A stretch of DNA of 64,000 nucleotides from Stenotrophomonas sp. NA06056 (lineage in GTDB: Bacteria; Pseudomonadota; Gammaproteobacteria; Xanthomonadales; Xanthomonadaceae): NCBI RefSeq assembly GCF_013364355.1, contig NZ_CP054931.1, positions 1,984,001 to 2,048,000 of the forward strand, in the 5' to 3' direction. The number at the start of each line of letters is the position of its first letter. Positions within the stretch are counted from its first letter, which is position 1. Below the pieces are notes generated by a model. It searched no databases. It saw nothing but the letters and a program-made list of their open reading frames with translations, and had not been told where the DNA came from. The position numbers and the translations under genes are program-made. This document shows, in pieces, positions 1-64,000 of this stretch.

Positions 1-1407
1 ATCGACGGCCGCGTGACCCGCAACGAAGGCGATATCACCCAGTTGCGTCAGCAGCTGGTGGAACTGGGCAATGGCGAAGCCGGCCTGGTGCAGCAGGCGG
101 CCGCGGACGCGGCTGTGACGATCGGTGCCGGTACCGGTGGCACCGTGGTGGACCTGCGCGGTACCGACGGCGAACGCCAGCTCAAGGGCGTGGCCGCGGG
201 CACCGACGCCAATGATGCGGTGAACCTGGGCCAGCTGGCCTCGGCCGTCGATGACCTTCGCGCCACCGGCAACCGCTATGTGCGGGTGGATGGTGCAGGC
301 GATGGCAGTGATGATGCGCAGGCCAACGGGCAGGGCGCGATGGCGGTAGGTGCATTGGCCCAGGCCAATGGTGCGGGCAGCGTGGCATTGGGCCAGGGTG
401 CGGTGGCACAGGCTGACAACAGCGTGGCGCTGGGCGCGGGCGCCGTTGCCGATCGCGCCAACAGCGTGTCGGTCGGTGCGGCCGGTGCCGAACGCCAGAT
501 CACCCATGTGGCCGATGGCAGCGAGGATACCGATGCGGTGAACCTGCGCCAGCTGAAGGCGGCCGGGCTGGTCGGCGATGGCGGGCAGATGCTGGATGCG
601 GTGACCTACGATGCCGGCAGCCAGCGTGCACAGGTCACCTTCGGCGGCGCCAATGGCACCGTACTGTCCAACGTGGCCGATGGTCGTGTGGGTGCAGGCA
701 GCCGCGAGGCCGTGAACGGTGGCCAGTTGGCCGCGCTGCGCGACCAGCTGCAGGGCCGCATCGGCGATCTGGATGGCCGCGTCGGTGCCCTGGAAGCCGG
801 CGATGCCGGAGGTGGCAGCGGCGGCAATCCGCCGTACTACGGTGCGAATCCGCAGCCCGGCGATCAGGCCGGTGACAACCCGGCCCAGGCCGTCGGCCAG
901 GGCAGCGTGGCGGCGGGTGCCGGTGCAGAGGCCCGAGCTGACAACAGCGTTGCGCTGGGTGCCGGTTCGGTCGCCGACCGCGACAACAGCGTGTCGGTCG
1001 GCCGCGAAGGCGGCGAGCGCCAGATCACCCACGTGGCGGCCGGCGTGCAGGCCACCGATGCGGTGAACGTGGGCCAGCTGCAACAGGGTGTGCACGACGC
1101 CAAGGCCTATGCCGACGAGCGTGTACAGGATGCCTGGAGCGGCATGGAGCAGCGCCTGGACCAGGTCAACCGCCAGGCCAACCGGGGCATCGCCGCAGCC
1201 GCTGCGCTGGCACCGATGACGCCGTACCTGCCGGGCAAGACCACCATCAACGCCAACCTGGCCAATTACCGCAGCGAAACGGCGATGGGCGTGGGCGTGT
1301 CGCGCTGGAGCGACAACGGGCGCGTCAATGTCAACGGCGGCGCGTCCATGGCGCGCGGCGACAAGCCGATCTTCCGCATGGGCGTCGGCGTAGTGCTGGG
1401 CGACTGA
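1..1407 (+). CDS. Trimeric autotransporter adhesin, C-terminal part (YadA-like)
   Basis: The reading frame is open from base 1, so the N-terminus lies outside the window; 468 residues are visible. The protein has head-type repeats of the form NSVALGAGAVAD / SVSVG followed by neck motifs (TDAVNLxQL, seen several times), a short coiled stalk, and a C-terminal YadA anchor of about 75 residues (from PGKTTINANLANYRSE to the end), which in this family trimerises into a 12-strand beta barrel in the outer membrane. It would work as a surface adhesin. The next gene downstream is a close paralogue with the same head-neck-anchor order, so the two look like a tandem duplication. The family assignment is secure; the binding partner cannot be told from sequence. 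Confidence 0.93.
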   Translation: MDGRVTRNEGDITQLRQQLVELGNGEAGLVQQAAADAAVTIGAGTGGTVVDLRGTDGERQLKGVAAGTDANDAVNLGQLASAVDDLRATGNRYVRVDGAGDGSDDAQANGQGAMAVGALAQANGAGSVALGQGAVAQADNSVALGAGAVADRANSVSVGAAGAERQITHVADGSEDTDAVNLRQLKAAGLVGDGGQMLDAVTYDAGSQRAQVTFGGANGTVLSNVADGRVGAGSREAVNGGQLAALRDQLQGRIGDLDGRVGALEAGDAGGGSGGNPPYYGANPQPGDQAGDNPAQAVGQGSVAAGAGAEARADNSVALGAGSVADRDNSVSVGREGGERQITHVAAGVQATDAVNVGQLQQGVHDAKAYADERVQDAWSGMEQRLDQVNRQANRGIAAAAALAPMTPYLPGKTTINANLANYRSETAMGVGVSRWSDNGRVNVNGGASMARGDKPIFRMGVGVVLGD

Positions 1408-1415
1408 GACCGGCG

Positions 1416-1444
1416 CGGGGTGCGCCAGTTCAGCGCGCACCCCG
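1416..1444 (+). terminator. Hairpin after the first adhesin gene
   Basis: A perfect 10-bp inverted repeat (CGGGGTGCGC / GCGCACCCCG) with a 9-nt loop starts 9 bases after the adhesin stop codon. No T-run follows, so it is a weak intrinsic terminator or a 3'-end stabilising hairpin rather than a textbook terminator. Confidence 0.5.
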
Positions 1445-1602
1445 TCGCAACCTGCTGAATCACAAACCATTCCACGGGTGTATCCGGGCGCGCTTTAGGC
1501 CGCGTCCGATACGCCAGCGGGGGGCGCTTGCCTAGCATCCAGTCATGGCTGCAACGACCTGCTGCCTACCCCCAACGGGCGTCCCGCCCTCGGAGAACGA
1601 CC

Positions 1603-4600
1603 ATGAACTGCATCTATCGCATTGTCTGGAACGCGGCCACCGGCAAGTGGGTCGTCGCCTCGGAACTGGCCCAGGGCCGTCGCCGTCGCATGAGCGCGGG
1701 CATTGCCGCCGTACTGCTCGCGATGATTGCTCCGAACGTGCTGGCCAACGACATCCAGCAGGCACTGTGCAGCGCATCGCACGAGTTGCAGGAGGGCACC
1801 TGCGTGGACCCGGCCGCGCTGCGTGGCGTCCTGCCGCTGGCCGCAACCGATGACAGCCTGCTGGTGGTCAACGCCGGCAGCAACGCCACGGCCGCCAGCG
1901 TCAACGGTATCAAAATGATTGCCATCGGCAGCAATGCCATTGCACGACCGGCCAGCAATGGCGCCAACAACGGTGCCATCGCACTGGGCAGCAACACGCT
2001 GGCCGCCGGCACCAACGCCGTCTCGATCGGCTACGGTGCGACGTCCGACAGCCAGAACGGCTCGGGTACCAGCGGCGCGACCTCGCTGGGCGCCAGCACC
2101 CGCACCACCTGGAACGCGACCGCGATCGGCTTCCAGGCCAATGGCGCCGGTACGGTGGTAACCGCATTGGGTTCAGCGGCGGTGGCCACGGGCGAGCGCG
2201 GCATCGCTCTCGGCCGTGCAGCGACGGCCACCGGGCAGTATTCCTCCGCGATCGGTGCAGGTGCCCGTGCGACGCACGCCAACAGTGTTGCCATCGGCGC
2301 CGGTTCGGTCAGCCGCGGCAACGCCACGGTTGCCCTGGGTTCAACCACGGCACGCCGTGGCATCGAGAACATGGCCGATGGCACCCAGGACAATGACGCG
2401 GTCAGCGTGCAGCAGTTGCAGGGACTTCTGCAGGCGACCGGTGGTGCGTTGTCGGCCGACGGCACTGTCATCGCCCCCGGCTTCGATCTCGCCCACGGCG
2501 GAACCCATGCCACCATCGGCAGCGCGCTCACCGCGCTGGACGGCGGCCTGTCCAGCGTCGAGGTGTCGGTGAATGATCTGCACACGCGCATCCGCCAGGG
2601 CACCATCGGCATGGTCCAGCAGGCCACAGCCGGGGCCGACCTGACCGTCGGCGCGGATCGTGATGGCGCCGCCATTGGCATGGCTGGAACGGCGGGTGGC
2701 CGCCGTCTGGGCGGTGTTGCCGATGCGGCCGCCGGCGACGAGGCCATCAACAAGGCGCAGGCCGACGCCGCCGTGGCCAGTGTGGCAACGGCGCTGGGCG
2801 CTGGCGCAGGCGTGGCTGCAGATGGCACGTTGCGGGCACCGGACTTCAATGTGCTGGGTACCACCGTGCACAGCACCGGTGACGCGCTGCACGCACTGGA
2901 CGCGGAAGACCGAGCGCAGCGTGCCGGACTGGTCGATCTGGGCAGCGATATGGTGGTTGCCCAGCGCTACTTCCAGGCCGCAGCCGGTGATGTCGATGCG
3001 CCCGCGACCACCGGCGCGACCGGCAGCACGGCGCTGGGCAGTGCGGCCGCAGCGGGCGGTCAACATTCACTGGCCGTGGGTGCCGACGCGCGTGCGGCCG
3101 GGCAGGACAGCGTCGCCATCGGTGCCGGCGCGCGCGCCAACGGTGAGAACGCGGTGGCGCTGGGCGCCGGCTCGGTTGCGGATCGCGACCAGGTGCTGTC
3201 CCTTGGCGGCGGCACTGTGGGTGCGCGCCAGTTGATCAACGTGGCCAACGGCACTGACGCGACCGATGTGGTCAATCTGCAGCAGTTGCAGGCCACGGTC
3301 GCCGCCCTCGGTGGCGGTGCGCAGGTAGACGCGGCCACCGGTATCGTGACAGGCCCGACCTATGTCGTGCAGGGCGGCCGTTTCCACGATGCGGGTTCCG
3401 CGCTGGGTGCAGTGGACGGGCAGCTGCAGCTGTTGGACCAGCGGGTCACCCATACCGAAGACGACGTGCTGGACACGCAGCGCCAGATCGATGCGTGGAA
3501 CGACGGCGACGCAGGCCTGGTACGCCAGGATGCCGCCAGCGGCGACCTTGCCGTGGCGGCCGGCCGTGCCGGTAGCGTGGTCGACCTGACAGGGTCGACG
3601 GGTGCGCGGCAGTTGAAGGGTCTGGCCGCTGCCGATGACGCGACCGATGCAGTGACCCTGGCACAGATGCAGGACGGCCTGTCGATGGCGCAGCCAGAGG
3701 ACAGCCGCTATCTGAAGGTCGATGGCCGTGGTGATGGCAGCGACGATGCCTCGATCAACGGTGTGGGGGCGCTGGCCATCGGTGCGTCAGCGCAGGTCGA
3801 TGGTGCTGCGGCCATCGCACTGGGGCAGGGGGCACAGGCTTCTGTGGACGGTTCCATCGCACTGGGCGCAGGGTCGGAGGCCGACCGTGCCAACGCCGTA
3901 TCGATCGGGCGTGATGGTGCCGAGCGCCAGATCATCCATGTGGCCGATGCCGGCGAGGACACCGACGCCATCAATCTGCGCCAGCTGAAGCAGGCGGGGC
4001 TGGTGGGCGACAATGGTGATGTCATGGAGACGGTTGGCTATGTGGCGGGCAGCGATCGCAGCCAGGTGATGCTCGGTGGGGCCGCAGGCACCGTGCTGGC
4101 CAACGTCGCCGACGGTCGCGTACAGCTGGGCAGCCGCGAGGCGGTCAATGGTGGCCAGTTGTCGGCCATTGGCGAAGGCATCGGCCGCCAGTTGGATGGA
4201 CTGCAGGAACGTGTCGGGGTGCTGGAAGGCCAACCGGGCGGTGGTGCGGGGGCGGACCTTCCGTACTACGGCGCTACCGGCAACGAGGCGCTGGTGGCCA
4301 ATGGTGCGCCGGCTGAAGCCACGGGCCAGGGCGCCGTGGCAGCCGGTTCCGGCGCGCAGGCGAGTGCAGACAACAGCGTTGCGCTCGGTTCCGATGCCAT
4401 CGCCGATCGCGCTGACAGCGTGTCGGTCGGGCACGCCGGGGGCGAGCGCCAGATTGCCCATGTTGCCGCTGGCAGCGCCGATACCGACGCAGTCAACGTG
4501 GCGCAGCTGCAGGAGCAGATGGCGTCGGTGAATCGTTACACCGACCAGCGCGTTGAAGCGATGGAGCAGGCCATTGGCGCACAGGCGTCGCATATGTCGC

Positions 4601-4833
4601 GACAGATCAATCGCGGTATCGCTGCCTCGGCGGCGCTGGTGCAGGTTACGCCCAACCTGCCGGGCAAGGTCACGCTGAATTTCGGTACGGCCAGCTATCG
4701 CGGCGAGTCGGCATTGGCCCTGGGGTTGTCACGCTGGAGCCGCGATGGCCGCTACAACGTCAACGGCGGGGTCTCGGTCGCGCGGGGCGACCAGCCGCTG
4801 CTGAGCATTGGCTTTGGTATGGCCTTCGATTGA
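1603..4833 (+). CDS. Trimeric autotransporter adhesin (YadA-like), full length
   Basis: This 1076-residue protein starts at the ATG preceded by GGAGAACGACC. It opens with an extended signal peptide region of the ESPR type (MNCIYRIVWNAATGKWVVAS), followed by a basic stretch, a hydrophobic segment and a likely cleavage after VLANA-like residues near position 45. The passenger carries many YadA head repeats (AIGSNAIA, IALGxGA), neck motifs (DAVxxxQL) and short stalks, then a C-terminal YadA anchor (PGKVTLNFGTASYRGES to the end). It is predicted to be exported by Sec, anchored as a trimer in the outer membrane, and used for adhesion or aggregation. Its last 400 residues closely follow the upstream partial adhesin, motif by motif. 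Confidence 0.95.
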   Translation: MNCIYRIVWNAATGKWVVASELAQGRRRRMSAGIAAVLLAMIAPNVLANDIQQALCSASHELQEGTCVDPAALRGVLPLAATDDSLLVVNAGSNATAASVNGIKMIAIGSNAIARPASNGANNGAIALGSNTLAAGTNAVSIGYGATSDSQNGSGTSGATSLGASTRTTWNATAIGFQANGAGTVVTALGSAAVATGERGIALGRAATATGQYSSAIGAGARATHANSVAIGAGSVSRGNATVALGSTTARRGIENMADGTQDNDAVSVQQLQGLLQATGGALSADGTVIAPGFDLAHGGTHATIGSALTALDGGLSSVEVSVNDLHTRIRQGTIGMVQQATAGADLTVGADRDGAAIGMAGTAGGRRLGGVADAAAGDEAINKAQADAAVASVATALGAGAGVAADGTLRAPDFNVLGTTVHSTGDALHALDAEDRAQRAGLVDLGSDMVVAQRYFQAAAGDVDAPATTGATGSTALGSAAAAGGQHSLAVGADARAAGQDSVAIGAGARANGENAVALGAGSVADRDQVLSLGGGTVGARQLINVANGTDATDVVNLQQLQATVAALGGGAQVDAATGIVTGPTYVVQGGRFHDAGSALGAVDGQLQLLDQRVTHTEDDVLDTQRQIDAWNDGDAGLVRQDAASGDLAVAAGRAGSVVDLTGSTGARQLKGLAAADDATDAVTLAQMQDGLSMAQPEDSRYLKVDGRGDGSDDASINGVGALAIGASAQVDGAAAIALGQGAQASVDGSIALGAGSEADRANAVSIGRDGAERQIIHVADAGEDTDAINLRQLKQAGLVGDNGDVMETVGYVAGSDRSQVMLGGAAGTVLANVADGRVQLGSREAVNGGQLSAIGEGIGRQLDGLQERVGVLEGQPGGGAGADLPYYGATGNEALVANGAPAEATGQGAVAAGSGAQASADNSVALGSDAIADRADSVSVGHAGGERQIAHVAAGSADTDAVNVAQLQEQMASVNRYTDQRVEAMEQAIGAQASHMSRQINRGIAASAALVQVTPNLPGKVTLNFGTASYRGESALALGLSRWSRDGRYNVNGGVSVARGDQPLLSIGFGMAFD

Positions 4834-4874
4834 GGGTTGCCCGCTGATTGCGGGGGCTTGGCTGCGCAGGAGGC

Positions 4875-5390
4875 TCAGTCAAGCTCCGCAGCCATCGCGG
4901 CCAGTCGGGTCACGGTGTTGATGTTGCGCGCGGTTCCTTGTGCGGCGAAGGGAATGCGCAGGCGTGAATCCGCCATGCCATCGCCGTAGTGGATGAACAG
5001 CTCGCGCTGGCCGAGGGCGAGCTGTTCTTCACCGATACCTGTCACGCCCTGCAGCGGGTCCCTGGGCAGCGGCTCATCCATGAAAAGAGCGACGACACGG
5101 TTGCCGGCAGCATCCCTGAAGGGGTTGCGGGCGACCACGGCGGCCATCTCGGCAGCGGTACGCACCAACACGCCTACCGGCTTGCCAGCATAGGCCTGCA
5201 GGCATCGCGCCAGCCTGTCGCGCACACCGGCCTCGTCGAGCGGACTGCTGAACACGGCATTGCCGCTGGCGATATAGGTGCGGACATCAGCGAATCCTGC
5301 GCGCTGGCACATGTCTACCAGTTCAGCCATCGGCAGCTTACCGGTACCGCCCACATTCACGGCGCGCAGCAGGGCGACATACGCGTTCAT
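4875..5390 (-). CDS. DUF1697 domain protein
   Basis: This is a 171-residue cytoplasmic protein. The N-terminus (MNAYVALLRAVNVGGTGKLPM, then ELVDMCQRAGFADVRTYIASGN) matches the conserved start of the DUF1697 family, whose biochemical role is unknown. The C-terminal part keeps the family pattern ending in TARNINTVTRL. Its start codon overlaps the stop of the upstream response regulator by 4 nt (ATGA), so it is probably translated as the third gene of the two-component operon. Nothing else in the sequence links it to signalling. Confidence 0.88.
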   Translation of the reverse strand: MNAYVALLRAVNVGGTGKLPMAELVDMCQRAGFADVRTYIASGNAVFSSPLDEAGVRDRLARCLQAYAGKPVGVLVRTAAEMAAVVARNPFRDAAGNRVVALFMDEPLPRDPLQGVTGIGEEQLALGQRELFIHYGDGMADSRLRIPFAAQGTARNINTVTRLAAMAAELD

Positions 5391-6028
5391 CGCAAGCTGC
5401 CCTGCAAGCGGTCATACATCCGCACCAGGTCCACCAGCGTGCGCGCGCCCATCTTGCGCATCAACTGCGCGCGGCGCACCTTCACCGTGATCTCGCTGAC
5501 GCCAAGGTCGGCGGCGATCTGTTTGTTGAGCCGGCCCCGTACCACGCCGGCGACCACCTCGCGCTCACCTGTGTTCAAGGTGTCCCAGCGCTGCTGCAAC
5601 GCGCCCAGCACGTCACCCTCGCGGCGCCGCTGGCGGTCGATGCCGATGCCCTTGTGGATGGCATCCAGCAGTTCCTGGTCACGGAAGGGCTTGGTCAGGA
5701 ATTCGATGGCGCCTTCCTTGATTGCATTGACGCCCATGGCGATGTCGCCGTGCCCGGTGATGAACACCACAGGCAGGTGCAGGCCGTGGCTGGCCATGGT
5801 GCGATGGAAGTCCAGTCCGCTCTGGCCAGGCATGCGCACGTCCAGCACCAGGCAGGATGGCGCGTCGTCCATCGCATGGGCAAGAAACTCGCCGGTCGAG
5901 GCGAAGGCCCGTACCTGCAGGCCCATCGAGGCCAGCAGGTCCTCCAGCGCGGCGCGTACCGAGGCATCGTCGTCGATCACGTAGACGATCGGTGACGGTT
6001 CTACAGGCGTTGTCGTGGGCTTACGCAT
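5387..6028 (-). CDS. Two-component response regulator, FixJ/TodT-like (REC + LuxR HTH)
   Basis: The protein is 213 residues from the ATG that overlaps the kinase stop by 8 nt (ATGCGTAA). An N-terminal receiver domain has the acidic pair in VYVIDDDAS, phospho-acceptor Asp63 in LVLDVRMPG, and the conserved Thr and Lys in FITGHGD and FLTKPF. A C-terminal LuxR-type helix-turn-helix follows (LNTGEREVVAGVVRGRLNKQ, then IAADLGVSEITVKVRRAQLMRKMG). This is the FixJ/NarL-like layout of a DNA-binding activator phosphorylated by the kinase encoded just upstream. A longer in-frame extension exists but lies inside the kinase gene and has no recognisable domain. Confidence 0.93.
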   Translation of the reverse strand: MRKPTTTPVEPSPIVYVIDDDASVRAALEDLLASMGLQVRAFASTGEFLAHAMDDAPSCLVLDVRMPGQSGLDFHRTMASHGLHLPVVFITGHGDIAMGVNAIKEGAIEFLTKPFRDQELLDAIHKGIGIDRQRRREGDVLGALQQRWDTLNTGEREVVAGVVRGRLNKQIAADLGVSEITVKVRRAQLMRKMGARTLVDLVRMYDRLQGSLR

Positions 6029-7079
6029 GCGTACCTTCCGTGTGCGTGGGCAGCTCGAAGATGAAACAGGCGCCACCACCGGTTGGGCGCTCGGCGCGGA
6101 TCTGCCCGCCGTTGGCCTCGATCATCGAGCGGCTCAGGCTGAGACCCAGGCCGAGGCCGTTCGCCTTGGTGGTCCAGAATGCATCGAACACGCGATCAGG
6201 CTGCTCTGCGGGCAGGCCGATGCCACGGTCACGCACGCTCAGGCTGACGTGGCCGTGTCCATCATGCGCGGTCAGCAGCGACAGCCGGCGTTCGCCCGGG
6301 GACGTTCCGGCCATCGCGTCGACAGCGTTGAGGATCAGGTTGCCGATGACCTGCTGCACCTGCACGCGATCTGCATGGGCGGCGGGCAGATCGTTGCCCA
6401 GCAGCAGCGCAACGGTCACGCCATGCTGCTCCAGTTCGCTGCGCGACAACGCCAGCATTTCCTCCACGGCCAGGTTGAGGTCGAAGGCCTGGCGCTCGGG
6501 TGCGGCCCCTTGGGTCAGACCGCGGATGCGGGCGATCACGTCACTGGCGCGATGAGCGTCGGCGACGATGCGGGCGATGGTCTGCCGTGCCTTGTCCAGG
6601 TTCGGTGGCTCCTGGGCCAACCAGCGCTGGCTGGCTTCGGCGCTGCTGGCGATGGCCGCCAGTGGCTGGTTCACTTCGTGCGCGATGGAGGTGGTCAGCT
6701 CGCCCACGGTGGAGGCGCGGGCAACCCGCAGCAGGCGCGCCTGTGCATCCTGCACCGCGGCTTTGGCCGCTTCCATCTTCAATGCCAGATAGGTGGTGAT
6801 GCCGATCACCAGCATGCCGATCGCTGAATTGACCAGGCCGATGCGGTAGGTACCGAAGCGGGTAAGGAAGAAGCTGAGGCCGGTCAGGACGATGCACAGC
6901 GCGGCCAGCGTGATCAGTCCGCGCGGAGCCAGAACCCGCGATGCCGCCAGGATCACTGCGGCGTAGAAGCAGGCTGCTGCAACGGCGTAGTCGGTCAACG
7001 TATCGACCAGGAAAATGGCCGCCATCACGATGACCAGAGCCAGCACGACCAGCGGGCGGCGGGGCGACAGCGACGGCAT
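6021..7079 (-). CDS. Membrane sensor histidine kinase, FixL/DctB-like class
   Basis: This 352-residue kinase starts at the ATG of MPSLSPRRP, preceded by GGGAG. Residues 1-110 hold four or so hydrophobic segments and no recognisable periplasmic sensor, so the signal may be membrane-borne. The dimerisation/phospho-acceptor helix has His134 in AHEVNQPLAAI, a signature of the FixL/DctB-type kinases. The ATP-binding domain shows the N box (NLILNAVDAM), G1 (DRGIGLP) and G2 (GLGLGLSLSRSM). It overlaps the downstream response regulator by 8 nt, so the two are co-translated partners. An upstream in-frame GTG or ATG would add 12 residues but has a poorer ribosome site. Confidence 0.92.
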   Translation of the reverse strand: MPSLSPRRPLVVLALVIVMAAIFLVDTLTDYAVAAACFYAAVILAASRVLAPRGLITLAALCIVLTGLSFFLTRFGTYRIGLVNSAIGMLVIGITTYLALKMEAAKAAVQDAQARLLRVARASTVGELTTSIAHEVNQPLAAIASSAEASQRWLAQEPPNLDKARQTIARIVADAHRASDVIARIRGLTQGAAPERQAFDLNLAVEEMLALSRSELEQHGVTVALLLGNDLPAAHADRVQVQQVIGNLILNAVDAMAGTSPGERRLSLLTAHDGHGHVSLSVRDRGIGLPAEQPDRVFDAFWTTKANGLGLGLSLSRSMIEANGGQIRAERPTGGGACFIFELPTHTEGTHA

Positions 7080-7131
7080 CGGAAGACTCCCTGGCGTGGG
7101 TGGGAAGGATAGCAAAGCGCTGTTCCGCAGA

Positions 7132-7206
7132 TGCCGACCTTGGTCGGCGCGCGTTGTCCGCGGTCATGGCGCCCGATGGATTGTGCCGACCAAGGTCGGC
7201 ACCTAC
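7132..7206. repeat. Pair of GTAG-type palindromic repeats (SMAG/REP-like)
   Basis: Two copies of the 16-bp palindrome GCCGACC-TT/AA-GGTCGGC lie at 7133-7148 and 7185-7200, in opposite orientation and about 36 bp apart. The second copy is flanked on the minus strand by GGTAGG, the GTAG head typical of the short extragenic palindromes described in Stenotrophomonas maltophilia. The pair occupies the gap between the kinase gene and mgtC and could fold as a large stem in RNA. Function is unknown; such dimers often act as transcript 3'-end stabilisers or boundaries. Confidence 0.7.
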
Positions 7207-7236
7207 CAAAGCGATAGCGGCGGGCCATGCCCGGCA

Positions 7237-7974
7237 CTACTCCTCCAGGCTGGCGTTCCAGAAGCCCTGCAGCACGCCCGGCGTGGCCGCCAGCGTTGCC
7301 AGCACGGCATCCAGTTCAGCGCCATCGACGGTGGTGGCGTACAGCACCGCTTCGATCTCGACATCGCGCTCGCCGAACGGGCGCTGGTCGACCGCGCGCA
7401 CCGGGTACTGCGCCTGCTCCAGCAACAGCAGCAGCCGGTCCAGCACCTCGGCCTGCTGCTCGCGTTGGCAGACCACATTGATGGCGTACGTCGCTTCGCT
7501 GAACGCTTCCGGCAGTGGTTGCCGCTGGATGCGGTTCACCACCGGCCGCAGCAGGGTGTTGGCGGCCAGCACGAACACCGCGGCCAGCACCGCTTCAGGC
7601 AGCAGCTTGATGCCGGCACAGGCGCCGACCGCCGCCGAGCCCCACAAGGTGGCTGCGGTGTTCAGGCCCGATACCTGGGCGCCATCCTTCATGATGGCGC
7701 CGGCACCCAGAAAACCGACGCCGGAGATCACATAGGCCACCACGTGCAGCGGTGACGGCGGCCCCCCGTACAGGTCATGGAAACGCACGGCCAGGTCGAC
7801 GAACACGGCAGCACCTACGGCCACCAGTGTATTGGTGCGCAGGCCGGCGGTGCGCTGGCGGAACTGCCGCTCCAGGCCAATCAGCGCGCCCAGCACGAAG
7901 GCGACGGACAGGCTGATCAGCGAGCTGAGGGTGGCGCCCGCGTTGAACGCGGGCAGGTGGGGGTTGAGGTCCAC
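7237..7974 (-). CDS. mgtC: MgtC/SapB family membrane protein
   Basis: The protein is 245 residues from a GTG start preceded by GGGAG 7 nt upstream. Residues 1-145 form the MgtC/SapB membrane domain: four to five hydrophobic helices and the signature GALIGLERQFRQRTAGLRTN near residue 30. The C-terminal about 85 residues make a soluble ACT-like domain (YAINVVCQREQQAEVLDRLL). MgtC proteins do not carry magnesium themselves; in known cases they help growth at low Mg2+ and in hosts, and affect the F1Fo ATPase. The gene lies 26 nt after mgtA on the same strand, the classic mgt arrangement. An in-frame open stretch reaching further upstream runs inside mgtA and is not coding. Confidence 0.92.
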   Translation of the reverse strand: MDLNPHLPAFNAGATLSSLISLSVAFVLGALIGLERQFRQRTAGLRTNTLVAVGAAVFVDLAVRFHDLYGGPPSPLHVVAYVISGVGFLGAGAIMKDGAQVSGLNTAATLWGSAAVGACAGIKLLPEAVLAAVFVLAANTLLRPVVNRIQRQPLPEAFSEATYAINVVCQREQQAEVLDRLLLLLEQAQYPVRAVDQRPFGERDVEIEAVLYATTVDGAELDAVLATLAATPGVLQGFWNASLEE

Positions 7975-8000
7975 GGAGGTTCTCCCTGCGCCGGGCGCGG

Positions 8001-10760
8001 TCACTGCCAGCCGTAACGGCGGATGTAGAGCTTCTTCAGCGCGGTGGTCAGCACCGCATAGCCGAACAGGATCGCCACCAGGAACGGCCAGTAGCCGGCT
8101 GGCAGCGCCTGCAGCTTGAAGTAGCCAGCCAACGGGCTCATCGGCAGGATCACGCCGATCGCCATGATCGCCCCGGTCATCAGTAGTAGCGGCGGCGCGG
8201 CGATGCTCTGCAGGAACGGCACCTTGGGCGTGCGGATCATGTGCACGATCAGGGTCTGGGTCAGCAGGCCGACCACGAACCAGCCGGACTGGAACAGGGC
8301 CTGGTCGGCCGGCGTGCGTGCATCGAACACGTACCACATCAAGGCGAAGCAGCTGATGTCGAAGATCGAGCTGATCGGCCCGAAGAACACCATGAAGCGG
8401 CCGATGTCCGCCGGGTTCCACTTCAGCGGCTTGCGTACCAGCTCCTCATCGACGTTGTCGAACGGAATGGCGATCTGCGAGATGTCATACAGCAGGTTCT
8501 GCACCAGCAGCTGGAGCGGCAGCATCGGCAGGAAGGGCAGGAACGCCGAGGCCACCAGGACGGAGAACACGTTGCCGAAGTTGGAGCTGGCGGTCATGCG
8601 GATGTACTTGAGCATGTTGCTGAAGGTGCGCCGCCCCTGGATGACGCCTTCCTCCAGCACCATCAGATTCTTCTCCAGGAGGATGATGTCGGCGGCCTCC
8701 TTGGCGATGTCCACCGCGCTGTCCACGCTGATGCCGATATCGGCTGCGCGCAGTGCCGGAGCATCGTTGATGCCATCACCAAGAAAGCCGACCACCTTGC
8801 CCTGTGCGCGCAGTTCGCGCACCAGCCGTTCCTTGTGCAGCGGCGTGAGGCGGGCGAACACCCGGTGTTCCTGCAGTGCGCGCGCCACCGCCGCATCGTC
8901 CAAGCGCTCGATCTGCGGGCCAGTCACGATGGTGTCGGCGTCCAGGCCGACCTGGGCGCAGACCCGGGCGGTGACCAGCTCGTTGTCCCCGGTGAATACC
9001 TTGACTTCCACACCGTGCGTGGCCAGTGCCTGCAGCGCCTGCGCGGCGGATTCCTTCGGCGGATCAAGGAAAGCCACATAGCCCACCAGGGCCAGCTCCC
9101 GCTCGTCGGCCTGGGAGTAGACGCTCTGGCTGGCTGCGGTCTCCTTCATCGCCACCGCCACCACACGCAGGCCCTGTTCGTTCAGTTCCTCGGTGGTCTG
9201 CCGCACGCGGGCCAGTCGCTGCTCATCCAGCGGCATGTCCTGGCCGTTCTCGCGCACGGTGCTGCACACCGCCAGGATTTCCTCCACCGCACCCTTGCAG
9301 ATCAATTCGTGATGGTCCTCGCGCTCGGATACCACCACCGACATGCGGCGGCGTTCGAAATCGAACGGGATCTCATCGACCTTGCGGTAGTCCTGCGACA
9401 GGCGCAGCGAGCTCTGCAGCTCCACGTGCTCCAGGACTGCACGATCCAGCAGGTTGATCAGGCCGGTCTGGAAGTGACTGTTGAGATAGGCGAAGGTCAG
9501 CACGTCCTCAGAGTCCTGCCCGAACACATCGGTGTGCCGCTCCAGCGCGATCTTGTCCTGGGTGAGGGTGCCGGTCTTGTCGGTGCACAGCACCTCCATC
9601 GCGCCGAAGTTCTGGATCGCGTCCAGGCGCTTGACGATCACCTTGCGCCGTGACAACAGCACCGCACCCTTGGCCAGGGTGGAGGTGACGATCATCGGCA
9701 GCATCTCAGGGGTCAGGCCGACCGCCACCGACAGCGCGAACAGGAACGCCTCGGTCCAGTCGCCCTTGGTCCAGCCATTGACCAGCAGCACGAACGGCAC
9801 CATCACCAGGGCAAAGCGGATCAGCAGCCAGCTGACACTGTTAACGCCGGCCTGGAATGCTGTCGGCGCACGATCGCTGGCGCTGCTGCGCTGGGCGAGG
9901 GTGCCGAAGTAGCTGCTGTTGCCGGTCGCCAGCACCAGCGCGGTAGCCGTTCCGGAGACCACGTTGGTCCCCATGAACAAAAGGTTGGCCTGTTCCATCA
10001 GGCCGCTCTCGGCATTGCCCGCCTGCACGAACTTTTCCACCGGCAACGATTCGCCGGTCATCGCGGCCTGCGCGACGAACAGGTCCTTGGCCGCGAGCAC
10101 GCGGCAATCGGCCGGGATCATGTCGCCGGCCGACAGCACGATATGGTCACCCGGCACCAGATCGCGGATCGGCAGATCCAGCAACCGTGCCGGTCGTCGG
10201 CTGTGCAGCTGCGCGCCGAAATACTGGTCGGCCACCTCCGCCGCTTCGGTGCCAGCGGCACGGCGCAGCACGCGGGCGGTGTTGCCCACCAGGGCCTTCA
10301 GCCGTTCGGCAGCGCGGTTGGAGCGCCCCTCCTGCACGAAGCGGATCAAGGTGGACAACACCACCATCGCGCCGATCACCACGGTCGCCTTGGCGTCTTC
10401 GGTCAGCCAGGACACCGCCGCCAGTACCGTCAGCAGCAGGTTGAACGGGTTGCGATAGCACTGCCAAAGATGGCGCCACCACGGCAGCGGCTTCTCATGG
10501 TCGACCTCGTTCGGGCCGAAGCGCAGCAGGCGCTCTTCGGCTTCGTGCGGGCTGAGGCCGTCGACGTGTGACTGCAGGGTGGCCAGCGCATCGGCTTCGC
10601 TGCCCTGTGCGAGCGCGAGCAGCCCGGCAGTGAGCGTGGCCGGCGCGGCCTGCGTGCTGCCACGGCCGTAACCGGCTTCGGGCATCGCACGACGACCGAA
10701 CAGGTTGCCCGCGCGACGGCTGCGCAGGAAGGCGTTGAACCAGGCGTTGAGCAGGCTCAT
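8001..10760 (-). CDS. mgtA: Magnesium-importing P-type ATPase
   Basis: This 919-residue P-type ATPase matches the usual MgtA/MgtB length. The N-terminal cation ATPase domain (LSPHEAEERLLRFGPNEV) is followed by an actuator domain with TGES near residue 237, the phosphorylation loop DKTGTLT with Asp near 393, nucleotide-binding motifs (KGAVEE), the hinge GDGINDAPAL, and about ten membrane helices. FNLLLTVLAAVSW and QNLLYDISQIAIPFDNVDEE are typical of MgtA. It hydrolyses ATP to bring Mg2+ into the cytoplasm across the inner membrane. It is preceded by a 99-residue reading frame and followed by mgtC, so expression is expected to rise in low magnesium. Confidence 0.97.
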   Translation of the reverse strand: MSLLNAWFNAFLRSRRAGNLFGRRAMPEAGYGRGSTQAAPATLTAGLLALAQGSEADALATLQSHVDGLSPHEAEERLLRFGPNEVDHEKPLPWWRHLWQCYRNPFNLLLTVLAAVSWLTEDAKATVVIGAMVVLSTLIRFVQEGRSNRAAERLKALVGNTARVLRRAAGTEAAEVADQYFGAQLHSRRPARLLDLPIRDLVPGDHIVLSAGDMIPADCRVLAAKDLFVAQAAMTGESLPVEKFVQAGNAESGLMEQANLLFMGTNVVSGTATALVLATGNSSYFGTLAQRSSASDRAPTAFQAGVNSVSWLLIRFALVMVPFVLLVNGWTKGDWTEAFLFALSVAVGLTPEMLPMIVTSTLAKGAVLLSRRKVIVKRLDAIQNFGAMEVLCTDKTGTLTQDKIALERHTDVFGQDSEDVLTFAYLNSHFQTGLINLLDRAVLEHVELQSSLRLSQDYRKVDEIPFDFERRRMSVVVSEREDHHELICKGAVEEILAVCSTVRENGQDMPLDEQRLARVRQTTEELNEQGLRVVAVAMKETAASQSVYSQADERELALVGYVAFLDPPKESAAQALQALATHGVEVKVFTGDNELVTARVCAQVGLDADTIVTGPQIERLDDAAVARALQEHRVFARLTPLHKERLVRELRAQGKVVGFLGDGINDAPALRAADIGISVDSAVDIAKEAADIILLEKNLMVLEEGVIQGRRTFSNMLKYIRMTASSNFGNVFSVLVASAFLPFLPMLPLQLLVQNLLYDISQIAIPFDNVDEELVRKPLKWNPADIGRFMVFFGPISSIFDISCFALMWYVFDARTPADQALFQSGWFVVGLLTQTLIVHMIRTPKVPFLQSIAAPPLLLMTGAIMAIGVILPMSPLAGYFKLQALPAGYWPFLVAILFGYAVLTTALKKLYIRRYGWQ

Positions 10761-10821
10761 GGGAGGGTCCTCTTGGAACGGCGCCGGCGGCGCAGGCGCG
10801 TGGAGCGGAAGGGGCGGGGAG

Positions 10822-11121
10822 TCAGGCGTGGCGCATGGCCAGCACCGATGGCGACCAAGGCTGCATGCGCAGCCGTTGGCTGCCGCCGATGCACAGCGGC
10901 TTCATCGCATCGCGCAGCGGGTAGGGCAGATGGCGCAGCACGTTGATGCGCTCGCTGATCGGCAGCAGCGACAGTGCGTCGGCCACCACCCGTGGCGAGC
11001 CGAGGGCCAGTGAACGAGCGAACAGGACAGGGCCGTGCTGCAGCAGCAGGCTGCGCAGGACGGAAACATCGCGCTCACCGATCAGGCGGCGGACGGTGAT
11101 GTAGAGAATCTTGTAGGACAT
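10822..11121 (-). CDS. Small MgtE-N-like protein encoded ahead of mgtA
   Basis: This 99-residue frame starts at an ATG 7 nt after a GGAG that is part of a hairpin. It ends 61 nt before mgtA on the same strand. The middle (VVADALSLLPISERINVLRHL, then PYPLRDAM) has the Leu-rich 'ADxLxxLPxxxRxxxLxxLP' pattern of the cytoplasmic N domain of MgtE magnesium channels, which forms short helical repeats. No membrane segment or signal peptide is seen. By position it could be a regulatory small protein or a partner of MgtA. The MgtE likeness is my reading of a short pattern and could be coincidental. Confidence 0.65.
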   Translation of the reverse strand: MSYKILYITVRRLIGERDVSVLRSLLLQHGPVLFARSLALGSPRVVADALSLLPISERINVLRHLPYPLRDAMKPLCIGGSQRLRMQPWSPSVLAMRHA

Positions 11122-11128
11122 GGGATTC

Positions 11129-11151
11129 CTCCGGGCAGGCGCCGCCCGGAG
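11129..11151 (-). promoter_or_regulatory. Hairpin sequestering the ribosome binding site of the mgt operon
   Basis: On the minus strand the leader contains CTCCGGGC-(7 nt)-GCCCGGAG, a perfect 8-bp stem. Its 3' arm ends in GGAG, the only Shine-Dalgarno-like sequence ahead of the 99-residue gene, whose ATG begins 8 nt later. If folded, the ribosome site is hidden. A second stable stem, GGGCGCG/CGCGCCC with a 3-nt loop, lies about 65 nt further upstream at 11217-11233. Together they look like a regulated leader of the magnesium operon; the ligand or trigger is unknown. Confidence 0.55.
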
Positions 11152-11361
11152 CCCCCATCGCTTACACGGACAGGAACCGGCCGTCAGTCGCCAGCAGTAA
11201 ACAAGTAGACAGGCAAGGGCGCGCGTCGCGCCCGGCAGGGTCGGGATCCATCTGCGTCTCCGCGTGGGGCGGCCAGTCGCTGGCCAGTGGCGCTATTGTC
11301 CGCGCTCGTATTCAGCAGGCCTAGAGGCCCGTGGGTTAGCCCCGCTATACCTTGGTATAGA

Positions 11362-11384
11362 AAAGGGGGCGTTGCGCCCCCTTT
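11362..11384 (-). terminator. Rho-independent terminator of the proline iminopeptidase gene
   Basis: A perfect 10-bp stem (AAAGGGGGCG / CGCCCCCTTT) with a 3-nt loop lies directly after the stop of the peptidase gene. Read on the minus strand it ends in TTTTC, giving a normal intrinsic terminator. Next to it, at 11345-11360, is a second perfect 7-bp palindrome CTATACC-TT-GGTATAG, which may extend the terminator or be a protein site. Confidence 0.8.
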
Positions 11385-11386
11385 GT

Positions 11387-12334
11387 TCAGCTGCGGTCCG
11401 CGAATGCGTCGGTGGCCCGCACCAGCGCATCGGTCGTGGCCGCTTCGTTGGCGCTGTGGCCGGCGATGACCATCTCCAGGCGGGCTTCCGGCCAGGCTTT
11501 GGCCAGATCCCAGGCACTGCGTGGTGGGCAGATGATGTCGTAGCGACCCTGCACGATGACACCCGGCAGGTGGCGGATGCGATCGATATCGCGCAACAGC
11601 TGGCCGTGTTCCAGGAAGGTGTTGTGGCGGAAGTAGTGAGCCTCGATGCGCGCCTTGGCCAGCGTATCGAGTGGATCCGCAGCGGACGCTGCATCGACGT
11701 CATGCACCAGCATGGCGGCATTGTCCTCCCAGCCCAGCCAAGCCTGTGCCGCGGCGATGCGGATGGCTTCGTCGGCGTGATCCAGGCGCTTCCAGTACGC
11801 GTCGAGCATGTTGCCGCGCTCTTCCTGCGGGATGTGGGCCTCATAGCGGTCCCAACGCTCCGGGAAGATCCAGCGCGCACCGCCGTTGAGTTCGGCGAAC
11901 CAGCGGTTCTCTTCTTCGCGCCCAAGGAATACCCCACGCACGATCAGCCCGGTGGCGCGGTCGGGATGCGCCTGCGCATAGGCCAGTGACAGCGTCGAGC
12001 CCCAGGAGCCGCCGTACACCAGCCAGCGCTCGATGCCCAGGTGTTCGCGCACCTTCTCGATGTCGGCCACAAGGTGCTGCGTCGTGTTGTCTCGCAGCTC
12101 GCCGAACGGCGTCGAGCGGCCGCTGCCGCGCTGGTCGATCAGCACGATGCGGTAGCGCGCCGGATCAAAGAAGCGTCGATGGGTGGGCGAGATGCCAGCG
12201 CCGGGGCCGCCATGCAGGTACACCACTGGAATGCCTCCAGGCGTGCCGCATTCCTCGATATGCAGGGTATGCAGCTCGCTCACCGGCAGGGTGTGCTCAA
12301 GGTAGGGCTCGATGCTGGGGTACAGGCTACGCAT
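11387..12334 (-). CDS. pip: Proline iminopeptidase
   Basis: The protein is 315 residues, the usual length for bacterial prolyl aminopeptidases (S33). It releases N-terminal proline from peptides in the cytoplasm. The alpha/beta hydrolase landmarks are the oxyanion loop HGGPGAG, DQRGSGRS, the nucleophile elbow GGSWGS with Ser110, the cap region with WFAELNGGARWIFPERW, the Asp in GRYDIICPP, and the catalytic His in AGHSANE. The start is the ATG of MRSLYPSIEPYLEHT, the conserved N-terminus of this family; a long in-frame extension upstream has no domain and is rejected. It is a single gene with its own terminator. Confidence 0.95.
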   Translation of the reverse strand: MRSLYPSIEPYLEHTLPVSELHTLHIEECGTPGGIPVVYLHGGPGAGISPTHRRFFDPARYRIVLIDQRGSGRSTPFGELRDNTTQHLVADIEKVREHLGIERWLVYGGSWGSTLSLAYAQAHPDRATGLIVRGVFLGREEENRWFAELNGGARWIFPERWDRYEAHIPQEERGNMLDAYWKRLDHADEAIRIAAAQAWLGWEDNAAMLVHDVDAASAADPLDTLAKARIEAHYFRHNTFLEHGQLLRDIDRIRHLPGVIVQGRYDIICPPRSAWDLAKAWPEARLEMVIAGHSANEAATTDALVRATDAFADRS

Positions 12335-12448
12335 GACAGTTCGCTCACAGGCGGGGCCTGCAAGCATACGCCCGCATGGACCATGAGGCAGGTGCTCTGG
12401 CGTGCACAGTGATGGAAATGTGCTTGCAGATGCGCATAAGCTGCGGCG

Positions 12449-13114
12449 ATGCAGCAGGCCATGACAGACACCCCATCGTCGAACCCCATCCTCAGCAGTG
12501 GCGCCCGCGAGCTGATGAAGTGGCTCGCGCTGCTGTCGATGACCGGTGACCACGTGGCCAAAGTGATGTTCGGCGGCTACGTGCCGGTGGTGAGCGAGTT
12601 CGGGCGCATCGCTTTCCCGCTGTTCGCGCTGGTGATGGCGTGCAACCTCGCACAGCCAGGGGCGGACCTGCGCAAGTCGATCCGGCGGTTGCTTGTCTGG
12701 GGCCTGGTTGCGCAGCCGGTGCACGCGCTGGCATTCGGCCACTGGTTGCCCTTGAACATCCTGTTGACCTTCGTCCTGGCTGCCGTGGCAGTGCATGCGC
12801 TGACGAGCAACCGGCAGCTGTTGCTGCTGGTGGCGGGAGGCCTGCTGCCATTCTTCGTGGACTACCAATGGGCAGGCGTAGGCTTCGTGATGCTGGGCTG
12901 GATTGCGTTCCGCCACCGGGTGTACTGGCTGCTGCTTCCGGCGTTCGCTGCCCTGTGCTGGGCCAACGGCAACGGTTGGGCGTTGCTGGCCATCCCGCTG
13001 GTACTGGCCTTGGCCCGGGTGCCGTGGGCGGTGCCGCGCTCGCGGTGGACGTTCTACCTGTACTACGTGGGGCACCTAGCGCTGCTGGCTGCCTATGCAC
13101 TGTGGCTGCGCTGA
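12449..13114 (+). CDS. TraX-like integral membrane protein
   Basis: This 221-residue protein has about seven hydrophobic segments. The opening (ARELMKWLALLSMTGDHVAKV) matches the TraX family start, in which F-plasmid TraX acetylates pilin; chromosomal copies are common and usually have no known role. Other family features are EFGRIAFPLFALVMACNL and a C-terminal FYLYYVGHLALLAAY. Two ATGs, 12449 and 12461, are possible starts. There are no conjugation genes around it, so a pilin-acetylating role is not supported here; it could be an acyltransferase acting on an envelope substrate. Confidence 0.82.
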   Translation: MQQAMTDTPSSNPILSSGARELMKWLALLSMTGDHVAKVMFGGYVPVVSEFGRIAFPLFALVMACNLAQPGADLRKSIRRLLVWGLVAQPVHALAFGHWLPLNILLTFVLAAVAVHALTSNRQLLLLVAGGLLPFFVDYQWAGVGFVMLGWIAFRHRVYWLLLPAFAALCWANGNGWALLAIPLVLALARVPWAVPRSRWTFYLYYVGHLALLAAYALWLR

Positions 13115-13124
13115 GCAACGGCAG

Positions 13125-14480
13125 TCATTGTGGCGGTGAGCCGCTTCCGGCCACGTCGCTGGTGTACTGCAGGACCTTGTCTTCACCCTGCAGGGCGATT
13201 GCCTCCACCGGTTGCCCGCGCAGCACGACGCGCAGGCGCCGGATCGCCTCGGCTGCATGACCCAGTTCCGCAGGCGGCAACGACAACGTGATGCGGCCAT
13301 CGCTGTGCTGGTGAACCACATACCGTGACAATGGCAGCGCAGCGAGTGCATGGGTCAGGTCGATGTTGTTGATCCACTGCTGGTCGGCAGTCAGGTAGCG
13401 CACCGGACGCCGACCCTGCAGGCCGATGATCATCGGGGTGTCGCCGGCCAGTGCGAGTGCGCCGCGGTCCCCGGTGCGATAGCGCAGCAGCGGCAGGCAG
13501 AAATTGAAGCCGCCGCTGAGGGTGATCTCCCCGGTTTCCCCCGGCGGCAACGGCGCACCGTCGGGGCCGAGAACTTCCACATACATGCCTGGCTGCAGCA
13601 ACACATGGCCGCCGGCGGCGTCGTCATATACGGCCAGCGGACCTGCTTCGTTCATGGAGTACAGATCGAGCACCGCGCAGCCAAAGCGCGCAGCCAGGGC
13701 CCCGCGCAGGCCGGGAGACAGGGCCATTGATACCGACAGCAGCGCCTGCGGGCGGTGCCGTACGGGCAGCTCCAGCAGTGCAGCGAAGGATATCGGGTCG
13801 CCGGCAATCACTTCCGGCTGCATCTGGTCGATATAGCGGGCACGATCGTCTGGATGACGCCAGTCATCGGGATGGAGGTTGATCTTGGCCAGGCCGGATT
13901 CATCCATCGTCGGCGTCACCGACACATAGGTGAAGCAGCGCTGCTGCATGCCCAGCAGCATCACCCCCATCTGGCCACGGCCGTGCACCAGGGTGATGCC
14001 GAATCGCCGCAGCGCACGCTTGTGATGGGCCAGATAGCGTGCCGCCACCACCGGGTGCGATGGCAGTACCAGCGGATGGCCTGTGGTACCGGTGGTGCGG
14101 AAATTGATCATCCGTTGCAGGGGCACCGTGTCCGGCACGAAGCGGGCGATGTCGGCGGCGAGGTCGCCGCGGTGTACCGGTGTGATGTCGGTGAAAGTAG
14201 AGGGCTTAGGCTGCCCGCGGTAGTACGGTACCTGGGCAAGCACCTCGGCTACGTGCGCCTGCAGCCACGCAGGCGGCTGTTCCGGTGTCCAGTCGAAGCG
14301 CGCGTGGCCTATGTCCTGTTCATAGCCACGCAGTGCTTCGATCTCGTCGGGCAGCAGCCGGTTGCCACTGGCGTTGCGGAAGATCGGCGCTGACGGATGT
14401 TCGCGCATCAGCTGCAGCATCGCGCGCCCGGCCGGGCTCAGTGCAGGATAACGATCGGCGTCGGTCGGCTCATGGTTCAC
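13125..14480 (-). CDS. PaaK-like AMP-binding (adenylating) enzyme, last gene of the MoxR/VWA/rSAM operon
   Basis: The protein is about 451 residues and resembles the phenylacetate-CoA ligase/CapK branch of the adenylate-forming enzymes. The phosphate-binding loop is INFRTTGTTGHPLVLPS near residue 125, with LYSMNEAGPLAVYD near 275, the GETGEITLSGG strand, and LLRYRTGDRG. The C-terminal domain is short. These enzymes activate a carboxylate as acyl-AMP and pass it to a thiol or amine. No CoA partner or acyl carrier gene lies nearby, so the substrate could be a peptide or small molecule. The GTG at 14480 overlaps the previous stop (GTGA); an in-frame GTG at 14492 is the alternative start. Confidence 0.83.
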   Translation of the reverse strand: MNHEPTDADRYPALSPAGRAMLQLMREHPSAPIFRNASGNRLLPDEIEALRGYEQDIGHARFDWTPEQPPAWLQAHVAEVLAQVPYYRGQPKPSTFTDITPVHRGDLAADIARFVPDTVPLQRMINFRTTGTTGHPLVLPSHPVVAARYLAHHKRALRRFGITLVHGRGQMGVMLLGMQQRCFTYVSVTPTMDESGLAKINLHPDDWRHPDDRARYIDQMQPEVIAGDPISFAALLELPVRHRPQALLSVSMALSPGLRGALAARFGCAVLDLYSMNEAGPLAVYDDAAGGHVLLQPGMYVEVLGPDGAPLPPGETGEITLSGGFNFCLPLLRYRTGDRGALALAGDTPMIIGLQGRRPVRYLTADQQWINNIDLTHALAALPLSRYVVHQHSDGRITLSLPPAELGHAAEAIRRLRVVLRGQPVEAIALQGEDKVLQYTSDVAGSGSPPQ

Positions 14481-15058
14481 TCGCGTGTCCACTTGTCCGC
14501 GGATTCTTCGGCCGCTTTGCGGGCCAGCGCCTCGCGGATCGCACGGGCGCGCTCCTCGGTGGCACGGCTGGCATCCAGCAGGCGCTGTCGTTCCACACCG
14601 CTGACCCGGGCCAGGCGATCGGCGGCCTGCGCGGAGGTTTCCCCTTCGGGCAGCAGGTCCAGGCGGGCCACGACAGTGCGCACCAGTTCTTCGCGGCGCT
14701 CAGGATCGAATACGAACCGTTCCGCGGCGGCGCTGGCGGCCAGCGCCGGAACCGTTGCTGCGAACAGGGGCGTCCAAGCCTCGGCCGCGATGGGCAGGTC
14801 ATTCCAGCACGCGTCGGCCATCAGCCATGCAGCCACCGCTGAAAGCGAGAGCTGGTTGGCATCCACCCCGGCCAGGTCACCGGACAGCGTTGCCCGCAGT
14901 GCTGGGGGCAGATGCAGTGAGCGCGCGGCAAATACATCGCCAACGACAGCGGCGACGTGCAGCCGGCCGCTGCCAGCGCGGCGCGGTGGCTCGAGGAAAT
15001 CGGGCGGCATGTCCAGCAGGCGCCGCAGCAGTACATCAAGGGAGGGGCCGGAGGTCAT
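14477..15058 (-). CDS. Unknown protein between radical SAM and AMP-binding genes
   Basis: The protein has 193 residues, a start 2 nt after the radical SAM stop, and a stop overlapping the AMP-binding gene. It is mostly predicted helix and has no signal peptide, membrane segment or metal motif. The middle is Ala/Leu rich (DANQLSLSAVAAWLMADACW) and the C-terminus (residues 150-193) is a charged helix rich in Arg, Glu and Ala. I do not recognise a family. Its place inside a run of overlapping genes suggests it is a dedicated subunit or adaptor of this operon, perhaps a substrate-binding partner, but no function can be assigned. Confidence 0.75.
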   Translation of the reverse strand: MTSGPSLDVLLRRLLDMPPDFLEPPRRAGSGRLHVAAVVGDVFAARSLHLPPALRATLSGDLAGVDANQLSLSAVAAWLMADACWNDLPIAAEAWTPLFAATVPALAASAAAERFVFDPERREELVRTVVARLDLLPEGETSAQAADRLARVSGVERQRLLDASRATEERARAIREALARKAAEESADKWTRE

Positions 15059-15060
15059 GG

Positions 15061-16026
15061 TCAGGTTCCGAATTTGGCAAAGACCTGGGTGGAAGGGCAG
15101 TCCAGGCAGGCCTGCGGCGGCGCACCCCGGCGCGCCGCGGCCAGCTGTCCGCGCAGTGCCTGCACGTGGGCGATCGTCTGCACATCGCGGGTGGGAATGA
15201 AATGGTCGTCGTTGGTGAAGCTGCAAGCGCTGATGCGTGCGTGTTCGTCGATGAACAGGGTCGGTCGCCGGGCCTCGCAGTCGGTGACGGGCAGCAGGTG
15301 GCCCAACGCACTGGCCTGGAAGCGCGCCAGATAGGCGTCCCCAGCATGAAGGCGGACGTCGCGCTCGGCCAGGCGGGTCAGCAGTGACGGCAGCCGCGTG
15401 CGCAATGCCAGCACGTCGGCGGCGGTCAACGCATGCAGCCGATGGAACTCCGGCCGGTCGCGCCCGCCCAGCTGGTTCACGGTAATCTCGTCCACGCCCC
15501 AATCGGCAAGGCGCAGGCACAACGACTCGAACATCGGCAGGGTGTCGTGCATCAGCACGATATTGGCGCGCAGCAACGGGCGGCGCTCTTCGTCGCGTTG
15601 GGCGGCCAGTGCACGAATCGCCTGCTGCACGCGCGCCGCGCCGCCGTCCCAGCCACGCAACGCATCGTGCGCATCGTCCAGCGCGTCGATGCTGAAAGTG
15701 ATCTCATCGAACGCCGCTGCCAATGCCGACGCAGCACCCTGCTGCCAGGCACGGGTGCCATTGGTGGTCACGCTGATACGCAGCCCGTGTTGATGGCGCA
15801 GCCGCTGAGAAAGCTCCAGCAGGCCAGGCCACAACATCGGCTCGCCACCGAGCCAACTGAACAGCACCGGTTGCCCGATTGCCTGTTGGAAGCCAGCGAA
15901 CAGTATGGCGAGGCGTTCCACTTCGGCTGGATCGGCGTGCAGGCGCGGTTGCCGTACGCGGCGGTCATAGGCACAGAAGCCACAGGACAGATTGCACAAC
16001 GTGGTCAGGCGCCATAGCACGATCAT
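15061..16026 (-). CDS. Radical SAM enzyme with C-terminal cysteines
   Basis: This is a 321-residue radical SAM protein starting at the ATG that overlaps the VWA gene stop by 4 nt. The [4Fe-4S]/SAM-binding motif CNLSCGFC uses Cys11, Cys15 and Cys18. A SAM-binding glycine patch (WLGGEPMLWPG) and strands typical of the TIM barrel (ISVTTNGTRAW, EITFSIDALD) follow. The C-terminus holds four further cysteines (TDC, SAC and CLDC), enough to bind an auxiliary cluster as in SPASM/twitch peptide-modifying enzymes. A longer open frame upstream overlaps the VWA gene and is not used. It probably makes a radical-based modification of a peptide, protein or small substrate; no precursor peptide gene is obvious. 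Confidence 0.93.
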   Translation of the reverse strand: MIVLWRLTTLCNLSCGFCAYDRRVRQPRLHADPAEVERLAILFAGFQQAIGQPVLFSWLGGEPMLWPGLLELSQRLRHQHGLRISVTTNGTRAWQQGAASALAAAFDEITFSIDALDDAHDALRGWDGGAARVQQAIRALAAQRDEERRPLLRANIVLMHDTLPMFESLCLRLADWGVDEITVNQLGGRDRPEFHRLHALTAADVLALRTRLPSLLTRLAERDVRLHAGDAYLARFQASALGHLLPVTDCEARRPTLFIDEHARISACSFTNDDHFIPTRDVQTIAHVQALRGQLAAARRGAPPQACLDCPSTQVFAKFGT

Positions 16027-17822
16027 CGCGGTGCTGCCACGCTGTCGGGCGCGTAGTGCTGCTGGCTGAAGGCGCGTGCGAACTGCAGCAGGTCGGCCAT
16101 GTCGCGCACCACATGGATGTTCCATCCCTCATCGCGGGCGCGCAGCAGGTCACGGGTCCATCCGGCGTTGCCTGCGTCGGCGATGCTGGCCGGCAGCGGG
16201 CTGAACAGGTTGAGTGCCATGGTGCCGCCGCCGCGTGCTGTACGCAGCGCCTTGGCGGCGACGTCCCAGCCGCTGTTGCCATGCTCGTCCTTGTCGAACA
16301 TGGTGGTGATGCCGTCGTCGGAGATGTGCAGGACATGCACCGCCCGCGCGTGCGCTGGACGGTCCGCATAGGTATCGCGCAGGCGATGGATCGGGAACGC
16401 AGTTGCGCCGCCGAAATAGCCGGTCAGCACCTTGAGGATGTCATCTTCCGAGCGCACGAAGCCCTCGGTATGCAGATGCTGCCGGGTACCACTCCACAGC
16501 GTGGCCTGCACGCGCGCGCCTGCGCGCAACGCCGACAGGGCGATGATCGCGCCGGCCAGGGTCAGGAATGACGTCCACGCCTGTGGATTGGGCATTGAAC
16601 CGGAACTGTCCACATACAGGTCCAGGTCGACCGGCTCGGTGGCGGGTTCGCGGCCAGGAGCCTGCCCCTGCACGCGCTGCACCGTGGTCACTCCGGGAAT
16701 GACGTAGGGCGACTGCAGTACCGATTGCAGCCAGTCCACCGCGTCCAGTGCATCGCCGGGCTCCCACGGTTCCAGACCTTCCGGCAGCGCCTCCAGCGAC
16801 TGTGGCTGCGGGCGTGATGGAAAGCGGATCAAGTGTGGCAGGGCGCGCTCACGGTAGTAGCGCACGGCAATCTGATGGTCATCCAGATCGAGCCCGGCCG
16901 CACGAAGGATCTGCCCATACTCGAACGGCTCGCGCATCTGCCCGCCGGATCGCGTGGGCTGTCCAGCGTCGGGCTTCAGCGGCGGGCCGCTCACGGGCTG
17001 CCCATCGGCTGCCCGCTCGTCGCCGGTGATGCGCGGATCGGACGCCGGATGCGGGGCGGGCTCCAGTTCGTCATCCTCCCGTTGCCCCAGGCCGACGGGC
17101 TGGCTTCCATGGCCGGCGTGCTGGGTATCCATCAACGCGTCGACCCGCGTGTCCGGCTGGGATTCCAGCAGCCAGGGGAGCAGCAGGGTGGCGAAGCGGC
17201 CTGCGCCGGTCATCCAGTCGTTGGCATAGACGCGCACCACGCGTGCGCCCAGCCAGGCGTCTCCCTGCAGTGCGCTGTCGTGGGTTGAACCGCCCAGTTC
17301 ACCGCGTGGCTGTTGCCAGAGTTCTTCGTAGATGCCCATGTACAGCTGCCACACTGGCGAACTTGCCTGGGACGGCTGCGCGGCCAAGCGGCGATAGATC
17401 GCGTCCATGCGCAGGCCGTTCTGGCGCTGCAGGCGGTCGTTGATCAGCAGGTCGGTGTAGAGGTTGGCGACCATCGGTGCATGCGCTTCCAGCGTCGGTA
17501 GCGCATGGCGGATGCGGGCCAGCAGCCGTGCGTGGTCGCTGGCCGTGGCCGGCGCCAGCACGTGGTGGCCGATCTCATGGGCCAGGATCTCCAGCGCATA
17601 GGGCTGCAGCTGCAGGCGCTGGACCTCTTCCACATCGATGACGATGCGCTGATCGGCCAGACGGATCGCGGCGAAGCTGCCGGTCAGGCCCTGCGCGGCA
17701 GCCTGCATGTGCGAGCTGCACAGCTGTGGGTCCTGCAGCCGGGTGAAACGGCTCCATGTGGCCAGTGCCTGCGGCCACGCCTCGCGCCACGGCTGCAGCG
17801 GATCAGCGACGGTGGCGTTCAT
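16023..17822 (-). CDS. Metallopeptidase-like + von Willebrand A fusion protein
   Basis: The protein has 599 residues, with ATGA overlaps at both ends. The N-terminal half has a zinc-protease motif HEIGHH (His82, Glu83, His86) preceded by a helix and followed by LYTDLLINDRLQRQNG, consistent with an M48-like or DUF2201_N-type metallopeptidase fold. A low-complexity linker (about residues 240-320, rich in Asp, Pro, Gly and Gln) leads to a C-terminal VWA domain with an intact MIDAS: Asp405-x-Ser407-x-Ser409 (VDSSGSMP) and HISDDG later. No signal peptide is seen. VWA proteins paired with MoxR AAA+ ATPases usually form assembly or metal-insertion machines. It is probably cytoplasmic and works with the ATPase encoded two genes upstream. 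Confidence 0.9.
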   Translation of the reverse strand: MNATVADPLQPWREAWPQALATWSRFTRLQDPQLCSSHMQAAAQGLTGSFAAIRLADQRIVIDVEEVQRLQLQPYALEILAHEIGHHVLAPATASDHARLLARIRHALPTLEAHAPMVANLYTDLLINDRLQRQNGLRMDAIYRRLAAQPSQASSPVWQLYMGIYEELWQQPRGELGGSTHDSALQGDAWLGARVVRVYANDWMTGAGRFATLLLPWLLESQPDTRVDALMDTQHAGHGSQPVGLGQREDDELEPAPHPASDPRITGDERAADGQPVSGPPLKPDAGQPTRSGGQMREPFEYGQILRAAGLDLDDHQIAVRYYRERALPHLIRFPSRPQPQSLEALPEGLEPWEPGDALDAVDWLQSVLQSPYVIPGVTTVQRVQGQAPGREPATEPVDLDLYVDSSGSMPNPQAWTSFLTLAGAIIALSALRAGARVQATLWSGTRQHLHTEGFVRSEDDILKVLTGYFGGATAFPIHRLRDTYADRPAHARAVHVLHISDDGITTMFDKDEHGNSGWDVAAKALRTARGGGTMALNLFSPLPASIADAGNAGWTRDLLRARDEGWNIHVVRDMADLLQFARAFSQQHYAPDSVAAPR

Positions 17823-18796
17823 TGCGGCGGCAACACATGGACATGGTGCGACCACGGCGAGAACAGGGCGATTCCCGCAGGGCCGGACACTGCAGCCAGG
17901 TTGTCCTTGGACAACGCCGGTGCCATCCATTGCACGCCCAGACGTGCGATCACGCCCGGCGCCGGTCCGCTGCCGCTGGCCGCCGTGTACTCGGCGAGGT
18001 CGGCAGGCAGCAGGACGGCACCAAAGGCATCAGCCAGCAGGAGGAAGTACTGGCCTGCGCTTTCAACCACGAAGCCTTCGGCCGTCGCGCGAACCTGGGG
18101 TGGGGCGGGGAAGGTGCCATCCAGACCGCTGAAACCACCGATGCGATGCCCGCTCGGATCGACCTTGCCGTGCCGCGGATTCCACCAGCGGTCCTGCTGC
18201 AGTTGAGCGCGGACCGAGGGCAGATCACCCGCAGCGATGCCCAGCACAGCGGTCACCGCGTCCGTCGGCAGGGCATCGATGCAGGCAAGGGCGGGCGTGC
18301 GCAACTGCACCATGCCCGCCTGCCAGGCGCAGAGTGCGCCCAGGTCACGCAGTGCCGGCAGTGATGCGCAATCACCCGCATGGGCGGCCATCGCATCGAT
18401 CCATTGAGCGACGCGGACACCGGGACTGCTGCCCAGTCGCACCACCGCATTGCTGATCGTGCCCAGCGTTTCGCGTGGATCGAGTACCAGCAACGGCGCA
18501 ACGGCCGGAACCAGTGACCGCCAGGCCAGATCGATCCAGGGTAGCCGGGCCTTCGGTCCGGCGTGGCCCTGCGCTACCAGTTCCAGGCCCAGTTCGAAAG
18601 CAGCCTCGACGATGCGCAACGTGGCCGACGGGTCGTGGCGCTGCACGGCCTGGCACAGCGGATCGAGGGTGCCGCTGACGAAGCCGCTGAATGCGGCCAT
18701 GTCGAGGCCGGGCCAACGGTGTCGCGCATCGGCCACGGCCTGGTTCAGCACGGCGCGGCGTGCGGCCAGCACATCCGCCAGAAGGGTGGAAACCAC
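17819..18796 (-). CDS. Unknown protein between MoxR ATPase and VWA genes
   Basis: The protein has about 325 residues from a GTG 2 nt after the ATPase stop; a TTG at 18817 would add seven residues. The first 190 residues are Ala/Leu-rich helices (LSLADVLAARR-like start, AVLNQAVADARHRW), and the C-terminal 140 residues look like mixed beta sheet (RIGGFSGLDGTFP, GQYFLLLADAFG) ending in SHHVHVLPPQ. It contains no known catalytic motif, membrane span or signal peptide that I can see. Its stop overlaps the VWA gene start (ATGA). It is probably a structural or substrate-recognition component of the same complex. Family unknown. Confidence 0.8.
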   Translation of the reverse strand: MVSTLLADVLAARRAVLNQAVADARHRWPGLDMAAFSGFVSGTLDPLCQAVQRHDPSATLRIVEAAFELGLELVAQGHAGPKARLPWIDLAWRSLVPAVAPLLVLDPRETLGTISNAVVRLGSSPGVRVAQWIDAMAAHAGDCASLPALRDLGALCAWQAGMVQLRTPALACIDALPTDAVTAVLGIAAGDLPSVRAQLQQDRWWNPRHGKVDPSGHRIGGFSGLDGTFPAPPQVRATAEGFVVESAGQYFLLLADAFGAVLLPADLAEYTAASGSGPAPGVIARLGVQWMAPALSKDNLAAVSGPAGIALFSPWSHHVHVLPPQ

Positions 18797-18798
18797 GG

Positions 18799-20379
18799 TC
18801 AGCGCGCCCGCAGCCAATGCAGGTAATTGGTGTAGCGTTGGTGCAGGTACTTCAGTTTCAGCAGGTCGTCATACAGATGACCGTACAGCTTGCGGCCCTT
18901 CACCCGATCCTCGACCAGGCGTTCGATGCGGGTCAGGCGCTTGCGGGTTTCGGTTTCGGTCATGCCGTCCAGACCCCGCTGGAACTGTGCCGAAAGCTCG
19001 CCCACCGGATCGTCGCGATCCAGATCCAGCCGGTCATACTCGGCATTGGACGCATCCAGCAGCCAGCGCAGCCAACTGAGCCGATCGGTGCGATAGGCGG
19101 CGTTCTCCGGCAGGGCGAAGAAGGGCGCATCCAGGTCCGGCTGCAGCTTGTCGTTCAGCACGAACGGCAGCACCTGGCGAACATCCTCCAAGGTTACAGA
19201 GGGGCTGCCACGGAAGTACGCCATGGCCTTGGCGAACACCAGAAGCGTCATCAGGTTGCGTACCGACAGGCCATTGCGGGTCTGGCAGCCAAGGTCCTTC
19301 ATGCGATCGCGGCCACTGTCGGCAGCTGTCACCTGCGCCCATTCGGCACCGGCCAGGCGCGCGGTGTCCTTGGTCAGGTACTCGAACTGCGCACCGGCCG
19401 TCTCCATCAGTTCGAACTGGCTGCTGAAGAATTCGATGCGCCGACGCACGTCCTGCGGCACCTCGATCGCCCGGATCTCGTGCAACAGCTGGTCGCCCTC
19501 GGCCTCGCTGAAGATGATGTCGCGTGGCACCACCTCTTCCGGCCGGATGTCCTGCTCGATGCGCAGCAGCATCTCTTCCAGGAACCGCGGATTGAACGCC
19601 AACGCCTGCACCACCACGTCGATGCGGTCGCGCAGGGCTTCGATCACCTGGTAGGTGCCGCCACCGCGGTCATCGTTGGCGGTCAGGTACCACGCCGATT
19701 CCGGGCATTCGTAGACATGGTTGAGGACTTCGGCATAGTTGTCGCCCATCACCGTCAACAGGGCGCTCTGGGTACGGGTCGGAATGCGGTTGTATTCATC
19801 GATGATCTTTACCCGCATGCCGAGCCACGACCGCCAGGCGATGCGGATGTCCGCCATGTCCTGCGCGGCCACCAGGTCGGCGGGCAGCGGGTTGCCGAGC
19901 AGGTCGGCGATGGTCATCTGCGGGTGGCCGTGCTGCATCGCCCGGCGCACTTCGCGCACCGGATAGCCGGCCAGTACGCCCATCAGGATCGCGCTGGCGG
20001 TCTTGCCGCGCCCAGGTCCGCCGATGAACAGGCACTTCCGGCGGGTGGCGAAGGTCAGCAGCGGCAGCAGGACGTAGCTGGAATAGCTCTGTGCCGATGG
20101 CAGGGTCAGCGGCCGCCGGGTGTCGCCCACCGTGAACGACGCCGACGGACCTTCGTGATACTCGATGTCGTAGTGCGGACTGATGATCGCGTTGTTGACG
20201 ATCCAGAAGTAGGCCTGGCGCAGTTTCTCATCCAGCCGCAGCGGTGCGCTGGCGGTGTCATCCTGCAGGCGTACCGGGCCTTCGTACAGTTCGGCCACAT
20301 CGAACGTACGTGATGCAGTCTCGGTGCGCGGATTGGTCGGTGCCTGCGACAGGCGCTGGAACAGGTTGAACGGTGGCAC
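18799..20379 (-). CDS. MoxR-type AAA+ ATPase, first gene of a six-gene operon
   Basis: This 526-residue protein starts at a GTG preceded by AAAGGA at good spacing. The AAA+ core has Walker A GGPGRGKT at residues 120-127, Walker B with Asp194-Glu195 (VKIIDEYNRIPTRTQ), a sensor 1 stretch (WYLTANDDRGGG) and sensor 2/lid helices, as in the MoxR/CbbQ/NorQ branch. The N-terminal 100 residues and the long helical C-terminal tail (GELSAQFQRGLDGM to the end) are extra. Family members act as chaperone-like ATPases with VWA partners, remodelling or metallating target proteins, and a VWA gene lies two positions downstream. It heads the operon ATPase, unknown, metallopeptidase-VWA, radical SAM, unknown, adenylating enzyme. 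Confidence 0.93.
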   Translation of the reverse strand: MPPFNLFQRLSQAPTNPRTETASRTFDVAELYEGPVRLQDDTASAPLRLDEKLRQAYFWIVNNAIISPHYDIEYHEGPSASFTVGDTRRPLTLPSAQSYSSYVLLPLLTFATRRKCLFIGGPGRGKTASAILMGVLAGYPVREVRRAMQHGHPQMTIADLLGNPLPADLVAAQDMADIRIAWRSWLGMRVKIIDEYNRIPTRTQSALLTVMGDNYAEVLNHVYECPESAWYLTANDDRGGGTYQVIEALRDRIDVVVQALAFNPRFLEEMLLRIEQDIRPEEVVPRDIIFSEAEGDQLLHEIRAIEVPQDVRRRIEFFSSQFELMETAGAQFEYLTKDTARLAGAEWAQVTAADSGRDRMKDLGCQTRNGLSVRNLMTLLVFAKAMAYFRGSPSVTLEDVRQVLPFVLNDKLQPDLDAPFFALPENAAYRTDRLSWLRWLLDASNAEYDRLDLDRDDPVGELSAQFQRGLDGMTETETRKRLTRIERLVEDRVKGRKLYGHLYDDLLKLKYLHQRYTNYLHWLRAR

Positions 20380-20481
20380 GCGATTCCTTTGGCAGTGGCC
20401 TCGGCGAATTGTAAAGGCGCGGCGCGTGGGTTGGGGGGAGACCTCGCGTCTGCCGTACGCGTTCGGCTCTACAATCAGATC

Positions 20482-21576
20482 ATGCCGTCCATGCCCACCC
20501 TCGACGATCTGCGTCGCTACGCCGTAGCCCGCACGCTGTTCACGCCCACCACGCTGCTGACCGCGATACGTCGCCTGGGCTTCGTGCAGGCCGACCCGAT
20601 CCGAGCGCCCGCGCGCGCCCAGGACCTGACCCTGCGGCACCGGGTGAAGGGCTACCAGGCCGGGGATCTGGAACGTCGTTACAGCCGGTTGCCGATCGAG
20701 GAAGACTTCCTGGTGAACTACGGCTTCCTGCCGCGCGAACACCTGTCGTTGATGCATCCCCGGGTGTCCCGCAAACCGTGGGACGCCAGCACGCGGCGCA
20801 AGGCGGCGGAGGTGCTGGCGTTCGTCCAGGAGCGGGGTACGGTGCATCCGCGCGAGGTCGACCAGGCGTTCGCGCATGGTCGGGTGACCAACTACTGGGG
20901 CGGCACCAGCAATGCCAGCACTCATCTGCTGGACGGCATGCACTACCGCGGCCTGCTGCGCATCGCGCGTCGTGACAGTGGTACCCGCATCTACGCCGTT
21001 GCGGCACATGCACCCGCCGATGGCGGCAAGGCCGCACGCCTGCAGCGCGCCACGGCCCTGATCGATCTGGTGGTGCGCAAGTACGCACCGTTGCCTTCGG
21101 CGAGCCTGACCTATCTGGCGCGGCTGCTGGGCTATGGCGCGCCGCATCTGGCGGTGGAGATCCAGCAGGCACTGCGGCTGGCGCGCGAGCAACTGGCGGG
21201 CTGCAACATCGACGGAACCACCTGGTACTGGCCAGCCGACGAGAATCCCCGTTCGCGGCGCTATCAGGCCGATGAGCAGGTGCGGCTGCTGGCACCGTTC
21301 GATCCCGTGGTCTGGGACCGGCGCCGTTTCGAACAGTTGTGGGGCTGGGTCTACAAGTTCGAGGCCTATACCCCGGCAGCCAAGCGCCGCTTCGGCTACT
21401 ACGCGCTGCCGCTGCTGTGGCGTGAGCAGGTCATCGGCTGGGCCAATATCACCGCCAAGGATGGCGGGTTGTTGCCGGATATTGGTTTCGCCAGTGCCTC
21501 GCCCATGAAGGATGTTCTGTTCCGCAATGCGCTGGATGACGAGCTGGAGCGGATGACGCGGTTCCTTGCTGGGTAA
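20482..21576 (+). CDS. YcaQ/AlkZ-like winged-helix DNA glycosylase
   Basis: This 364-residue protein belongs to the HTH_42 family (YcaQ of E. coli, AlkZ of Streptomyces), which unhooks interstrand crosslinks and removes bulky alkyl bases. Family marks include the catalytic QxD-like motif QADPI near residue 37, the run PRAREQ-like APARAQDLTLRHRVKGY, tandem winged helices, and a C-terminal beta barrel containing LLAPFDPVVWDRRRFEQLWG, FEAYTPAAKRRFGYYALPLL and a WREQVIGW strand. It is divergently transcribed from the MoxR operon. The ATG at 20482 fits the family N-terminus; the ribosome site is weak, and ATG 20491 is possible. Confidence 0.9.
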   Translation: MPSMPTLDDLRRYAVARTLFTPTTLLTAIRRLGFVQADPIRAPARAQDLTLRHRVKGYQAGDLERRYSRLPIEEDFLVNYGFLPREHLSLMHPRVSRKPWDASTRRKAAEVLAFVQERGTVHPREVDQAFAHGRVTNYWGGTSNASTHLLDGMHYRGLLRIARRDSGTRIYAVAAHAPADGGKAARLQRATALIDLVVRKYAPLPSASLTYLARLLGYGAPHLAVEIQQALRLAREQLAGCNIDGTTWYWPADENPRSRRYQADEQVRLLAPFDPVVWDRRRFEQLWGWVYKFEAYTPAAKRRFGYYALPLLWREQVIGWANITAKDGGLLPDIGFASASPMKDVLFRNALDDELERMTRFLAG

Positions 21577-21608
21577 GGTTCTGCTTGGGATGACAGCTAG
21601 CGCTGCTG

Positions 21609-23324
21609 CTATTCGTCGCGCCGTTCCGTGCGTACCCGTGCGCGTGCATCATAGAGCTGGCTGTCCGCATGGTGGATGGTGTCGGCCACGGTCTCACCTG
21701 GCGCACTGACCGCCGCACCCATGGAGAACGCGGTCGGTGATTGCGCTGCGTTGGCGGCGTACCAGCCTTCCAACAGGGGAAGGCGTACCGACGCCGATGC
21801 GGTCAGCACGACCAGGAACTCGTCTCCTCCCAGGCGGACCACCGTCTCCCCCGCGCTCAGCGGCGCCCTGAGGAAGGCGGCAAACTCGATCAGGATCGCG
21901 TCACCACGGTGATGGCCCTGCGCATCATTGATCTGTTTGAAATCGTCCAGGTCGAAGACCAGGCACGCCCACGTGCCGGCGGTCATTTCGTCGAGACGGT
22001 GCAGGTAACGGCGGTTGTGGCACTGGGTGAGCGGATCCTTCAGCGACAACTCGCGCAGACGCTGTTCCTGCAAGCGCAGCGCGGTGACATCCTGGGCATG
22101 GCCCAACACGAAGGGCGGCTGTCCCTCGCTGTCGAGCACGTTGTTGTAGGCCCAGTAGCGGAGCGTACCATCGGCGGCGATGAGTTCGATGACACCTGCA
22201 TCGGTGTGGTTGGCCTCGATGCGCTTCAGGTAGGCACTGAATACCTCGCGGCGCTCGGGTGGCATGTAGTCGCACAGGCTGCGACCGATGATCTGGCGTT
22301 CCTCGTATCCGAGCGATTGCAGCGCTGCCGGGTTCACCGAGGTCAGCGTGCCATCCAGCGTATGCGTGCAGATCAGGCCCAGACTGTAGTGGAACAGCCG
22401 CCGATAGCGCACTTCGCTCGCCGCGAGGGCGTCCAGCGCTGCGCGTTCTTCGGTGACGTCCTGGATGGCACCCACGAGCCGAGGATGGCCCTCCACCTGC
22501 TGTCGATTGCCCACCACGCGGGTCCAGATGCTGCGCCCATCGGCTGTGCTCATCGGCAGCTGCACCTCCCAAGGCGTACCATCCTCCACGCAACGCTGCA
22601 CGGCCGCCTGGATGATGCTGCGGCTGTCCGCGCGATAGAACGACAACGCAGACCCGAGTGTCGGCTGGTAACTGGAGCGCACGCCGTGGATCTGTTTGGT
22701 CTCACGCGTCCAGCGCACCTCGCTGGTGTCAAGGTCAAGCTCCCAACCACCCACCTTGGCCGCGGCGTTGGTGCGCTGCAGGAAGTCCTCGCTGCGTTTC
22801 AGATCGCGATGCAGCGCCTGCGCCTGGTCGATCTGTTGCAGCAGTGCGCTGCGTTGTTCAAGCACCTGCGTGGTGACTCGGCCAAGATGGACCATCAATT
22901 CCCGTTGCGATGGCGACAGCACGCCGGGCAGGGTGTCGAGCAGGCACAGTGTGCCGATGCGCGCGCCATGGGCGGTGGTCAGTGCTATTCCAGCGTAGTG
23001 GCGTACCCTGTGCCCTGCGGTGACCAGCGGACTGCTGGCGAACCGAGGGTCCTGCCGCGCATCGGCAATCTCCAGCAGCTCGTCCTGCTCGATGGCGTGC
23101 GTGCAGAATGAAATCGAGCGCGGGGTTTCGGTAACGTCTCCCAGCCCGATGCTGGATTTGAACCATTGCCGGTGCGCGGCAACGATGGAAATCAATCCGA
23201 TGGGCATGCCCGTGGCAGCAAGTGCGGCGGCGACGATGGCATCGAATACCGGCTCTGGCGGTGTATCGAGGACACCGAGGCGATCGATCTCGAGGAGTCT
23301 GGAGGCTTCATCCATGGCAGGCAC
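21609..23324 (-). CDS. Diguanylate cyclase with GAF and two PAS domains
   Basis: The protein has 571 residues from a GTG with GGAG 5 nt upstream; ATG 23315 would remove three. A GAF domain fills roughly residues 20-160 (RQWFKSSIGL, ISFCTHAI), two PAS/PAC domains fill 180-420 (KVGGWELDLDTSEVRWT; FHYSLGLICTHTLDG with TSVNPAALQSLGYE), and a GGDEF domain closes the protein. The signature is intact at 499-503 (RLGGDEF), with DPLTQCHNRRYL marking the domain start. The RxxD inhibitory site that normally precedes the signature is missing (SAGE instead), so product inhibition is probably lost. No membrane segment: a cytoplasmic sensor that makes cyclic di-GMP. Confidence 0.93.
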   Translation of the reverse strand: MPAMDEASRLLEIDRLGVLDTPPEPVFDAIVAAALAATGMPIGLISIVAAHRQWFKSSIGLGDVTETPRSISFCTHAIEQDELLEIADARQDPRFASSPLVTAGHRVRHYAGIALTTAHGARIGTLCLLDTLPGVLSPSQRELMVHLGRVTTQVLEQRSALLQQIDQAQALHRDLKRSEDFLQRTNAAAKVGGWELDLDTSEVRWTRETKQIHGVRSSYQPTLGSALSFYRADSRSIIQAAVQRCVEDGTPWEVQLPMSTADGRSIWTRVVGNRQQVEGHPRLVGAIQDVTEERAALDALAASEVRYRRLFHYSLGLICTHTLDGTLTSVNPAALQSLGYEERQIIGRSLCDYMPPERREVFSAYLKRIEANHTDAGVIELIAADGTLRYWAYNNVLDSEGQPPFVLGHAQDVTALRLQEQRLRELSLKDPLTQCHNRRYLHRLDEMTAGTWACLVFDLDDFKQINDAQGHHRGDAILIEFAAFLRAPLSAGETVVRLGGDEFLVVLTASASVRLPLLEGWYAANAAQSPTAFSMGAAVSAPGETVADTIHHADSQLYDARARVRTERRDE

Positions 23325-23434
23325 TGCGTCTCCGGCAGGGAAGGGCAGGTCACAGCGGTCACGTTACGGCGCGACGCGTTATGCCGTTGCGCGGAACAGT
23401 GAGGCTGGTGTCAATGATTGCTCAGTGATGGGGT

Positions 23435-24097
23435 TCATGCAGGTCGCTTCCGCGTTGCTGCGCGGGGTGGGCGTACCGAAACGTGACGGTGGTCGCGCAC
23501 ATGCCAGCGCCAGGGAAAATCCACGGCACGGGTGATGCCGATGCGCGGTCCCACCACCGGATCGTCCGGTGGCGGCATGCCGTCGTCCAGAATCGTGATG
23601 CCGTGGCTGGCGGACACCAGGTCGGCGCCGTCGAAGCGACGGTCCAGGCCAAACGCCTGCGACAGTTTGCCGGGGCCACTGGCCAGGTCATGATCGCGGC
23701 GGGCGGCAGGGCGCAGTGGGTACATCAGTTCCTGCCCGGCAACCGGCGCGGCGGCGCGCAGCAGGACCGCAATGCCCTCGCCGACGTCACCGCAGACGAC
23801 ATTGCTGCCCCAGTGCATGCCATAGGTGAAGTAGACATAGAGGTGGCCAGCCTCGCCGAACATGCTGGCGTTGCGCGCGGTCATGCCGCGCCAGGAGTGC
23901 GCAGCCGGGTCTTCGCTGCCGGCATATGCCTCGACCTCGACAATGCGTGCCACGCGTCCATCGTTGCGCACCAGCAGCTTGTTCAGCAGCTCTGGCGCCA
24001 CCACCGTCGAGGCCCGCTGATAGAACGCACGCGGCAGCCGCGTCCCGTCAACGGGCGGCGCGGCGAAGGTGGCGTCTGGACCGGTCTTCTTCGGCAT
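23435..24097 (-). CDS. 3-methyladenine DNA glycosylase, Mpg/AAG family
   Basis: This 220-residue base-excision repair enzyme removes alkylated purines. Family marks: LPRAFYQRASTVVAPELLNK at the N-terminus, the catalytic-loop region RIVEVEAYAGSEDPAAHSWRG with Glu as general base, TARNASMFGEAGHLYVYFTYGMHW, the VLLRAAAPVAG strand and LASGPGKLSQAFGL. It is the AAG fold, unlike E. coli AlkA. The ATG of MPKKTGPD is chosen because a longer upstream frame overlaps the neighbouring CDF gene. It lies just after that gene on the same strand with a 46-nt gap, so it may share its transcript. Confidence 0.93.
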   Translation of the reverse strand: MPKKTGPDATFAAPPVDGTRLPRAFYQRASTVVAPELLNKLLVRNDGRVARIVEVEAYAGSEDPAAHSWRGMTARNASMFGEAGHLYVYFTYGMHWGSNVVCGDVGEGIAVLLRAAAPVAGQELMYPLRPAARRDHDLASGPGKLSQAFGLDRRFDGADLVSASHGITILDDGMPPPDDPVVGPRIGITRAVDFPWRWHVRDHRHVSVRPPRAATRKRPA

Positions 24098-24143
24098 GCT
24101 GGAATCATCGCCTGCCAGCAGTGAAGCTGTCGCCAGTGCGGCG

Positions 24144-25103
24144 TCAATCCGCCGTGGCTGGACGGTCGAGCGCGGCACGGCGCGCCGCAAACACCTCCGG
24201 TGTCTGCGGTTTGATGAACAAGGCCACCAGTTCCGGGAACTCCTGTTTCACCGCAGACTCGATCCGGGTGATGCAGGCCTCGATCTGCGGCGTGCTGCGA
24301 TCGTCCTCGAATTCCGCGCTGAGCATCGCCACCACCTGTTCCGGGCCCATCTGCAGGGTGGTGACACCGTTGGCGCTGCGCAGATCCGGATCGGTCACGG
24401 CCACGGCCATGATCCGTTGCGCCACCGCCGGGTGGGCCGGCTCACCGATCAGCAGGCCCTTGGTCTCGCGCGCCAGCAGGAATGCGGTCAGCGCCAGCAC
24501 ACTGGCAATGCACAGCGAGGCGACCCCATCCAGCACCGGCATCTCCAGTAGTTGCGCGGCCAGCAGTCCAACCAGTGCGAAGCCGAGGCCGAGCAGGGCG
24601 GCACTGTCTTCCAGCAGCACGGTAAACGTGGATGGGTCCTTGCTGCGGCGGAACGCTTCGAAGTATCCCAGCGAGCCTTTGCTGCGGCGGAACTCGCGTA
24701 GCGCCACCCACCATGACGCGCCTTCGAACAGGATGGAGATGCCCAGTACGCTGTAGCTGATGGCGTGATTGGTGGCCGGCTCCGGCTGGCGGATGTGCTG
24801 GATGCCCTCGTAAGCGGAGACGCCGGCGCCTGCGGCAAACACCAGCAGGGCGACGATGAAGCTCCAGAAGTACAGTTCGCGGCCGTAGCCGAACGGGTGC
24901 AGTGTGTCGGGTGCCTTCTCGGCACGGTGCAGACCGTACAGCAGCAATACTTCGTTGAGGGTATCGACCAGCGAGTGCACGCCCTCGCTGAGCATGGCCG
25001 AGCTGCCGGAGAGGCCGGCGGCGATGAACTTTGCGATGGCGATGGCGAGGTTGCCTGCCAAGGCGGCGTAGATGACCAGGCGGGAGCCGGTGGAGGCGGA
25101 CAT
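24144..25103 (-). CDS. Cation diffusion facilitator (CDF) metal exporter
   Basis: The protein has 319 residues and about six membrane helices. Helix 2 contains SEGVHSLVDTLNEVLLLYG, with His and Asp as metal ligands of the CDF site; helix 5 has LLEDSAALLGLGFALVG with the matching pair. HPFGYGRELYFWSF is the family loop. The C-terminal cytoplasmic domain (about 230-319) carries PDLRSANGVTTLQMGPEQV, typical of the YdfM/CzcD-like group. It should export Zn2+, Fe2+ or a similar divalent cation in exchange for protons across the inner membrane. The metal cannot be told from sequence alone. Confidence 0.92.
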   Translation of the reverse strand: MSASTGSRLVIYAALAGNLAIAIAKFIAAGLSGSSAMLSEGVHSLVDTLNEVLLLYGLHRAEKAPDTLHPFGYGRELYFWSFIVALLVFAAGAGVSAYEGIQHIRQPEPATNHAISYSVLGISILFEGASWWVALREFRRSKGSLGYFEAFRRSKDPSTFTVLLEDSAALLGLGFALVGLLAAQLLEMPVLDGVASLCIASVLALTAFLLARETKGLLIGEPAHPAVAQRIMAVAVTDPDLRSANGVTTLQMGPEQVVAMLSAEFEDDRSTPQIEACITRIESAVKQEFPELVALFIKPQTPEVFAARRAALDRPATAD

Positions 25104-25199
25104 GGCGGATCAACTGAGGCGTGTCGGGAGTATGATCACGCCGCCGGCGTTTTCGGAATGTGCAAGCGTGATGGCCTTTCCCGGCATCGTTCGACCGGA

Positions 25200-26417
25200 C
25201 TAGGGAAAGTCAGGCCACGCGGCATCTCGATATGCCTCCCAGTGCCACCAGGGAGCCCCGGATTGGCAATAGAACAGAACCTTCTGATTCATCCGCTCCT
25301 GATAGCCCAGGTCGGTTCTTCCGAAAACTTCCATTGGCATCGGGCCGCTGGGCAGGTCGAGGAGCCGGAAATCGGGCAATGTCTGTTCATCCGGTGCAAA
25401 TCGCATCGGCTTGTCGAAATGCCGTCTCTCATCCACCAATGCCTGCTCGATCATCGCCTCGTAGCCGGAATCGAGGGGGATGGCGCGCTCGCTGACACGC
25501 ATCAGTGCGATCTGCACGAGCCTGAAGTTGGTACCGGTGGTCTTCGGCTCGACAATCAGCAGAGCATAGGTGGCGGCCAGCTCTGTGCGCCATGCATTGA
25601 GTTCGCGCTCGAATGACCGTTCCAGGCCCTTCAGTTGCGATGAGCTGAGGAATATGGACGTACAGCCCCAGCCGGCCAGCGGAATTCTGCCGTCCGCCTT
25701 TAGTTCGTGCCTGCCCGGCTCGTTGGCGCGCAGTCGTGCAACGATGACCATGCGTGATGTGTTTTCTCGAGCCCGTGCCGCAACGGCTTCATTGAGTTTC
25801 TTTAAGTTGCCATCGGAAGGGGCAGAGCCCACCTGCAGGTAGTCGCTTAAGGGGGCGCCTCCCCAGCGGATCTCGGCGGCTGCGTTCAACAGCACCCCGG
25901 ACACTGACGCAGGGGCGGTGCGGCGTCGTACCCAGTCCGGATGCAACTCATGCAGGCCTGCGATCTCCCAGAGCAGCTTCAGCAGCCCCAGTGCGGTGAC
26001 CTTGCCTTGTCTCTGTGCACCGTTGGCCTGGGTGGGGGGCGCTTCCACATCGGTTACACCCGCAGACGATTCCGTGGTCTTCCTGCCCACGCAGAGAGAT
26101 ACTTTGTAGCAGCCATTGTCCTCGATGACCCCGGGTACATAGGTGCCGCTGATCCAGCCGCGGGTTACTGCCGGTCCATAGTAAAAACACGTGGTTTGGT
26201 GGTCGGGGCCGGTTCCAGGATGGCGTGCCAACCCATAATGGGTCCCGTAGTTGCGGATCACCAGAAGCACTGGTGACGCTGGCCTGCACAGGCAGCTGAG
26301 TCGTTCCAGCGAGTGCAAGCACTTCAGCTTCCCTCCCCAGCCGACAGAGGACTGGTACTGTACTGAATAGGTGGAGCCATCGCTGCAGCTCAATTCATAC
26401 CGACGCTTTTCCGCCAC
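25200..26417 (-). CDS. DUF1173-like protein of a transferred region
   Basis: The 405-residue protein starts at a GTG five bases after GAGG. Its composition is more A/T-rich than the genes around it. Three Cys-rich spots in the N-terminal third (CLHSLERLSCLC, TTCFYYG, NGCYKVSLCVG) look like a metal-binding or disulphide-rich region; the middle (TALGLLKLLWEIAGLHELHPDW, APASVSGVLLNAAAEIRWGG) resembles the DUF1173 family that I associate with integrative elements and plasmids. No signal peptide is visible. The gene follows a second, unrelated A/T-rich gene on the same strand, and both interrupt an otherwise core-like region. The role is unknown. Confidence 0.7.
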   Translation of the reverse strand: MAEKRRYELSCSDGSTYSVQYQSSVGWGGKLKCLHSLERLSCLCRPASPVLLVIRNYGTHYGLARHPGTGPDHQTTCFYYGPAVTRGWISGTYVPGVIEDNGCYKVSLCVGRKTTESSAGVTDVEAPPTQANGAQRQGKVTALGLLKLLWEIAGLHELHPDWVRRRTAPASVSGVLLNAAAEIRWGGAPLSDYLQVGSAPSDGNLKKLNEAVAARARENTSRMVIVARLRANEPGRHELKADGRIPLAGWGCTSIFLSSSQLKGLERSFERELNAWRTELAATYALLIVEPKTTGTNFRLVQIALMRVSERAIPLDSGYEAMIEQALVDERRHFDKPMRFAPDEQTLPDFRLLDLPSGPMPMEVFGRTDLGYQERMNQKVLFYCQSGAPWWHWEAYRDAAWPDFP

Positions 26418-26702
26418 GAATGCCTCTACGGGAAGACCTTTTCAGCATATCCTGCCGCAACGGCTCAGTTTCGGCCATCCTGGCGAACGGCATCGGTCGG
26501 CACCGGGGCGCCATAGCCCCCGTTATACGCTGTCCTTCAGTTTGATGGTTCAACTGAAACTACTCTCGTATTCCAGTGTGCAGCTGTGTCGTTGAGATAT
26601 TGGGGATGAGGTTTCGAGCTGTCTGGAGAATGGATGGCCCCTCGAATCCGCAGTGGCTGGTGAAGCTTCGCGATGCTACAGAGCTAAAGCTCCCGTGGCT
26701 GT

Positions 26703-27671
26703 TTATCGAGCGGATGAAAGCCTCAACTGAGCTATTTTCTCCTCAAGGACGAGGCGAAGCTGGCCCGAGTCCCATTCGATGTCTCCAGCCATTAGATCCT
26801 CAACGAGAGAACGAAGGCCGTTTGCTCTCGTGAGTAGATCGCAAACTCGCTTCGCCATTTCGAGTCGTCCGTCCCAAGGTCGTTCAAAGGGTAGTCGCAA
26901 GTAGTGCCCTTGATCGTCACGATTCAATTGATGATGCCGATTTAGGAGGTCAATCCTCACATCCTCGTGGATATTCACTCCATTTGCTCTTGCCGCCGAT
27001 GCCAGGTTCTCCAAAATCGTGATTTTATGAGAATCTGGATCTTGAAGTGCCAGGAAGTAGATCAACGAGTCCCACTGAAGCCAGCCCCGCTCCCCTGCAA
27101 TCAGAATTCTGAGCGCCTCTGCCAGCCTCTGTTCGATAAAGAGGCATTTGTTCAGGATGGAGCTGTCACGCATGTAGGACTTGATCTCCGCGCACGCCTT
27201 GGCGTGAATCCGGCACATGAGCGTTGCCAGAAATCGTTCCGCGACACCGAGCCACCGCAGTTGCGCTCTGGATAAGTAGGGAGTCGTGATCCTTCGCGCC
27301 ACCAGGCCGGGAAGGTCAAGCGCCTCCTCAAGCTCAATCAGCAGGTGCGCGCTCTCAGTGGAGAGCGTCTCGGCTCGAAACGCTTTCGGGATTCCGCCAG
27401 TCTCCAGGCTCTCAAACTCAAGCCAAAGATCGAACATCGTATTGAATCTCGTCGATATATTTTGCTCGACGGATGCGACATGGAGTCGCTCAAACTCCTT
27501 GATGGCGGGGGCGAAATCGACAAGGGTCAAGTTGCTGTTCTCGCGCTCCGCAGCAACAATCAGCCTAATCAATTGGCAGCTTGAGATCTCCTCCCCGATA
27601 CGGGCGTGAAAGCGTCCATCCCTTCCTCGCTCCATCAGTGCGAAAGTAGAGCGGTCATCGTGAACTGCCAT
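26703..27671 (-). CDS. Hypothetical protein, A/T-rich
   Basis: This 322-residue protein starts at ATG 27671 (a GTG one codon upstream is also possible). It is strongly A/T-biased relative to neighbours and uses rarer codons, a sign of recent transfer. Sequence shows helical, charged regions (FLATLMCRIHAKACAEIKS, EEALDLPGLVARRI) and no membrane span, signal peptide or catalytic motif I can recognise. It sits 25 nt after the 90-residue gene of the zinc-ribbon/SPFH operon on the same strand, so it may ride on that transcript. The 285 bases after its stop, up to the DUF1173-like gene, contain only a weak 7-bp inverted repeat (26536-26558) and no gene. Confidence 0.7.
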   Translation of the reverse strand: MAVHDDRSTFALMERGRDGRFHARIGEEISSCQLIRLIVAAERENSNLTLVDFAPAIKEFERLHVASVEQNISTRFNTMFDLWLEFESLETGGIPKAFRAETLSTESAHLLIELEEALDLPGLVARRITTPYLSRAQLRWLGVAERFLATLMCRIHAKACAEIKSYMRDSSILNKCLFIEQRLAEALRILIAGERGWLQWDSLIYFLALQDPDSHKITILENLASAARANGVNIHEDVRIDLLNRHHQLNRDDQGHYLRLPFERPWDGRLEMAKRVCDLLTRANGLRSLVEDLMAGDIEWDSGQLRLVLEEKIAQLRLSSAR

Positions 27672-27696
27672 CACTCGTTCCGTGACTTTGGAAGGG

Positions 27697-27969
27697 TCAT
27701 GGCACGCCCTCGCTCTGATCAGTCTTCACCCGCGCAACACGCTTTCGGTACTCGTACACGTTGTCACCGCGGATGCGCTTTTCCTGCGTCCCGCTGATGC
27801 TGTCCACGCGACGATCCGAGCCGGTCACCGGCTGCGCTTCGATAGCGGTTTCGTGTTCGAACGAATGCGATTTGTCGGTGTTCCGGTAAAACCGGTACAG
27901 CGCCCAGTACAGCGCGGTCGCGCCAGCCGGGCCTGCAGCCAACAACCAAAGACCACTGTCATCACTCAT
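27697..27969 (-). CDS. Small membrane protein of the SPFH/zinc-ribbon operon
   Basis: This 90-residue protein has one likely membrane helix at residues 6-25 (LWLLAAGPAGATALYWALYRFY) and a charged, soluble tail ending in VYEYRKRVARVKTDQSEGVP. Its ATG overlaps the stop of the zinc-ribbon gene by four bases (ATGA), so it is part of that operon. It could fill the role of a small membrane subunit, like the membrane partners of Bacillus YdjI, but the homology is not visible in the sequence. Confidence 0.75.
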   Translation of the reverse strand: MSDDSGLWLLAAGPAGATALYWALYRFYRNTDKSHSFEHETAIEAQPVTGSDRRVDSISGTQEKRIRGDNVYEYRKRVARVKTDQSEGVP

Positions 27970-29315
27970 GTGCTGGCCACCAGGAAGGCAATTGCGAGGG
28001 CTTCGATGATCGTGCCGGCGGTCAGCGCCGCCAGCAGCATCTTCCACTGCTGCACCGGCACGCTGCCCATGGTTTCACCGGTCCGGCCGTTCACCGCGAT
28101 GTAGTGCAGCATGCCGCCGTTCTTTCCGGGCTGGTGGTACGAGTACAGCCACACCGGCAGGTACATGGCCACCCAGCGGGTACCGTGCACCTCAAGCTGC
28201 TCCTGTTCCCAGCGTACGCCACGGTCATAACGGCGCACCGTGCCTTCCACCTGCGATCGGGCGATCGACAGCAGCTGGTCTTCCAGGCGCGGCCGCAGCT
28301 TTTCGACGTCCAAGTTGCGCTTTTCCGAGGTGAATCCCGCCAGATAGGAGGCGTTCCACTTCACCGCGTTCTTGGTATCGAACGGCAGGATGGTGTTGAT
28401 GATGTTGTTGGTGTTGGCGCGCGTGTCCAGGTTTCCGCGCTCGGCCGACGATTCCAAAGGCAGGTCGTCCACGGTGAAATCGACCTGGCGTTCCACCTGG
28501 TAGACATCCGCGTCGTAGTAGGTCTGCTTGTTCTTCTCGCTGCCACGGGTGTATTCGCGCGTCTTGATCTCACCCTTGCCGGCCACGGCCGCGCTGACAT
28601 TGCTGTCGACGATCATGTAGGGCAGGTACACGCCCACCACGTTTTCCGGGGTGAACTGATCCTTGAATGCCTTGAGCGCGAACATCCGGCGCTTGTCCAC
28701 GAACTGCCGGATACGCGCGACCGCATCCGCCTTCTTGATGTGGAACGGCAGCACTGCGTCAGGAACCGCGCCGTTGGCGATCTGTTCGTTGACGCCGAAT
28801 ACGTGACGGCACCAGTGGCACCGCGCCGTCATCGTGCTTTCGGTATTGACCGTGACTTCGGCGCCGCAACCGGTGCACTTGAAGGTCATCAGTGCCGAGG
28901 TGTCGGCATCGATATCGCGCGCGCCCGATGCGATGACGGTGCCGCGCAACTGGTCGATGGCTTCGCCCAGCCCGAATTCCTCCTCCACCCGTGCGCCATG
29001 CCATTCGTGACGGCAATACAGGCAGACCAGGATGTCGGTGCCCAGCTTGGGCCGGATATCGGTGGCGCCGCACTTTGGGCAACGGTTGAGGCCGTCTTTC
29101 AGCTCGGCTGCGGACGTGTCGATGGCGACCGGGTCAGGCGCCTCGACCTCGTTGCGGATGGCCTCAGGCAGCGTCGAGGTATCGAGCGGGAAGCTGCCGG
29201 GCAGGGGAGGGACGTCCTGCGGCGATCCCGGCCCATCCAGCACCGCCGCCGGCAGGGGCGGCGGTGCTGAAGCGGATCGGGGCAGCGGCGGAGGCGTGTT
29301 TCTGGGATCGGACAT
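27966..29315 (-). CDS. Membrane protein with N-terminal zinc ribbons (YdjG-like)
   Basis: The protein has 449 residues. After a Pro-rich N-terminus (residues 1-50) come two zinc-ribbon units: CPKC-x14-CLYC near residues 79-100 and CTGC-x15-CHWC near 151-175, the TFIIB/primase-like type. A long alpha/beta region (VVGVYLPYMIVDSNVSAAV) follows, and the protein ends with a single membrane helix (WKMLLAALTAGTIIEALAIAFL). Bacillus subtilis YdjG, which works beside PspA and the SPFH protein YdjI at the membrane, has this layout. The SPFH gene lies directly upstream. It is likely a membrane-stress factor. The exact role is unproven. Confidence 0.8.
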   Translation of the reverse strand: MSDPRNTPPPLPRSASAPPPLPAAVLDGPGSPQDVPPLPGSFPLDTSTLPEAIRNEVEAPDPVAIDTSAAELKDGLNRCPKCGATDIRPKLGTDILVCLYCRHEWHGARVEEEFGLGEAIDQLRGTVIASGARDIDADTSALMTFKCTGCGAEVTVNTESTMTARCHWCRHVFGVNEQIANGAVPDAVLPFHIKKADAVARIRQFVDKRRMFALKAFKDQFTPENVVGVYLPYMIVDSNVSAAVAGKGEIKTREYTRGSEKNKQTYYDADVYQVERQVDFTVDDLPLESSAERGNLDTRANTNNIINTILPFDTKNAVKWNASYLAGFTSEKRNLDVEKLRPRLEDQLLSIARSQVEGTVRRYDRGVRWEQEQLEVHGTRWVAMYLPVWLYSYHQPGKNGGMLHYIAVNGRTGETMGSVPVQQWKMLLAALTAGTIIEALAIAFLVAST

Positions 29316-29339
29316 GGTGGTTGCGCGTCCTGCGTCTGC

Positions 29340-30488
29340 TTACAGTCCCAGCGCCTTGGCTTTCAGCGCGTCATAGTCGGTCTGGGTGATCAGGCCCAGA
29401 TCCAGCATTTCCTTGGCTTTCTTCAGTTTCGCGACCGGGTCGTCGGCAGCCGGCGCGGCCGGGGTTGCCGGCTGCTGCAGATTGCCCGCGCCGAACATGC
29501 CCGATGCCATACCCACGCCGACAAGGCCGGCGGCACCGCCGTTCTCGCCTGCGGACTGGATGCCCTGGGCAACGCTGGCCTGCAGGTTGGAATTGCCGCG
29601 CGAGCCGGACAGGGCATCGGCGCGCTGCACGGTCTTCAGCAGTTCACGGGTGTTGGCGTCGTACTCGATCGAGACGATGGCGGTCTTGACGATGGCCAGG
29701 CCGCGGTCGGACTTCCACTGATAGCCCTGCTCGACGGCGGCCGACAGGCTCTGCGCAAAGCCCAGCGAATCCTGCTGCAGCTTGGTGATGCGGTTGCCCT
29801 TGCTTGGATCGTTGGTGTACAGGCTGAACGCCGGCGCCAGCGAACCCACCACTTCATTGAACAGCTGGCTTGCAGCGGCGTTGTCCAGGTCGGTGAAGTC
29901 GAACACCTGGCCCGGCTGCAGGTAGCTGGCCGGGACGAAGTTCTTCACGAACAGAATCGGGTCGACGATCTTCAGCGTGTACGAACCACGAGTGACCGCG
30001 CCGACCTGGGTGTTGAGGAAGCCGTCGTCCCAGTAGATTTCCGACTGGGTGCCGAAACGGTTGTCCGGCAGTTCCTTCAGCGAAACGAAGAAGGCGGCCT
30101 GCTGCGAGCCCGGCTGGCCGCCGAACTTGAAGCGCTCCCAGCTCTGCTTGATGAAGGTGCTGACCAGACCATCGCCGGCAAAAATCGACTGCGAGTTCAG
30201 ATCATCCGAGCGCCACTCGTAGCCACCCGGCTCGGCGACGAAGGCCGTGATCGCGCCGTCCTGGAACAGCAACAGGCCGTAGCCTTCCGGCACGACGATC
30301 TTCGAGCCGTTGCTGATGATGTTGGAGGAGCCGCTGGTGTTCGAGCCGCGCCCGGCATTGGTGCCTTGGGGCACCGCCGCAAACAGGGCTGCCGTGGACG
30401 GCAGGCCGGTCGGCACGGTGTAGAAGTCTTTCCATTGGTCAGCCAGCACGCCGCCGACTGCACCCTTCACCGCTTGTACCAGACCCAT
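29340..30488 (-). CDS. SPFH domain protein, YdjI/virion-core-like, with SHOCT tail
   Basis: This 382-residue protein, with GGGAG 8 nt before ATG, has no signal peptide. The N-terminal 60 residues bear a glycine/alanine-rich start; an SPFH-like fold spans about 60-300 (IVVPEGYGLLLFQDGAITAFV, SYTLKIVDPILFVKNFVPASY), as in YdjI and the viral 'virion core' relatives. A low-complexity segment precedes a C-terminal SHOCT-like helix pair (KLKKAKEMLDLGLITQTDYD). SPFH proteins form membrane-associated rings or scaffolds. It is the first gene of a three-gene operon with the zinc-ribbon protein and a small membrane protein, the same set of roles as Bacillus YdjG/H/I. Confidence 0.85.
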   Translation of the reverse strand: MGLVQAVKGAVGGVLADQWKDFYTVPTGLPSTAALFAAVPQGTNAGRGSNTSGSSNIISNGSKIVVPEGYGLLLFQDGAITAFVAEPGGYEWRSDDLNSQSIFAGDGLVSTFIKQSWERFKFGGQPGSQQAAFFVSLKELPDNRFGTQSEIYWDDGFLNTQVGAVTRGSYTLKIVDPILFVKNFVPASYLQPGQVFDFTDLDNAAASQLFNEVVGSLAPAFSLYTNDPSKGNRITKLQQDSLGFAQSLSAAVEQGYQWKSDRGLAIVKTAIVSIEYDANTRELLKTVQRADALSGSRGNSNLQASVAQGIQSAGENGGAAGLVGVGMASGMFGAGNLQQPATPAAPAADDPVAKLKKAKEMLDLGLITQTDYDALKAKALGL

Positions 30489-30658
30489 GACCCACTCCCT
30501 GTAGTTGCCGGACAGGCACCACGCCTGTCGTGCTCGGCTGACTATAGAGGAGGCAGGCTACACCCGGCTAGCGCCCGGGCGAGCCCCCATTCATCTCGTC
30601 GCTGGAGCGGGGTTGCGCCTGACCACCCGGCAGTGGCCCTGCGCAGCTCAGGCGCGTC

Positions 30659-31192
30659 TCAGCGCACCGATTGCGGCACCCTGCGCAGCTTGCCGATGTC
30701 ATAGCCCATGGCCTTGATGCGGGCGACTGCCTGTTGGTATTCCGCCTCGCTCACCTGCGGCGTGCGCGCCATGTACCACACGTAGTCGCGCTTGCTGCGG
30801 GCCACGATGGTCTGGGTGTAGCCCTCATCCAGCCAGGCAATGAGGTATTCGGCCTGGATGGGCCAGATGAACTGCATGCCCCACACCGCGCCATTGCCAT
30901 GCTTTTCCACGCGGCCTATCGGGTGCATCGACTTCTGTGGTGACTGGAAGCTGCCCTTGCGGTAGGTAAAGGTGGTCTGGATGCGGCCATCGGCCTGCAG
31001 CGCGTAGCTTTCCACGGCATCGAAGGCCTCGCGCTCCGGCCGCGACGGAATATGGGCGATGACATACCAGTCGCCCATGAAACGGGGCACGTCGACCTTC
31101 GGCGCCAGTGGGATAGGGCGGGTGTCGTGGCTGCTGCAGCCTGCGCCGAACAGGGCCACGGCCAGCAGCGGGAACAGTTGGGTGATGCGCAT
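30659..31192 (-). CDS. Outer membrane lipocalin (Blc-like lipoprotein)
   Basis: The 177-residue precursor has a lipoprotein signal (LLAVALFGAGC, Cys19 as lipid site). The mature part shows the lipocalin start FMGDWYVIAHIPSRPE, ESYALQADGRIQTTFTYR, and the C-terminal SKRDYVWYMARTPQVSE pattern of bacterial Blc, which binds fatty acids and lysophospholipids at the outer membrane. It is the last gene of the eight-gene lipid operon, 14 nt after the CFA-like methyltransferase, and so probably handles modified or oxidised lipids made by it. The start is the only one that gives a proper signal peptide. Confidence 0.92.
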   Translation of the reverse strand: MRITQLFPLLAVALFGAGCSSHDTRPIPLAPKVDVPRFMGDWYVIAHIPSRPEREAFDAVESYALQADGRIQTTFTYRKGSFQSPQKSMHPIGRVEKHGNGAVWGMQFIWPIQAEYLIAWLDEGYTQTIVARSKRDYVWYMARTPQVSEAEYQQAVARIKAMGYDIGKLRRVPQSVR

Positions 31193-31206
31193 GGCGGCGG
31201 TCTCCT

Positions 31207-32283
31207 TCAGCGCGGACGGAACAGGTAATGGGCCACCAGCCATTGCTGGCCATCGTCGTAGCCGAACAGCTCGGCGCAGGCCATCCAGAACATGCGCCAG
31301 CGCTGCCACCAGATGCGTGCGGTGGCCTCGTCGCCATAGGTCTGCACAAGGACGGGCAGCAGTTGCTCGCGGGCGGCATCCTGATTGGCCAGCCAATGGT
31401 TGGCGGTGCGCTGGTAGTGAGTGCCATCCAGCAGCCAGCGCTGATCCAGCACCAGTTCGCGCTGGAAGTGCAGCAGCGTGTCCGCGGCCGGCATCAAACC
31501 ACCGGTGAAGAAGTGCCGGCCCATCCAGTTGTCGTCGCCCTCGGTCTCGAACGGATACATCAACGTGCGATGGGCGAAGATGTGCACGAACAGCGCGCCG
31601 TCCGGCTTCAACCAGCGAGCGATGCGGCCCAGCAGGCGGTCGTAGTTGCGCACATGTTCGAACATCTCCACCGACACGCAGCGGTCGAATGCCGCTGCAG
31701 GCAGCTCCAGCCGGTTGACGTCGCGGGTCAGCACTTCGACGTTGCCGAACCCGCGCGCCTCGCATTGCGCGAGGATATGGCTGCGCTGGCTGTGCGAGTT
31801 GGAAACGGCGGTGATGCGCGCGTTCGGGTAGCGCTCGGCCATCCACAGCGTCAGCGAGCCCCAGCCGCAGCCCAGTTCCAGAATGTGCTGGCCATCGGCC
31901 AGGCCGGCGCGCTGCCCGTACAGCTCCAGCATCGCGTCCTCGGCCTGGTCCAGCGTCTCGCTGCCGGTACGGTAATAGCAGCTGCTGTACTTCAGGCGAT
32001 GCCCCAGGCAGCCCTGGAAGAAGGCAGCGGGAACCTCGTAGTGCTGGCGGTTGGCGGCATCCACGTGCAGGGCCAACGGGCTGCTGGCCAGTTCGGCGAT
32101 GCGGCGGCTGAAGCGCTGCGACTGCTCCTCCATGCTGCCGGCCGACTCTTCGGCCAGGCGTTGTGCGCACAGGCGCCGGATGCCTGCGCGCAGTGCCGCA
32201 TCAGGCAGCCAGCCACGCTCGGCCCAGCCAGTGAGGCCGCCTTCTGTATCGGCAACCGAAGCAAGGGAGGGGGTGCTGTTCAT
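31207..32283 (-). CDS. CFA-like SAM methyltransferase (second one in the operon)
   Basis: This 358-residue protein has the Rossmann-type SAM site ILELGCGWGSLTLWMAE near residue 135, ITAVSNSHSQRSHI and FDRCVSVEMFEHVRN, all as in the cyclopropane fatty acid synthase/mycolic acid methyltransferase class, and an N-terminal helical part (RFSRRIAELASSPLALHVD). The ATG with AAGGAG 8 nt upstream is the start; a GTG 9 nt before overlaps the preceding stop. It differs clearly from the longer CFA synthase encoded four genes earlier. It probably methylates unsaturated acyl chains, perhaps adding methyl rather than a cyclopropane ring. Substrate and product are inferred. Confidence 0.88.
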   Translation of the reverse strand: MNSTPSLASVADTEGGLTGWAERGWLPDAALRAGIRRLCAQRLAEESAGSMEEQSQRFSRRIAELASSPLALHVDAANRQHYEVPAAFFQGCLGHRLKYSSCYYRTGSETLDQAEDAMLELYGQRAGLADGQHILELGCGWGSLTLWMAERYPNARITAVSNSHSQRSHILAQCEARGFGNVEVLTRDVNRLELPAAAFDRCVSVEMFEHVRNYDRLLGRIARWLKPDGALFVHIFAHRTLMYPFETEGDDNWMGRHFFTGGLMPAADTLLHFQRELVLDQRWLLDGTHYQRTANHWLANQDAAREQLLPVLVQTYGDEATARIWWQRWRMFWMACAELFGYDDGQQWLVAHYLFRPR

Positions 32284-32288
32284 CGGAG

Positions 32289-33065
32289 TCACTCCTTGGG
32301 GCTGCGCGGAAACCAGGGGAAGAACATCGAGGTGCTGCGCTGGTAGTCACGATAGTCATCGCCACGACTGCGCAGTGCCTGTTTCTCGGTGAAGGGAACG
32401 CCACTGAGGTAGCGCAGGAACACGTACATCAGTACCGGCCCGGACCAGGCCAGCCACCACAAGGGCGACGTTGCTGCCAGCAGCACATAGGTGAACCAGT
32501 GCAGCCATTCGAAGAAGTAGTTGGGGTGGCGCGTGTACCGCCACAGGCCCTGACGGCAGGTACGGCCCTTGTTGGCCGGATCGGCACGGAAGCGTGCCAG
32601 CTGGCGGTCAGCCAGCGCTTCGCCACCCACGCTGAGCAGCCACACCACCACCGCCGCTGCGATCCAGCCCAGCATGTCGCTGCGCGGGTTGCTGGCCACG
32701 GCCACAAACGGCAGCGCAAACAGCACCACCAATGCGGCCTGTGCCATGAAGAAGCCGAAGATCTTTCCCTGGTGGCCGTGCCAGTGCTCACGCAGATAGC
32801 GGTAGCGACCATCCTCTTCCTCGCTGCGCACGCGCCGCCACAGGTGCAGGGCAAGTCGGCTTCCCCACAGGCCACCCAGCACCGCAAGCGCGATGCGGGG
32901 TTGCAGCGCGCCATCACCCAGCCATGCGAGCAGCAGCGCACCTGCGGCCACGCCCTTTGCCCACAGCACATCGACGATGCCGATGTTGCGGTGCCTGCGC
33001 TGCCAGGCCCAGCCCCAAGCCATGATCAGCGCGGCATACAGCAGTAGCCACCACAAGGTGCTCAT
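32289..33065 (-). CDS. DUF1295 membrane protein, steroid 5-alpha-reductase fold
   Basis: The 258-residue protein contains about seven membrane helices. The C-terminal half shows the reductase-like motif RFRADPANKGRTCRQGLWRYTRHPNYFFEWLHW and later SRGDDYRDYQRSTSMFFPWFP, the DUF1295 signature. Relatives reduce double bonds or methylate membrane substrates using NADPH or SAM. Here it sits between DUF2878 and the second CFA-like gene, with ATGA overlap upstream and a 5-nt gap downstream, so a role in processing acyl chains is plausible. The precise reaction is unknown. Confidence 0.9.
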   Translation of the reverse strand: MSTLWWLLLYAALIMAWGWAWQRRHRNIGIVDVLWAKGVAAGALLLAWLGDGALQPRIALAVLGGLWGSRLALHLWRRVRSEEEDGRYRYLREHWHGHQGKIFGFFMAQAALVVLFALPFVAVASNPRSDMLGWIAAAVVVWLLSVGGEALADRQLARFRADPANKGRTCRQGLWRYTRHPNYFFEWLHWFTYVLLAATSPLWWLAWSGPVLMYVFLRYLSGVPFTEKQALRSRGDDYRDYQRSTSMFFPWFPRSPKE

Positions 33066-33607
33066 CGGGCTGCTCCGATCAATGGGGCGTCATGTTTACG
33101 GGGCGTTCCGCGACGGGCCACTGCGCACAGCAGCGACAAGGCCACGCACCAGCCCAGTGCCAGTGTTGCCACACCCTGCCAGGCCGGTGCGGTGAAATGC
33201 ACCGCCTGGAATCCGCGCGCCGCCGACAGATAGGCCAGCGGCGCCAGCAGGCCAAGGGCCACCGGCAGCAACCAGTGCCGCTGCAGGAACGCCATCGGCC
33301 CTGTCAGCGTCATCGCAAATGCGGCCCACAGGGCGAAAATCCACGGTGGTGGCACCCAGCCCAGCGGTGCAGCGGCGTACTGCACGCCACCACTGGCGGT
33401 TGCGCTGCCATCCACCAGCCAGGCGCAGGCCAGCGCCAACAGCATCAAGCGCAGATCCAAGCGCGGCTGTGACGAGGTAAGCAGCTGGCTGGCCACATAC
33501 ACGGAGGCTGACAGCACGGCCGGCCATTGCCAGCCTCGGCCGGCGCCGGCAACGGCGCACAGCCACACCATCTGGTTGCCGATCACGTTGACCCAGGTGC
33601 GGCGCAT
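33062..33607 (-). CDS. DUF2878 membrane protein
   Basis: A 181-residue protein with about five to six membrane helices and little soluble sequence. The opening (WVNVIGNQMVWLCAVAGAGRG) and the centre (RLDLRLMLLALACAWLVDG, WVPPPWIFALWAAFAMTL) fit the DUF2878 family, which often travels with ECF/ChrR-controlled lipid genes. It begins one base after the CFA synthase stop and overlaps the next gene by four. Function unknown; it may be a membrane anchor or transporter for the operon's products. Confidence 0.85.
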   Translation of the reverse strand: MRRTWVNVIGNQMVWLCAVAGAGRGWQWPAVLSASVYVASQLLTSSQPRLDLRLMLLALACAWLVDGSATASGGVQYAAAPLGWVPPPWIFALWAAFAMTLTGPMAFLQRHWLLPVALGLLAPLAYLSAARGFQAVHFTAPAWQGVATLALGWCVALSLLCAVARRGTPRKHDAPLIGAAR

Positions 33608-33608
33608 G

Positions 33609-34874
33609 TCAGTCGATCCGCTCGCCGCGGGCATCGGCTTCGGGGCGGTAACCCGGCCGTGCCAGCAGTAGGTGCGACACGCCGATGGAGCGTTCCAGGA
33701 AGCCACCTTCGCAGTAGGCCAGGTAGAACTCCCACAGCCTGCAGAAGCGCTCATCGAAGCCCTGCGCGCGTACCGCCGGCAACTGCGCGAGGAAGCGCTG
33801 CCGCCAGGCGCGCAGGGTCAGTGCATAGGAGTGGCCGAAGTCCTGCTGTGCGATCAGCTGCAGGTCGCTGGCCCGGGTCTTGGCGGCCAGGATGGCGTTG
33901 ATCGAGGGAATGAAGCTGCCCGGAAACACGAAACGCTTGATGTAGTCCACGCTGCGCCGCGCCTGCTCATAGCGCTGGTCTTCGATGGTGATGGCCTGCA
34001 GCAGGGCCACCCCATCGGGTTTCAACAACCGCTGCAGGGTGGCCATGTAGGTATCCAGGTACTCGGCACCGATGGCCTCGATCATCTCGATGGAAACCAG
34101 CTTGTCGAACTGTCCCTGCAGATCGCGGTAGTCCTGCATCAGCAACGTCACGCGGTCCTGCAGGCCGGCCTCGCGCACGCGCTGTGCGGCCAATGCGTGC
34201 TGTTCGGCAGAGATGGTGGTGGTGGTGACATGACAGCCGTAGTGCTGCGCCGCATGCACCGCAAAGCCGCCCCAGCCGGTGCCGATCTCGACCACGCGAT
34301 CACCCGGCTGCAATCGCAGCTGTTGGCAGATGCGGTCCAGCTTGCGTCGCGACGCGCTTTCCAGTGATTCGGCGGCACCGCTGAACAGCGCCGAGGAGTA
34401 CATCAGGTCCGGCGACAGAAACAGCGCGAAGAAGTCGTTGCCGAGGTCGTAGTGGGCGGCGATGTTGCGGCGGCTGCCCTCGCGGCTGTTGCGGCGCAGC
34501 CGGTTCCAGCCGCGCAGCAGCCAGCCGCCGATCCGCGCCGGGCCGCGCTCCATGCCGTCAAGCAGGTCGCGGTTGCGCACCAGCAGCTGCACCAGCGCGA
34601 CCAGATCATCGCAGCGCCAATCACCGTTGATATAGCTCTCGCCGGCGCCAACGCTGCCGTTCGCGGCCACCTTGCGGTAGAACGCCGGGTCATCGATGGT
34701 TACGGTGACCTGAAGGTCGCTGCCTGCGTTGCCCAGCTGCACCTCGCCAAACGCATCGCGCACGCTCAGGCGGCCATTGTGCAGTGGCGCAAGCTGGGCC
34801 AGCAGACGCCGGCGCAGGAACGCATCCAGCGTGCCGGGCAGGGGAAGAGCGGCCGAGGGGGTCATTTCGTTCAT
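33609..34874 (-). CDS. cfa: Cyclopropane-fatty-acyl-phospholipid synthase
   Basis: The 421-residue protein is a full-length CFA synthase: an N-terminal helical/SCP2-like domain (LAQLAPLHNGRLSVRDAFGEVQ-like), then the catalytic part with HYDLGNDFFALFLSPDLMYSSALF, the SAM motif VVEIGTGWGGFAVHAA, and DKLVSIEMIEAIGAEYLDTYM. Catalytic Cys, Glu and His positions were not checked individually. It transfers a methylene from SAM to double bonds in phospholipid acyl chains, making membranes resistant to oxidation and acid. It overlaps DUF1365 by 4 nt (ATGA) and belongs to the ECF-controlled operon starting at the desaturase. Confidence 0.94.
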   Translation of the reverse strand: MNEMTPSAALPLPGTLDAFLRRRLLAQLAPLHNGRLSVRDAFGEVQLGNAGSDLQVTVTIDDPAFYRKVAANGSVGAGESYINGDWRCDDLVALVQLLVRNRDLLDGMERGPARIGGWLLRGWNRLRRNSREGSRRNIAAHYDLGNDFFALFLSPDLMYSSALFSGAAESLESASRRKLDRICQQLRLQPGDRVVEIGTGWGGFAVHAAQHYGCHVTTTTISAEQHALAAQRVREAGLQDRVTLLMQDYRDLQGQFDKLVSIEMIEAIGAEYLDTYMATLQRLLKPDGVALLQAITIEDQRYEQARRSVDYIKRFVFPGSFIPSINAILAAKTRASDLQLIAQQDFGHSYALTLRAWRQRFLAQLPAVRAQGFDERFCRLWEFYLAYCEGGFLERSIGVSHLLLARPGYRPEADARGERID

Positions 34875-35638
34875 CGTGGTTTCTCGGCAAGGGAAGGATG
34901 GTCGTGCACGGGGTTGCGCTTGAGCCAGAGGCGCAGTGCCTGCCAGTGGATGGCGGTGACCACCTGCGCGCTCATCAAGGGGTAGCAGGCCAGCACGCGG
35001 GCAAGCCCACGGCCATCGATGGGCCGCCGCTGCATGCTCTGGGTCGCATCGAACTGTCGTTGGCCGTCGCGCCAGACCTGCATGTGCACGCGCAGGTCGT
35101 CCGCGGGCGCGGTGAAGCGCCAGTCATACGCGCAATCCATCGGCATGAAGGGTGAAACGTGGAAGGCCTTGTCGAACTGCCAGCGTAGGGCGCGACCCTG
35201 CTGCACCGCGGTTGCGACCGGCAGCACATAGGCGTGCCGCTCCTTCCAGGGGGTATTGGTGATCTCGGCGACGATGCAGTCCAGGGTTTCCCCGTCAGCC
35301 TGGTAGCAGTAGTAGAAGCTGACCGGGTTGAACACGTGGCCGCCGAAACGCAGGTGGGTCAGCAGGCGCACCGGACCGTCGGGGCGTCGCCCGAGCACCG
35401 TGGCTGCGTGATCGCGCACTGCGTCGGACAGGGAAGTCGTCGGGTCGCCGAAGTAGTCGCTGCGGCGGAACTCTGCCACATTGCGGCGCCCGACCGACCA
35501 CAGCCAGCGGCCGGCAAAGACCTGGTCCAGTTCGTCCAGGTCCAGCAGCAGCTGCGCGATCGGGTAGCGGAACGCATGCGCATGCGGATGGTAACGGCGA
35601 TGCTCGACGTGCCCGAAGTAGATGGCGCTGGCGCTCAC
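34871..35638 (-). CDS. DUF1365 protein
   Basis: This 255-residue protein starts at a GTG that overlaps the FAD oxidase stop (GTGA). The start YFGHVEHRRYHPHAHAFRY, the run VRLLTHLRFGGHVFNPVSFYYC and NTPWKERHAYVLP mark the DUF1365 family, which lies beside CFA and FAD oxidase genes in many bacteria. No membrane segment. A role in modifying or presenting acyl chains is likely from context only. Confidence 0.9.
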   Translation of the reverse strand: MSASAIYFGHVEHRRYHPHAHAFRYPIAQLLLDLDELDQVFAGRWLWSVGRRNVAEFRRSDYFGDPTTSLSDAVRDHAATVLGRRPDGPVRLLTHLRFGGHVFNPVSFYYCYQADGETLDCIVAEITNTPWKERHAYVLPVATAVQQGRALRWQFDKAFHVSPFMPMDCAYDWRFTAPADDLRVHMQVWRDGQRQFDATQSMQRRPIDGRGLARVLACYPLMSAQVVTAIHWQALRLWLKRNPVHDHPSLAEKPR

Positions 35639-36912
35639 GCGGGCACCTCCGCTTGCTGCGCGCTGTGGCTGCGGAATGAGCGTGCCTGCAGCGCGTCGAC
35701 CAGGCGGCGGGCACTGCGGATGCCGTCCTCGTGGAAACCCCAGCCCCAGTAGGCACCCGCGAACCAGGTGTGGCGATGTCCCTGCACCTCGGCCCAACGC
35801 TGCTGTGCCTGTACCGCAATGTGGTCATGCACGGGGTGCGCGTACTGCAGGCGACGCAGCACCTTGGCCGGATCGATGGCCTCGCTGCGGTTGAGGGTCA
35901 CCACCAACGGCGTGTCGCCGGGCAGCCCCTGGAGCAGGTTCATGCAGTAGCTGACCGTGCAAGGTGCGGAAGGATCGCGCGGCACATGAGCATTCCAGGC
36001 CGCCCACGCCTTGCGGTTGGCCGGCAGCAGCGAGGCGTCGGTGTGCAGCACGGCCTGGTTGGGCTGGTAGCGGATCGCACCAAGCACCGCGTGCTCCACC
36101 GGATCCGCGTCAGGCAGCAGGGCCAGGGCCTGGTCGCTGTGGCAGGCCAGGATCACCTCATCGAAGCCTTCGATGCCGTTCGCCGTGTGCACGCGCGCCC
36201 CCCAGGGCATGCGCTCGACCGCGTGCACAGGACACTCCAGCCGTTCGTGCACCCGCCATCGCGCACGCAGCGCCTCAACATAGCGCGCCGAACCGCCCTT
36301 GACCACGCGCCAGGGCGCGCGTCCGGTCATCTGCAGCATCTGGTGATTGGCCATGAACTGCACCAGGTAACGCGCCGGGAAGTCCAGCACCTGTGCCGTC
36401 GGCGACGACCACAATGCCGAGGCCATCGGCAGCAGATGCTCCTGCACGAACGCCTCACCATAGCTCTGGCTGTGCAGATACTGGCCCAGCGTCGGACCGT
36501 CCACCTCGCCGAGCAGCAGGGGGGCATCGCGATAGAAGCGACGCAGGTCTGACAGCATGCCCCAGAAGCGCGGGGACACCAGGTTTCTTCGCTGGCAGAA
36601 CAGGCCATCCAGCGAGGTGGCGTTGTACTCCACGCCACTGCGCTCGCTGTGCATCGAGAAACTCATCGTGGTGGGCTGCGAGGCCACCCCGAGTTCATCG
36701 AACAGGGCAGACAACAGCGGGTAGTGCAGGGCGTTGAAGACGATGAAGCCGGTATCGACCGCCAGCCTGCGACCGTCCACGGTTACGTCGTGGGTGTGGG
36801 TGTGGCCGCCCAGGTAATCGTTCGCCTCGAACAAGGTGACGTCATGCTCGCCGTCCAGCCACCAGGCGCTGGACAGGCCGGCGATGCCGGAGCCGATGAT
36901 CGCGATGCGCAT
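35635..36912 (-). CDS. FAD-dependent amine oxidase-like protein
   Basis: The 425-residue flavoprotein opens with the dinucleotide-binding motif MRIAIIGSGIAGLSSAWWL and keeps the flavin features EANDYLGGHTHTHDV (ribose Glu), VDTGFIVFN, FDEVILACHSDQALALL and a C-terminal FAGAYWGWGFHEDGI. It is of the amine oxidase/protoporphyrinogen-like superfamily. In related ECF/ChrR regulons such proteins act on methylated acyl chains, for example as dehydrogenases on the route to furan fatty acids. It starts one base after the desaturase stop. Assignment to a flavin oxidase is firm; the substrate is inferred. Confidence 0.9.
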   Translation of the reverse strand: MRIAIIGSGIAGLSSAWWLDGEHDVTLFEANDYLGGHTHTHDVTVDGRRLAVDTGFIVFNALHYPLLSALFDELGVASQPTTMSFSMHSERSGVEYNATSLDGLFCQRRNLVSPRFWGMLSDLRRFYRDAPLLLGEVDGPTLGQYLHSQSYGEAFVQEHLLPMASALWSSPTAQVLDFPARYLVQFMANHQMLQMTGRAPWRVVKGGSARYVEALRARWRVHERLECPVHAVERMPWGARVHTANGIEGFDEVILACHSDQALALLPDADPVEHAVLGAIRYQPNQAVLHTDASLLPANRKAWAAWNAHVPRDPSAPCTVSYCMNLLQGLPGDTPLVVTLNRSEAIDPAKVLRRLQYAHPVHDHIAVQAQQRWAEVQGHRHTWFAGAYWGWGFHEDGIRSARRLVDALQARSFRSHSAQQAEVPA

Positions 36913-36913
36913 G

Positions 36914-37870
36914 TCAGTGCCTCGCCTTGGCCAGCACCCAGGCCGGGATCGGCTTGAGGCCCTTCACCAGGCCCAGCGCAGCCATCATCCGCAGGCCATA
37001 CCAGCTGATGTCGATCTCCCACCAGCGGAAGCCCTGGCGCGCGGTGCCGGGGAAGAAGTGGTGGTTGTTGTGCCAGCCCTCACCGAAGGTCAGCAGGGCC
37101 AGCCACAGGTTGTTGCGGCTGTCATCGCGGGTCTCGAAGCGGCGCCGGCCGAAGCGGTGCGCCAGCGAGTTGATGGTGACCGTGGCATGGAACAGCACGA
37201 CGGTGGAGATGAAGAAGCCCCAGACCAGCAGCTGCGGGCCGGAGGTGTGCAACGATGGGGCCACGCGCTCGAGCAGGGCGCCAAGACTATACAGCGCAGC
37301 GGCCAGCAACACGGGCACCACGGTGTCGAAGCGGTCCAGCCAGCGCAGCTCGGGGAACTTGGCCAGATCGGGAATGCGCTGCAGGTCGGTGGCAAAGGCG
37401 CCGCGGGTGAGGAACCATCCCATGTGGCTGCGCCAGAATCCGCGCTGGCGAGGGGAGTGCGGGTCCTGCGGTTGATCGGCGTGGCGGTGATGATGGCGAT
37501 GGTGTGCTGCCCACCACAACGGACCGCGCTGCACGCTGGCGGCACCGATGACCGCGAACACGAACTGCACGGTGCGCGATGCCTCGAACGTACGGTGCGA
37601 GAAGTAGCGGTGATAGAACGCGGTGATGGCGAACATCCTGATCGCGTACAGGAACACTGCGACGGCGACCGCCGTCCACGACACGCCTACCCAGATCACC
37701 GCGAGGCAGGCCACGTGCAGCAGCGCGAAGGGCAGGGCGCGCAACCAGTCGATGCGCTCACCCTGGCCACCTTCGGCCACCGCTTCGCTTCCGGCATCGG
37801 TATCGAACCAGCGCTGGAAGGTGCGCAACAGGCGCGAACGTCTGCGGAGTGGAGGCGCTGCGGATGCCAT
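36914..37870 (-). CDS. Acyl-chain desaturase, first gene of the lipid operon
   Basis: This 318-residue membrane protein is of the acyl-CoA/acyl-lipid desaturase class. It has four hydrophobic helices and the three His boxes: HRYFSH near residue 90, HRHHHRH near 120 and HNNHHFF near 270, each binding the di-iron centre. The product would be unsaturated acyl chains, the substrate that CFA synthase and the FAD protein downstream can modify. It begins about 26 nt after the expected start site of promoter copy A (37902-37931), so it is the first gene of the eight-gene operon. Confidence 0.9.
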   Translation of the reverse strand: MASAAPPLRRRSRLLRTFQRWFDTDAGSEAVAEGGQGERIDWLRALPFALLHVACLAVIWVGVSWTAVAVAVFLYAIRMFAITAFYHRYFSHRTFEASRTVQFVFAVIGAASVQRGPLWWAAHHRHHHRHADQPQDPHSPRQRGFWRSHMGWFLTRGAFATDLQRIPDLAKFPELRWLDRFDTVVPVLLAAALYSLGALLERVAPSLHTSGPQLLVWGFFISTVVLFHATVTINSLAHRFGRRRFETRDDSRNNLWLALLTFGEGWHNNHHFFPGTARQGFRWWEIDISWYGLRMMAALGLVKGLKPIPAWVLAKARH

Positions 37871-37901
37871 GGACGGAGGCCCGAGGGAGTCGATTGCCTA
37901 C

Positions 37902-37931
37902 CTCTACGTGTTGTGGTGCCGGTTGGATGCA
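37902..37931 (-). promoter_or_regulatory. ECF-type promoter copy A, upstream of the lipid operon
   Basis: Minus-strand sequence TGCATCCAACCGGC, then 9 nt, then CGTAGAGG. GCATCC and CGTA are exactly 16 bp apart, as in three other copies in this window. The element ends about 31 bases before the desaturase start codon, which fits a short 5' leader. Confidence 0.7.
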
Positions 37932-37954
37932 GACGATTGCATTCGACTGCGTTT

Positions 37955-38722
37955 TCACTTGGTCGTAACAACGCAGCTCGATACCAGCGGTCGCTGCAGT
38001 TCATCGCGCCAGCGTTGCTCCGGCTGCTCGCTGGCGGCGGCGGCAAAGCGCACGGTCACCTGCGGATAGTCGCCACGCGTATCGCGCAGGTTGCTGGTGC
38101 CACGGAATTCCAGCAGGCGGCGATCGGCATCGGCGTACACCAGCGACAGACGCGGGGCCACCGCGCCGAACCAGGTGTCAAGGCGGACGTCCACCGCGTG
38201 GGCGGCAAGCCCCTGCCAGAGCACGGGGCCCCGGTACTGCACCTGCACGGGGTAGAAGCGCTGCCGGCCGGGCACCAGGAACGGCAGGCTGACCGGCGTT
38301 CCGCTCAGCAGGGTTTGCCAGTGGCCCCGCACGGCCGCATCGAAACCGGCATCGATCACCGCATCCGCCGGCAGGGGCAGCTGCTTTGTTCGTGAAGGGG
38401 CCGACGCGTCTTCCTTCCAGTCAACCCGCACTCCATCGCGGTCGACCAGCACACGGGCCGCCTGGCCGCTGCGGGCGTCCTGCAGCACATAGCCCCGCGC
38501 CTGGGCCCGCACAGCGGCACGCATCTGCTTGCGGGCGAAAGGTTGGCCGGCAGGGCACAGGTACTCCACCCAGCGCTCGCTGCCATCGCCGGCCCCGCGC
38601 TGCCAATGCACTTCGCGGTAGGCGGTGGTTCCATTGGGCAGGGTGGCAACGCCCTCCGAGCGCAACAGCGGCGCCGCGCCGACGGCGCAGGGTGTGAACA
38701 TCAGCAACCAGGCAACACGCAT
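37955..38722 (-). CDS. Periplasmic protein of unknown function in the ECF regulon
   Basis: The 255-residue precursor has a likely signal peptide (MRVAWLLMFTPCAVGAAP). The mature protein looks beta-rich (GVATLPNGTTAYREVHWQRG; FYPVQVQYRGPVLWQGLAAHAV) and contains no catalytic motif I can see. A loose likeness to periplasmic lipid-handling proteins with barrel-type folds is all that can be said. It has its own promoter copy (38754-38780), divergent from the sigma factor promoter. Its stop lies 85 bases before the desaturase start, beyond promoter copy A. Control by the sigma factor is inferred. Confidence 0.8.
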   Translation of the reverse strand: MRVAWLLMFTPCAVGAAPLLRSEGVATLPNGTTAYREVHWQRGAGDGSERWVEYLCPAGQPFARKQMRAAVRAQARGYVLQDARSGQAARVLVDRDGVRVDWKEDASAPSRTKQLPLPADAVIDAGFDAAVRGHWQTLLSGTPVSLPFLVPGRQRFYPVQVQYRGPVLWQGLAAHAVDVRLDTWFGAVAPRLSLVYADADRRLLEFRGTSNLRDTRGDYPQVTVRFAAAASEQPEQRWRDELQRPLVSSCVVTTK

Positions 38723-38753
38723 CGGGGCGATCCATGGGAGGCTTGTCAGGCTG

Positions 38754-38780
38754 TACGCACGCCGGAGCCGGCTGGATGCA
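38754..38780 (-). promoter_or_regulatory. ECF-type promoter copy C, upstream of the periplasmic protein gene
   Basis: On the minus strand, TGCATCCAGCCGGC followed by CGTACAG, again with 16 bp between GCATCC and CGTA. It lies 19 bp from copy B, on the opposite strand, so the two form a divergent promoter pair. Confidence 0.68.
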
Positions 38781-38798
38781 GGCGGCTCCCATCCGGAG

Positions 38799-38827
38799 TG
38801 CATCCAACCGGCTCCGCCATGCGTAGA
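38799..38827 (+). promoter_or_regulatory. ECF-type promoter copy B, upstream of the sigma factor operon
   Basis: TGCATCCAACCGGC followed by CGTAGAG, with the same 16-bp separation. Transcription would start near 38835, about 30 bases before the sigma factor ATG. This is the expected place for autoregulation of an ECF sigma gene. Confidence 0.7.
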
Positions 38828-38865
38828 GGGGAGGACTCCTCTTCACCCAACGGCTGCCCCCGCCG

Positions 38866-39489
38866 ATGTACCGTCCTCCCGCCAGCCCCTCTCTTTCCTT
38901 CGACACCGCCCGGATCGTGTCCAGTTCACAGCAGCCCAGCAACGAGCCGACGAACTGGAATGGCGAGATGGACGGCGTCGCCCGGCTGCGCGATCGCGAC
39001 TGTTTCATGCGCATCTACGACCATTTCATGCCGCGCCTTTGCATTTATCTGCGCGGCCTTGGTGCGCCCGCGTCGGTGGCCGAAGAGCTGGCTCAGGAGT
39101 GCCTGCTGCGGCTTTGGCTGCGCGCGGCCGAATTCGATCCTGCGCAGGGTGCATTGAGCACCTGGCTGTACCGCATCGGCCGCAACCTGCACATCGACCG
39201 GGTGCGCCGCGAGCGCAGCTGGATGCAGGTACAGGAGGCGGTGGAGGACGCTGCTGCCGGAGATGTCAGCGAGCGCAGCAGCGCCGAGCAGTTTGCCGAC
39301 CATGCCCGCCTGCGCCAGCGCATCAACGAACTGCCGGCCACGCAGGCGCGCCTGGTGCGGATGTCCTACTTCGAGGCCAAGAGCCACAGCGAGATCGCAC
39401 AGGCGCTGGGCATGCCGCTGGGCACGGTCAAATCGCACCTGCGAAGGGCGTTTCTGCAGTTGCAGTCGAAGGTGGGGGGCGCACCATGA
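38866..39489 (+). CDS. ECF sigma factor (RpoE/ChrR-type)
   Basis: The 207-residue sigma-70 family protein has region 2 at about residues 45-115 (FMRIYDHFMPRLCIYLRGLG, STWLYRIGRNLHIDRVRR) and region 4 at 150-205 (LPATQARLVRMSYFEAKSHSE, MPLGTVKSHLRRAFLQLQ). Its neighbour is a ChrR-type anti-sigma, placing it with the RpoE group (ECF11-like) that responds to singlet oxygen. The ATG at 38866 lies about 31 nt after the predicted transcription start of copy B; a shorter form starting at a GTG at 38917 is possible, since no strong ribosome site is visible. Sigma and anti-sigma overlap by 4 nt. Confidence 0.93.
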   Translation: MYRPPASPSLSFDTARIVSSSQQPSNEPTNWNGEMDGVARLRDRDCFMRIYDHFMPRLCIYLRGLGAPASVAEELAQECLLRLWLRAAEFDPAQGALSTWLYRIGRNLHIDRVRRERSWMQVQEAVEDAAAGDVSERSSAEQFADHARLRQRINELPATQARLVRMSYFEAKSHSEIAQALGMPLGTVKSHLRRAFLQLQSKVGGAP

Positions 39490-40160
39490 ACCCGCACCAC
39501 CATCTGCATGAGTCGACGCTGATGAGCTACGCCGCCGGCGCCCTGCCGACGCCGTTGAGCATTGTCGCCGGCACCCATCTGGAACAGTGCCCCCATTGCC
39601 GCCAGCGCCTGCGCGAGGCAGAGGCCATCGGTGCCGCACTGCTGGAGCAGACCCAGCCGTCGGCGGGTGAGGGGAGGCTGGCGGGGCTGCGCGACGCGAT
39701 GCTCGCGCAGCTTGGTGAGGTGCCGGCCGGGATGGTGCCGAACCCGCTGCGGTCGATGCCGCCGGAACGGCCCGAGGCTGACCCGGATCATCTGCCGAAG
39801 TCGCTGCATCCTTACTTCGGCGATTCGTTGGGAAGGCTGCACTGGCGCTGGATGGCTCCCGGTGTGCATTGCATCCGCGCCGAGCAGATGCCTTCGCTGA
39901 TCATGCTGAAGATCGCGCCGGGCAAATGCCTGCCGATGCACAGCCACGGTCGCAGCGAACTGACGCAGATCCTGCGGGGCTCCTACAATGATGCGCTCGG
40001 GCTGTTCGCACCGGGCGATGTTGCAGACCTGGACGAGGACGTCGAGCACCAGCCGGTAACGGCGCCTGGTGTACCGTGCATCTGCGTTTCCGCGCTGGAC
40101 GCGCCGTTGGTGTTCAGTGGTTGGCTGGCGCGGAAGATCCAGCGCTTCGTCAAACTCTAG
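39486..40160 (+). CDS. chrR: ChrR-type zinc anti-sigma factor with cupin domain
   Basis: This 224-residue protein is encoded in overlap with the sigma gene (ATGA). The N-terminal anti-sigma domain has the zinc ligands seen in Rhodobacter ChrR: His6, His31, Cys35 and Cys38 in the pattern HLEQCPHC. The C-terminal cupin shows His152, His154 and Glu158 (MHSHGRSELTQ), as required for release of the sigma factor under singlet oxygen. It holds the sigma factor inactive and releases it on stress. No membrane segment, so the sensing is cytoplasmic. A much longer open frame reading into it from upstream is out of place and not coding. Confidence 0.93.
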   Translation: MNPHHHLHESTLMSYAAGALPTPLSIVAGTHLEQCPHCRQRLREAEAIGAALLEQTQPSAGEGRLAGLRDAMLAQLGEVPAGMVPNPLRSMPPERPEADPDHLPKSLHPYFGDSLGRLHWRWMAPGVHCIRAEQMPSLIMLKIAPGKCLPMHSHGRSELTQILRGSYNDALGLFAPGDVADLDEDVEHQPVTAPGVPCICVSALDAPLVFSGWLARKIQRFVKL

Positions 40161-40179
40161 GCTGCTTCAAGGTCCACAC

Positions 40180-40863
40180 ATGCACGAAACACGCCCACTA
40201 CGGATTCTGCTGACCGGCGCGACTGGGCTGGTCGGGCAGGGCGTTGCCCGTGCCTGTCTCGCATCGCCACAGGTGGCGCGGATGGCTGCCCTGGTCCGCA
40301 GCACGGCCGGGCTCGACGCGCGGATCGAGCAGATCGTGCTGGCGGATTTCCAGCATGCCCGCGATGTGCGACCGCAGCTGGACGGATTCGACGCCTGTTT
40401 CTATTGCGCCGGCGCACCACCGGTCGGCACTGCCGAGGATGAGTATCGGAAGGTCACGCTCGATGCCACCCTGGCTGTAGCTGCAGCATGGGCAGAGGCG
40501 AATCCAGACGGCCGGTTCCTGTACGTCTCGGGTGCCCACGCCAATCCACACAGCCGGATCATGCCGCTGCGCATCAAGGGCGAGACCGAAACTGCATTGG
40601 AGCAGCTCCCTGTACGCACCGTCATGCTGCGTCCTGCCGGGGTGCGCCCGGTGGCGGGAACCGGTACCCGCCACGCCGCGTTGAAACCGCTGTACCGCTT
40701 CGGCGGCCCGTTGATGGCTGCGGCCGGTCGCATCGCGCCGTCGCTGGTGACCAGCAACGAGGCCATCGGTCGCGCGATGATCGTTCTGGCGACGATGCCT
40801 GACCCGCCACCGGTGCTGGAATGCGCGGAGATCAATCGACTGGGTGCTGCGACCAGGACCTGA
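40180..40863 (+). CDS. NAD(P)-binding SDR-like protein (third gene of the sigma operon)
   Basis: The 227-residue protein has a Rossmann fold: ILLTGATGLVGQGVARACL at residues 9-27 (TGxxGxxG type), then ACFYCAGAPPVG and FLYVSGAHANPHSR. It is an extended/atypical SDR like the YbjT/NmrA-like or Htatip2-like group. Spacing from chrR is 19 nt with AAGG before the ATG, so it shares that transcript. It may reduce carbonyl products of oxidised lipids, but this rests on context. Confidence 0.85.
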   Translation: MHETRPLRILLTGATGLVGQGVARACLASPQVARMAALVRSTAGLDARIEQIVLADFQHARDVRPQLDGFDACFYCAGAPPVGTAEDEYRKVTLDATLAVAAAWAEANPDGRFLYVSGAHANPHSRIMPLRIKGETETALEQLPVRTVMLRPAGVRPVAGTGTRHAALKPLYRFGGPLMAAAGRIAPSLVTSNEAIGRAMIVLATMPDPPPVLECAEINRLGAATRT

Positions 40864-40934
40864 GGAATGCGCTGCACATCTGCTGCACATCGCGCGCACT
40901 ACAGTCGTCGCTCACTCTTCTGTGATGTATCGAC

Positions 40935-41231
40935 GTGAATCTGCAGACATCGTTCTCTCCGCTTCGCCCATCGCGCCCCGCGCCTGACAACGGCCGTTTC
41001 GACCTGTTGGATATCAACGCACTGCAGGATCCCGGTAGTGGTCGCATCGTCCATCTCTATTCGCTGGTGGCGCGCTGCCTGTCCTGCGAAGTGGTGTTCA
41101 AGGCGCAGGAAGGCGACGGACTGGTCAGTACCTCTGTTGCACGCGTGCTGCGTTGTCCGACCGGCTGCGGCGAGCAGGCCTTCAAGGGAAGCGTGCTGCG
41201 TCAGTGGCGTCAGGGGTCACACGCTCTGTAA
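40935..41231 (+). CDS. Small hypothetical protein with Cys pairs
   Basis: The 98-residue protein uses a GTG start. It has CLSC near residue 48 and CPTGC near 74, a spacing that could bind one zinc ion as a small ribbon. No signal peptide or membrane span. I do not recognise the family. It lies 72 nt after the SDR gene on the same strand and is convergent with tspO. The gene is short, and coding is supported mainly by the Cys pattern and codon use. Confidence 0.6.
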   Translation: MNLQTSFSPLRPSRPAPDNGRFDLLDINALQDPGSGRIVHLYSLVARCLSCEVVFKAQEGDGLVSTSVARVLRCPTGCGEQAFKGSVLRQWRQGSHAL

Positions 41232-41242
41232 GCCGTGTCCGG

Positions 41243-41728
41243 CTAGAGCACGGCTGGATTGGCCTGCCACACGGCGAAGTTGAGCGCGCTGGCAAATGCC
41301 ACCCAGACCAGGTAGGGCAGCAGCAGCCACGCCGCCAGCGGGCGCACCCGATGGAAGGCCACCATCGTGGCCACGATCAGCGCCAGCAACAGCAGGATGT
41401 CAGCGAATGCCAACGCGCCCTGTTTCCAGCCGAAGAACAGCCAGCTCCACAGCACATTGAGGGCCAGCTGCAGCAGGTAGAGCGCCAGCGCAGGCGTGGT
41501 CGCGCGCCATCCTCCCTGACGCCAGACCAGCCACGCTGCCAGCGCCATCAGCGCGTAGAGCAGCGTCCACACCGGGCCAAACACGCTGGCAGGCGGCGCC
41601 CATGTCGGCAACGCGAGGCCTGCGTAGAACTCCGCTGCAGAGATGGAGGCGCGCGCGCCCAGCGCCGCGGCCAGAAAAGTGACGATGGCCCAGCCCAGAA
41701 GACCAACTGCCTGCCTGCGGACGTTCAT
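41243..41728 (-). CDS. tspO: TspO/MBR family membrane protein
   Basis: The protein has 161 residues in five membrane helices. The signature runs YAGLALPTWAPPASVFGPVW, TLLYALMALAAWLVW and LNVLWSWLFFGWKQGALAF, as in bacterial tryptophan-rich sensory proteins. TspO binds porphyrins and protects cells from photo-oxidation, which fits its control by a copy of the ECF promoter at 41773-41799, 45 bases before the ATG. GGAGGAG precedes the start codon. A longer in-frame extension is not used. Confidence 0.95.
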   Translation of the reverse strand: MNVRRQAVGLLGWAIVTFLAAALGARASISAAEFYAGLALPTWAPPASVFGPVWTLLYALMALAAWLVWRQGGWRATTPALALYLLQLALNVLWSWLFFGWKQGALAFADILLLLALIVATMVAFHRVRPLAAWLLLPYLVWVAFASALNFAVWQANPAVL

Positions 41729-41772
41729 GGTGTATCTCCTCCAGCACAACTGCGGACTGCGGTAGTGCGTTG

Positions 41773-41799
41773 TACGTAAACGCGTCGCGACTGGATGCA
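41773..41799 (-). promoter_or_regulatory. ECF-type promoter copy D, upstream of tspO
   Basis: Minus-strand TGCATCCAGTCGCG followed by CGTACAA, once more with 16 bp between GCATCC and CGTA. The central bases differ from the other copies, so it is the most divergent of the four. Nevertheless the two boxes and the spacing match exactly. Confidence 0.6.
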
Positions 41800-41808
41800 G
41801 CCTTCGGT

Positions 41809-44004
41809 TCAGTCGGCCGTACCGCCGTTGCTGGCCGCTGCGGCACCGGGCAGCAGCGCAGGCCGACCCTCGAACCACTCCCGCGCGCCAGCCAGATGCC
41901 ATTGACGGCGCTGGCCATCCAGTTCGATGCCGGCGCCCAGCAGGCCCCAGCGCAGGTACAGGTCGCCGCGCTTGCGCTGATCCAGCAGATCCAACCGCGC
42001 ACGTAGCGAAAGGCGCTCGTTTTCCGCCTGCAGTCCATCCAGCACCAGATGCCCGGCGCGCCAGCGCAGTCGGGTATGCGCATCCACCTGGCCGGAATCG
42101 AGCAGGGACAACGCCCAGCGCGGGTAGTCGCTGCGCTCGGCAAACAGCGCCAGCAGCGGGCCCGCGTCGCGCATTGCAAGGTCCGCACGCGCATCCACCT
42201 GGAAGGGTGACTGCGCATCGATGTCACCGCGGGCGACGGTGACACGGCCCCACCACGGTTGTGGTCGCTGCTGGTCACCCACCTGCACGTTGCGCAGCTC
42301 GATCACGCTTCCGCCGAGATCGAACCGGCGCTGGCTGAAGTCGCCGCGCTGCAGCCTGCCATCGACGCGCGCGTCGCCCTGCAGGTCAAGCCCCGCTATC
42401 TGCAGGCGGGCGCGCTGACTGCGCAGACGGACACTGCCGTTGCCGACCCGGCCTTGGGTATCAAGTTGAACGTCGCCGCTTACCTGGCCAGCACCTCCCA
42501 GCAGCCGCACCTGGCCCGTGCCCAGGTAGCGGTTGTAGGCGGTGAGGTCTGGAATGGTCGCGTCATCGAAGCGCAGCTGCGCACGTACGCCCTTGCGCAG
42601 TTCGCGCAGGCGGCCATCACCCGTCAGTGTCAGCGCCAGATCACGCCCATCGAACAATGTGGCGCCTTTGGCGCCGCCCGCACGGGCATTGAACGTGGGA
42701 AGCTTCACTGCCAACACGGCGCGCGTCGGCGTTCCGGCCTGCAGCTGTCCATGGGCGCTGGCCGTTCCCTGCATGTGCACGCCGGCCACCTCGGCCACCG
42801 CCCGCGCCGCAGGGATGTCGACGCTGCTGCCAGCAGCCAGCTCTCCGTCCTGCAGGCGCAGGTCCGCGCGCAGGACGCCGCCGCCCTGCAGCTGGAACCA
42901 GGGCTTCTGCACGAACAGCGCGGGGATCCAGTTGAGCGAGGTGAAGGTCCATTCGCCCTTGACCGTGCCAGACGTGCGCGCCAGTACATCGCTGGGTTCG
43001 GCAAATGGAATGTGCCGCCCGGCGATGATCAGGTCCGCGTCCAGTGCGGCGCCGGTGCCGTCGCGCTGCGGCAATCGCGCCTGCAAGCGGATATCGCGGG
43101 CGGCGTCCAGCTGCACCGCCAGCGTTCCGCGATCCGGCGCGCCGGCGCCCACCTGCAATGGAATCCGCCAGACGGCATGGCTGCCTGGCTGCAGTGTGCC
43201 TTGATCAAGGGTGATCGAGGCCTGCAAGTGCCCCGGCACGGCGGCGCTGGCAATCGAGGGTAGCTGGGTGTCCGTATCCAGCCGCAGCCCCTGGCTGCGC
43301 GCCTGCACCTCCAGCGCTGCATGCAGCAGACCCAGCTTCGCCAACCCCGGTGCCTGATCGCGATAGTGGCGCGGATAGGAGAACTGCGTCTTCAACTGCA
43401 TGTCGCCGAGCAGCTGGGTGCCGTCGAAGCTGACATCGGCATCAGCGAAAGCCACTTCCGAGCCCAGTAGTTCCGAGGGCCCACCACGCAGCTGCTTGAC
43501 GAAGCCGACCGTGCCGCTGCCCTGGCCGACGATCAGCAGCTTGCCGGCGCGGAAACTGCGGATGCTGTCGCTATGGATCGCATCGAATCGCAAGGTCCAG
43601 CCACGATCACCGCGTGGGGGAGAGGGAATGGCCTCATCCACGCGCGCGATCTCTGCGGCCACACCGGTGGCGTGCAGCGACGGCACGCGCACCTCGCGGT
43701 GGAACAGCGGCAACAGCGCCAGTCGGGCACTGGCGCGGTCCGCGCGCAGCACATACACCGTGTGATTGACGTGGCCGCGCATCTGCACGTTCCAGGCGAT
43801 GACGTGTCCTGGCAGCAGCGTGATCGCAGGGCCGGTTGTCATCACGAACTTGTGCGGTTTGCGATTGGTGACCTGATCGAACAGCGGTGTATTGAGAAAA
43901 ATGTTCCCCGCAAGCAGATACAGCAGATACAGGCCCAGCAGGTAAGGCAGCAACCTGCGCCCGTAGTGGAGCCATCGCTGCGGGCGGGCGAGGGAGTAGG
44001 GCAT
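41809..44004 (-). CDS. AsmA-like large envelope protein
   Basis: The 731-residue protein begins with one membrane helix (LLPYLLGLYLLYLLAGNIFL, residues 20-40), then about 650 residues of repetitive beta structure (QLDAARDIRLQARLPQRDG, LRADLRLQDGELAAGSSV) and no catalytic motifs. This is the layout of AsmA/TamB/YhdP-like proteins, which span the periplasm and help move lipids to the outer membrane. The start ATG gives the hydrophobic N-terminus at the right place; a longer open frame into the next gene is spurious. The gene is divergent from the effector gene, 121 nt apart. Confidence 0.7.
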   Translation of the reverse strand: MPYSLARPQRWLHYGRRLLPYLLGLYLLYLLAGNIFLNTPLFDQVTNRKPHKFVMTTGPAITLLPGHVIAWNVQMRGHVNHTVYVLRADRASARLALLPLFHREVRVPSLHATGVAAEIARVDEAIPSPPRGDRGWTLRFDAIHSDSIRSFRAGKLLIVGQGSGTVGFVKQLRGGPSELLGSEVAFADADVSFDGTQLLGDMQLKTQFSYPRHYRDQAPGLAKLGLLHAALEVQARSQGLRLDTDTQLPSIASAAVPGHLQASITLDQGTLQPGSHAVWRIPLQVGAGAPDRGTLAVQLDAARDIRLQARLPQRDGTGAALDADLIIAGRHIPFAEPSDVLARTSGTVKGEWTFTSLNWIPALFVQKPWFQLQGGGVLRADLRLQDGELAAGSSVDIPAARAVAEVAGVHMQGTASAHGQLQAGTPTRAVLAVKLPTFNARAGGAKGATLFDGRDLALTLTGDGRLRELRKGVRAQLRFDDATIPDLTAYNRYLGTGQVRLLGGAGQVSGDVQLDTQGRVGNGSVRLRSQRARLQIAGLDLQGDARVDGRLQRGDFSQRRFDLGGSVIELRNVQVGDQQRPQPWWGRVTVARGDIDAQSPFQVDARADLAMRDAGPLLALFAERSDYPRWALSLLDSGQVDAHTRLRWRAGHLVLDGLQAENERLSLRARLDLLDQRKRGDLYLRWGLLGAGIELDGQRRQWHLAGAREWFEGRPALLPGAAAASNGGTAD

Positions 44005-44062
44005 GAACCCTCGGCGGGGAGTGAGATGGTCATCACTATCGTGGATGCGGCTGCGGCACGAT

Positions 44063-44117
44063 GTGAACGTGCTGCGCACCCTGCGCTCTATAATCAGCAT
44101 GTCTCTGTTCAAGGAGG
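44063..44117 (+). promoter_or_regulatory. Promoter and strong ribosome site of the effector gene
   Basis: A perfect TATAAT lies at 44089-44094, in the 120-base gap to the divergent gene. The -35 region (GTGAAC at 44063-44068, or TGAACG) matches poorly, so an activator may be needed. AAGGAGG at 44111-44117 precedes the ATG by 7 nt, a strong ribosome binding site. Confidence 0.55.
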
Positions 44118-44124
44118 TCACGGC

Positions 44125-45978
44125 ATGAATGCCCAGACCAGCAAGGAAGGCGCAACTCCGGACGCGCCGCGCGATGCCGCCACGGCATCGTTCGATCCGA
44201 CGTATACCTCGGCAAACAGCGAGGTCCGCGCTGCCGCCGCGGGTTACTCGGTCACGTTGAACGAGGGCGACGGCGCGCTGAAAGTGGGCGCTGAGCAGAA
44301 GCGCGCTGCGTCCAGTCTTGCATCGCAGTTCCAGGGCACGTCGCTGAGCATGGCCGGCAGCCCGACAGCCGATGGCGGCAGGGACTACCTGCTCACGATG
44401 GAGTCGGTGGTCGGCGCAAGCGTGAAGGGTGCCGGCTTCCAGGACACCAGCAGCACGGGTGTACGCGCGCGCTACAGGGTCAGCCTGCCCAGCGACGCGG
44501 TGGACGTCGATCCCACCCGCGTCAATCCGTTCGATCCGCAGACCATTCCCAAAGGAGGCAGCGTCACCCTGGATGGTCAGCAGTTCACGGGTACCGCGCT
44601 GGAAGGCAGTTTCCGCAACATCGCCATGCAGAGCCAGACGACCGAGGCGAGCGGTGGCAGCTACCGTGTGGATCGCCTGGAAGATGGACGGGTGCGGGTC
44701 ACCACCGGGCCGAACGAGGCGGTCGAAGCCTTCAACGGCATGGGATTCAACGCTGGCCGGTTCAGCGCGATTGCCGGCCGCCAGGACGCGCTCGGTCACT
44801 CTGCCGTCCGCACCGCCACCTTCGATCTGGATCAACCCGAAGGCCGTCAGGCCTATGAACAGTTCATCGACAACGGCACGTTGAGCAGCCAGACCCCGGG
44901 CGTACAGGATCTGGCTACGGTCGAGCGGCTGGGCGTGAGTTCGCAGACCCGGCTGAAAGTCGGCTACGGCGACACGTTCGGCGTGGATCTGGCAGGTGCC
45001 CGCAACAGCGGTGACGTAGTGCAGGTCAGCCGCGAAGATGGCAGCCGCACCGAAGTGCGCAGCGTGCAGTACAACGGCAATCTGCCGGCAGCCCGGGTCA
45101 GCGCTTACGGTGCCGACGGCCAGGAGGATACGGCGCAGCGCCGTTACGAGTTCACCTTCGACCTGCGGGGGCATGCGCAGGGTGAACAGATTGCCGGGAT
45201 GGTCAACGCGGCGCTGTCCGGTGACCCAGCAGGTGATCGTGGGCCGGTAAAGGCGGGCGAGCTGAATACTCTGAGCTTCAGCGAGGACCAGATGCGCACA
45301 CTGATGGAGCGCACCCAATCGATGGTCAAGGACAACCCGATGCTGGGTCCGTCGTGGCAGGTGCTTGCAGGGGACGGCAGCGGCAATCCGCAGCAGGATG
45401 TGGACGCCTTCGCCCTGGCGCTGGCACGCAACCAGGGGCAATCCACCTACGGCATGGCCGAACGCATGTTCCACATCGCCGCAGCGGGCGGCAAGGATCT
45501 GCAGAAGATCGACGCGGGCGTGCAGGGCGAGCACCTGCAGTCGCTTGCGGCGCCGTCACCGCTGCTGCCGCGTCAGGACCCGCGGCACGCCGCAAGCCCG
45601 GACCATGGCCTGTGGCTGCAGAGCCAGGGCGCGGTGGGCAGCCTTGACCAGGCCATGGGGCGACAGCCCGATGAGATGAGCGAACGCCTGGGCATGGCGC
45701 TGCTGGTCGCGGCAAAGGACAAGGGTCTGCAGCGGATTGACGAGGCCGTGCTCAGCGACGATGGCCGCTATGCATTTGCGGTGCAGGGTCAGCCGCACGC
45801 TGCGGATCGTCAGATCGCCCGCACCGAGACCGCGCAGGCGGTGGCCATGCCGGTCGAAGATCAGCTGCGCCAGCTGCAGGACGCGCCCCGGCACTCCAGT
45901 GCTGTGCAGCAAGATGCCCGGCAACAGGAGCAGGAGCAGGCCGTACAGGAGCAGGCCGCGCGGGCCATGCCGCGCTGA
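44125..45978 (+). CDS. Putative type IV secretion effector with C-terminal XVIPCD
   Basis: The 617-residue protein has no signal peptide. Residues about 485-600 form an XVIPCD: SPDHGLWLQSQGAVGSLDQA, QPDEMSERLGMALLVAAKDK, GLQRIDEAVLSDDGRYAFAV, then a Gln-rich C-terminus (QQDARQQEQEQAVQEQAAR). In Xanthomonas and Stenotrophomonas this module directs antibacterial effectors to VirD4 of the X-T4SS. The N-terminal 480 residues match no toxin family I know; they look beta-rich (GYGDTFGVDLAGARNSGDVV). Immunity genes normally precede such effectors on the same strand, but here the upstream gene is divergent, so either immunity is elsewhere or the protein is an orphan. Confidence 0.85.
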   Translation: MNAQTSKEGATPDAPRDAATASFDPTYTSANSEVRAAAAGYSVTLNEGDGALKVGAEQKRAASSLASQFQGTSLSMAGSPTADGGRDYLLTMESVVGASVKGAGFQDTSSTGVRARYRVSLPSDAVDVDPTRVNPFDPQTIPKGGSVTLDGQQFTGTALEGSFRNIAMQSQTTEASGGSYRVDRLEDGRVRVTTGPNEAVEAFNGMGFNAGRFSAIAGRQDALGHSAVRTATFDLDQPEGRQAYEQFIDNGTLSSQTPGVQDLATVERLGVSSQTRLKVGYGDTFGVDLAGARNSGDVVQVSREDGSRTEVRSVQYNGNLPAARVSAYGADGQEDTAQRRYEFTFDLRGHAQGEQIAGMVNAALSGDPAGDRGPVKAGELNTLSFSEDQMRTLMERTQSMVKDNPMLGPSWQVLAGDGSGNPQQDVDAFALALARNQGQSTYGMAERMFHIAAAGGKDLQKIDAGVQGEHLQSLAAPSPLLPRQDPRHAASPDHGLWLQSQGAVGSLDQAMGRQPDEMSERLGMALLVAAKDKGLQRIDEAVLSDDGRYAFAVQGQPHAADRQIARTETAQAVAMPVEDQLRQLQDAPRHSSAVQQDARQQEQEQAVQEQAARAMPR

Positions 45979-45988
45979 CGCGCACATG

Positions 45989-46007
45989 GCCCGGCTGTGC
46001 GCCGGGC
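45989..46007. terminator. Hairpin between the convergent effector and DUF4034-like genes
   Basis: GCCCGG and CCGGGC form a 6-bp stem with a 7-nt loop in the 33-base gap between convergent stops. It may end transcripts from both sides, but no T-run follows on either strand. Confidence 0.4.
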
Positions 46008-46011
46008 GCGA

Positions 46012-47022
46012 TCATCGTGCAAAGGAGCCCTCGGGCAGGCATTGGCGCTCGGCCGAGTCGACGACCATGCCCAGGTAAGGTTCGCCAATGCCTTGTCTGG
46101 CCAGCAACTGGCGCTGCCAACCTTTCGCGGCGGGCACGTCACTGCTGAGGCAGGCATGGCGGGCGGCGGCCTCCAGGTTCCATGCAGTGGGGTACTCGGC
46201 CAGGATGTCCTGCCACCCCTGTCGCATCAGCGGCCACTCGACTGCCGAGTTCTGGAACAGCCGCTGCCCTGACACGCCCTCGCTGACCGACGCGTACATG
46301 CGCGCATACAGGCTGGCGCGGCGACGCTTGGATGTGCGCGTGATGGCATGCCGCGCGAAGGCTTCCATCTGCTGCGCATCGCCATGCCAGTGCGGGGTGA
46401 AGCGCTGGATCGCGATCAGATACAGCGGGTCATGGTCGGGAAAGAGCTTGCTGCCTTCGTCGAACAGCGTCATGAACGCTGCTTCGTCCACCCCCTGCCG
46501 CAACGCGATCAGGATGGACATTTCATACCAGTAGGGGTCGCGCTTGGCGATCGCCTTATGCTCCTGCATATAGGCTGCTGCCACCGCGTTGTACTCGTTG
46601 AACTGCTGCCAGTCCTGCGCGCCCACCTCGTTCGCATAACCATCACCACGGAAGCTCCAGGCGAGGTTGAGCGGAACGCGCGCGGCGGCCAGGTGGGCCG
46701 ACGGAGAGCGCGGTGATTGCCGAATCCAGCGTGCGGCCCACGCGGTCCAGTCATTCCACTGCTGTACGTCCTGATGCGCAGTGCCGATGCGGCGCGACAT
46801 GCAGATGTAGAAACGGCCGAGGTTGGAATAGCCACTGGCATTGCGCTCACCCTTGCGGAAGCGCTCGGCCATGGCATCCAGCGCCTTGAAATCGTCGGCG
46901 TCCATCAGTTGCGCCACCTGCTCGCACAGGGCCAGTGAATCGGGGTCTTCCGCAGCCCAGGCGGGCGAAGCGGAAAGACAGGTCACGCTCAACAGCGTGC
47001 CGACGAAGTGCATCCTGCGCAT
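46012..47022 (-). CDS. DUF4034-like secreted protein
   Basis: This 336-residue precursor has a signal peptide (MRRMHFVGTLLSVTCLSASPAWA). The mature part is largely helical and Trp/Tyr-rich (ASGYSNLGRFYICMSRR, AKRDPYWYEMSILIALRQG, DHDPLYLIAIQRFTPHWHGD), matching the pattern I associate with DUF4034, a periplasmic family of unknown function. The gene converges on the effector gene. It might be considered as an immunity candidate, but XVIPCD immunity proteins usually sit on the same strand upstream, so this is not supported. AAGGAT precedes the ATG. Confidence 0.75.
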   Translation of the reverse strand: MRRMHFVGTLLSVTCLSASPAWAAEDPDSLALCEQVAQLMDADDFKALDAMAERFRKGERNASGYSNLGRFYICMSRRIGTAHQDVQQWNDWTAWAARWIRQSPRSPSAHLAAARVPLNLAWSFRGDGYANEVGAQDWQQFNEYNAVAAAYMQEHKAIAKRDPYWYEMSILIALRQGVDEAAFMTLFDEGSKLFPDHDPLYLIAIQRFTPHWHGDAQQMEAFARHAITRTSKRRRASLYARMYASVSEGVSGQRLFQNSAVEWPLMRQGWQDILAEYPTAWNLEAAARHACLSSDVPAAKGWQRQLLARQGIGEPYLGMVVDSAERQCLPEGSFAR

Positions 47023-47139
47023 CGGGGTCATCCTTGAAATTGAGGGCCGGGGGGGCATCAGGCTGGTCCCGGCAGGCGCAGTATCCCATTGCCCGCCGCC
47101 CATCGGAAGCGCCACCGTCTTCTGCGCTACGCTGGGCGC

Positions 47140-47601
47140 ATGTCCCAGAGCCCCGAACTGCTGCGCCGCCTGCTGCGCGCCAAGGACCATATGGACCGGG
47201 CCAGCCACGAAGACTGGCCGGTGGCCCGGCTGGCGCAGGTCAGTGCGGTCTCTTCGGCCCATTTCGCGCGCTCCTTCAAGGATGCCTTCGGAGTGCCGCC
47301 GCATCGCTACTTGCTCAGTCGACGCATCGAGCGCGCCGTCGCTCTGCTGCGCGATACCGATCTGCCGATCACCGAGATCGCGCTGCAGACTGGCTGGACC
47401 AGCCTGGGCACCTTCGGCCGGATCTTCCGCGACATCACCGGCGACAGCCCGGGCGCCATCCGCAGCCGTGAACGTACCGACGCTCCGGCGCAGGGCCCTG
47501 TACCGGAGTGCCACGCCCGTGCCGCGCAGCGCCCGGATCTGAAGATCGCAGTTTTGGAGAAGCGCCGTCGCGGCAGCCTTGTTAGCGTAGATCCCACCTG
47601 A
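47140..47601 (+). CDS. AraC-type DNA-binding domain protein (no sensor domain)
   Basis: The 153-residue protein is little more than an AraC helix-turn-helix pair: PVARLAQVSAVSSAHFARSF for the first, LPITEIALQTGWTSLGTFGR for the second, with FKDAFGVPPHRYLLSRRIERA between them. No effector-binding domain is present; the Arg-rich C-terminal 40 residues are unlike known AraC domains. It is the first gene of an operon with a VOC protein 11 nt downstream, so it probably regulates that pair or itself. Confidence 0.9.
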   Translation: MSQSPELLRRLLRAKDHMDRASHEDWPVARLAQVSAVSSAHFARSFKDAFGVPPHRYLLSRRIERAVALLRDTDLPITEIALQTGWTSLGTFGRIFRDITGDSPGAIRSRERTDAPAQGPVPECHARAAQRPDLKIAVLEKRRRGSLVSVDPT

Positions 47602-47612
47602 GGGAGAATCCT

Positions 47613-48032
47613 ATGACTGGCATGGTGAATGTGGTTGGGCTGTATGTGCACGACCAGGACGCGGCGCTCGATTTCTATGTCGACGTGCTCGGCTTCCAGG
47701 TGCACACCGACGTGGGCAGCGGCGACTATCGCTGGCTGACGGTGCACTCCGGCGACAAGAACGGCTTCCAGCTGGGCCTGTTCAAGCCGGGGCCGCCGGT
47801 ACACGATGCCGCCACTGCACTGACCCTGCAGCAGATGGTGGCCAAGGGCGCGATGCCACCGCTGGTACTGGCAGTGGACGATTGCCGGGCCAGCTACGAA
47901 CGACTGTTGGCGCGTGGCGTGGAATTCACCCAGGAGCCGGTGGAACGCTTCGGTGCGGTGGATGCGGGGTTCCGCGATCCGTCCGGGAATGGCTGGAAGA
48001 TGATCGAGCGTCCCACGAGGAACCCGCAATGA
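47613..48032 (+). CDS. VOC/glyoxalase-fold protein
   Basis: The 139-residue protein has the beta-alpha-beta-beta-beta fold of the VOC superfamily: VNVVGLYVHDQDAALDFYVDVLGFQVHTDV at the start and FQEPVERFGAVDAGFRDPSGNGW at the end. Members are glyoxalases, fosfomycin or bleomycin resistance proteins or ring-cleavage dioxygenases. The sequence here does not decide between them. GAGGGAG lies before the ATG. It overlaps the next gene by 4 nt. Confidence 0.9.
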   Translation: MTGMVNVVGLYVHDQDAALDFYVDVLGFQVHTDVGSGDYRWLTVHSGDKNGFQLGLFKPGPPVHDAATALTLQQMVAKGAMPPLVLAVDDCRASYERLLARGVEFTQEPVERFGAVDAGFRDPSGNGWKMIERPTRNPQ

Positions 48033-48238
48033 GGGCTGGTGGCTGGGCGCGCCCCGTGCACCGCTGGACCTCGATCATCTTCACTTTGGCGGTAATCGCC
48101 AACTTCGTGGGGCGCTGGGCGGGGCAGGGCGAGCCACCCGCCTGGATCACCTACTCGCCACTGCCGCCGTTGTTCCTGCAGTTGTTCACCGGGCTGTACC
48201 TGTTTGCCGTCCCTTATCTGCTGCCGAGGCGTGCGTAG
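48029..48238 (+). CDS. Small membrane protein
   Basis: This 69-residue protein has two hydrophobic segments (TSIIFTLAVIANFVG and LPPLFLQLFTGLYLFAVPYLL). It overlaps the VOC gene by ATGA and is therefore co-translated with it. The AraC-VOC-membrane trio is a compact operon. Nothing shows its function. Confidence 0.75.
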   Translation: MRAGGWARPVHRWTSIIFTLAVIANFVGRWAGQGEPPAWITYSPLPPLFLQLFTGLYLFAVPYLLPRRA

Positions 48239-48328
48239 GGGAAGCTGCGCATTGGATCACGCCGCACGGACTGGGCCAGCCTGCGGCGTGTGATGATGGA
48301 GCCCAGGTGATCGCTAAGGAATGCACGC

Positions 48329-49813
48329 ATGTCATTGGATTGGTTGTTGATCGGCGCTCTTCTGGCGGCGCCCGCCGTTGATGCGCAGGACGAGACATGG
48401 TCCGTGCGGTTGTCCGGCGATCTTGCGGCCATCGATGCGGCCTTGCGTGACAGCCATCCGGGCATGTTCGACGCGCGCAATCCCGGCTTCGTGCCACAGC
48501 TCGATGCAGCGCTGGCGCAGGCACGCTCCCGCGCCGCCAAGGTCGACAGCCATGCCGGGTACTGGTGGACACTGAAAGGCTACGCAGCGACCTTCAACGA
48601 TGGCCATGTCAGCCTGAATGCCATGGCAGGCGCCCCGCAGCTGGCGATCCGTTGGCCGGGATTCCTGACCGGTTTCGATGGCGACGCGCAGATCGTCATG
48701 ACCGCCGAGGAGGGCGTCGCGCTGCCTCCTCTGGGCGCTACGCTGGCCTCATGCGATGGCGTGGACGCGCAGGTGCTGGCGCGGCAACGCGTGGGTGACT
48801 TCAGCGGGCGCTGGAACCTGCAGGCCAGCCGAATCCATGCAGGCGGCGAAGTATTGCTGGATCAGGGCAATCCCTTCATTGCCACGCCACGCATGTGCAC
48901 CTTCCTCGTGCAGGGGCGAATGGTGGACTATCCGCTGGTGTGGAAGCCCATCGATGCCGCAGCACTTGCACCACGCCTGGCCGATACCCGTCGCAGCTTC
49001 CGGCCAGCCAATGGCATGCGCAGGATGCCCGGCGGTGGCTACTGGATCACCACCAGCAGCTTCAATGCCGATCCCACCAAAAGCAATTTCAAGGAATTGA
49101 CTCGGCTGCTGCAGACGCTTGCTGGCCAGTCCGATGCATTGCGGCAAGCGCCGGTGGTGGTGCTGGATGTGCGCGGCAACAGCGGCGGCGCCTCGCAATG
49201 GAGTCTCGAGCTTGCGCGCCTGGTCTGGGGCAGGGAGCGTGTCGACACCATCGGCGACCACACCTGGGTCGAGTGGCGCGCTTCCAAGGCGAATCTGGCC
49301 CAGTTGCAGGCATTCCAGGCAACGCTGAAGGCCTCGCCCGATGCAGCAGCTGAAATGCTGTCGATGCTCGACACGGTCACCGCAGGCATGGCCCAGGCGC
49401 TGGCCAAGGGCGAGCCGCTCTGGCATGCGCCACGCCCACCGGATGCTGCTTCCCCACCGGCTGCTGTAGATACACCGGCGCGGCCACGGCGCAATGTAGT
49501 GGTCGTTGCCGATGCCTCCTGCGGCTCCGCCTGCCTGGATGCACTGGATCTGTGGAAGCAGCTCGGGGCGATCCAGGTGGGCGTCGAAACGTCCGCCGAT
49601 ACGGTCTACATGGATGTAAGGCCAGAGCCGCTTCCCAGCGGCCTGGCGCGCATTTCCATCCCGATGAAGGTGTTCCGCGGTCGCGCGCGGGGATTCAATG
49701 AAGCCCTGCTGCCTGATTGCCGTTACGCAGGCGACATGCGCGATGGTGCCGCACTGGAAACCTGGGTGTTGCAGGTCGACGCAGCGCGACAGGCAGGGGA
49801 TCGCTGCCCGTGA
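48329..49813 (+). CDS. Secreted S41-family (tail-specific) peptidase-like protein
   Basis: The 494-residue precursor carries a signal peptide (MSLDWLLIGALLAAPAVDA). The C-terminal half shows the S41 fold: VVVLDVRGNSGGASQWSLEL and, near residue 400, DASCGSACLDALDL, where a Ser in GSA would be the nucleophile, as in tail-specific proteases. No PDZ domain is recognisable; the N-terminal 250 residues are family-specific (WWTLKGYAATFNDGHVSLNA). It probably cleaves or binds proteins in the periplasm or outside. The start is the only ATG giving a good signal peptide. Its stop is 5 nt from the nuclease stop, in convergent arrangement. Confidence 0.82.
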   Translation: MSLDWLLIGALLAAPAVDAQDETWSVRLSGDLAAIDAALRDSHPGMFDARNPGFVPQLDAALAQARSRAAKVDSHAGYWWTLKGYAATFNDGHVSLNAMAGAPQLAIRWPGFLTGFDGDAQIVMTAEEGVALPPLGATLASCDGVDAQVLARQRVGDFSGRWNLQASRIHAGGEVLLDQGNPFIATPRMCTFLVQGRMVDYPLVWKPIDAAALAPRLADTRRSFRPANGMRRMPGGGYWITTSSFNADPTKSNFKELTRLLQTLAGQSDALRQAPVVVLDVRGNSGGASQWSLELARLVWGRERVDTIGDHTWVEWRASKANLAQLQAFQATLKASPDAAAEMLSMLDTVTAGMAQALAKGEPLWHAPRPPDAASPPAAVDTPARPRRNVVVVADASCGSACLDALDLWKQLGAIQVGVETSADTVYMDVRPEPLPSGLARISIPMKVFRGRARGFNEALLPDCRYAGDMRDGAALETWVLQVDAARQAGDRCP

Positions 49814-49817
49814 TCGC

Positions 49818-50558
49818 TCAGCCCAGATCGCATCCGCTCGGCAGCGGCCAGCTGGTGCTGGGCAGCATGTTCTTCAGCGAGGCCGGCGCATTGATCGCCA
49901 CGTAGCTGGCGCCCAGCAGTTCTTCCAGATCCGCGATGGTGACCAGGTAGCTGTCCAGGCTGCCCAGGCCCGTTTCGTTGGGAATGATCCAGCTGATGGC
50001 TTTGGCGGTGCCGGTGTTCGGATCCTTGGTGATGATCGTCTTCCAGAAGAATTCCGGGGTCGGAATGCCGTGGCTGGCCAGGAAATAGTCATTGGACGCA
50101 TCGCCATAGACAACGCCGCCATAGACGTCGACGGGGGCAATGTCCCGATAGCACTCAGCGACATTCTCGGCCTTGACCCAGATGCCCTGATTGAAGCTGG
50201 ACACCTGCGGCACGATGTTGGTCATGTAGTTGGCGCGGCGGATGTAAGTGGCGTCGTAGTCCATATGGTTGGACGTCACCAGATGGCCCCGGTCATAGCC
50301 GGACTGCACGCTGGCATAGGAGGACGTACTGGTCTGGCCGAGGCAACCTGCCGGCAGGTCCGGGTCCCTGTAGAAGCTGGACGGACGTGCGGCCGAACCG
50401 GTGTCCGCCACCAGTGTGTATTCGTACCGGGTCGCACTGTGGATGCTGCAGTCATAGGTCAATACGAACCCTCCCTTGTTGAGGGTCACGACCTGGGCGT
50501 GTGCTGCGCCGGCAAAGGCGCTGAAAGCAAGGGCAAGCAAGAACGTGGCAAGGCGCAT
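49818..50558 (-). CDS. Secreted DNA/RNA non-specific endonuclease (beta-beta-alpha-metal)
   Basis: The 246-residue precursor has a signal peptide (MRLATFLLALAFSAFAGAAHA). The DRGH motif with His92 (GYDRGHLVTSNHMD), followed by RRANYMTNIVPQVSSFNQGIWVKAE with the metal-binding Asn, is the signature of the NUC family such as Serratia nuclease. It would degrade DNA and RNA outside the cell, perhaps for nutrition or biofilm turnover. The gene lies convergent to the S41 peptidase, and its promoter lies in the 429-nt gap that follows. Confidence 0.93.
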   Translation of the reverse strand: MRLATFLLALAFSAFAGAAHAQVVTLNKGGFVLTYDCSIHSATRYEYTLVADTGSAARPSSFYRDPDLPAGCLGQTSTSSYASVQSGYDRGHLVTSNHMDYDATYIRRANYMTNIVPQVSSFNQGIWVKAENVAECYRDIAPVDVYGGVVYGDASNDYFLASHGIPTPEFFWKTIITKDPNTGTAKAISWIIPNETGLGSLDSYLVTIADLEELLGASYVAINAPASLKNMLPSTSWPLPSGCDLG

Positions 50559-50987
50559 TGCGGATCTCCATGGATGTGGGCAAGGCGCAGCCGTCCACCA
50601 CGGCAGGCCAGGCCTTTCCGTGTGAAGGACGATGCGGTGACAGGGACGGGGGATGCGATCCGGCCGTGGCCGGTGGTGCCTGGAATCTCGACCGCTGAAG
50701 GGCGTTACGAACGCTGTCGCGGTGTCGTTAGCGTCATTTGTTGACGCCGGCAGGTCAACGCCCAAAGTGCGAAGGTGTGACTGCGCGCAAGCACTGGGCT
50801 CCTGTCAGATCAGGGCACCTCTGCATGAAAAGAAGAGCTGGTAATGGCGTCGCCGCTACCCGGGCGAGCGCCGGCCGCAGGATGCGCACAGGGGATTAAC
50901 GTGACGCATCACGCACGGGCCGTTCGATGCCCTGTAGCGGTCGTGCAGCGCTGGCGCTATGCTCGCTCGGAAAAGGGGACTACGCAG
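50559..50987. other. Divergent intergenic region, no gene seen
   Basis: 429 bases between the nuclease and a lipoprotein gene, transcribed away from each other. It contains two small palindromes: GCGTT-ACG-AACGC at 50702-50714 and GCGTCA-(5 nt)-TGACGC at 50731-50747. No RNA gene, convincing promoter or coding frame was recognised; the one short frame (63 codons at 50653-50844) has no ribosome site. Confidence 0.5.
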
Positions 50988-51608
50988 ATGAAATGGACTT
51001 CCATCGCGGCCGCAACGCTCTGCGCGCTGCTCGTCAACGGATGCACCTCCTACCTGGCAAAGCCGGATGTCCCGCTCGCGCCCGACGAGGGCATGGTGGT
51101 GATGTCGATGAACTGCCAGAGCAACATCAACTACATCACTCTTTTTCCCGGTGGCGCCGATTCCAGAGGTGCATTTGCCGAGAGGCACAGTGACTTCGAT
51201 GTGGGCTGCAAGGCAGGGCTGGTGTCATTGCGGATGAAGGCAGGGCGGCACTACGTTGGCCACCTTACCGAGCATGGCTACGGCTTCATGGGTTCGGTGA
51301 AGGAAGATGACGCACTCGCTTTCGACGTCCAGCCCGGCGTGATCACCTATATCGGCGAGATCATCGTGTTCGGGCTGTACAGCCACATCGGCGACAGCGA
51401 CCGCTGGGTGTCGGTACGCAACCGCGAAGTCGAATCACGGCGACTGCTGGAAGAGAGGCAGGGATGGCTGCTTGCGCGGTATCCGTTCCGAAGCCAGCTG
51501 GCCACTCCTGCGCCAGGCGCACCCTCCAGCGACGCGCTCGAAGCGGAGCTGAGCACCTGCGGCGAAAAATGCAACGCCTACCTCGCTCCGCCGCTGCAGA
51601 TGCGGTGA
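50988..51608 (+). CDS. Secreted lipoprotein, first of a paralogous pair
   Basis: The 206-residue precursor has a lipobox (LVNGC, Cys19). The mature part shows DEGMVVMSMNCQSNINYITLFPGG, KAGRHYVGHLTEHGYGFMGSV and VQPGVITYIGEIIVFGLYSH. The same blocks in the same order (DEGxxVxSxxC, AGRYYxG, GxxxYIGDI) recur in the next gene, so the two arose by duplication. It is probably anchored in the outer membrane. The family is unknown to me; no catalytic residues are apparent. Confidence 0.8.
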   Translation: MKWTSIAAATLCALLVNGCTSYLAKPDVPLAPDEGMVVMSMNCQSNINYITLFPGGADSRGAFAERHSDFDVGCKAGLVSLRMKAGRHYVGHLTEHGYGFMGSVKEDDALAFDVQPGVITYIGEIIVFGLYSHIGDSDRWVSVRNREVESRRLLEERQGWLLARYPFRSQLATPAPGAPSSDALEAELSTCGEKCNAYLAPPLQMR

Positions 51609-51646
51609 CCGCGTATTTCACCCGGCATTCCAACGGAACCAGGCAG

Positions 51647-52228
51647 ATGAAGCGAATCATCGCGGCGGCAGTGCTGTTGATGCTGTCCACTGCGGCCAGC
51701 GCGGGCATCGAGAACATGAAGGAATCGAAGAAGCTCAAGCCGGACGAAGGGATTCTGGTCACTTCGGTCACCTGCGCAGATCAGATCAACTTCGTGCAGC
51801 TTTACCTGTCTGGCAATACGTCGGCCGGCTTCTGGGGGCCGTACCGGTTCAACTCTGTGGCCACCTGCGCAACGGGACTGAAGACCCGTCCCATCAAGGC
51901 TGGCCGCTACTACATCGGCTGGATCGGCATGGGGCAGCAGGGCATGGCCATTCCCGAGCCCCAAGCCGTCAGCTTCACGATCGAGGCGGGCAAGCTCAAC
52001 TACATCGGTGACATCTACGTCGGCGACGTTTCACCCTTCCGCGTGGACACCGAGACACTGTTGCGGATAACGGGCAATCTGGTCAGCGTCATCGATCGGG
52101 AGGCACAGGCAAGAGCCTCCCTGGCTGCCGATCACGCCTGGTTGCTCACGCGCTATGAATTCGTCAGTTCACCCGCAGTGCCGCCGCCAGCAGCAAACAT
52201 GGTTGAGAAGCACCCAGTCACGCCTTGA
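51647..52228 (+). CDS. Secreted protein, second of a paralogous pair
   Basis: The 193-residue precursor carries a Sec signal (MKRIIAAAVLLMLSTAASAG) and lacks a lipobox, unlike its neighbour. The conserved blocks are DEGILVTSVTCADQINFVQL, KAGRYYIGWIGMGQQGMAIP and EAGKLNYIGDIYVGDV. The start is 38 nt after the previous stop, so the pair is likely co-transcribed. It is probably periplasmic or secreted. No function is known. Confidence 0.8.
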   Translation: MKRIIAAAVLLMLSTAASAGIENMKESKKLKPDEGILVTSVTCADQINFVQLYLSGNTSAGFWGPYRFNSVATCATGLKTRPIKAGRYYIGWIGMGQQGMAIPEPQAVSFTIEAGKLNYIGDIYVGDVSPFRVDTETLLRITGNLVSVIDREAQARASLAADHAWLLTRYEFVSSPAVPPPAANMVEKHPVTP

Positions 52229-52641
52229 TGTCCATGGCAGCGGGTGTGGAAGCCCGAGAATCTCCATGCCAGCCGACCCGCCTGCTGGGTGTTCACCCTG
52301 CAGGCGCAGGCGACGTCGTAGAACCGCAGACAGCGCGGGGTGTTCGAGAATGAAGCGAGTGGGCGGCCACGCCCGCAGAGGTGGTCGCGTCAAATAATTG
52401 ACCATTATCCCTGGCGGCACTCCGGGATCCGATGGATTATCTGCACTTTCTACTTTTGCGACGTCGCGCACGATATCTGGCGATTATAGGATCATAATTC
52501 GCCGCAACTGCAGGAGCGAATGCAAGGTTCGCCCGCTGGCCTGGATTCAACGAACGGGCCGCATGCAGAGGCGGGACTGCACGATTGGCGTGACAAGAAT
52601 TTCAGGCTTGTACTTACGTCCAAATGCGAAGGGGGCAGGGG
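52229..52641. other. Intergenic region ahead of the collar-like gene
   Basis: 413 bases with no convincing gene. The middle is A/T-rich for this genome. It contains a small palindrome GTCAA-(4 nt)-TTGAC at 52390-52403, next to TTGACC, and a CATAAT at about 52492-52497 that could be a -10 box for the downstream gene. Either could be regulatory, but no firm promoter can be drawn. Confidence 0.45.
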
Positions 52642-53052
52642 ATGCGCACGCGAACCTTTGGAATGCTGGCCGTCGGCATGGTCGCCTTGCTGGGATTTGA
52701 AGGCACGGCCCTGGCGGACTTGCCGAAAAACATGATTTTCTTCATGTCCGGAACTGCCTGCCCGGCAGGTAGCAGCAGGCTCACCAATGCGAATGGCAGG
52801 ATGCTGCTGGTGGCCAACGATACAGGTGCGATCGGGTCGACCTCGGGAAAGGCGCTGGCAGACCGCGAAGATCGCAGACACAAGCACAAGGCGAAGGTAT
52901 CAGCCAATCTGAACGAGCATTCGATATCGGCCGCCAGCAGTTGCTGCAACAGCCAATCGACCCGCAAGGGAGAGCACTCTGCGGATCTGGAAACCGACGA
53001 GTCGACATCTGCGCTTCCGTTCGTTCAATTGCTTGCCTGCAAGGTCGATTGA
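52642..53052 (+). CDS. Small secreted protein with one collar-like Cys-rich domain
   Basis: The 136-residue precursor has a signal peptide (MLAVGMVALLGFEGTALA) after a short basic start. The mature part has CPAGSSRLTNANGRMLLVAN, a REDRRHKHKAKVS segment and SSCCNSQSTRKGEHSA, ending in LPFVQLLACK. The order CPxGx, GRxxVxxxxxG, H-rich loop, CCN, LPxxQ is repeated twice in the next gene. The start is placed at the ATG with a GGGGGCAGGGG upstream. It resembles phage tail-collar domains in style, though no real homology can be claimed. Confidence 0.75.
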   Translation: MRTRTFGMLAVGMVALLGFEGTALADLPKNMIFFMSGTACPAGSSRLTNANGRMLLVANDTGAIGSTSGKALADREDRRHKHKAKVSANLNEHSISAASSCCNSQSTRKGEHSADLETDESTSALPFVQLLACKVD

Positions 53053-53161
53053 CCCCTCCGTCAAGCTGTGATTCCAGCACCAAGCGCCGTGCTGCGGCCC
53101 CGGGTCCAGTACATGCCTGGCCGCGATCGCTTTCGCCTCACGCTCACTCAAAAGGTGCGAC

Positions 53162-53974
53162 ATGGCTACCACGCGTCGTCTTTTCCGTCCAACCCCGGCC
53201 CCGCTGCTCGCAGCTTTGCTCCTGTACGCATCCGCGCCGCAGATCGTTGCAGCAGCGGATGCCATGCCATTCTTCACTCAGGCCTATTTTGCCGGCACAT
53301 GCCCAGAAGGCTGGACGTCGGTCGATGGTGCCAAGGGACGCTTTGTGGTGCCTGCGCCCCTGGGCGCCGGTGTCGGCGGCTTTGCCGGAGATGCGCTCGA
53401 TGGAAAGAAGCCTCCGGCGCACAGGCACCAGCGCATCAACGGCAAAATCAATCTTCCATCGAAGAACTTCGTGCTGATAGGCGGTTGCTGCAACGGCAGC
53501 CTGGGTGATTCCGGGGACTATTCGGTCAGCGGTGCCTCCGAGGAGGCGAGCGGCGACTTGCCTTACGCCCAATACGGCCTCTGCATCAAGACCTCCAATG
53601 GCGATGGCTCGGCCATCCCGTCAGGTCTGATGACCTTCATGGCACAGACCATGTGTCCAACTTCGTGGGAAGTGGAAAATTCGGTTGCGGGGCGCTATAT
53701 CGTCGCGCTCCCCGACAATGGCACGCCCTACTACCAGTTCGGCGGAAAGCCGCTGGATCCAAGCGAAGTGCGCAGCCACGTGCATGGCGTGCAGGGAAAG
53801 ATTCCGTTCAGCGGCCATGACATCGCAGGCGCCAGCGGCTGCTGCGCAAGCGGCTATGCGTCCAAGGGCGATTTCAGCATCGTCGACACCAGGACGGAGC
53901 CGGTTACCGGTCAGCCGTCCGACAGTGCGGTGCAGGCGCCGTACTACACCGCGCTGATGTGCCGGAAGCAATGA
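53162..53974 (+). CDS. Secreted protein with two collar-like Cys-rich domains
   Basis: The 270-residue precursor has a signal peptide (LLAALLLYASAPQIVAAADA). Two repeats of about 115 residues follow. The first has CPEGWTSVDGAKGRFVVPAP, AHRHQRINGKI, GGCCNGSLGDSG and LPYAQYGLC; the second has CPTSWEVENSVAGRYIVALP, SHVHGVQGKI, SGCCASGYASKG and a VQAPYYTALMC end. Together with the preceding gene this gives three copies of one domain. They look like extracellular structural modules. The role is unknown. Confidence 0.8.
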   Translation: MATTRRLFRPTPAPLLAALLLYASAPQIVAAADAMPFFTQAYFAGTCPEGWTSVDGAKGRFVVPAPLGAGVGGFAGDALDGKKPPAHRHQRINGKINLPSKNFVLIGGCCNGSLGDSGDYSVSGASEEASGDLPYAQYGLCIKTSNGDGSAIPSGLMTFMAQTMCPTSWEVENSVAGRYIVALPDNGTPYYQFGGKPLDPSEVRSHVHGVQGKIPFSGHDIAGASGCCASGYASKGDFSIVDTRTEPVTGQPSDSAVQAPYYTALMCRKQ

Positions 53975-54004
53975 GGTCGGTCTTCGAACGGCAGGGAGAG
54001 CATC

Positions 54005-57000
54005 ATGATGTGGGGTCACTTTGGCGACGAACGGAATCGGGAACGTGTCGATGCCTCCGATCGCCATGCGCCAGGCATGGCCGCCGCAAGGGGGCGCAAT
54101 CCCACTTGTCCAGCGTTGACGCGTGCGCTTGTTGCGATGTGCCTGACCGCGGCAGTGCTTGCCAACGTTGCGGCGGCAAAGCAAGCAACACACGTGCACC
54201 GGGCAAACACTGCTGACGTGCGCCCAGGTGAGGTGGATCCCATCACCAATCCCAAGCGACTGACGATGTTTCCGGTCAGCACCGTCGGAGTGCTGGCGAG
54301 CCAGAACTCATCACTCTACAGCGACCTGTTCGACTACGCCGCAGCCAACGCAGGGCTCACCCAGTGGAGCGTGTCGGCGCAGAAGCTGCAGCCGGGAGAT
54401 TCATGCCAGCAGTCACAGCGGCGACGCCTTGCCCATGGCCGTGTATCCACGCCCGATTTCGAGCAGGCGGTGTGCATGACCAACTTCGGCATCACCGTCT
54501 ATACAAGCCCGCTGAAGATCAACGATGGTCAACGCGTAACGCTGTCCTTTCCCAATCCGTCCACCAGCACGGTGGGTCGAAATTTCGATCTGGCGGTCGG
54601 GGAGATCCTGCGGCGCCCCAACCAGGATGAACAGCCCCAGCAGATGATCGTTGCCGCCTATGCCAACCTGCAGCAGCGACTGCAGGTTGACGTGATCCTC
54701 TGGAAGCCAGGCGCGGGTTCACAAGGTGGACTTGAAGTGGCTGCGTCCTATGTCGGCCCGGCCGATGAGGCGCCCACCGGCGACGTCGCGGTGACGCTGG
54801 GGGACTACATGAATGACGGCACCCTGCAGATCGTCACTGCTGCCGATTCGTCTGCTGGCCCAGGCGCCGGCCGCATCCGCCTGGCGGCGTACCGCTGTTC
54901 GAGCGACGGCAGCAAGCACACCCTGCAGCGAGTCGGTACCTCCTATGCGTACGATGTCCCCAGCGGCCGCCCGAGCTCGATCGGGCTCGCCTCTGCGGAC
55001 TTCGTTGGTCGAGGCAATGAGCAGTTCATCGTGAGCTATCTCGCCCAGCGCGACGGCGGCATCGACCAGATGCTGTCATTGGCCTATTTCGACCCGGCGA
55101 AGCTGGAACAGATCGGGCCTCCGAAGGCGAAGACCCTGATCGGACCTGTCGCCGGCAACTCCTACGCCGATCTCGCCACTGGCCTGTTCCAGTTCGACCC
55201 CAGGACAGCCAGTCCGGCAAGTGACCCGTTCTTCCAGCGGCAGCTGGCGATCGCCTACGTAGGACCCGATGCCCGGGTAATGGGACGCGTACTGCAGGTC
55301 CGTGATGGCTCGCCGCCGTTCTTCCATGTCGGGCCGGAAGCCCAGTTCTCGTCGGATCGATCGCCGGTCGAAACCGCGGGATTGGGTCCGATGGTCGCGG
55401 CAGGCAATTTCATCGGCCTCAAGAACGATGGCATCGATCCGCGGCACCAGTTGGCGGTGGCGCTGCCCCAGCGGGGTGATCAACCCGGGCGCATCCTGCC
55501 GGAGATCGTTGTCGCCCGCGTCAACAACGCGTCGTTCGCACTTGATCCGGTGTATCGCCACCGCATGCCCAACTACGCGAGCAGCGGCCTGGTCTTCGGG
55601 GTGCCGATCATCGCCTATGATCGCGGCGGCGATTCCCTGTATCTGGGAAATCCAGCCCACATCACCATCCAGGACATGATCGATCCTCAGTATGTGGTCG
55701 GCATGCCACCGCGCCACGTCGATGCGCTGCCTGACCCCGGTGGTGATTCTCCCTACAAGATCATCAACCTCCTTGGCGGCTTCGGGCCATCGGCGTTCAG
55801 TGTCACCTTGCGCGACAGCGCAGACAGCACGCTCACCGAGACATCAACCAGCTCCAGCTCGTCCCGGTTCGGTGGCGGCCTTACCCAGACCGTGGGCAGC
55901 ACCGTCGGTGGCGGCTTCATGAACATTGCCAACTTCGAGACGTCGCTCTCGGTAAGAACGGCGGCTTCGTTCGAGACAAACAGCATGGAGCGCACGCTCA
56001 ACAGCGCCTACCAGTCGATCACCACCCAGAAGGCTGCCACCACCACCCAGGATGACCACCTGGTATTCAACATGCGGCTGATCGATATATGGCGCTACCC
56101 CGTTTACGGCGTGAACCGGGAGCGCTCGGGCCGGTTCCCGTTCTACGACATTGTCATCCCCGGGCAATTGATGGAGTACAGCGGTGGCGGCCTGAACTAC
56201 GACTGGTACAACCCGTCGCACCAGAACTACAACGCCACCAGCTATCCGGAGATCCCGACACAGGGTCTGTTCGCCACCGACATCGGCACGTTCAGTTTTC
56301 GTGATGAGGCGGGGAAGACCGTCGAGGTGGCGGGAAAGCCGCTCAACAGCCCAATCGCACGCGCCTTCGACGGCAATGCGCAGACGTTCAGCCTCGACTA
56401 CACAAGGGAATCGGGCTCCAGCAGCGAGAAGTCCTTCTCGTATTCGCTCAGCAGGAGCATCGACATCACCACCGGATTCCGGGCGTCAGCTGACGTGCGC
56501 ATGTTCAGCGGCAGCGCCAACTACGAAGGCACGGTCAGCCTGTCTGACGCTTCGAACTGGGAAAGCAGCGTGGTCGCGCAGCGTACGATGCGCAACTCGC
56601 GGGGAATCACCCTCGATCAGCCGGACGTGCCCGGAATTGCCTCACGGGCCTACCACTACCAGACACTGATCTATGTCACCGGCAATGGCGGCATCAAGGT
56701 CGCGCATGGCACCGACTTCCTCCGCTCGTCCGGCGGATCGCAGTGGTGGAAATCCACTTATGGCGGCCGGCCGGATCCCGCCCTCAACCTGCCATGGCGC
56801 ATGGCCTACGACCCGACCCAAGGCGCGTGGACACTGGCGCCGCAGGATGAGTACTTCCGGTTGCGCGGACTGACGCTCACCGAAGCGTTGCCGGACGATG
56901 TGACCGGCGAGTACCCGCCGCTGCTGGGTGGCGTGGATGCAGGAACCAAGGTCCGGGTCGTGGTGCCGGTGCACAACTACTCTCTCGATACAGCTGCGCA

Positions 57001-57775
57001 GAAGGTCGTCGTCGCCTTCGCCTATCGCGCAAGGGCGCCGGGTGCCGACAGGCGCGGCGGACCCGAATCGGCTTCTGGACGCGAAGAGGGCTATGTCGAG
57101 TTCGCTCGTTCAAAGCCGATCACCATTGCGCCGCGCGGCATCGCCAACGTCGACGTACTTTGGGATACGGCAAACCTGGGCGGTAGCGACGCCGGCACTC
57201 CCTATGAGTTCAAGATCACCGTGGACCCCGACAATGCGATTCCGGACAAGTTGCACGGGTCGGATCCCGCCTCCGGTGCGCAGACCATCGGCCATTGGCC
57301 ATGGAATGGCGGCTTCTGGGTATTCAATGCGCAGACACCGGGCGCGAACAGCCGGCGCGAAGACCTCCCCCAACCGCCACAGGCGCCTGGATTGACGCTG
57401 AGCGTGCCGGCGCTGGCGGCCGCACGACAGGCAGGTGAGGGCAGTGCGGTTGAAGGAAGGGGCGCGGACGTTGCCACCGTAACCATCGACATGCCGGCAG
57501 CTGACCGCTCGCTACGTCGACTGATCATCGGTGGTATCGACACCGACGGCAGACGCGTTGCGCTGGCGTCGCGCTCCCTCTATGGGCTGGGGCCCGGTCA
57601 GCATCGGTTCGACATCAGGCTTGGGGCTGCAGATGGGCCGGTCGCCCTGGTATCGCTGCACGCCTGGATGTCCTCGGGCGCGCTGCGTGGAGAATCACGC
57701 GCCGGCGTCAGCACGCAGGACGTGGATGCCATGCATCCCGGTGCAAAGGAATCGAACCCAACAAAGGGGGAGTGA
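54005..57775 (+). CDS. Large secreted protein: FG-GAP-like repeats, Ser/Thr-rich segments, CARDB-like end
   Basis: The 1256-residue protein has an unusually long N-terminus before a signal-type helix (ALTRALVAMCLTAAVLANVAAA, residues 37-58); GGGAGAG precedes the first ATG, and ATG 54077 is a shorter alternative. Residues about 200-580 hold repeats with the look of FG-GAP/beta-propeller blades (VTLGDYMNDGTLQIV, ASADFVGRGNEQFIV, MVAAGNFIGLKNDG). Around 605-660 a Ser/Thr-rich alternating stretch (TETSTSSSSSRFGGGLTQTV) and again at 800-850 recall membrane-inserting hairpins of pore-forming proteins. A CARDB/Ig-like domain (AGTKVRVVVPVHNYSLDTAA) lies near 977-1080. The neighbours are secreted and uncharacterised. 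The function is unknown. Confidence 0.72.
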   Translation: MMWGHFGDERNRERVDASDRHAPGMAAARGRNPTCPALTRALVAMCLTAAVLANVAAAKQATHVHRANTADVRPGEVDPITNPKRLTMFPVSTVGVLASQNSSLYSDLFDYAAANAGLTQWSVSAQKLQPGDSCQQSQRRRLAHGRVSTPDFEQAVCMTNFGITVYTSPLKINDGQRVTLSFPNPSTSTVGRNFDLAVGEILRRPNQDEQPQQMIVAAYANLQQRLQVDVILWKPGAGSQGGLEVAASYVGPADEAPTGDVAVTLGDYMNDGTLQIVTAADSSAGPGAGRIRLAAYRCSSDGSKHTLQRVGTSYAYDVPSGRPSSIGLASADFVGRGNEQFIVSYLAQRDGGIDQMLSLAYFDPAKLEQIGPPKAKTLIGPVAGNSYADLATGLFQFDPRTASPASDPFFQRQLAIAYVGPDARVMGRVLQVRDGSPPFFHVGPEAQFSSDRSPVETAGLGPMVAAGNFIGLKNDGIDPRHQLAVALPQRGDQPGRILPEIVVARVNNASFALDPVYRHRMPNYASSGLVFGVPIIAYDRGGDSLYLGNPAHITIQDMIDPQYVVGMPPRHVDALPDPGGDSPYKIINLLGGFGPSAFSVTLRDSADSTLTETSTSSSSSRFGGGLTQTVGSTVGGGFMNIANFETSLSVRTAASFETNSMERTLNSAYQSITTQKAATTTQDDHLVFNMRLIDIWRYPVYGVNRERSGRFPFYDIVIPGQLMEYSGGGLNYDWYNPSHQNYNATSYPEIPTQGLFATDIGTFSFRDEAGKTVEVAGKPLNSPIARAFDGNAQTFSLDYTRESGSSSEKSFSYSLSRSIDITTGFRASADVRMFSGSANYEGTVSLSDASNWESSVVAQRTMRNSRGITLDQPDVPGIASRAYHYQTLIYVTGNGGIKVAHGTDFLRSSGGSQWWKSTYGGRPDPALNLPWRMAYDPTQGAWTLAPQDEYFRLRGLTLTEALPDDVTGEYPPLLGGVDAGTKVRVVVPVHNYSLDTAAQKVVVAFAYRARAPGADRRGGPESASGREEGYVEFARSKPITIAPRGIANVDVLWDTANLGGSDAGTPYEFKITVDPDNAIPDKLHGSDPASGAQTIGHWPWNGGFWVFNAQTPGANSRREDLPQPPQAPGLTLSVPALAAARQAGEGSAVEGRGADVATVTIDMPAADRSLRRLIIGGIDTDGRRVALASRSLYGLGPGQHRFDIRLGAADGPVALVSLHAWMSSGALRGESRAGVSTQDVDAMHPGAKESNPTKGE

Positions 57776-57878
57776 TGCGTGACGAGGCGAGGCAGTCGCC
57801 TTCGGTGATCCACCCGTACCGGTTGGCACGAGTCTTTGCCGCCGGAATATCGACTTCAATGCATGGAAGGGTATCCCG

Positions 57879-58175
57879 ATGAGAACGACCATTGTTGTTG
57901 CGATGCTGCTTGTGGCTGGCTCGATTTCCACAGCGAATGCCGCACAGTGCTATCAGGGAAGGGCCACGGTTCGGCAGAACGCGCCGGCGAACATGTGTAC
58001 GCAGGTGGAAAAGGGCTATGCCAACACCGGCAAAGGTCCATTGACACATGAGGGGTGCACGGCAGCAAAGAACCAGGCCGCCACCAAGCTGAGAGCGCGC
58101 CTGCAGCAGACTTGTCGCGCCTATGTGCAGACCAATGAATCCTGCACCGTGATCACCGCTCCGACCTGCACCTGA
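57879..58175 (+). CDS. Small secreted six-cysteine protein
   Basis: The 98-residue precursor has a signal peptide ending at ANAAQ (MRTTIVVAMLLVAGSISTANA). The mature part has six cysteines (Cys24 and five more), enough for three disulphides, and a basic, Gln-rich middle (AKNQAATKLRARLQQTC). It lies 103 nt after the large secreted protein. No family recognised; small disulphide proteins of this kind can be inhibitors, toxins or structural partners. Confidence 0.72.
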   Translation: MRTTIVVAMLLVAGSISTANAAQCYQGRATVRQNAPANMCTQVEKGYANTGKGPLTHEGCTAAKNQAATKLRARLQQTCRAYVQTNESCTVITAPTCT

Positions 58176-58284
58176 CAGGCATGGTGGTTGGCGGATTGCT
58201 TTCTGCTGGCGGCGGGTTGGCTCGGGCCGGGTGCCGGGGCCGATCCGACCGCTGGCGCTCGAACAGGCAACAGGGAGTACTGCG

Positions 58285-58566
58285 ATGACTGACTGCAGAA
58301 CCTTCAACGGGGTCACCGAGGCCATCTTCAGCTGCGTCAAGAAGAAGAGCTTCGAGGAGCACGGCACGGTCTACGAACCGGCGAACGCAAACCAGGGCAA
58401 GGCAACGACGAAAGTGCCGGTAGTCGGGACTGTGGTCGTCAGCTTCAGCTTCGACCCAACGGCGGGAACGATCGTCTACTGCGTCATCTCAAAGCCTTGG
58501 ATCGTGTCTGCTTCCCAGATCTTCGATGGCATCGGCGACACCATCAATTCCTGCCGGAAGTCGTAG
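58285..58566 (+). CDS. Small Cys-containing protein, no signal peptide
   Basis: The 93-residue protein has four cysteines (DCRTF, SCVKK, YCVIS, SCRKS) and a hydrophobic middle (VPVVGTVVVSFSFDPTAGTIVY). No cleavable signal peptide is seen. CAGGGAG lies upstream of the ATG. It follows the six-cysteine gene by 110 nt. The family is unknown; coding is supported by the start context and codon use. Confidence 0.6.
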   Translation: MTDCRTFNGVTEAIFSCVKKKSFEEHGTVYEPANANQGKATTKVPVVGTVVVSFSFDPTAGTIVYCVISKPWIVSASQIFDGIGDTINSCRKS

Positions 58567-58699
58567 GGCTTGCGCAGGCGGGTCGATGGCATGCCTCGCG
58601 CCTCCGTGCCCTCAGCCATGCTGCAGCGCAAGGTGTAAGCCACCATTCGCACTGGTACGGTCCAGCCCGTTGCACCACCAACGACGGGGAGAGACGACG

Positions 58700-60274
58700 A
58701 TGCGCAAGGTACTGCTGCTGTTGATCCTGCTGACCGGACTGGCGCCCACCGCCTGGGCCGCCACGGTCAAGACCACCCACCGCACCGTTCCCAGTTGGGA
58801 CGGCACAGCCCTCGGGGTCTTTGTCATCGAGCCTCAGGACGCGGGTAGCGGCAAGTACCCGCTGCTGGTGATGCCCAGCAGCTGGGCCGTTCCCAGCGTG
58901 GAGTACGTAGGGGTGGCGCAGTCGCTGGCCAAGCGCGGCTATGTGGTCATCAGCTACAGCTCGCGCGGCTTCTGGGAGTCCGGCGGTGCCATCGATATCG
59001 CGGGGCCGGCAACGGTCGAGGATGTCAGCGCATTGATCGACTGGGCGCTGGACAATACCCAGGCCGACCCGGATCGGATCGGCGTCTCGGGCATCTCCTA
59101 CGGCGCCGGCACCAGCCTGCTGGCGGCGGCACGTGATCCCCGCATCAAGGCGGTTGCCGCCCTCAGCGGATGGGCCGACCTGCAGTCATCGCTGTATGCC
59201 AACGACACGCCCAGCGCACAGGGGATCGCACTGCTGGTTGCCGCCGGCCTGGTCACCGGCCGCCCAGGGTCCGAGCTGGCCACGATCAATCGCAACGTGG
59301 TGGTCGGCAACTATCAGGGCGCAGTGGAATCGCTGTTGCCGGTGGCCGCGATCCGCAGCCCTGCGGCCAGCATCAGCGAGATCAACGCCAACCAGCCGGC
59401 CGTGTTCCTGGCCAACGCCTTCAACGACAGCCTGTTCCCGCCGGGCCAGCTGGTGGATTTCTTCAACCAGCTGAAAGTCCCCAAGCAGCTGCAGCTGCGC
59501 CACGGCGACCATGCCCTCAACGAGGCCCTGGGCGCACTGGGTATTCCCAACGAGGTCTACGATTCGGTGGGTGACTGGTTCGACCATTACCTCAAGGGGG
59601 TGGGCAATGGCATCGACCGCGAACCGGCGGTGCAGCTGAAATCACAGAAGGGCAGCTGGAGCACCTACCCGAACTGGCAGGCCACCAACAGCGGGGCAGT
59701 GAGCTACGCGTTGACCGCCCCGGGCGGCCTGCTTCTGCCCACCGGCGGCCTGGCCGAAAACGGGCGCAACACTGGCTGGAACTACCGCATCGGCAGCGGC
59801 CTGCCTACCGCCGCCAATTCCGGCGTAGCGATGGTGTCCGGCTCGCTGCAGATGATCAACCTTCCGCCAGGCGCGTACGTGCCCTTCATCGGGCGCAACG
59901 CCGCCGGCGTCTGGCAGGGCCCGATCTACTGGAACGCACGCCGCCTGGACGGCGCGCCGGAAGTGCGCGTGACGGTCACCCCCAGCCGTGCCAACACCAC
60001 GCTCTACGCCTATCTGTACGCGGAAGATGTGCTGGGCAATGGCCAGCTGATCAGCCACAAGCCGTACACCCTGCGCGGCATCGCGCCGGGGCAGGCGACC
60101 ACCCTCGATCTGCGGCTGGAAGCGAGCAGCTGGAACATCCCACCGGGTAGTCGCCTGACGCTGGTGGTCGACACGGTAGACCTGCGCTATGCAGGCGTCA
60201 GCCAGCTGGGCGGGGCGGTGACATTCAGTTCGCCTACGTCCGCGCCATCGGTGCTGAAGGTGCCATTGCACTGA
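58700..60274 (+). CDS. Secreted CocE/NonD-type X-Pro dipeptidyl-peptidase-like hydrolase
   Basis: The 524-residue precursor has a signal peptide (MRKVLLLLILLTGLAPTAWA). Its alpha/beta hydrolase core has the nucleophile elbow GISYGAG with Ser133, the acid near residue 240 (NAFNDSLFPPG) and the His near 270 (RHGDHALN). The C-terminal 180 residues are a jelly-roll-like domain (VTVTPSRANTTLYAYLYAED) as in the CocE/PepX family. The GGGGAGAG ahead of the ATG favours this start over a longer frame. Substrates could be peptides with penultimate proline or esters; the choice is open. Confidence 0.88.
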   Translation: MRKVLLLLILLTGLAPTAWAATVKTTHRTVPSWDGTALGVFVIEPQDAGSGKYPLLVMPSSWAVPSVEYVGVAQSLAKRGYVVISYSSRGFWESGGAIDIAGPATVEDVSALIDWALDNTQADPDRIGVSGISYGAGTSLLAAARDPRIKAVAALSGWADLQSSLYANDTPSAQGIALLVAAGLVTGRPGSELATINRNVVVGNYQGAVESLLPVAAIRSPAASISEINANQPAVFLANAFNDSLFPPGQLVDFFNQLKVPKQLQLRHGDHALNEALGALGIPNEVYDSVGDWFDHYLKGVGNGIDREPAVQLKSQKGSWSTYPNWQATNSGAVSYALTAPGGLLLPTGGLAENGRNTGWNYRIGSGLPTAANSGVAMVSGSLQMINLPPGAYVPFIGRNAAGVWQGPIYWNARRLDGAPEVRVTVTPSRANTTLYAYLYAEDVLGNGQLISHKPYTLRGIAPGQATTLDLRLEASSWNIPPGSRLTLVVDTVDLRYAGVSQLGGAVTFSSPTSAPSVLKVPLH

Positions 60275-60280
60275 ATCCAT

Positions 60281-60306
60281 GCTGCGCCCGCGGATGCGGG
60301 CGCAGC
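60281..60306. terminator. Hairpin between convergent hydrolase and small protein genes
   Basis: A perfect 11-bp stem (GCTGCGCCCGC / GCGGGCGCAGC) with a GGAT loop lies 7 bases after the hydrolase stop. It is a strong, probably bidirectional terminator for the convergent genes, although no long T-run follows. Confidence 0.7.
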
Positions 60307-60347
60307 CGCTCCATGGGTACACCGGCGGCAGATGCCGCGTGGTGTGC

Positions 60348-60752
60348 TCACAGCTTGCCGGCCTCCCGGTAGCGGGCGACGCCCTGTTCGATCAGCATCT
60401 GCAGTTCGTGCAGCAACGCTGGATCCCCGGCATCGAAGTTGAAGCAGGATTTCCCCTGCATATGCTTCTTCAGGGCCGGGCTGATGCCGACCAACAGCTC
60501 GGGGAAGGTGTAGATGGGCATGAAGTGAAAGGAATGCCTGCGCCCCGAAACCTTCACCGCGGCGAAAAACTGCGCCTTACCCTTGGCGTCCACGTTCCTG
60601 CAGTTGGCGTAGAAGTGATCGTGGTCGTCATGCACAACGACAAGTTCGGCCTTGTAGGGAAACAGCAGATCCCGCAGGGCGACGAAAAGAGTGCTCGATG
60701 GGTCGTCCACCGCACGATTCGGCGGGGTGGTGGGCGCGCGTGGGTTCTTCAT
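60348..60752 (-). CDS. Small cytoplasmic protein, DUF1801-like (tentative)
   Basis: The 134-residue protein has TLFVALRDLLFPYKAELVVV, FYANCRNVDAKGKAQFFAAV and LKKHMQGKSCFNFDAGDPAL. The pattern loosely recalls the YdhG/DUF1801 group, but I am not sure. No signal peptide or membrane segment. The start at MKNPRAP is chosen over an upstream ATG because the longer extension is non-conserved-looking and G/C-skewed. It is convergent with the CocE-like gene. Confidence 0.65.
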   Translation of the reverse strand: MKNPRAPTTPPNRAVDDPSSTLFVALRDLLFPYKAELVVVHDDHDHFYANCRNVDAKGKAQFFAAVKVSGRRHSFHFMPIYTFPELLVGISPALKKHMQGKSCFNFDAGDPALLHELQMLIEQGVARYREAGKL

Positions 60753-60973
60753 GGACGTAGGCCCCGGTCGGAGCGCGGCTGGGAGGGTGTGCAGGCTTGC
60801 CGGGTCAGCGTAGCACGGGCCCACGGGCTGGCTGCTGCTCTGGCGGCGCCACCGCTGTGACGCCGGCCGGCATCAGCCCCAGCCCCAGCACCACCATCGA
60901 TTCAAACCCTTTCAGCATTGGCGGCATCCATCAACTGCCACGCCACCATCGCCAAGCGAAAGGGAAGTCGCCC

Positions 60974-61876
60974 ATGCCCGCAAACCCGCATGTACTCCTG
61001 GCTGTAGCCATCGCCTGTGCCACGTCAGGCTTGTGTTACAGCGCCAATGCCGCACCCGTTGAAATCCCGTTCGAGCAGGACAAGGACCATCGGATCTTCG
61101 TCCACGGCAGCATCAACAGGTCCGAACCCTTGCGATTCCTGGTGGATACCGGTGCGGATGCATTGGCCATATCACGCGCCATCGTGCCGAAAGCATCGGT
61201 GTTCATCGACGACCGCACTGAAAATACCGGTTCAGATGGGGTCACCACACTGGACTACAGCACGCGCAACGACGTTGAGATCAGCGGACTGCATGCGCGC
61301 ATGGGCGCGGTGGTGGTCGACTACCGGAACCGTCCCTTCGACGCCGTTCTGGGGTGGAAGTTCTTTGAAGGAAAGGTTGTCGAGATCGATTACGACCGGC
61401 AGCAACTGGCTGTCCATCGCAACCTGCCGGATATGTCCCGATACACCCGCGTCAACGTCCGCTGGATCGACAATACGCCCGCGATCGAAGTCACGATCGG
61501 CAATGGAAATGCCGTCTTCAAGCCTTGGCTGGCGCTGGATACGGGAAGCAACGGCACCATCGATCTCAGCTATGCCTACAGTTCGCGCCAAGGGCTTCTG
61601 CAGGTCTTCAACCAGAAGATCGGGACGTCCCGGTTCACGGGCAGCGCCGGCAATGTCATTCGAGCCATGGATGTACGCGTGCCATCGGCGAGCATCCAGG
61701 GGCTGGTCATCGATTCTGCAGCCGCGTCCTTTTCCATCGACGATGATGCCTCCACGGGCGACGGCACCATCGGCGCGGGGGTCCTGAGGCAGTTCAACCT
61801 GCTGTTGGACATGAAGACCGGCAACGTTTATCTACGCCGCAACCAGTCCGCTGGCGAGGAACCGGCCAGGAAGTAA
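60974..61876 (+). CDS. Secreted retropepsin-like aspartic protease
   Basis: The 300-residue precursor has a signal peptide (LLAVAIACATSGLCYSANAA). Two active-site motifs are present: FLVDTGADA with Asp58 and LALDTGSNG with Asp189, so one chain carries both halves of a pepsin-like active site, typical of gram-negative retropepsin-like proteins. FDAVLGWKFF and TIGAGVLRQFNLLLDM are the flanking family motifs after each half. It is probably a periplasmic protease. A longer open frame upstream lacks a signal peptide and is not used. Confidence 0.85.
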   Translation: MPANPHVLLAVAIACATSGLCYSANAAPVEIPFEQDKDHRIFVHGSINRSEPLRFLVDTGADALAISRAIVPKASVFIDDRTENTGSDGVTTLDYSTRNDVEISGLHARMGAVVVDYRNRPFDAVLGWKFFEGKVVEIDYDRQQLAVHRNLPDMSRYTRVNVRWIDNTPAIEVTIGNGNAVFKPWLALDTGSNGTIDLSYAYSSRQGLLQVFNQKIGTSRFTGSAGNVIRAMDVRVPSASIQGLVIDSAAASFSIDDDASTGDGTIGAGVLRQFNLLLDMKTGNVYLRRNQSAGEEPARK

Positions 61877-61983
61877 CGGCTTGGCGTGGGCGCCGCAGCA
61901 AGACATCGGCCATCGACAGCCCCTTGTGAAGGCTCAGCGCTGACCGCACACTGCTCGGCAGCCCTTTCATTCAAGATACGTCC

Positions 61984-62436
61984 ATGACCCTTCGCATCAC
62001 CTGCCTGTGCGGCGAAAATGCAATGGAACTGCACGGGGCTCCCGCTGCGCGGGCGAACTGTCACTGCACCACGTGCAGGGATTTCTACGGCGTTGCGATG
62101 CTCTCGGCCACGGCATGGGCGGCCGAATCGGTGACCCTTTCCGGCGGCAACCACGCGCGCTTTCAGCACCCGGCAAAGCAGCTTTCCAAGACGTTCTGCC
62201 TGAACTGCGGCGATGTGCTGCTTGGCACCAACCGCCTGGGCATGTGCGTGGTTCTCAATGCCGTGGTTGCCCGAACGGCTGACGGCGTTCTGGATGCGGC
62301 GTTTGCGCCGACGATGCATCTGTTCTATCGGCAGCGCGTCATTGACGTGACAGATTCGCTGCCGAAGTACCTCGATGGGTGGGACGGTCCGCTTCATGTG
62401 CGGCAGGAAGATCCGCAGCCGTGTCCTGGCCCCTGA
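61984..62436 (+). CDS. GFA/CENP-V family protein
   Basis: The 150-residue protein shows the zinc-binding cysteines of glutathione-dependent formaldehyde-activating enzymes: CLCG near residue 8, CHCTTC near 27-32 and CLNCG near 73-76. These bind two zincs in the fold. Relatives include Gfa, which joins formaldehyde and glutathione, and several unrelated enzymes, so the substrate cannot be told. The start codon lies 108 nt after the protease gene. Confidence 0.88.
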   Translation: MTLRITCLCGENAMELHGAPAARANCHCTTCRDFYGVAMLSATAWAAESVTLSGGNHARFQHPAKQLSKTFCLNCGDVLLGTNRLGMCVVLNAVVARTADGVLDAAFAPTMHLFYRQRVIDVTDSLPKYLDGWDGPLHVRQEDPQPCPGP

Positions 62437-62451
62437 CGATGCGAGGCAGCA

Positions 62452-63618
62452 ATGTTCAAGGATAAATCGTTGGGCAAGATCAAAAGGACTTCGCAGATGA
62501 GCCCACCAAGCAGCTACGACCTGGTACTGGACACCCTGCGGAACAGCCTTGCAGAGCTGCCCGCGACCGATGGCGTGGGCCTGCCATTACTTGCAGTCTG
62601 CGCCGCGTTTGATGACTTCAATGCGCTTTCCATTGGCAGGAAGCTCGATGAGGAAACGCTCACCAGCCTGTTCCTGGGGCACTTGGGGTCGAGCGTTCGC
62701 CATGCAGGCTGCATCTGGCCAGATGGCGACGTTGGCAGCAGTCGAATCGGCCTGCGCTGGCTCCATTACAGCCGCCCTGCAGAGAACACTTTTGGCAGTG
62801 ACTTCGCGTTGCTGATCGCCGCACCTGGGCAGGACGAGCGCTACCGGTTGGCGGTCTTCCAGGCCAAACGCTGTGATGGGTCTCCCGTTGATCTGAAGCG
62901 GGCACCCGCGTGGGATCTGGGTGAAAGTCCCGATGCCAATGGGGCTCCACCGTTGGCCAGCCAGGCCGATAGGGATCAACAGAAGAAGGAACTCAAGGCA
63001 AAGCGTGTGGCGGAAGCTGACGCCGCGCTTGAACGCTACCTTGGATGGTTACAGAAAACAGATACCCTGCTTACGGCTCAAGACCTTTTGGAGCTCGAAC
63101 AGCAACAGCATGGCAAATGCTGGCAACTTACCAAACTGGTCATCCTTGCCCTCAGGCTGAGGCACCAGTTCAACAGACCGGCGGCAGCGAGCGTGAACTA
63201 TGTGCTGTGGCCAGAGCAGACCGGCAAGCCTGTGATCTATGCGCCCGTGGCCCACGCCCAATTGGAGAGGCCGGCTGACAGCAGCAGACCCGCGACAGCG
63301 CCAGTGGCGCAGCAGAATAAAGCGTCCGGGGAAACGCCTGAGCGTAGGACGCAACGTCTGCAACCACCCCAAAGCGAGCTTCGCACGCTTTTGATGACGT
63401 GGCTGACGGAAGAAGGGGGCAGCGGAGACTCCCTGAGCGTGGAAGAAGCTGCGGTCGCCTGCCAACTGATCACTGACTGTGTCGGCTCGGTCGCCATCGT
63501 CGATCTTCGCAGTTCGGGGCCCGCGCTCACCCTGGATAGCAGCATCAAGCTGGTAGAAGCCGCTGCGGCATTGCCGGCCTACGAACACGCGTTCGCAAGC
63601 CCCGGGCCTGCACCCTGA
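62452..63618 (+). CDS. Hypothetical protein with a possible PD-(D/E)XK-type core
   Basis: The 388-residue protein begins 16 nt after the GFA gene. Around residues 106-139, the sequence ENTFGSDFALLIAA followed by YRLAVFQAKR matches the shape of a restriction-fold active site: Asp117, then Gln137-Ala-Lys139 (D-x19-QxK), with Glu106 upstream. The C-terminal half is Gln-rich and includes a helical end (LMTWLTEEGGSGDSLSVEEA). No signal peptide or membrane span. Neighbouring genes are metabolic, so this may be a lone nuclease-like protein. The fold is inferred from a short motif. Confidence 0.6.
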   Translation: MFKDKSLGKIKRTSQMSPPSSYDLVLDTLRNSLAELPATDGVGLPLLAVCAAFDDFNALSIGRKLDEETLTSLFLGHLGSSVRHAGCIWPDGDVGSSRIGLRWLHYSRPAENTFGSDFALLIAAPGQDERYRLAVFQAKRCDGSPVDLKRAPAWDLGESPDANGAPPLASQADRDQQKKELKAKRVAEADAALERYLGWLQKTDTLLTAQDLLELEQQQHGKCWQLTKLVILALRLRHQFNRPAAASVNYVLWPEQTGKPVIYAPVAHAQLERPADSSRPATAPVAQQNKASGETPERRTQRLQPPQSELRTLLMTWLTEEGGSGDSLSVEEAAVACQLITDCVGSVAIVDLRSSGPALTLDSSIKLVEAAAALPAYEHAFASPGPAP

Positions 63619-63732
63619 TGCACGCAGGCCAAGGGTGCACAGGCTCTGCGATGCTGCAACCCGCATCTGCGGAACCCGGCCCAACGCGGTGAAGGTTTCC
63701 GCAGAACCGCCTTCGCCCTGCAGGTGCAGGCC

Positions 63733-64000
63733 TCAGCGGGCGCCCGGGGCGCCCGCCGGGTCATGCAGGCCACGCAGCCTCTTCTTGTTGATCTTGCCCA
63801 CGCTGGTGCGTTCCAGCGAATCCACGAAGCTGACGCGGTCCGGGATCGCATAGCGGGAGATATCGCCGGAGCGGCTGCGTGCTGCAACCAGCTCGATGAT
63901 CTCGGCCTCGGTCACATCGCTGCCCGCCTGCCTGACCACCAGCGGTAATGGTCGCTCCCCCCATTTTGCATCGCTGATGCCGATCACGGCGACCTCGTTG
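63733..64000 (-). CDS. AMP-dependent acyl-CoA synthetase, C-terminal part
   Basis: The frame is open at the window edge, so only the last 88 or so residues are visible. They include EVAVIGISDAKWGERPLPLV, then EIIELVAARSRSGDISRYAI, PDRVSFVDSLERTSVGKINK and KRLRGL, the conserved C-terminal domain of fatty acyl-CoA synthetases with the catalytic Lys of GKINKKRL. The gene ends in a GC-rich palindromic stop region (63736-63756) that could form a hairpin. Its substrate cannot be seen here. Confidence 0.9.
   Translation of the reverse strand, partial: NEVAVIGISDAKWGERPLPLVVRQAGSDVTEAEIIELVAARSRSGDISRYAIPDRVSFVDSLERTSVGKINKKRLRGLHDPAGAPGAR

Follow-up and report, generated by a model that had tools for sequence, protein, structure and literature searches.

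Organization of the locus

In Stenotrophomonas sp. NA06056, six abutting open genes, here called A to F, run from position 20379 to position 13125 on the minus strand of the window, which is the whole stretch of 64,000 nt that was analysed; their start codons were picked by hand from the sequence. Gene A (18799..20379, 526 aa, GTG start) encodes a MoxR-type AAA+ ATPase with AAA_3 and AAA_lid_2 domains, gene B (17819..18796, 325 aa, GTG start) a protein without family in which a helical repeat and a beta domain are predicted, and gene C (16023..17822, 599 aa, ATG start) a protein in which conserved motifs indicate a metallopeptidase-like domain (HEIGHH) and, behind it, a VWA domain. Gene D (15061..16026, 321 aa, ATG start) encodes an accessory radical SAM enzyme with a Radical_SAM match and four extra conserved Cys residues, gene E (14477..15058, 193 aa, ATG start) an all-helical protein with the C-terminal end ...ADKWTRE, and gene F (13125..14480, 451 aa, GTG start) a PaaK-like, AMP-forming adenylating enzyme of the ANL type with an AMP-binding match. 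The A/B and D/E junctions are gaps of 2 nt and the B/C, C/D, and E/F junctions are overlaps of 4 nt; the six packed genes that an earlier note had placed at these coordinates are confirmed, all being open on the minus strand.

The flanks of A-F are ordinary genes and the G+C content is flat, 0.64-0.68 throughout, which speaks against a composition island. An Rfam search of the window returned no RNA family, and the repeats in 12000-21800 are weak pairs only.

The MoxR module

In A, the AAA_3 match reaches 28.1 bits (cut-off 27) and AAA_lid_2 is also above its Pfam cut-off; the motifs GGPGRGKT, DEYNR, and TANDD show little or no variation across 77 sequences, whose identity to the window copy has a median of 76% and a lowest value of 66%. 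The two domain matches and the Walker A and B motifs indicate that A is a MoxR AAA+ ATPase. The prediction for B consists of a helical repeat at about residues 1-201 and then a C-terminal beta domain, with no family and no clear solved structural relative. In C, H82, E83, H86, and H87 (HEIGHH) are conserved, as is, in 76 sequences, the MIDAS set D405-x-S407-x-S409, T474, and D502; the HExxH motif (H82-E83-x-x-H86) is that of a zincin and points to a putative peptidase, and the DxSxS, T, and D of the MIDAS suggest a VWA co-chaperone. VWA_2 was matched in 6 of 15 C family members (best E 0.002), the window's own C being without a match, and the window copies of B, C, and E gave zero Pfam matches at E<=1. 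The stretch NLYTDLLINDRL in C may resemble DUF2201 proteins; a DUF2201 affiliation, for which the earlier note had suggested a profile search, is not borne out by Pfam (a match in 0/15 C proteins at E<=1).

The E-F pair and the radical SAM enzyme

No family match was found for E, whose structural model (pLDDT 93.8) is all-helical with a long C-terminal helix at 154-192 and has no clear match in the PDB. The last two residues are Arg-Glu in 73 and Arg-Asp in 2 of 75 complete proteins, the C-terminal pattern [TSAG]R[ED] occurs in 75/75 loci, and 7/7 further E copies end in RE; the conservation of this end (R 1.00, E 0.97) also holds in 20/20 loci without the E/F overlap. A fixed C terminus is found in E only, the commonest last residue of A, B, C, D, and F occurring in 24-55% of sequences.

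The AMP-binding match of F (E 2.6e-10) is above the Pfam cut-off and its relatives in the PDB are phenylacetate-CoA ligases. TxGTxG 129-134, YSMNE 274-278, RYRTGD 333-338, and K435 are kept in 69 sequences, and we take these to be the P-loop, Y..NE, RYRTGD, and C-terminal lysine motifs of ANL enzymes; together with the domain match they characterize F as a probable ANL adenylating enzyme. Its best families are the DVU_1553 family AMP-dependent ligases (NF045666, DVU1553_fam_AMP) and PaaK (TIGR02155), with which it shares intact ANL motifs; however, it scores only 71.6 bits against the cut-off of 300 in the former and 28.8 bits against the equivalog cut-off of 646.3 in the latter, and F was rejected as a PaaK phenylacetate-CoA ligase.

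For D, the Radical_SAM Pfam match (E 1.7e-15) and the CxxxCxxC motif (C11, C15, C18), conserved in 32 sequences together with C250, C268, C307, and C310, point to a radical SAM enzyme. The sole PDB match is the sactipeptide maturase SkfB. Identification as viperin was rejected (52 bits versus the NCBIfam equivalog cut-off of 180; PADLOC pVip with E 6e-15 over residues 3-125 only). D is present in 34 and missing from 46 of the best 80 of 294 related loci, and no orthologue-grade match occurs in 18/18 D-less genomes tested; the place in the core of the system that the earlier note had given to the radical SAM enzyme is therefore not supported.

Conservation of the gene set

The locus sample is the best 80 of 294 related loci, 16 of the 80 coming from one Janthinobacterium clade and several being MAGs; by the submitters' names the loci are spread over seven phyla. 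A, B, C, E, and F occur together in 73 of these best 80, in the identical order A-B-C-E-F in all 73, E adjoins F in 75/75 loci containing both, and the median junction lengths across the loci are -4 to +2 nt, all of which shows that the genes are clustered beyond chance. Moreover, C and E have an identical distribution, each in 3/369 genomes and in the same three. The evidence that A-F is a conserved unit is strong, and the single system proposed in the earlier note finds support in the recurrence of the same order in distant genomes and in the co-occurrence of C and E.

The unit is made of two modules, A-B-C and E-F, the latter normally followed by (PnuC-)NadR, with D as an accessory gene. 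E-F is duplicated as a pair in L088 and L090, the only loci among the best 80 with second copies of either gene, and the system can be split between A-B-C and E-F-(PnuC)-NadR: L114 has E-F-NadR without A-B-C alongside, and L068 has E-F-PnuC-NadR, with E present, probably on the same contig as the C locus. A split in L086 is possibly a binning error, since several loci are MAGs. In the near-complete genomes G046 and G055, C-D-E stands without A or B within about 19 kb, G046 also holding F. Distance correlations among the system proteins are 0.88-0.94 and that of F with NadR is 0.91, while those of PnuC with A, B, C, and E are low (0.55-0.60), common descent being uncontrolled in all these values.

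Linkage with nicotinamide riboside salvage

NadR-type enzymes are nicotinamide-riboside kinases/NMN adenylyltransferases that convert nicotinamide riboside to NAD. A NadR-type gene lies within 66 and a PnuC transporter gene within 37 of the best 80 of 294 loci, PnuC being absent from 43. The earlier note saw no transporter; this stands for the window but not for its relatives, as these counts show. The in-locus NadR is downstream of F in 64 of the best 80 loci and upstream of A, with PnuC, in two (L077, L091), whose NadR has 31-38% identity to the downstream type. In four further genomes (L028, L068, L086, L089), F-(PnuC)-NadR lies outside the C locus, so that NadR follows F in 68 loci in all. 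The remaining ten genomes without in-locus NadR have it elsewhere in 8 cases; overall, NadR was found in 12/14 genomes whose locus is without it, against a background, for Pseudomonadota only, of 33/299 genomes of the phylum. In NA06056, pnuC-nadR is about 1.9 Mb from A-F and in G011 NadR is likewise far from A-F; within the genus, NadR (18/37 genomes) is far commoner than the system (4/37). NadR is absent genome-wide from G046 and G055, and no strong NadR match was found in the MAG records L023 and L087. The PnuC neighbours match TIGR01528 above its cut-off and the NadR neighbours match TIGR01526 below it (154.6 vs 341.15 bits); the likeness to PnuC-NadR nicotinamide riboside salvage lies in these matches, and the difference in the sub-threshold NadR being tied here to E-F and the MoxR-VWA genes. 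A literature search found no link between a MoxR-VWA machine and nicotinamide riboside salvage.

Possible function of the system

The preferred reading, to which we give a probability of about 0.4, is that A-F makes up most of an undescribed modular MoxR-VWA remodelling system that acts on the adenylating pair E-F and is tied to nicotinamide nucleotides. As to mechanism, we infer that A would be a ring-shaped ATP motor, B a scaffold or adaptor, and C a co-chaperone that grips the client with its VWA MIDAS and uses its zincin-like domain to cleave or bind it; in the general scheme of MoxR-vWA pairs given in section 8 of PMC7159879, the MIDAS binds an exposed peptide. The client may be E alone or its complex with F, gripped at the invariant C-terminal Arg-Glu of E. 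With E as dedicated partner, F would make an acyl-adenylate; the product would be linked to nicotinamide nucleotides, with PnuC and NadR supplying or recycling NR, NMN, and NAD, and D may provide a radical modification in some lineages. By analogy with how other MoxR-VWA pairs treat their clients, the system likely matures or resets an adenylating (carrier-like) complex. On the side of a MoxR-VWA/E-F system are the constant order, the C/E co-occurrence, the adjacency and joint duplication of E-F, the NadR linkage, the intact motifs, and the fixed end of E; counter-points to one system are G046/G055 without A, B, and NadR, L023/L087 without strong NadR, the distant NadR in NA06056 and G011, and the absence of PnuC from 43 of the best 80 of 294 loci.

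A bolder version, which we consider quite improbable, makes E a carrier activated at its C terminus: F would adenylate the Arg-Glu carboxylate, a nicotinamide nucleoside or nucleotide from PnuC/NadR would be attached to the activated end, and MoxR-B-C would extract the conjugate or cleave it through HExxH. This is the logic of E1/MccB-type activation in a different enzyme fold and, if true, would mean that a novel, NAD-linked form of protein conjugation exists.

The PnuC/NadR linkage and the intact ANL motifs of F are also open to a nicotinamide-derived cofactor, possible but rather doubtful, in which NadR would produce a pyridine dinucleotide, F would activate its carboxylate, D would modify it in some lineages, and a chelatase-like A-B-C with a metal-binding HExxH would insert metal or deliver the cofactor. 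Possible analogues are the Lar (NPN) and Hcg (FeGP) pathways. MoxR-VWA pairs do include chelatases and metal-cluster insertion systems, as section 8 of PMC7159879 describes; however, clustering of naive ORFs brought out neither a client metalloenzyme nor a metal transporter as a constant neighbour, D is dispensable, E is left unaccounted for, and a strong NadR match is missing from four genomes that hold all or part of the system. If instead A-F and NadR/PnuC were two unrelated operons, A-F having its own role and NadR/PnuC being merely a frequent neighbour, the NadR located elsewhere in NA06056, G011, G023, and others and its absence from G046 and G055 would be accommodated. This is unlikely, since NadR is linked at two positions (downstream of F or, in L077 and L091, upstream of A), stays with E-F away from A-B-C in L114, and exceeds its Pseudomonadota background (12/14 vs 33/299).

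The patchy spread of the system, 4/37 same-genus genomes and 3/299 genomes of the phylum, would suit an anti-phage or self-limiting conflict system in which a threshold would be imposed by MoxR-VWA, with C or E-F as effector, and PnuC-NadR would restore NAD. MoxR-vWA pairs are components of conflict systems proposed in sections 23-24 of PMC7159879, some of which also contain a metallopeptidase and a radical SAM enzyme. We hold such a role to be doubtful: plasmid records are without a match to C, A, and F, phage records and IMG/VR without a match to C, the sole query there, the gene set is constant without variable effectors, and in NA06056 the flanks are ordinary and the G+C flat. A known anti-phage system was rejected with PADLOC 2.0.0, which is blank for five of the six proteins at E<=1 and gives a generic radical SAM match for D; PHROGs likewise returned generic radical SAM matches for D only. 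A RiPP-like pathway of radical-SAM peptide modification, corresponding to the peptide substrate that the earlier note had listed, draws on the conserved Cys-rich C terminus of D and on SkfB as its only PDB match, but is very improbable, because D is missing from 46 of the best 80 of 294 loci and from 18/18 such genomes tested, the junctions are too tight for a precursor gene, and, among the short ORFs compared across loci in the 600 bases preceding A, the largest groups in common belong to Janthinobacterium alone, with none shared more widely.

Relation to known systems and significance

Known MoxR-vWA chaperone pairs include RavA-ViaA, CoxD-CoxE, and Mg-chelatase (PMC7159879, section 8). Here too, a MoxR-clade AAA+ gene lies beside one for a VWA protein whose MIDAS is intact, but this protein carries HExxH and is accompanied by B, by an ANL enzyme with E, and usually by NadR. 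The ternary conflict systems are defined in PMC7159879 by a third component, VMAP, iSTAND, or FtsH, and the hallmark of the FxSxx-COOH systems of section 24 is a precursor that is small and variable and whose C terminus bears an FxSxx, RxD, or acidic motif. With the ternary and the metallopeptidase/FxSxx-COOH/radical SAM systems, as presented in sections 7, 8, 23, and 24, the set shares MoxR, VWA, a zincin-like peptidase, a radical SAM enzyme, and a conserved C-terminal end; it differs in the fusion of the peptidase to VWA, in the presence of an ANL enzyme and NadR, and in the lack of a variable effector. Membership of the FxSxx-COOH peptide-processing systems of section 24 was rejected, E being a folded protein of 193 aa that ends in Arg-Glu and not FxSxx ([TSAG]R[ED] in 75/75). 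Among the components that Pfam recognises, A-F includes no FtsH-like or other third component, and PADLOC gives only the generic D match; the link to MoxR-vWA conflict systems raised in the earlier note gains no support from these profiles. A literature search found no description of the A-F gene set with NadR.

To our knowledge, MoxR-VWA machines are widespread and few of their clients are known. Neither B nor E belongs to a recognized family or has a clear relative of solved structure, and the set ties a MoxR-VWA machine to nicotinamide riboside salvage. In addition, the set pairs such a machine with a putative client that is conserved, E-F, and with a possible handle, the last two residues of E; client recognition would therefore be directly testable with small mutants.

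Gene Set and Genomic Context

The six genes lie on the minus strand of the window at 20379-13125 as proposed in the earlier note, all open and joined by 2-nt gaps or 4-nt overlaps, and encode a MoxR-type AAA+ ATPase (A), a predicted helical-repeat protein without family (B), a protein with HExxH and a VWA domain with MIDAS (C), a radical SAM enzyme (D), a 193-aa helical protein (E), and a PaaK-like AMP-forming enzyme (F). The genome is complete (4.52 Mb), the closest named relatives of its C are from Stenotrophomonas, and the flanks are ordinary genes: downstream, a TraX-domain gene (12449-13114, plus strand) converges on F, while upstream of A a divergent AlkZ-like DNA glycosylase gene (within 20389-21576, plus strand) is followed in order by those for an alpha/beta hydrolase, a P-type ATPase, a PAS-GGDEF protein, and a methylpurine-DNA glycosylase.

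A search of 84,980 species genomes with C as the query yielded 294 relatives, of which the loci of the best 80 were examined. A, B, C, E, and F are all present in 73 of these 80, and their order is identical in 73/73; the idea that the genes form a single system, for which recurrence of the order in distant genomes had been the suggested check, is thus borne out. Among the best 80, some of the loci short of a gene are cut by a contig end, some have genes sited elsewhere, and others show neither. The 75 loci used for the tree span seven phyla, as given by the submitters' titles, and median identity with the window's proteins is highest for A (76%), followed by C (59%), F (58%), E (48%), D (46%), and B (37%). 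C and E occur in the identical three of 369 genomes searched in the class, and C is present in 6/61 relatives (genus 4/37, order 2/24). A gene without family, ~163 aa long and confined to Janthinobacterium, is located between A and B in 13 loci of this clade (L048:8499-8990 and the like).

The radical SAM enzyme departs from the earlier picture, in which it was a part of the system: D is accessory, being found in 34 of the best 80 of 294 loci, in the C/E interval in 27, after F in two, before A in one, and with a placement unclassed by the script in four (L017, L028, L068, and L087). When 18 genomes with a D-less locus were searched with D, 13 had no match and five had partial matches (25-31% identity, E 1.7e-7 to 4.2e-4), whereas the two positive controls both reached at least E 4e-92; hence there are forms of the system that lack a radical SAM step.

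Association with NadR and PnuC

A gene of the NadR type (nicotinamide-riboside kinase/NMN adenylyltransferase) is present in 66 and one for the nicotinamide riboside transporter PnuC in 37 of the best 80 of 294 loci. In 64 of them NadR is downstream of F, at greater distance in L035 and L090, as a 75-aa piece in L034 and as the NMN-adenylyltransferase half in L088. In L077 and L091, both NadR and PnuC are sited upstream of A, and this NadR shares only 31-38% identity with the downstream type, so the linkage probably arose on more than one occasion. Twelve of the 14 genomes whose locus lacks NadR hold it elsewhere (E 2e-34 or better, save two at 2.6e-33 and 3.2e-32); the search of the other two (L023 and L087) gave nothing better than E ~5e-4. 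In four of the twelve, NadR follows F away from the C locus: L028 and L089 have it on a separate contig, owing to contig breaks, L086 has it on a different long contig, and in L068 it lies ~14 kb downstream, probably on the same contig.

At E<=1e-20, the NadR background is 33/299 genomes in the phylum sample and 3/14 named controls; the system occurs in three of the 299, all with NadR. In the genus, NadR is found in 18/37 genomes, including all four system carriers, and the window's genome has a PnuC-NadR pair at ~3.937 Mb, ~1.9 Mb away from A-F. The genomes G046 and G055 (99% complete), which carry C, count against the tie, as a search of each for NadR gave no match. In the Hahella genome of L084, PnuC-NadR is on a contig equal in length to that of the operon, ~40 kb from it, near a second nucleotidyltransferase and phosphoribosyltransferase-like, macro-domain-like, and Nudix-like ORFs (named by eye), possibly a NAD gene neighbourhood.

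Pairing of E and F and the C-Terminus of E

In L088 and L090, from Chloroflexota MAGs, E and F occur twice, always paired, with D between the pairs; no second copy of either was seen in the other loci read among the best 80 of 294. In L086, A-B-C stands by itself and E-F-NadR is elsewhere, a split that could be a binning error since L086 is a metagenome bin. The doubling as pairs and the separation from A-B-C together with NadR indicate that E and F are partners accompanied by NadR. G046 has C-D-E and F and G055 has C-D-E, A and B not being found within the 19 kb read; this arrangement is either a relic or a reduced form. The second E of L088 was seen as two separate ORF matches, and in L090 B and C are separated by a DAO-type FAD oxidoreductase, and PnuC and NadR by a hydrolase-like ORF.

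Right at the stop codon, E ends in Arg-Glu in 73/75 loci and in Arg-Asp in 2/75, as do seven further copies in Arg-Glu, two of them diverged second copies. The codons vary, with GAA, GAG, and GAC used alongside six different Arg codons and three stop codons, and all 20 loci without E/F overlap end in Arg-Glu, so the overlap does not explain the fixed end. A, B, C, D, and F have no such end, their commonest last residue reaching 24-55%. The terminus fits either a candidate handle for the MIDAS of C or a candidate carboxylate for activation by F.

Possible Role of the Set

A role in metabolism or maturation is more likely than one in conflict, given that the gene set is constant and that plasmid, phage, and PADLOC searches gave no specific matches. 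A conflict system would agree with the patchy distribution; the conflict role is made less likely by the same constancy, by plasmid records without matches to C, A, or F and phage records without matches to C, and by PADLOC, which matched only the generic radical SAM part of D.

In searches of the open-licence literature, no description of the set was found. The nearest described idea, in PMC7159879, is that of metallopeptidase, FxSxx-COOH, and radical SAM systems linked to MoxR-vWA, from which A-F differs in each defining part tested; according to the same paper, the general view of MoxR-vWA pairs is that they grip a peptide exposed on the client and pull on it using ATP. In the mechanism proposed here, A-B-C would remodel or process E, or E on F, F would form an acyl-adenylate with E, and the chemistry may be tied to NR, NMN, or NAD. 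The set belongs to the MoxR-VWA kind, and its chemistry could be new.
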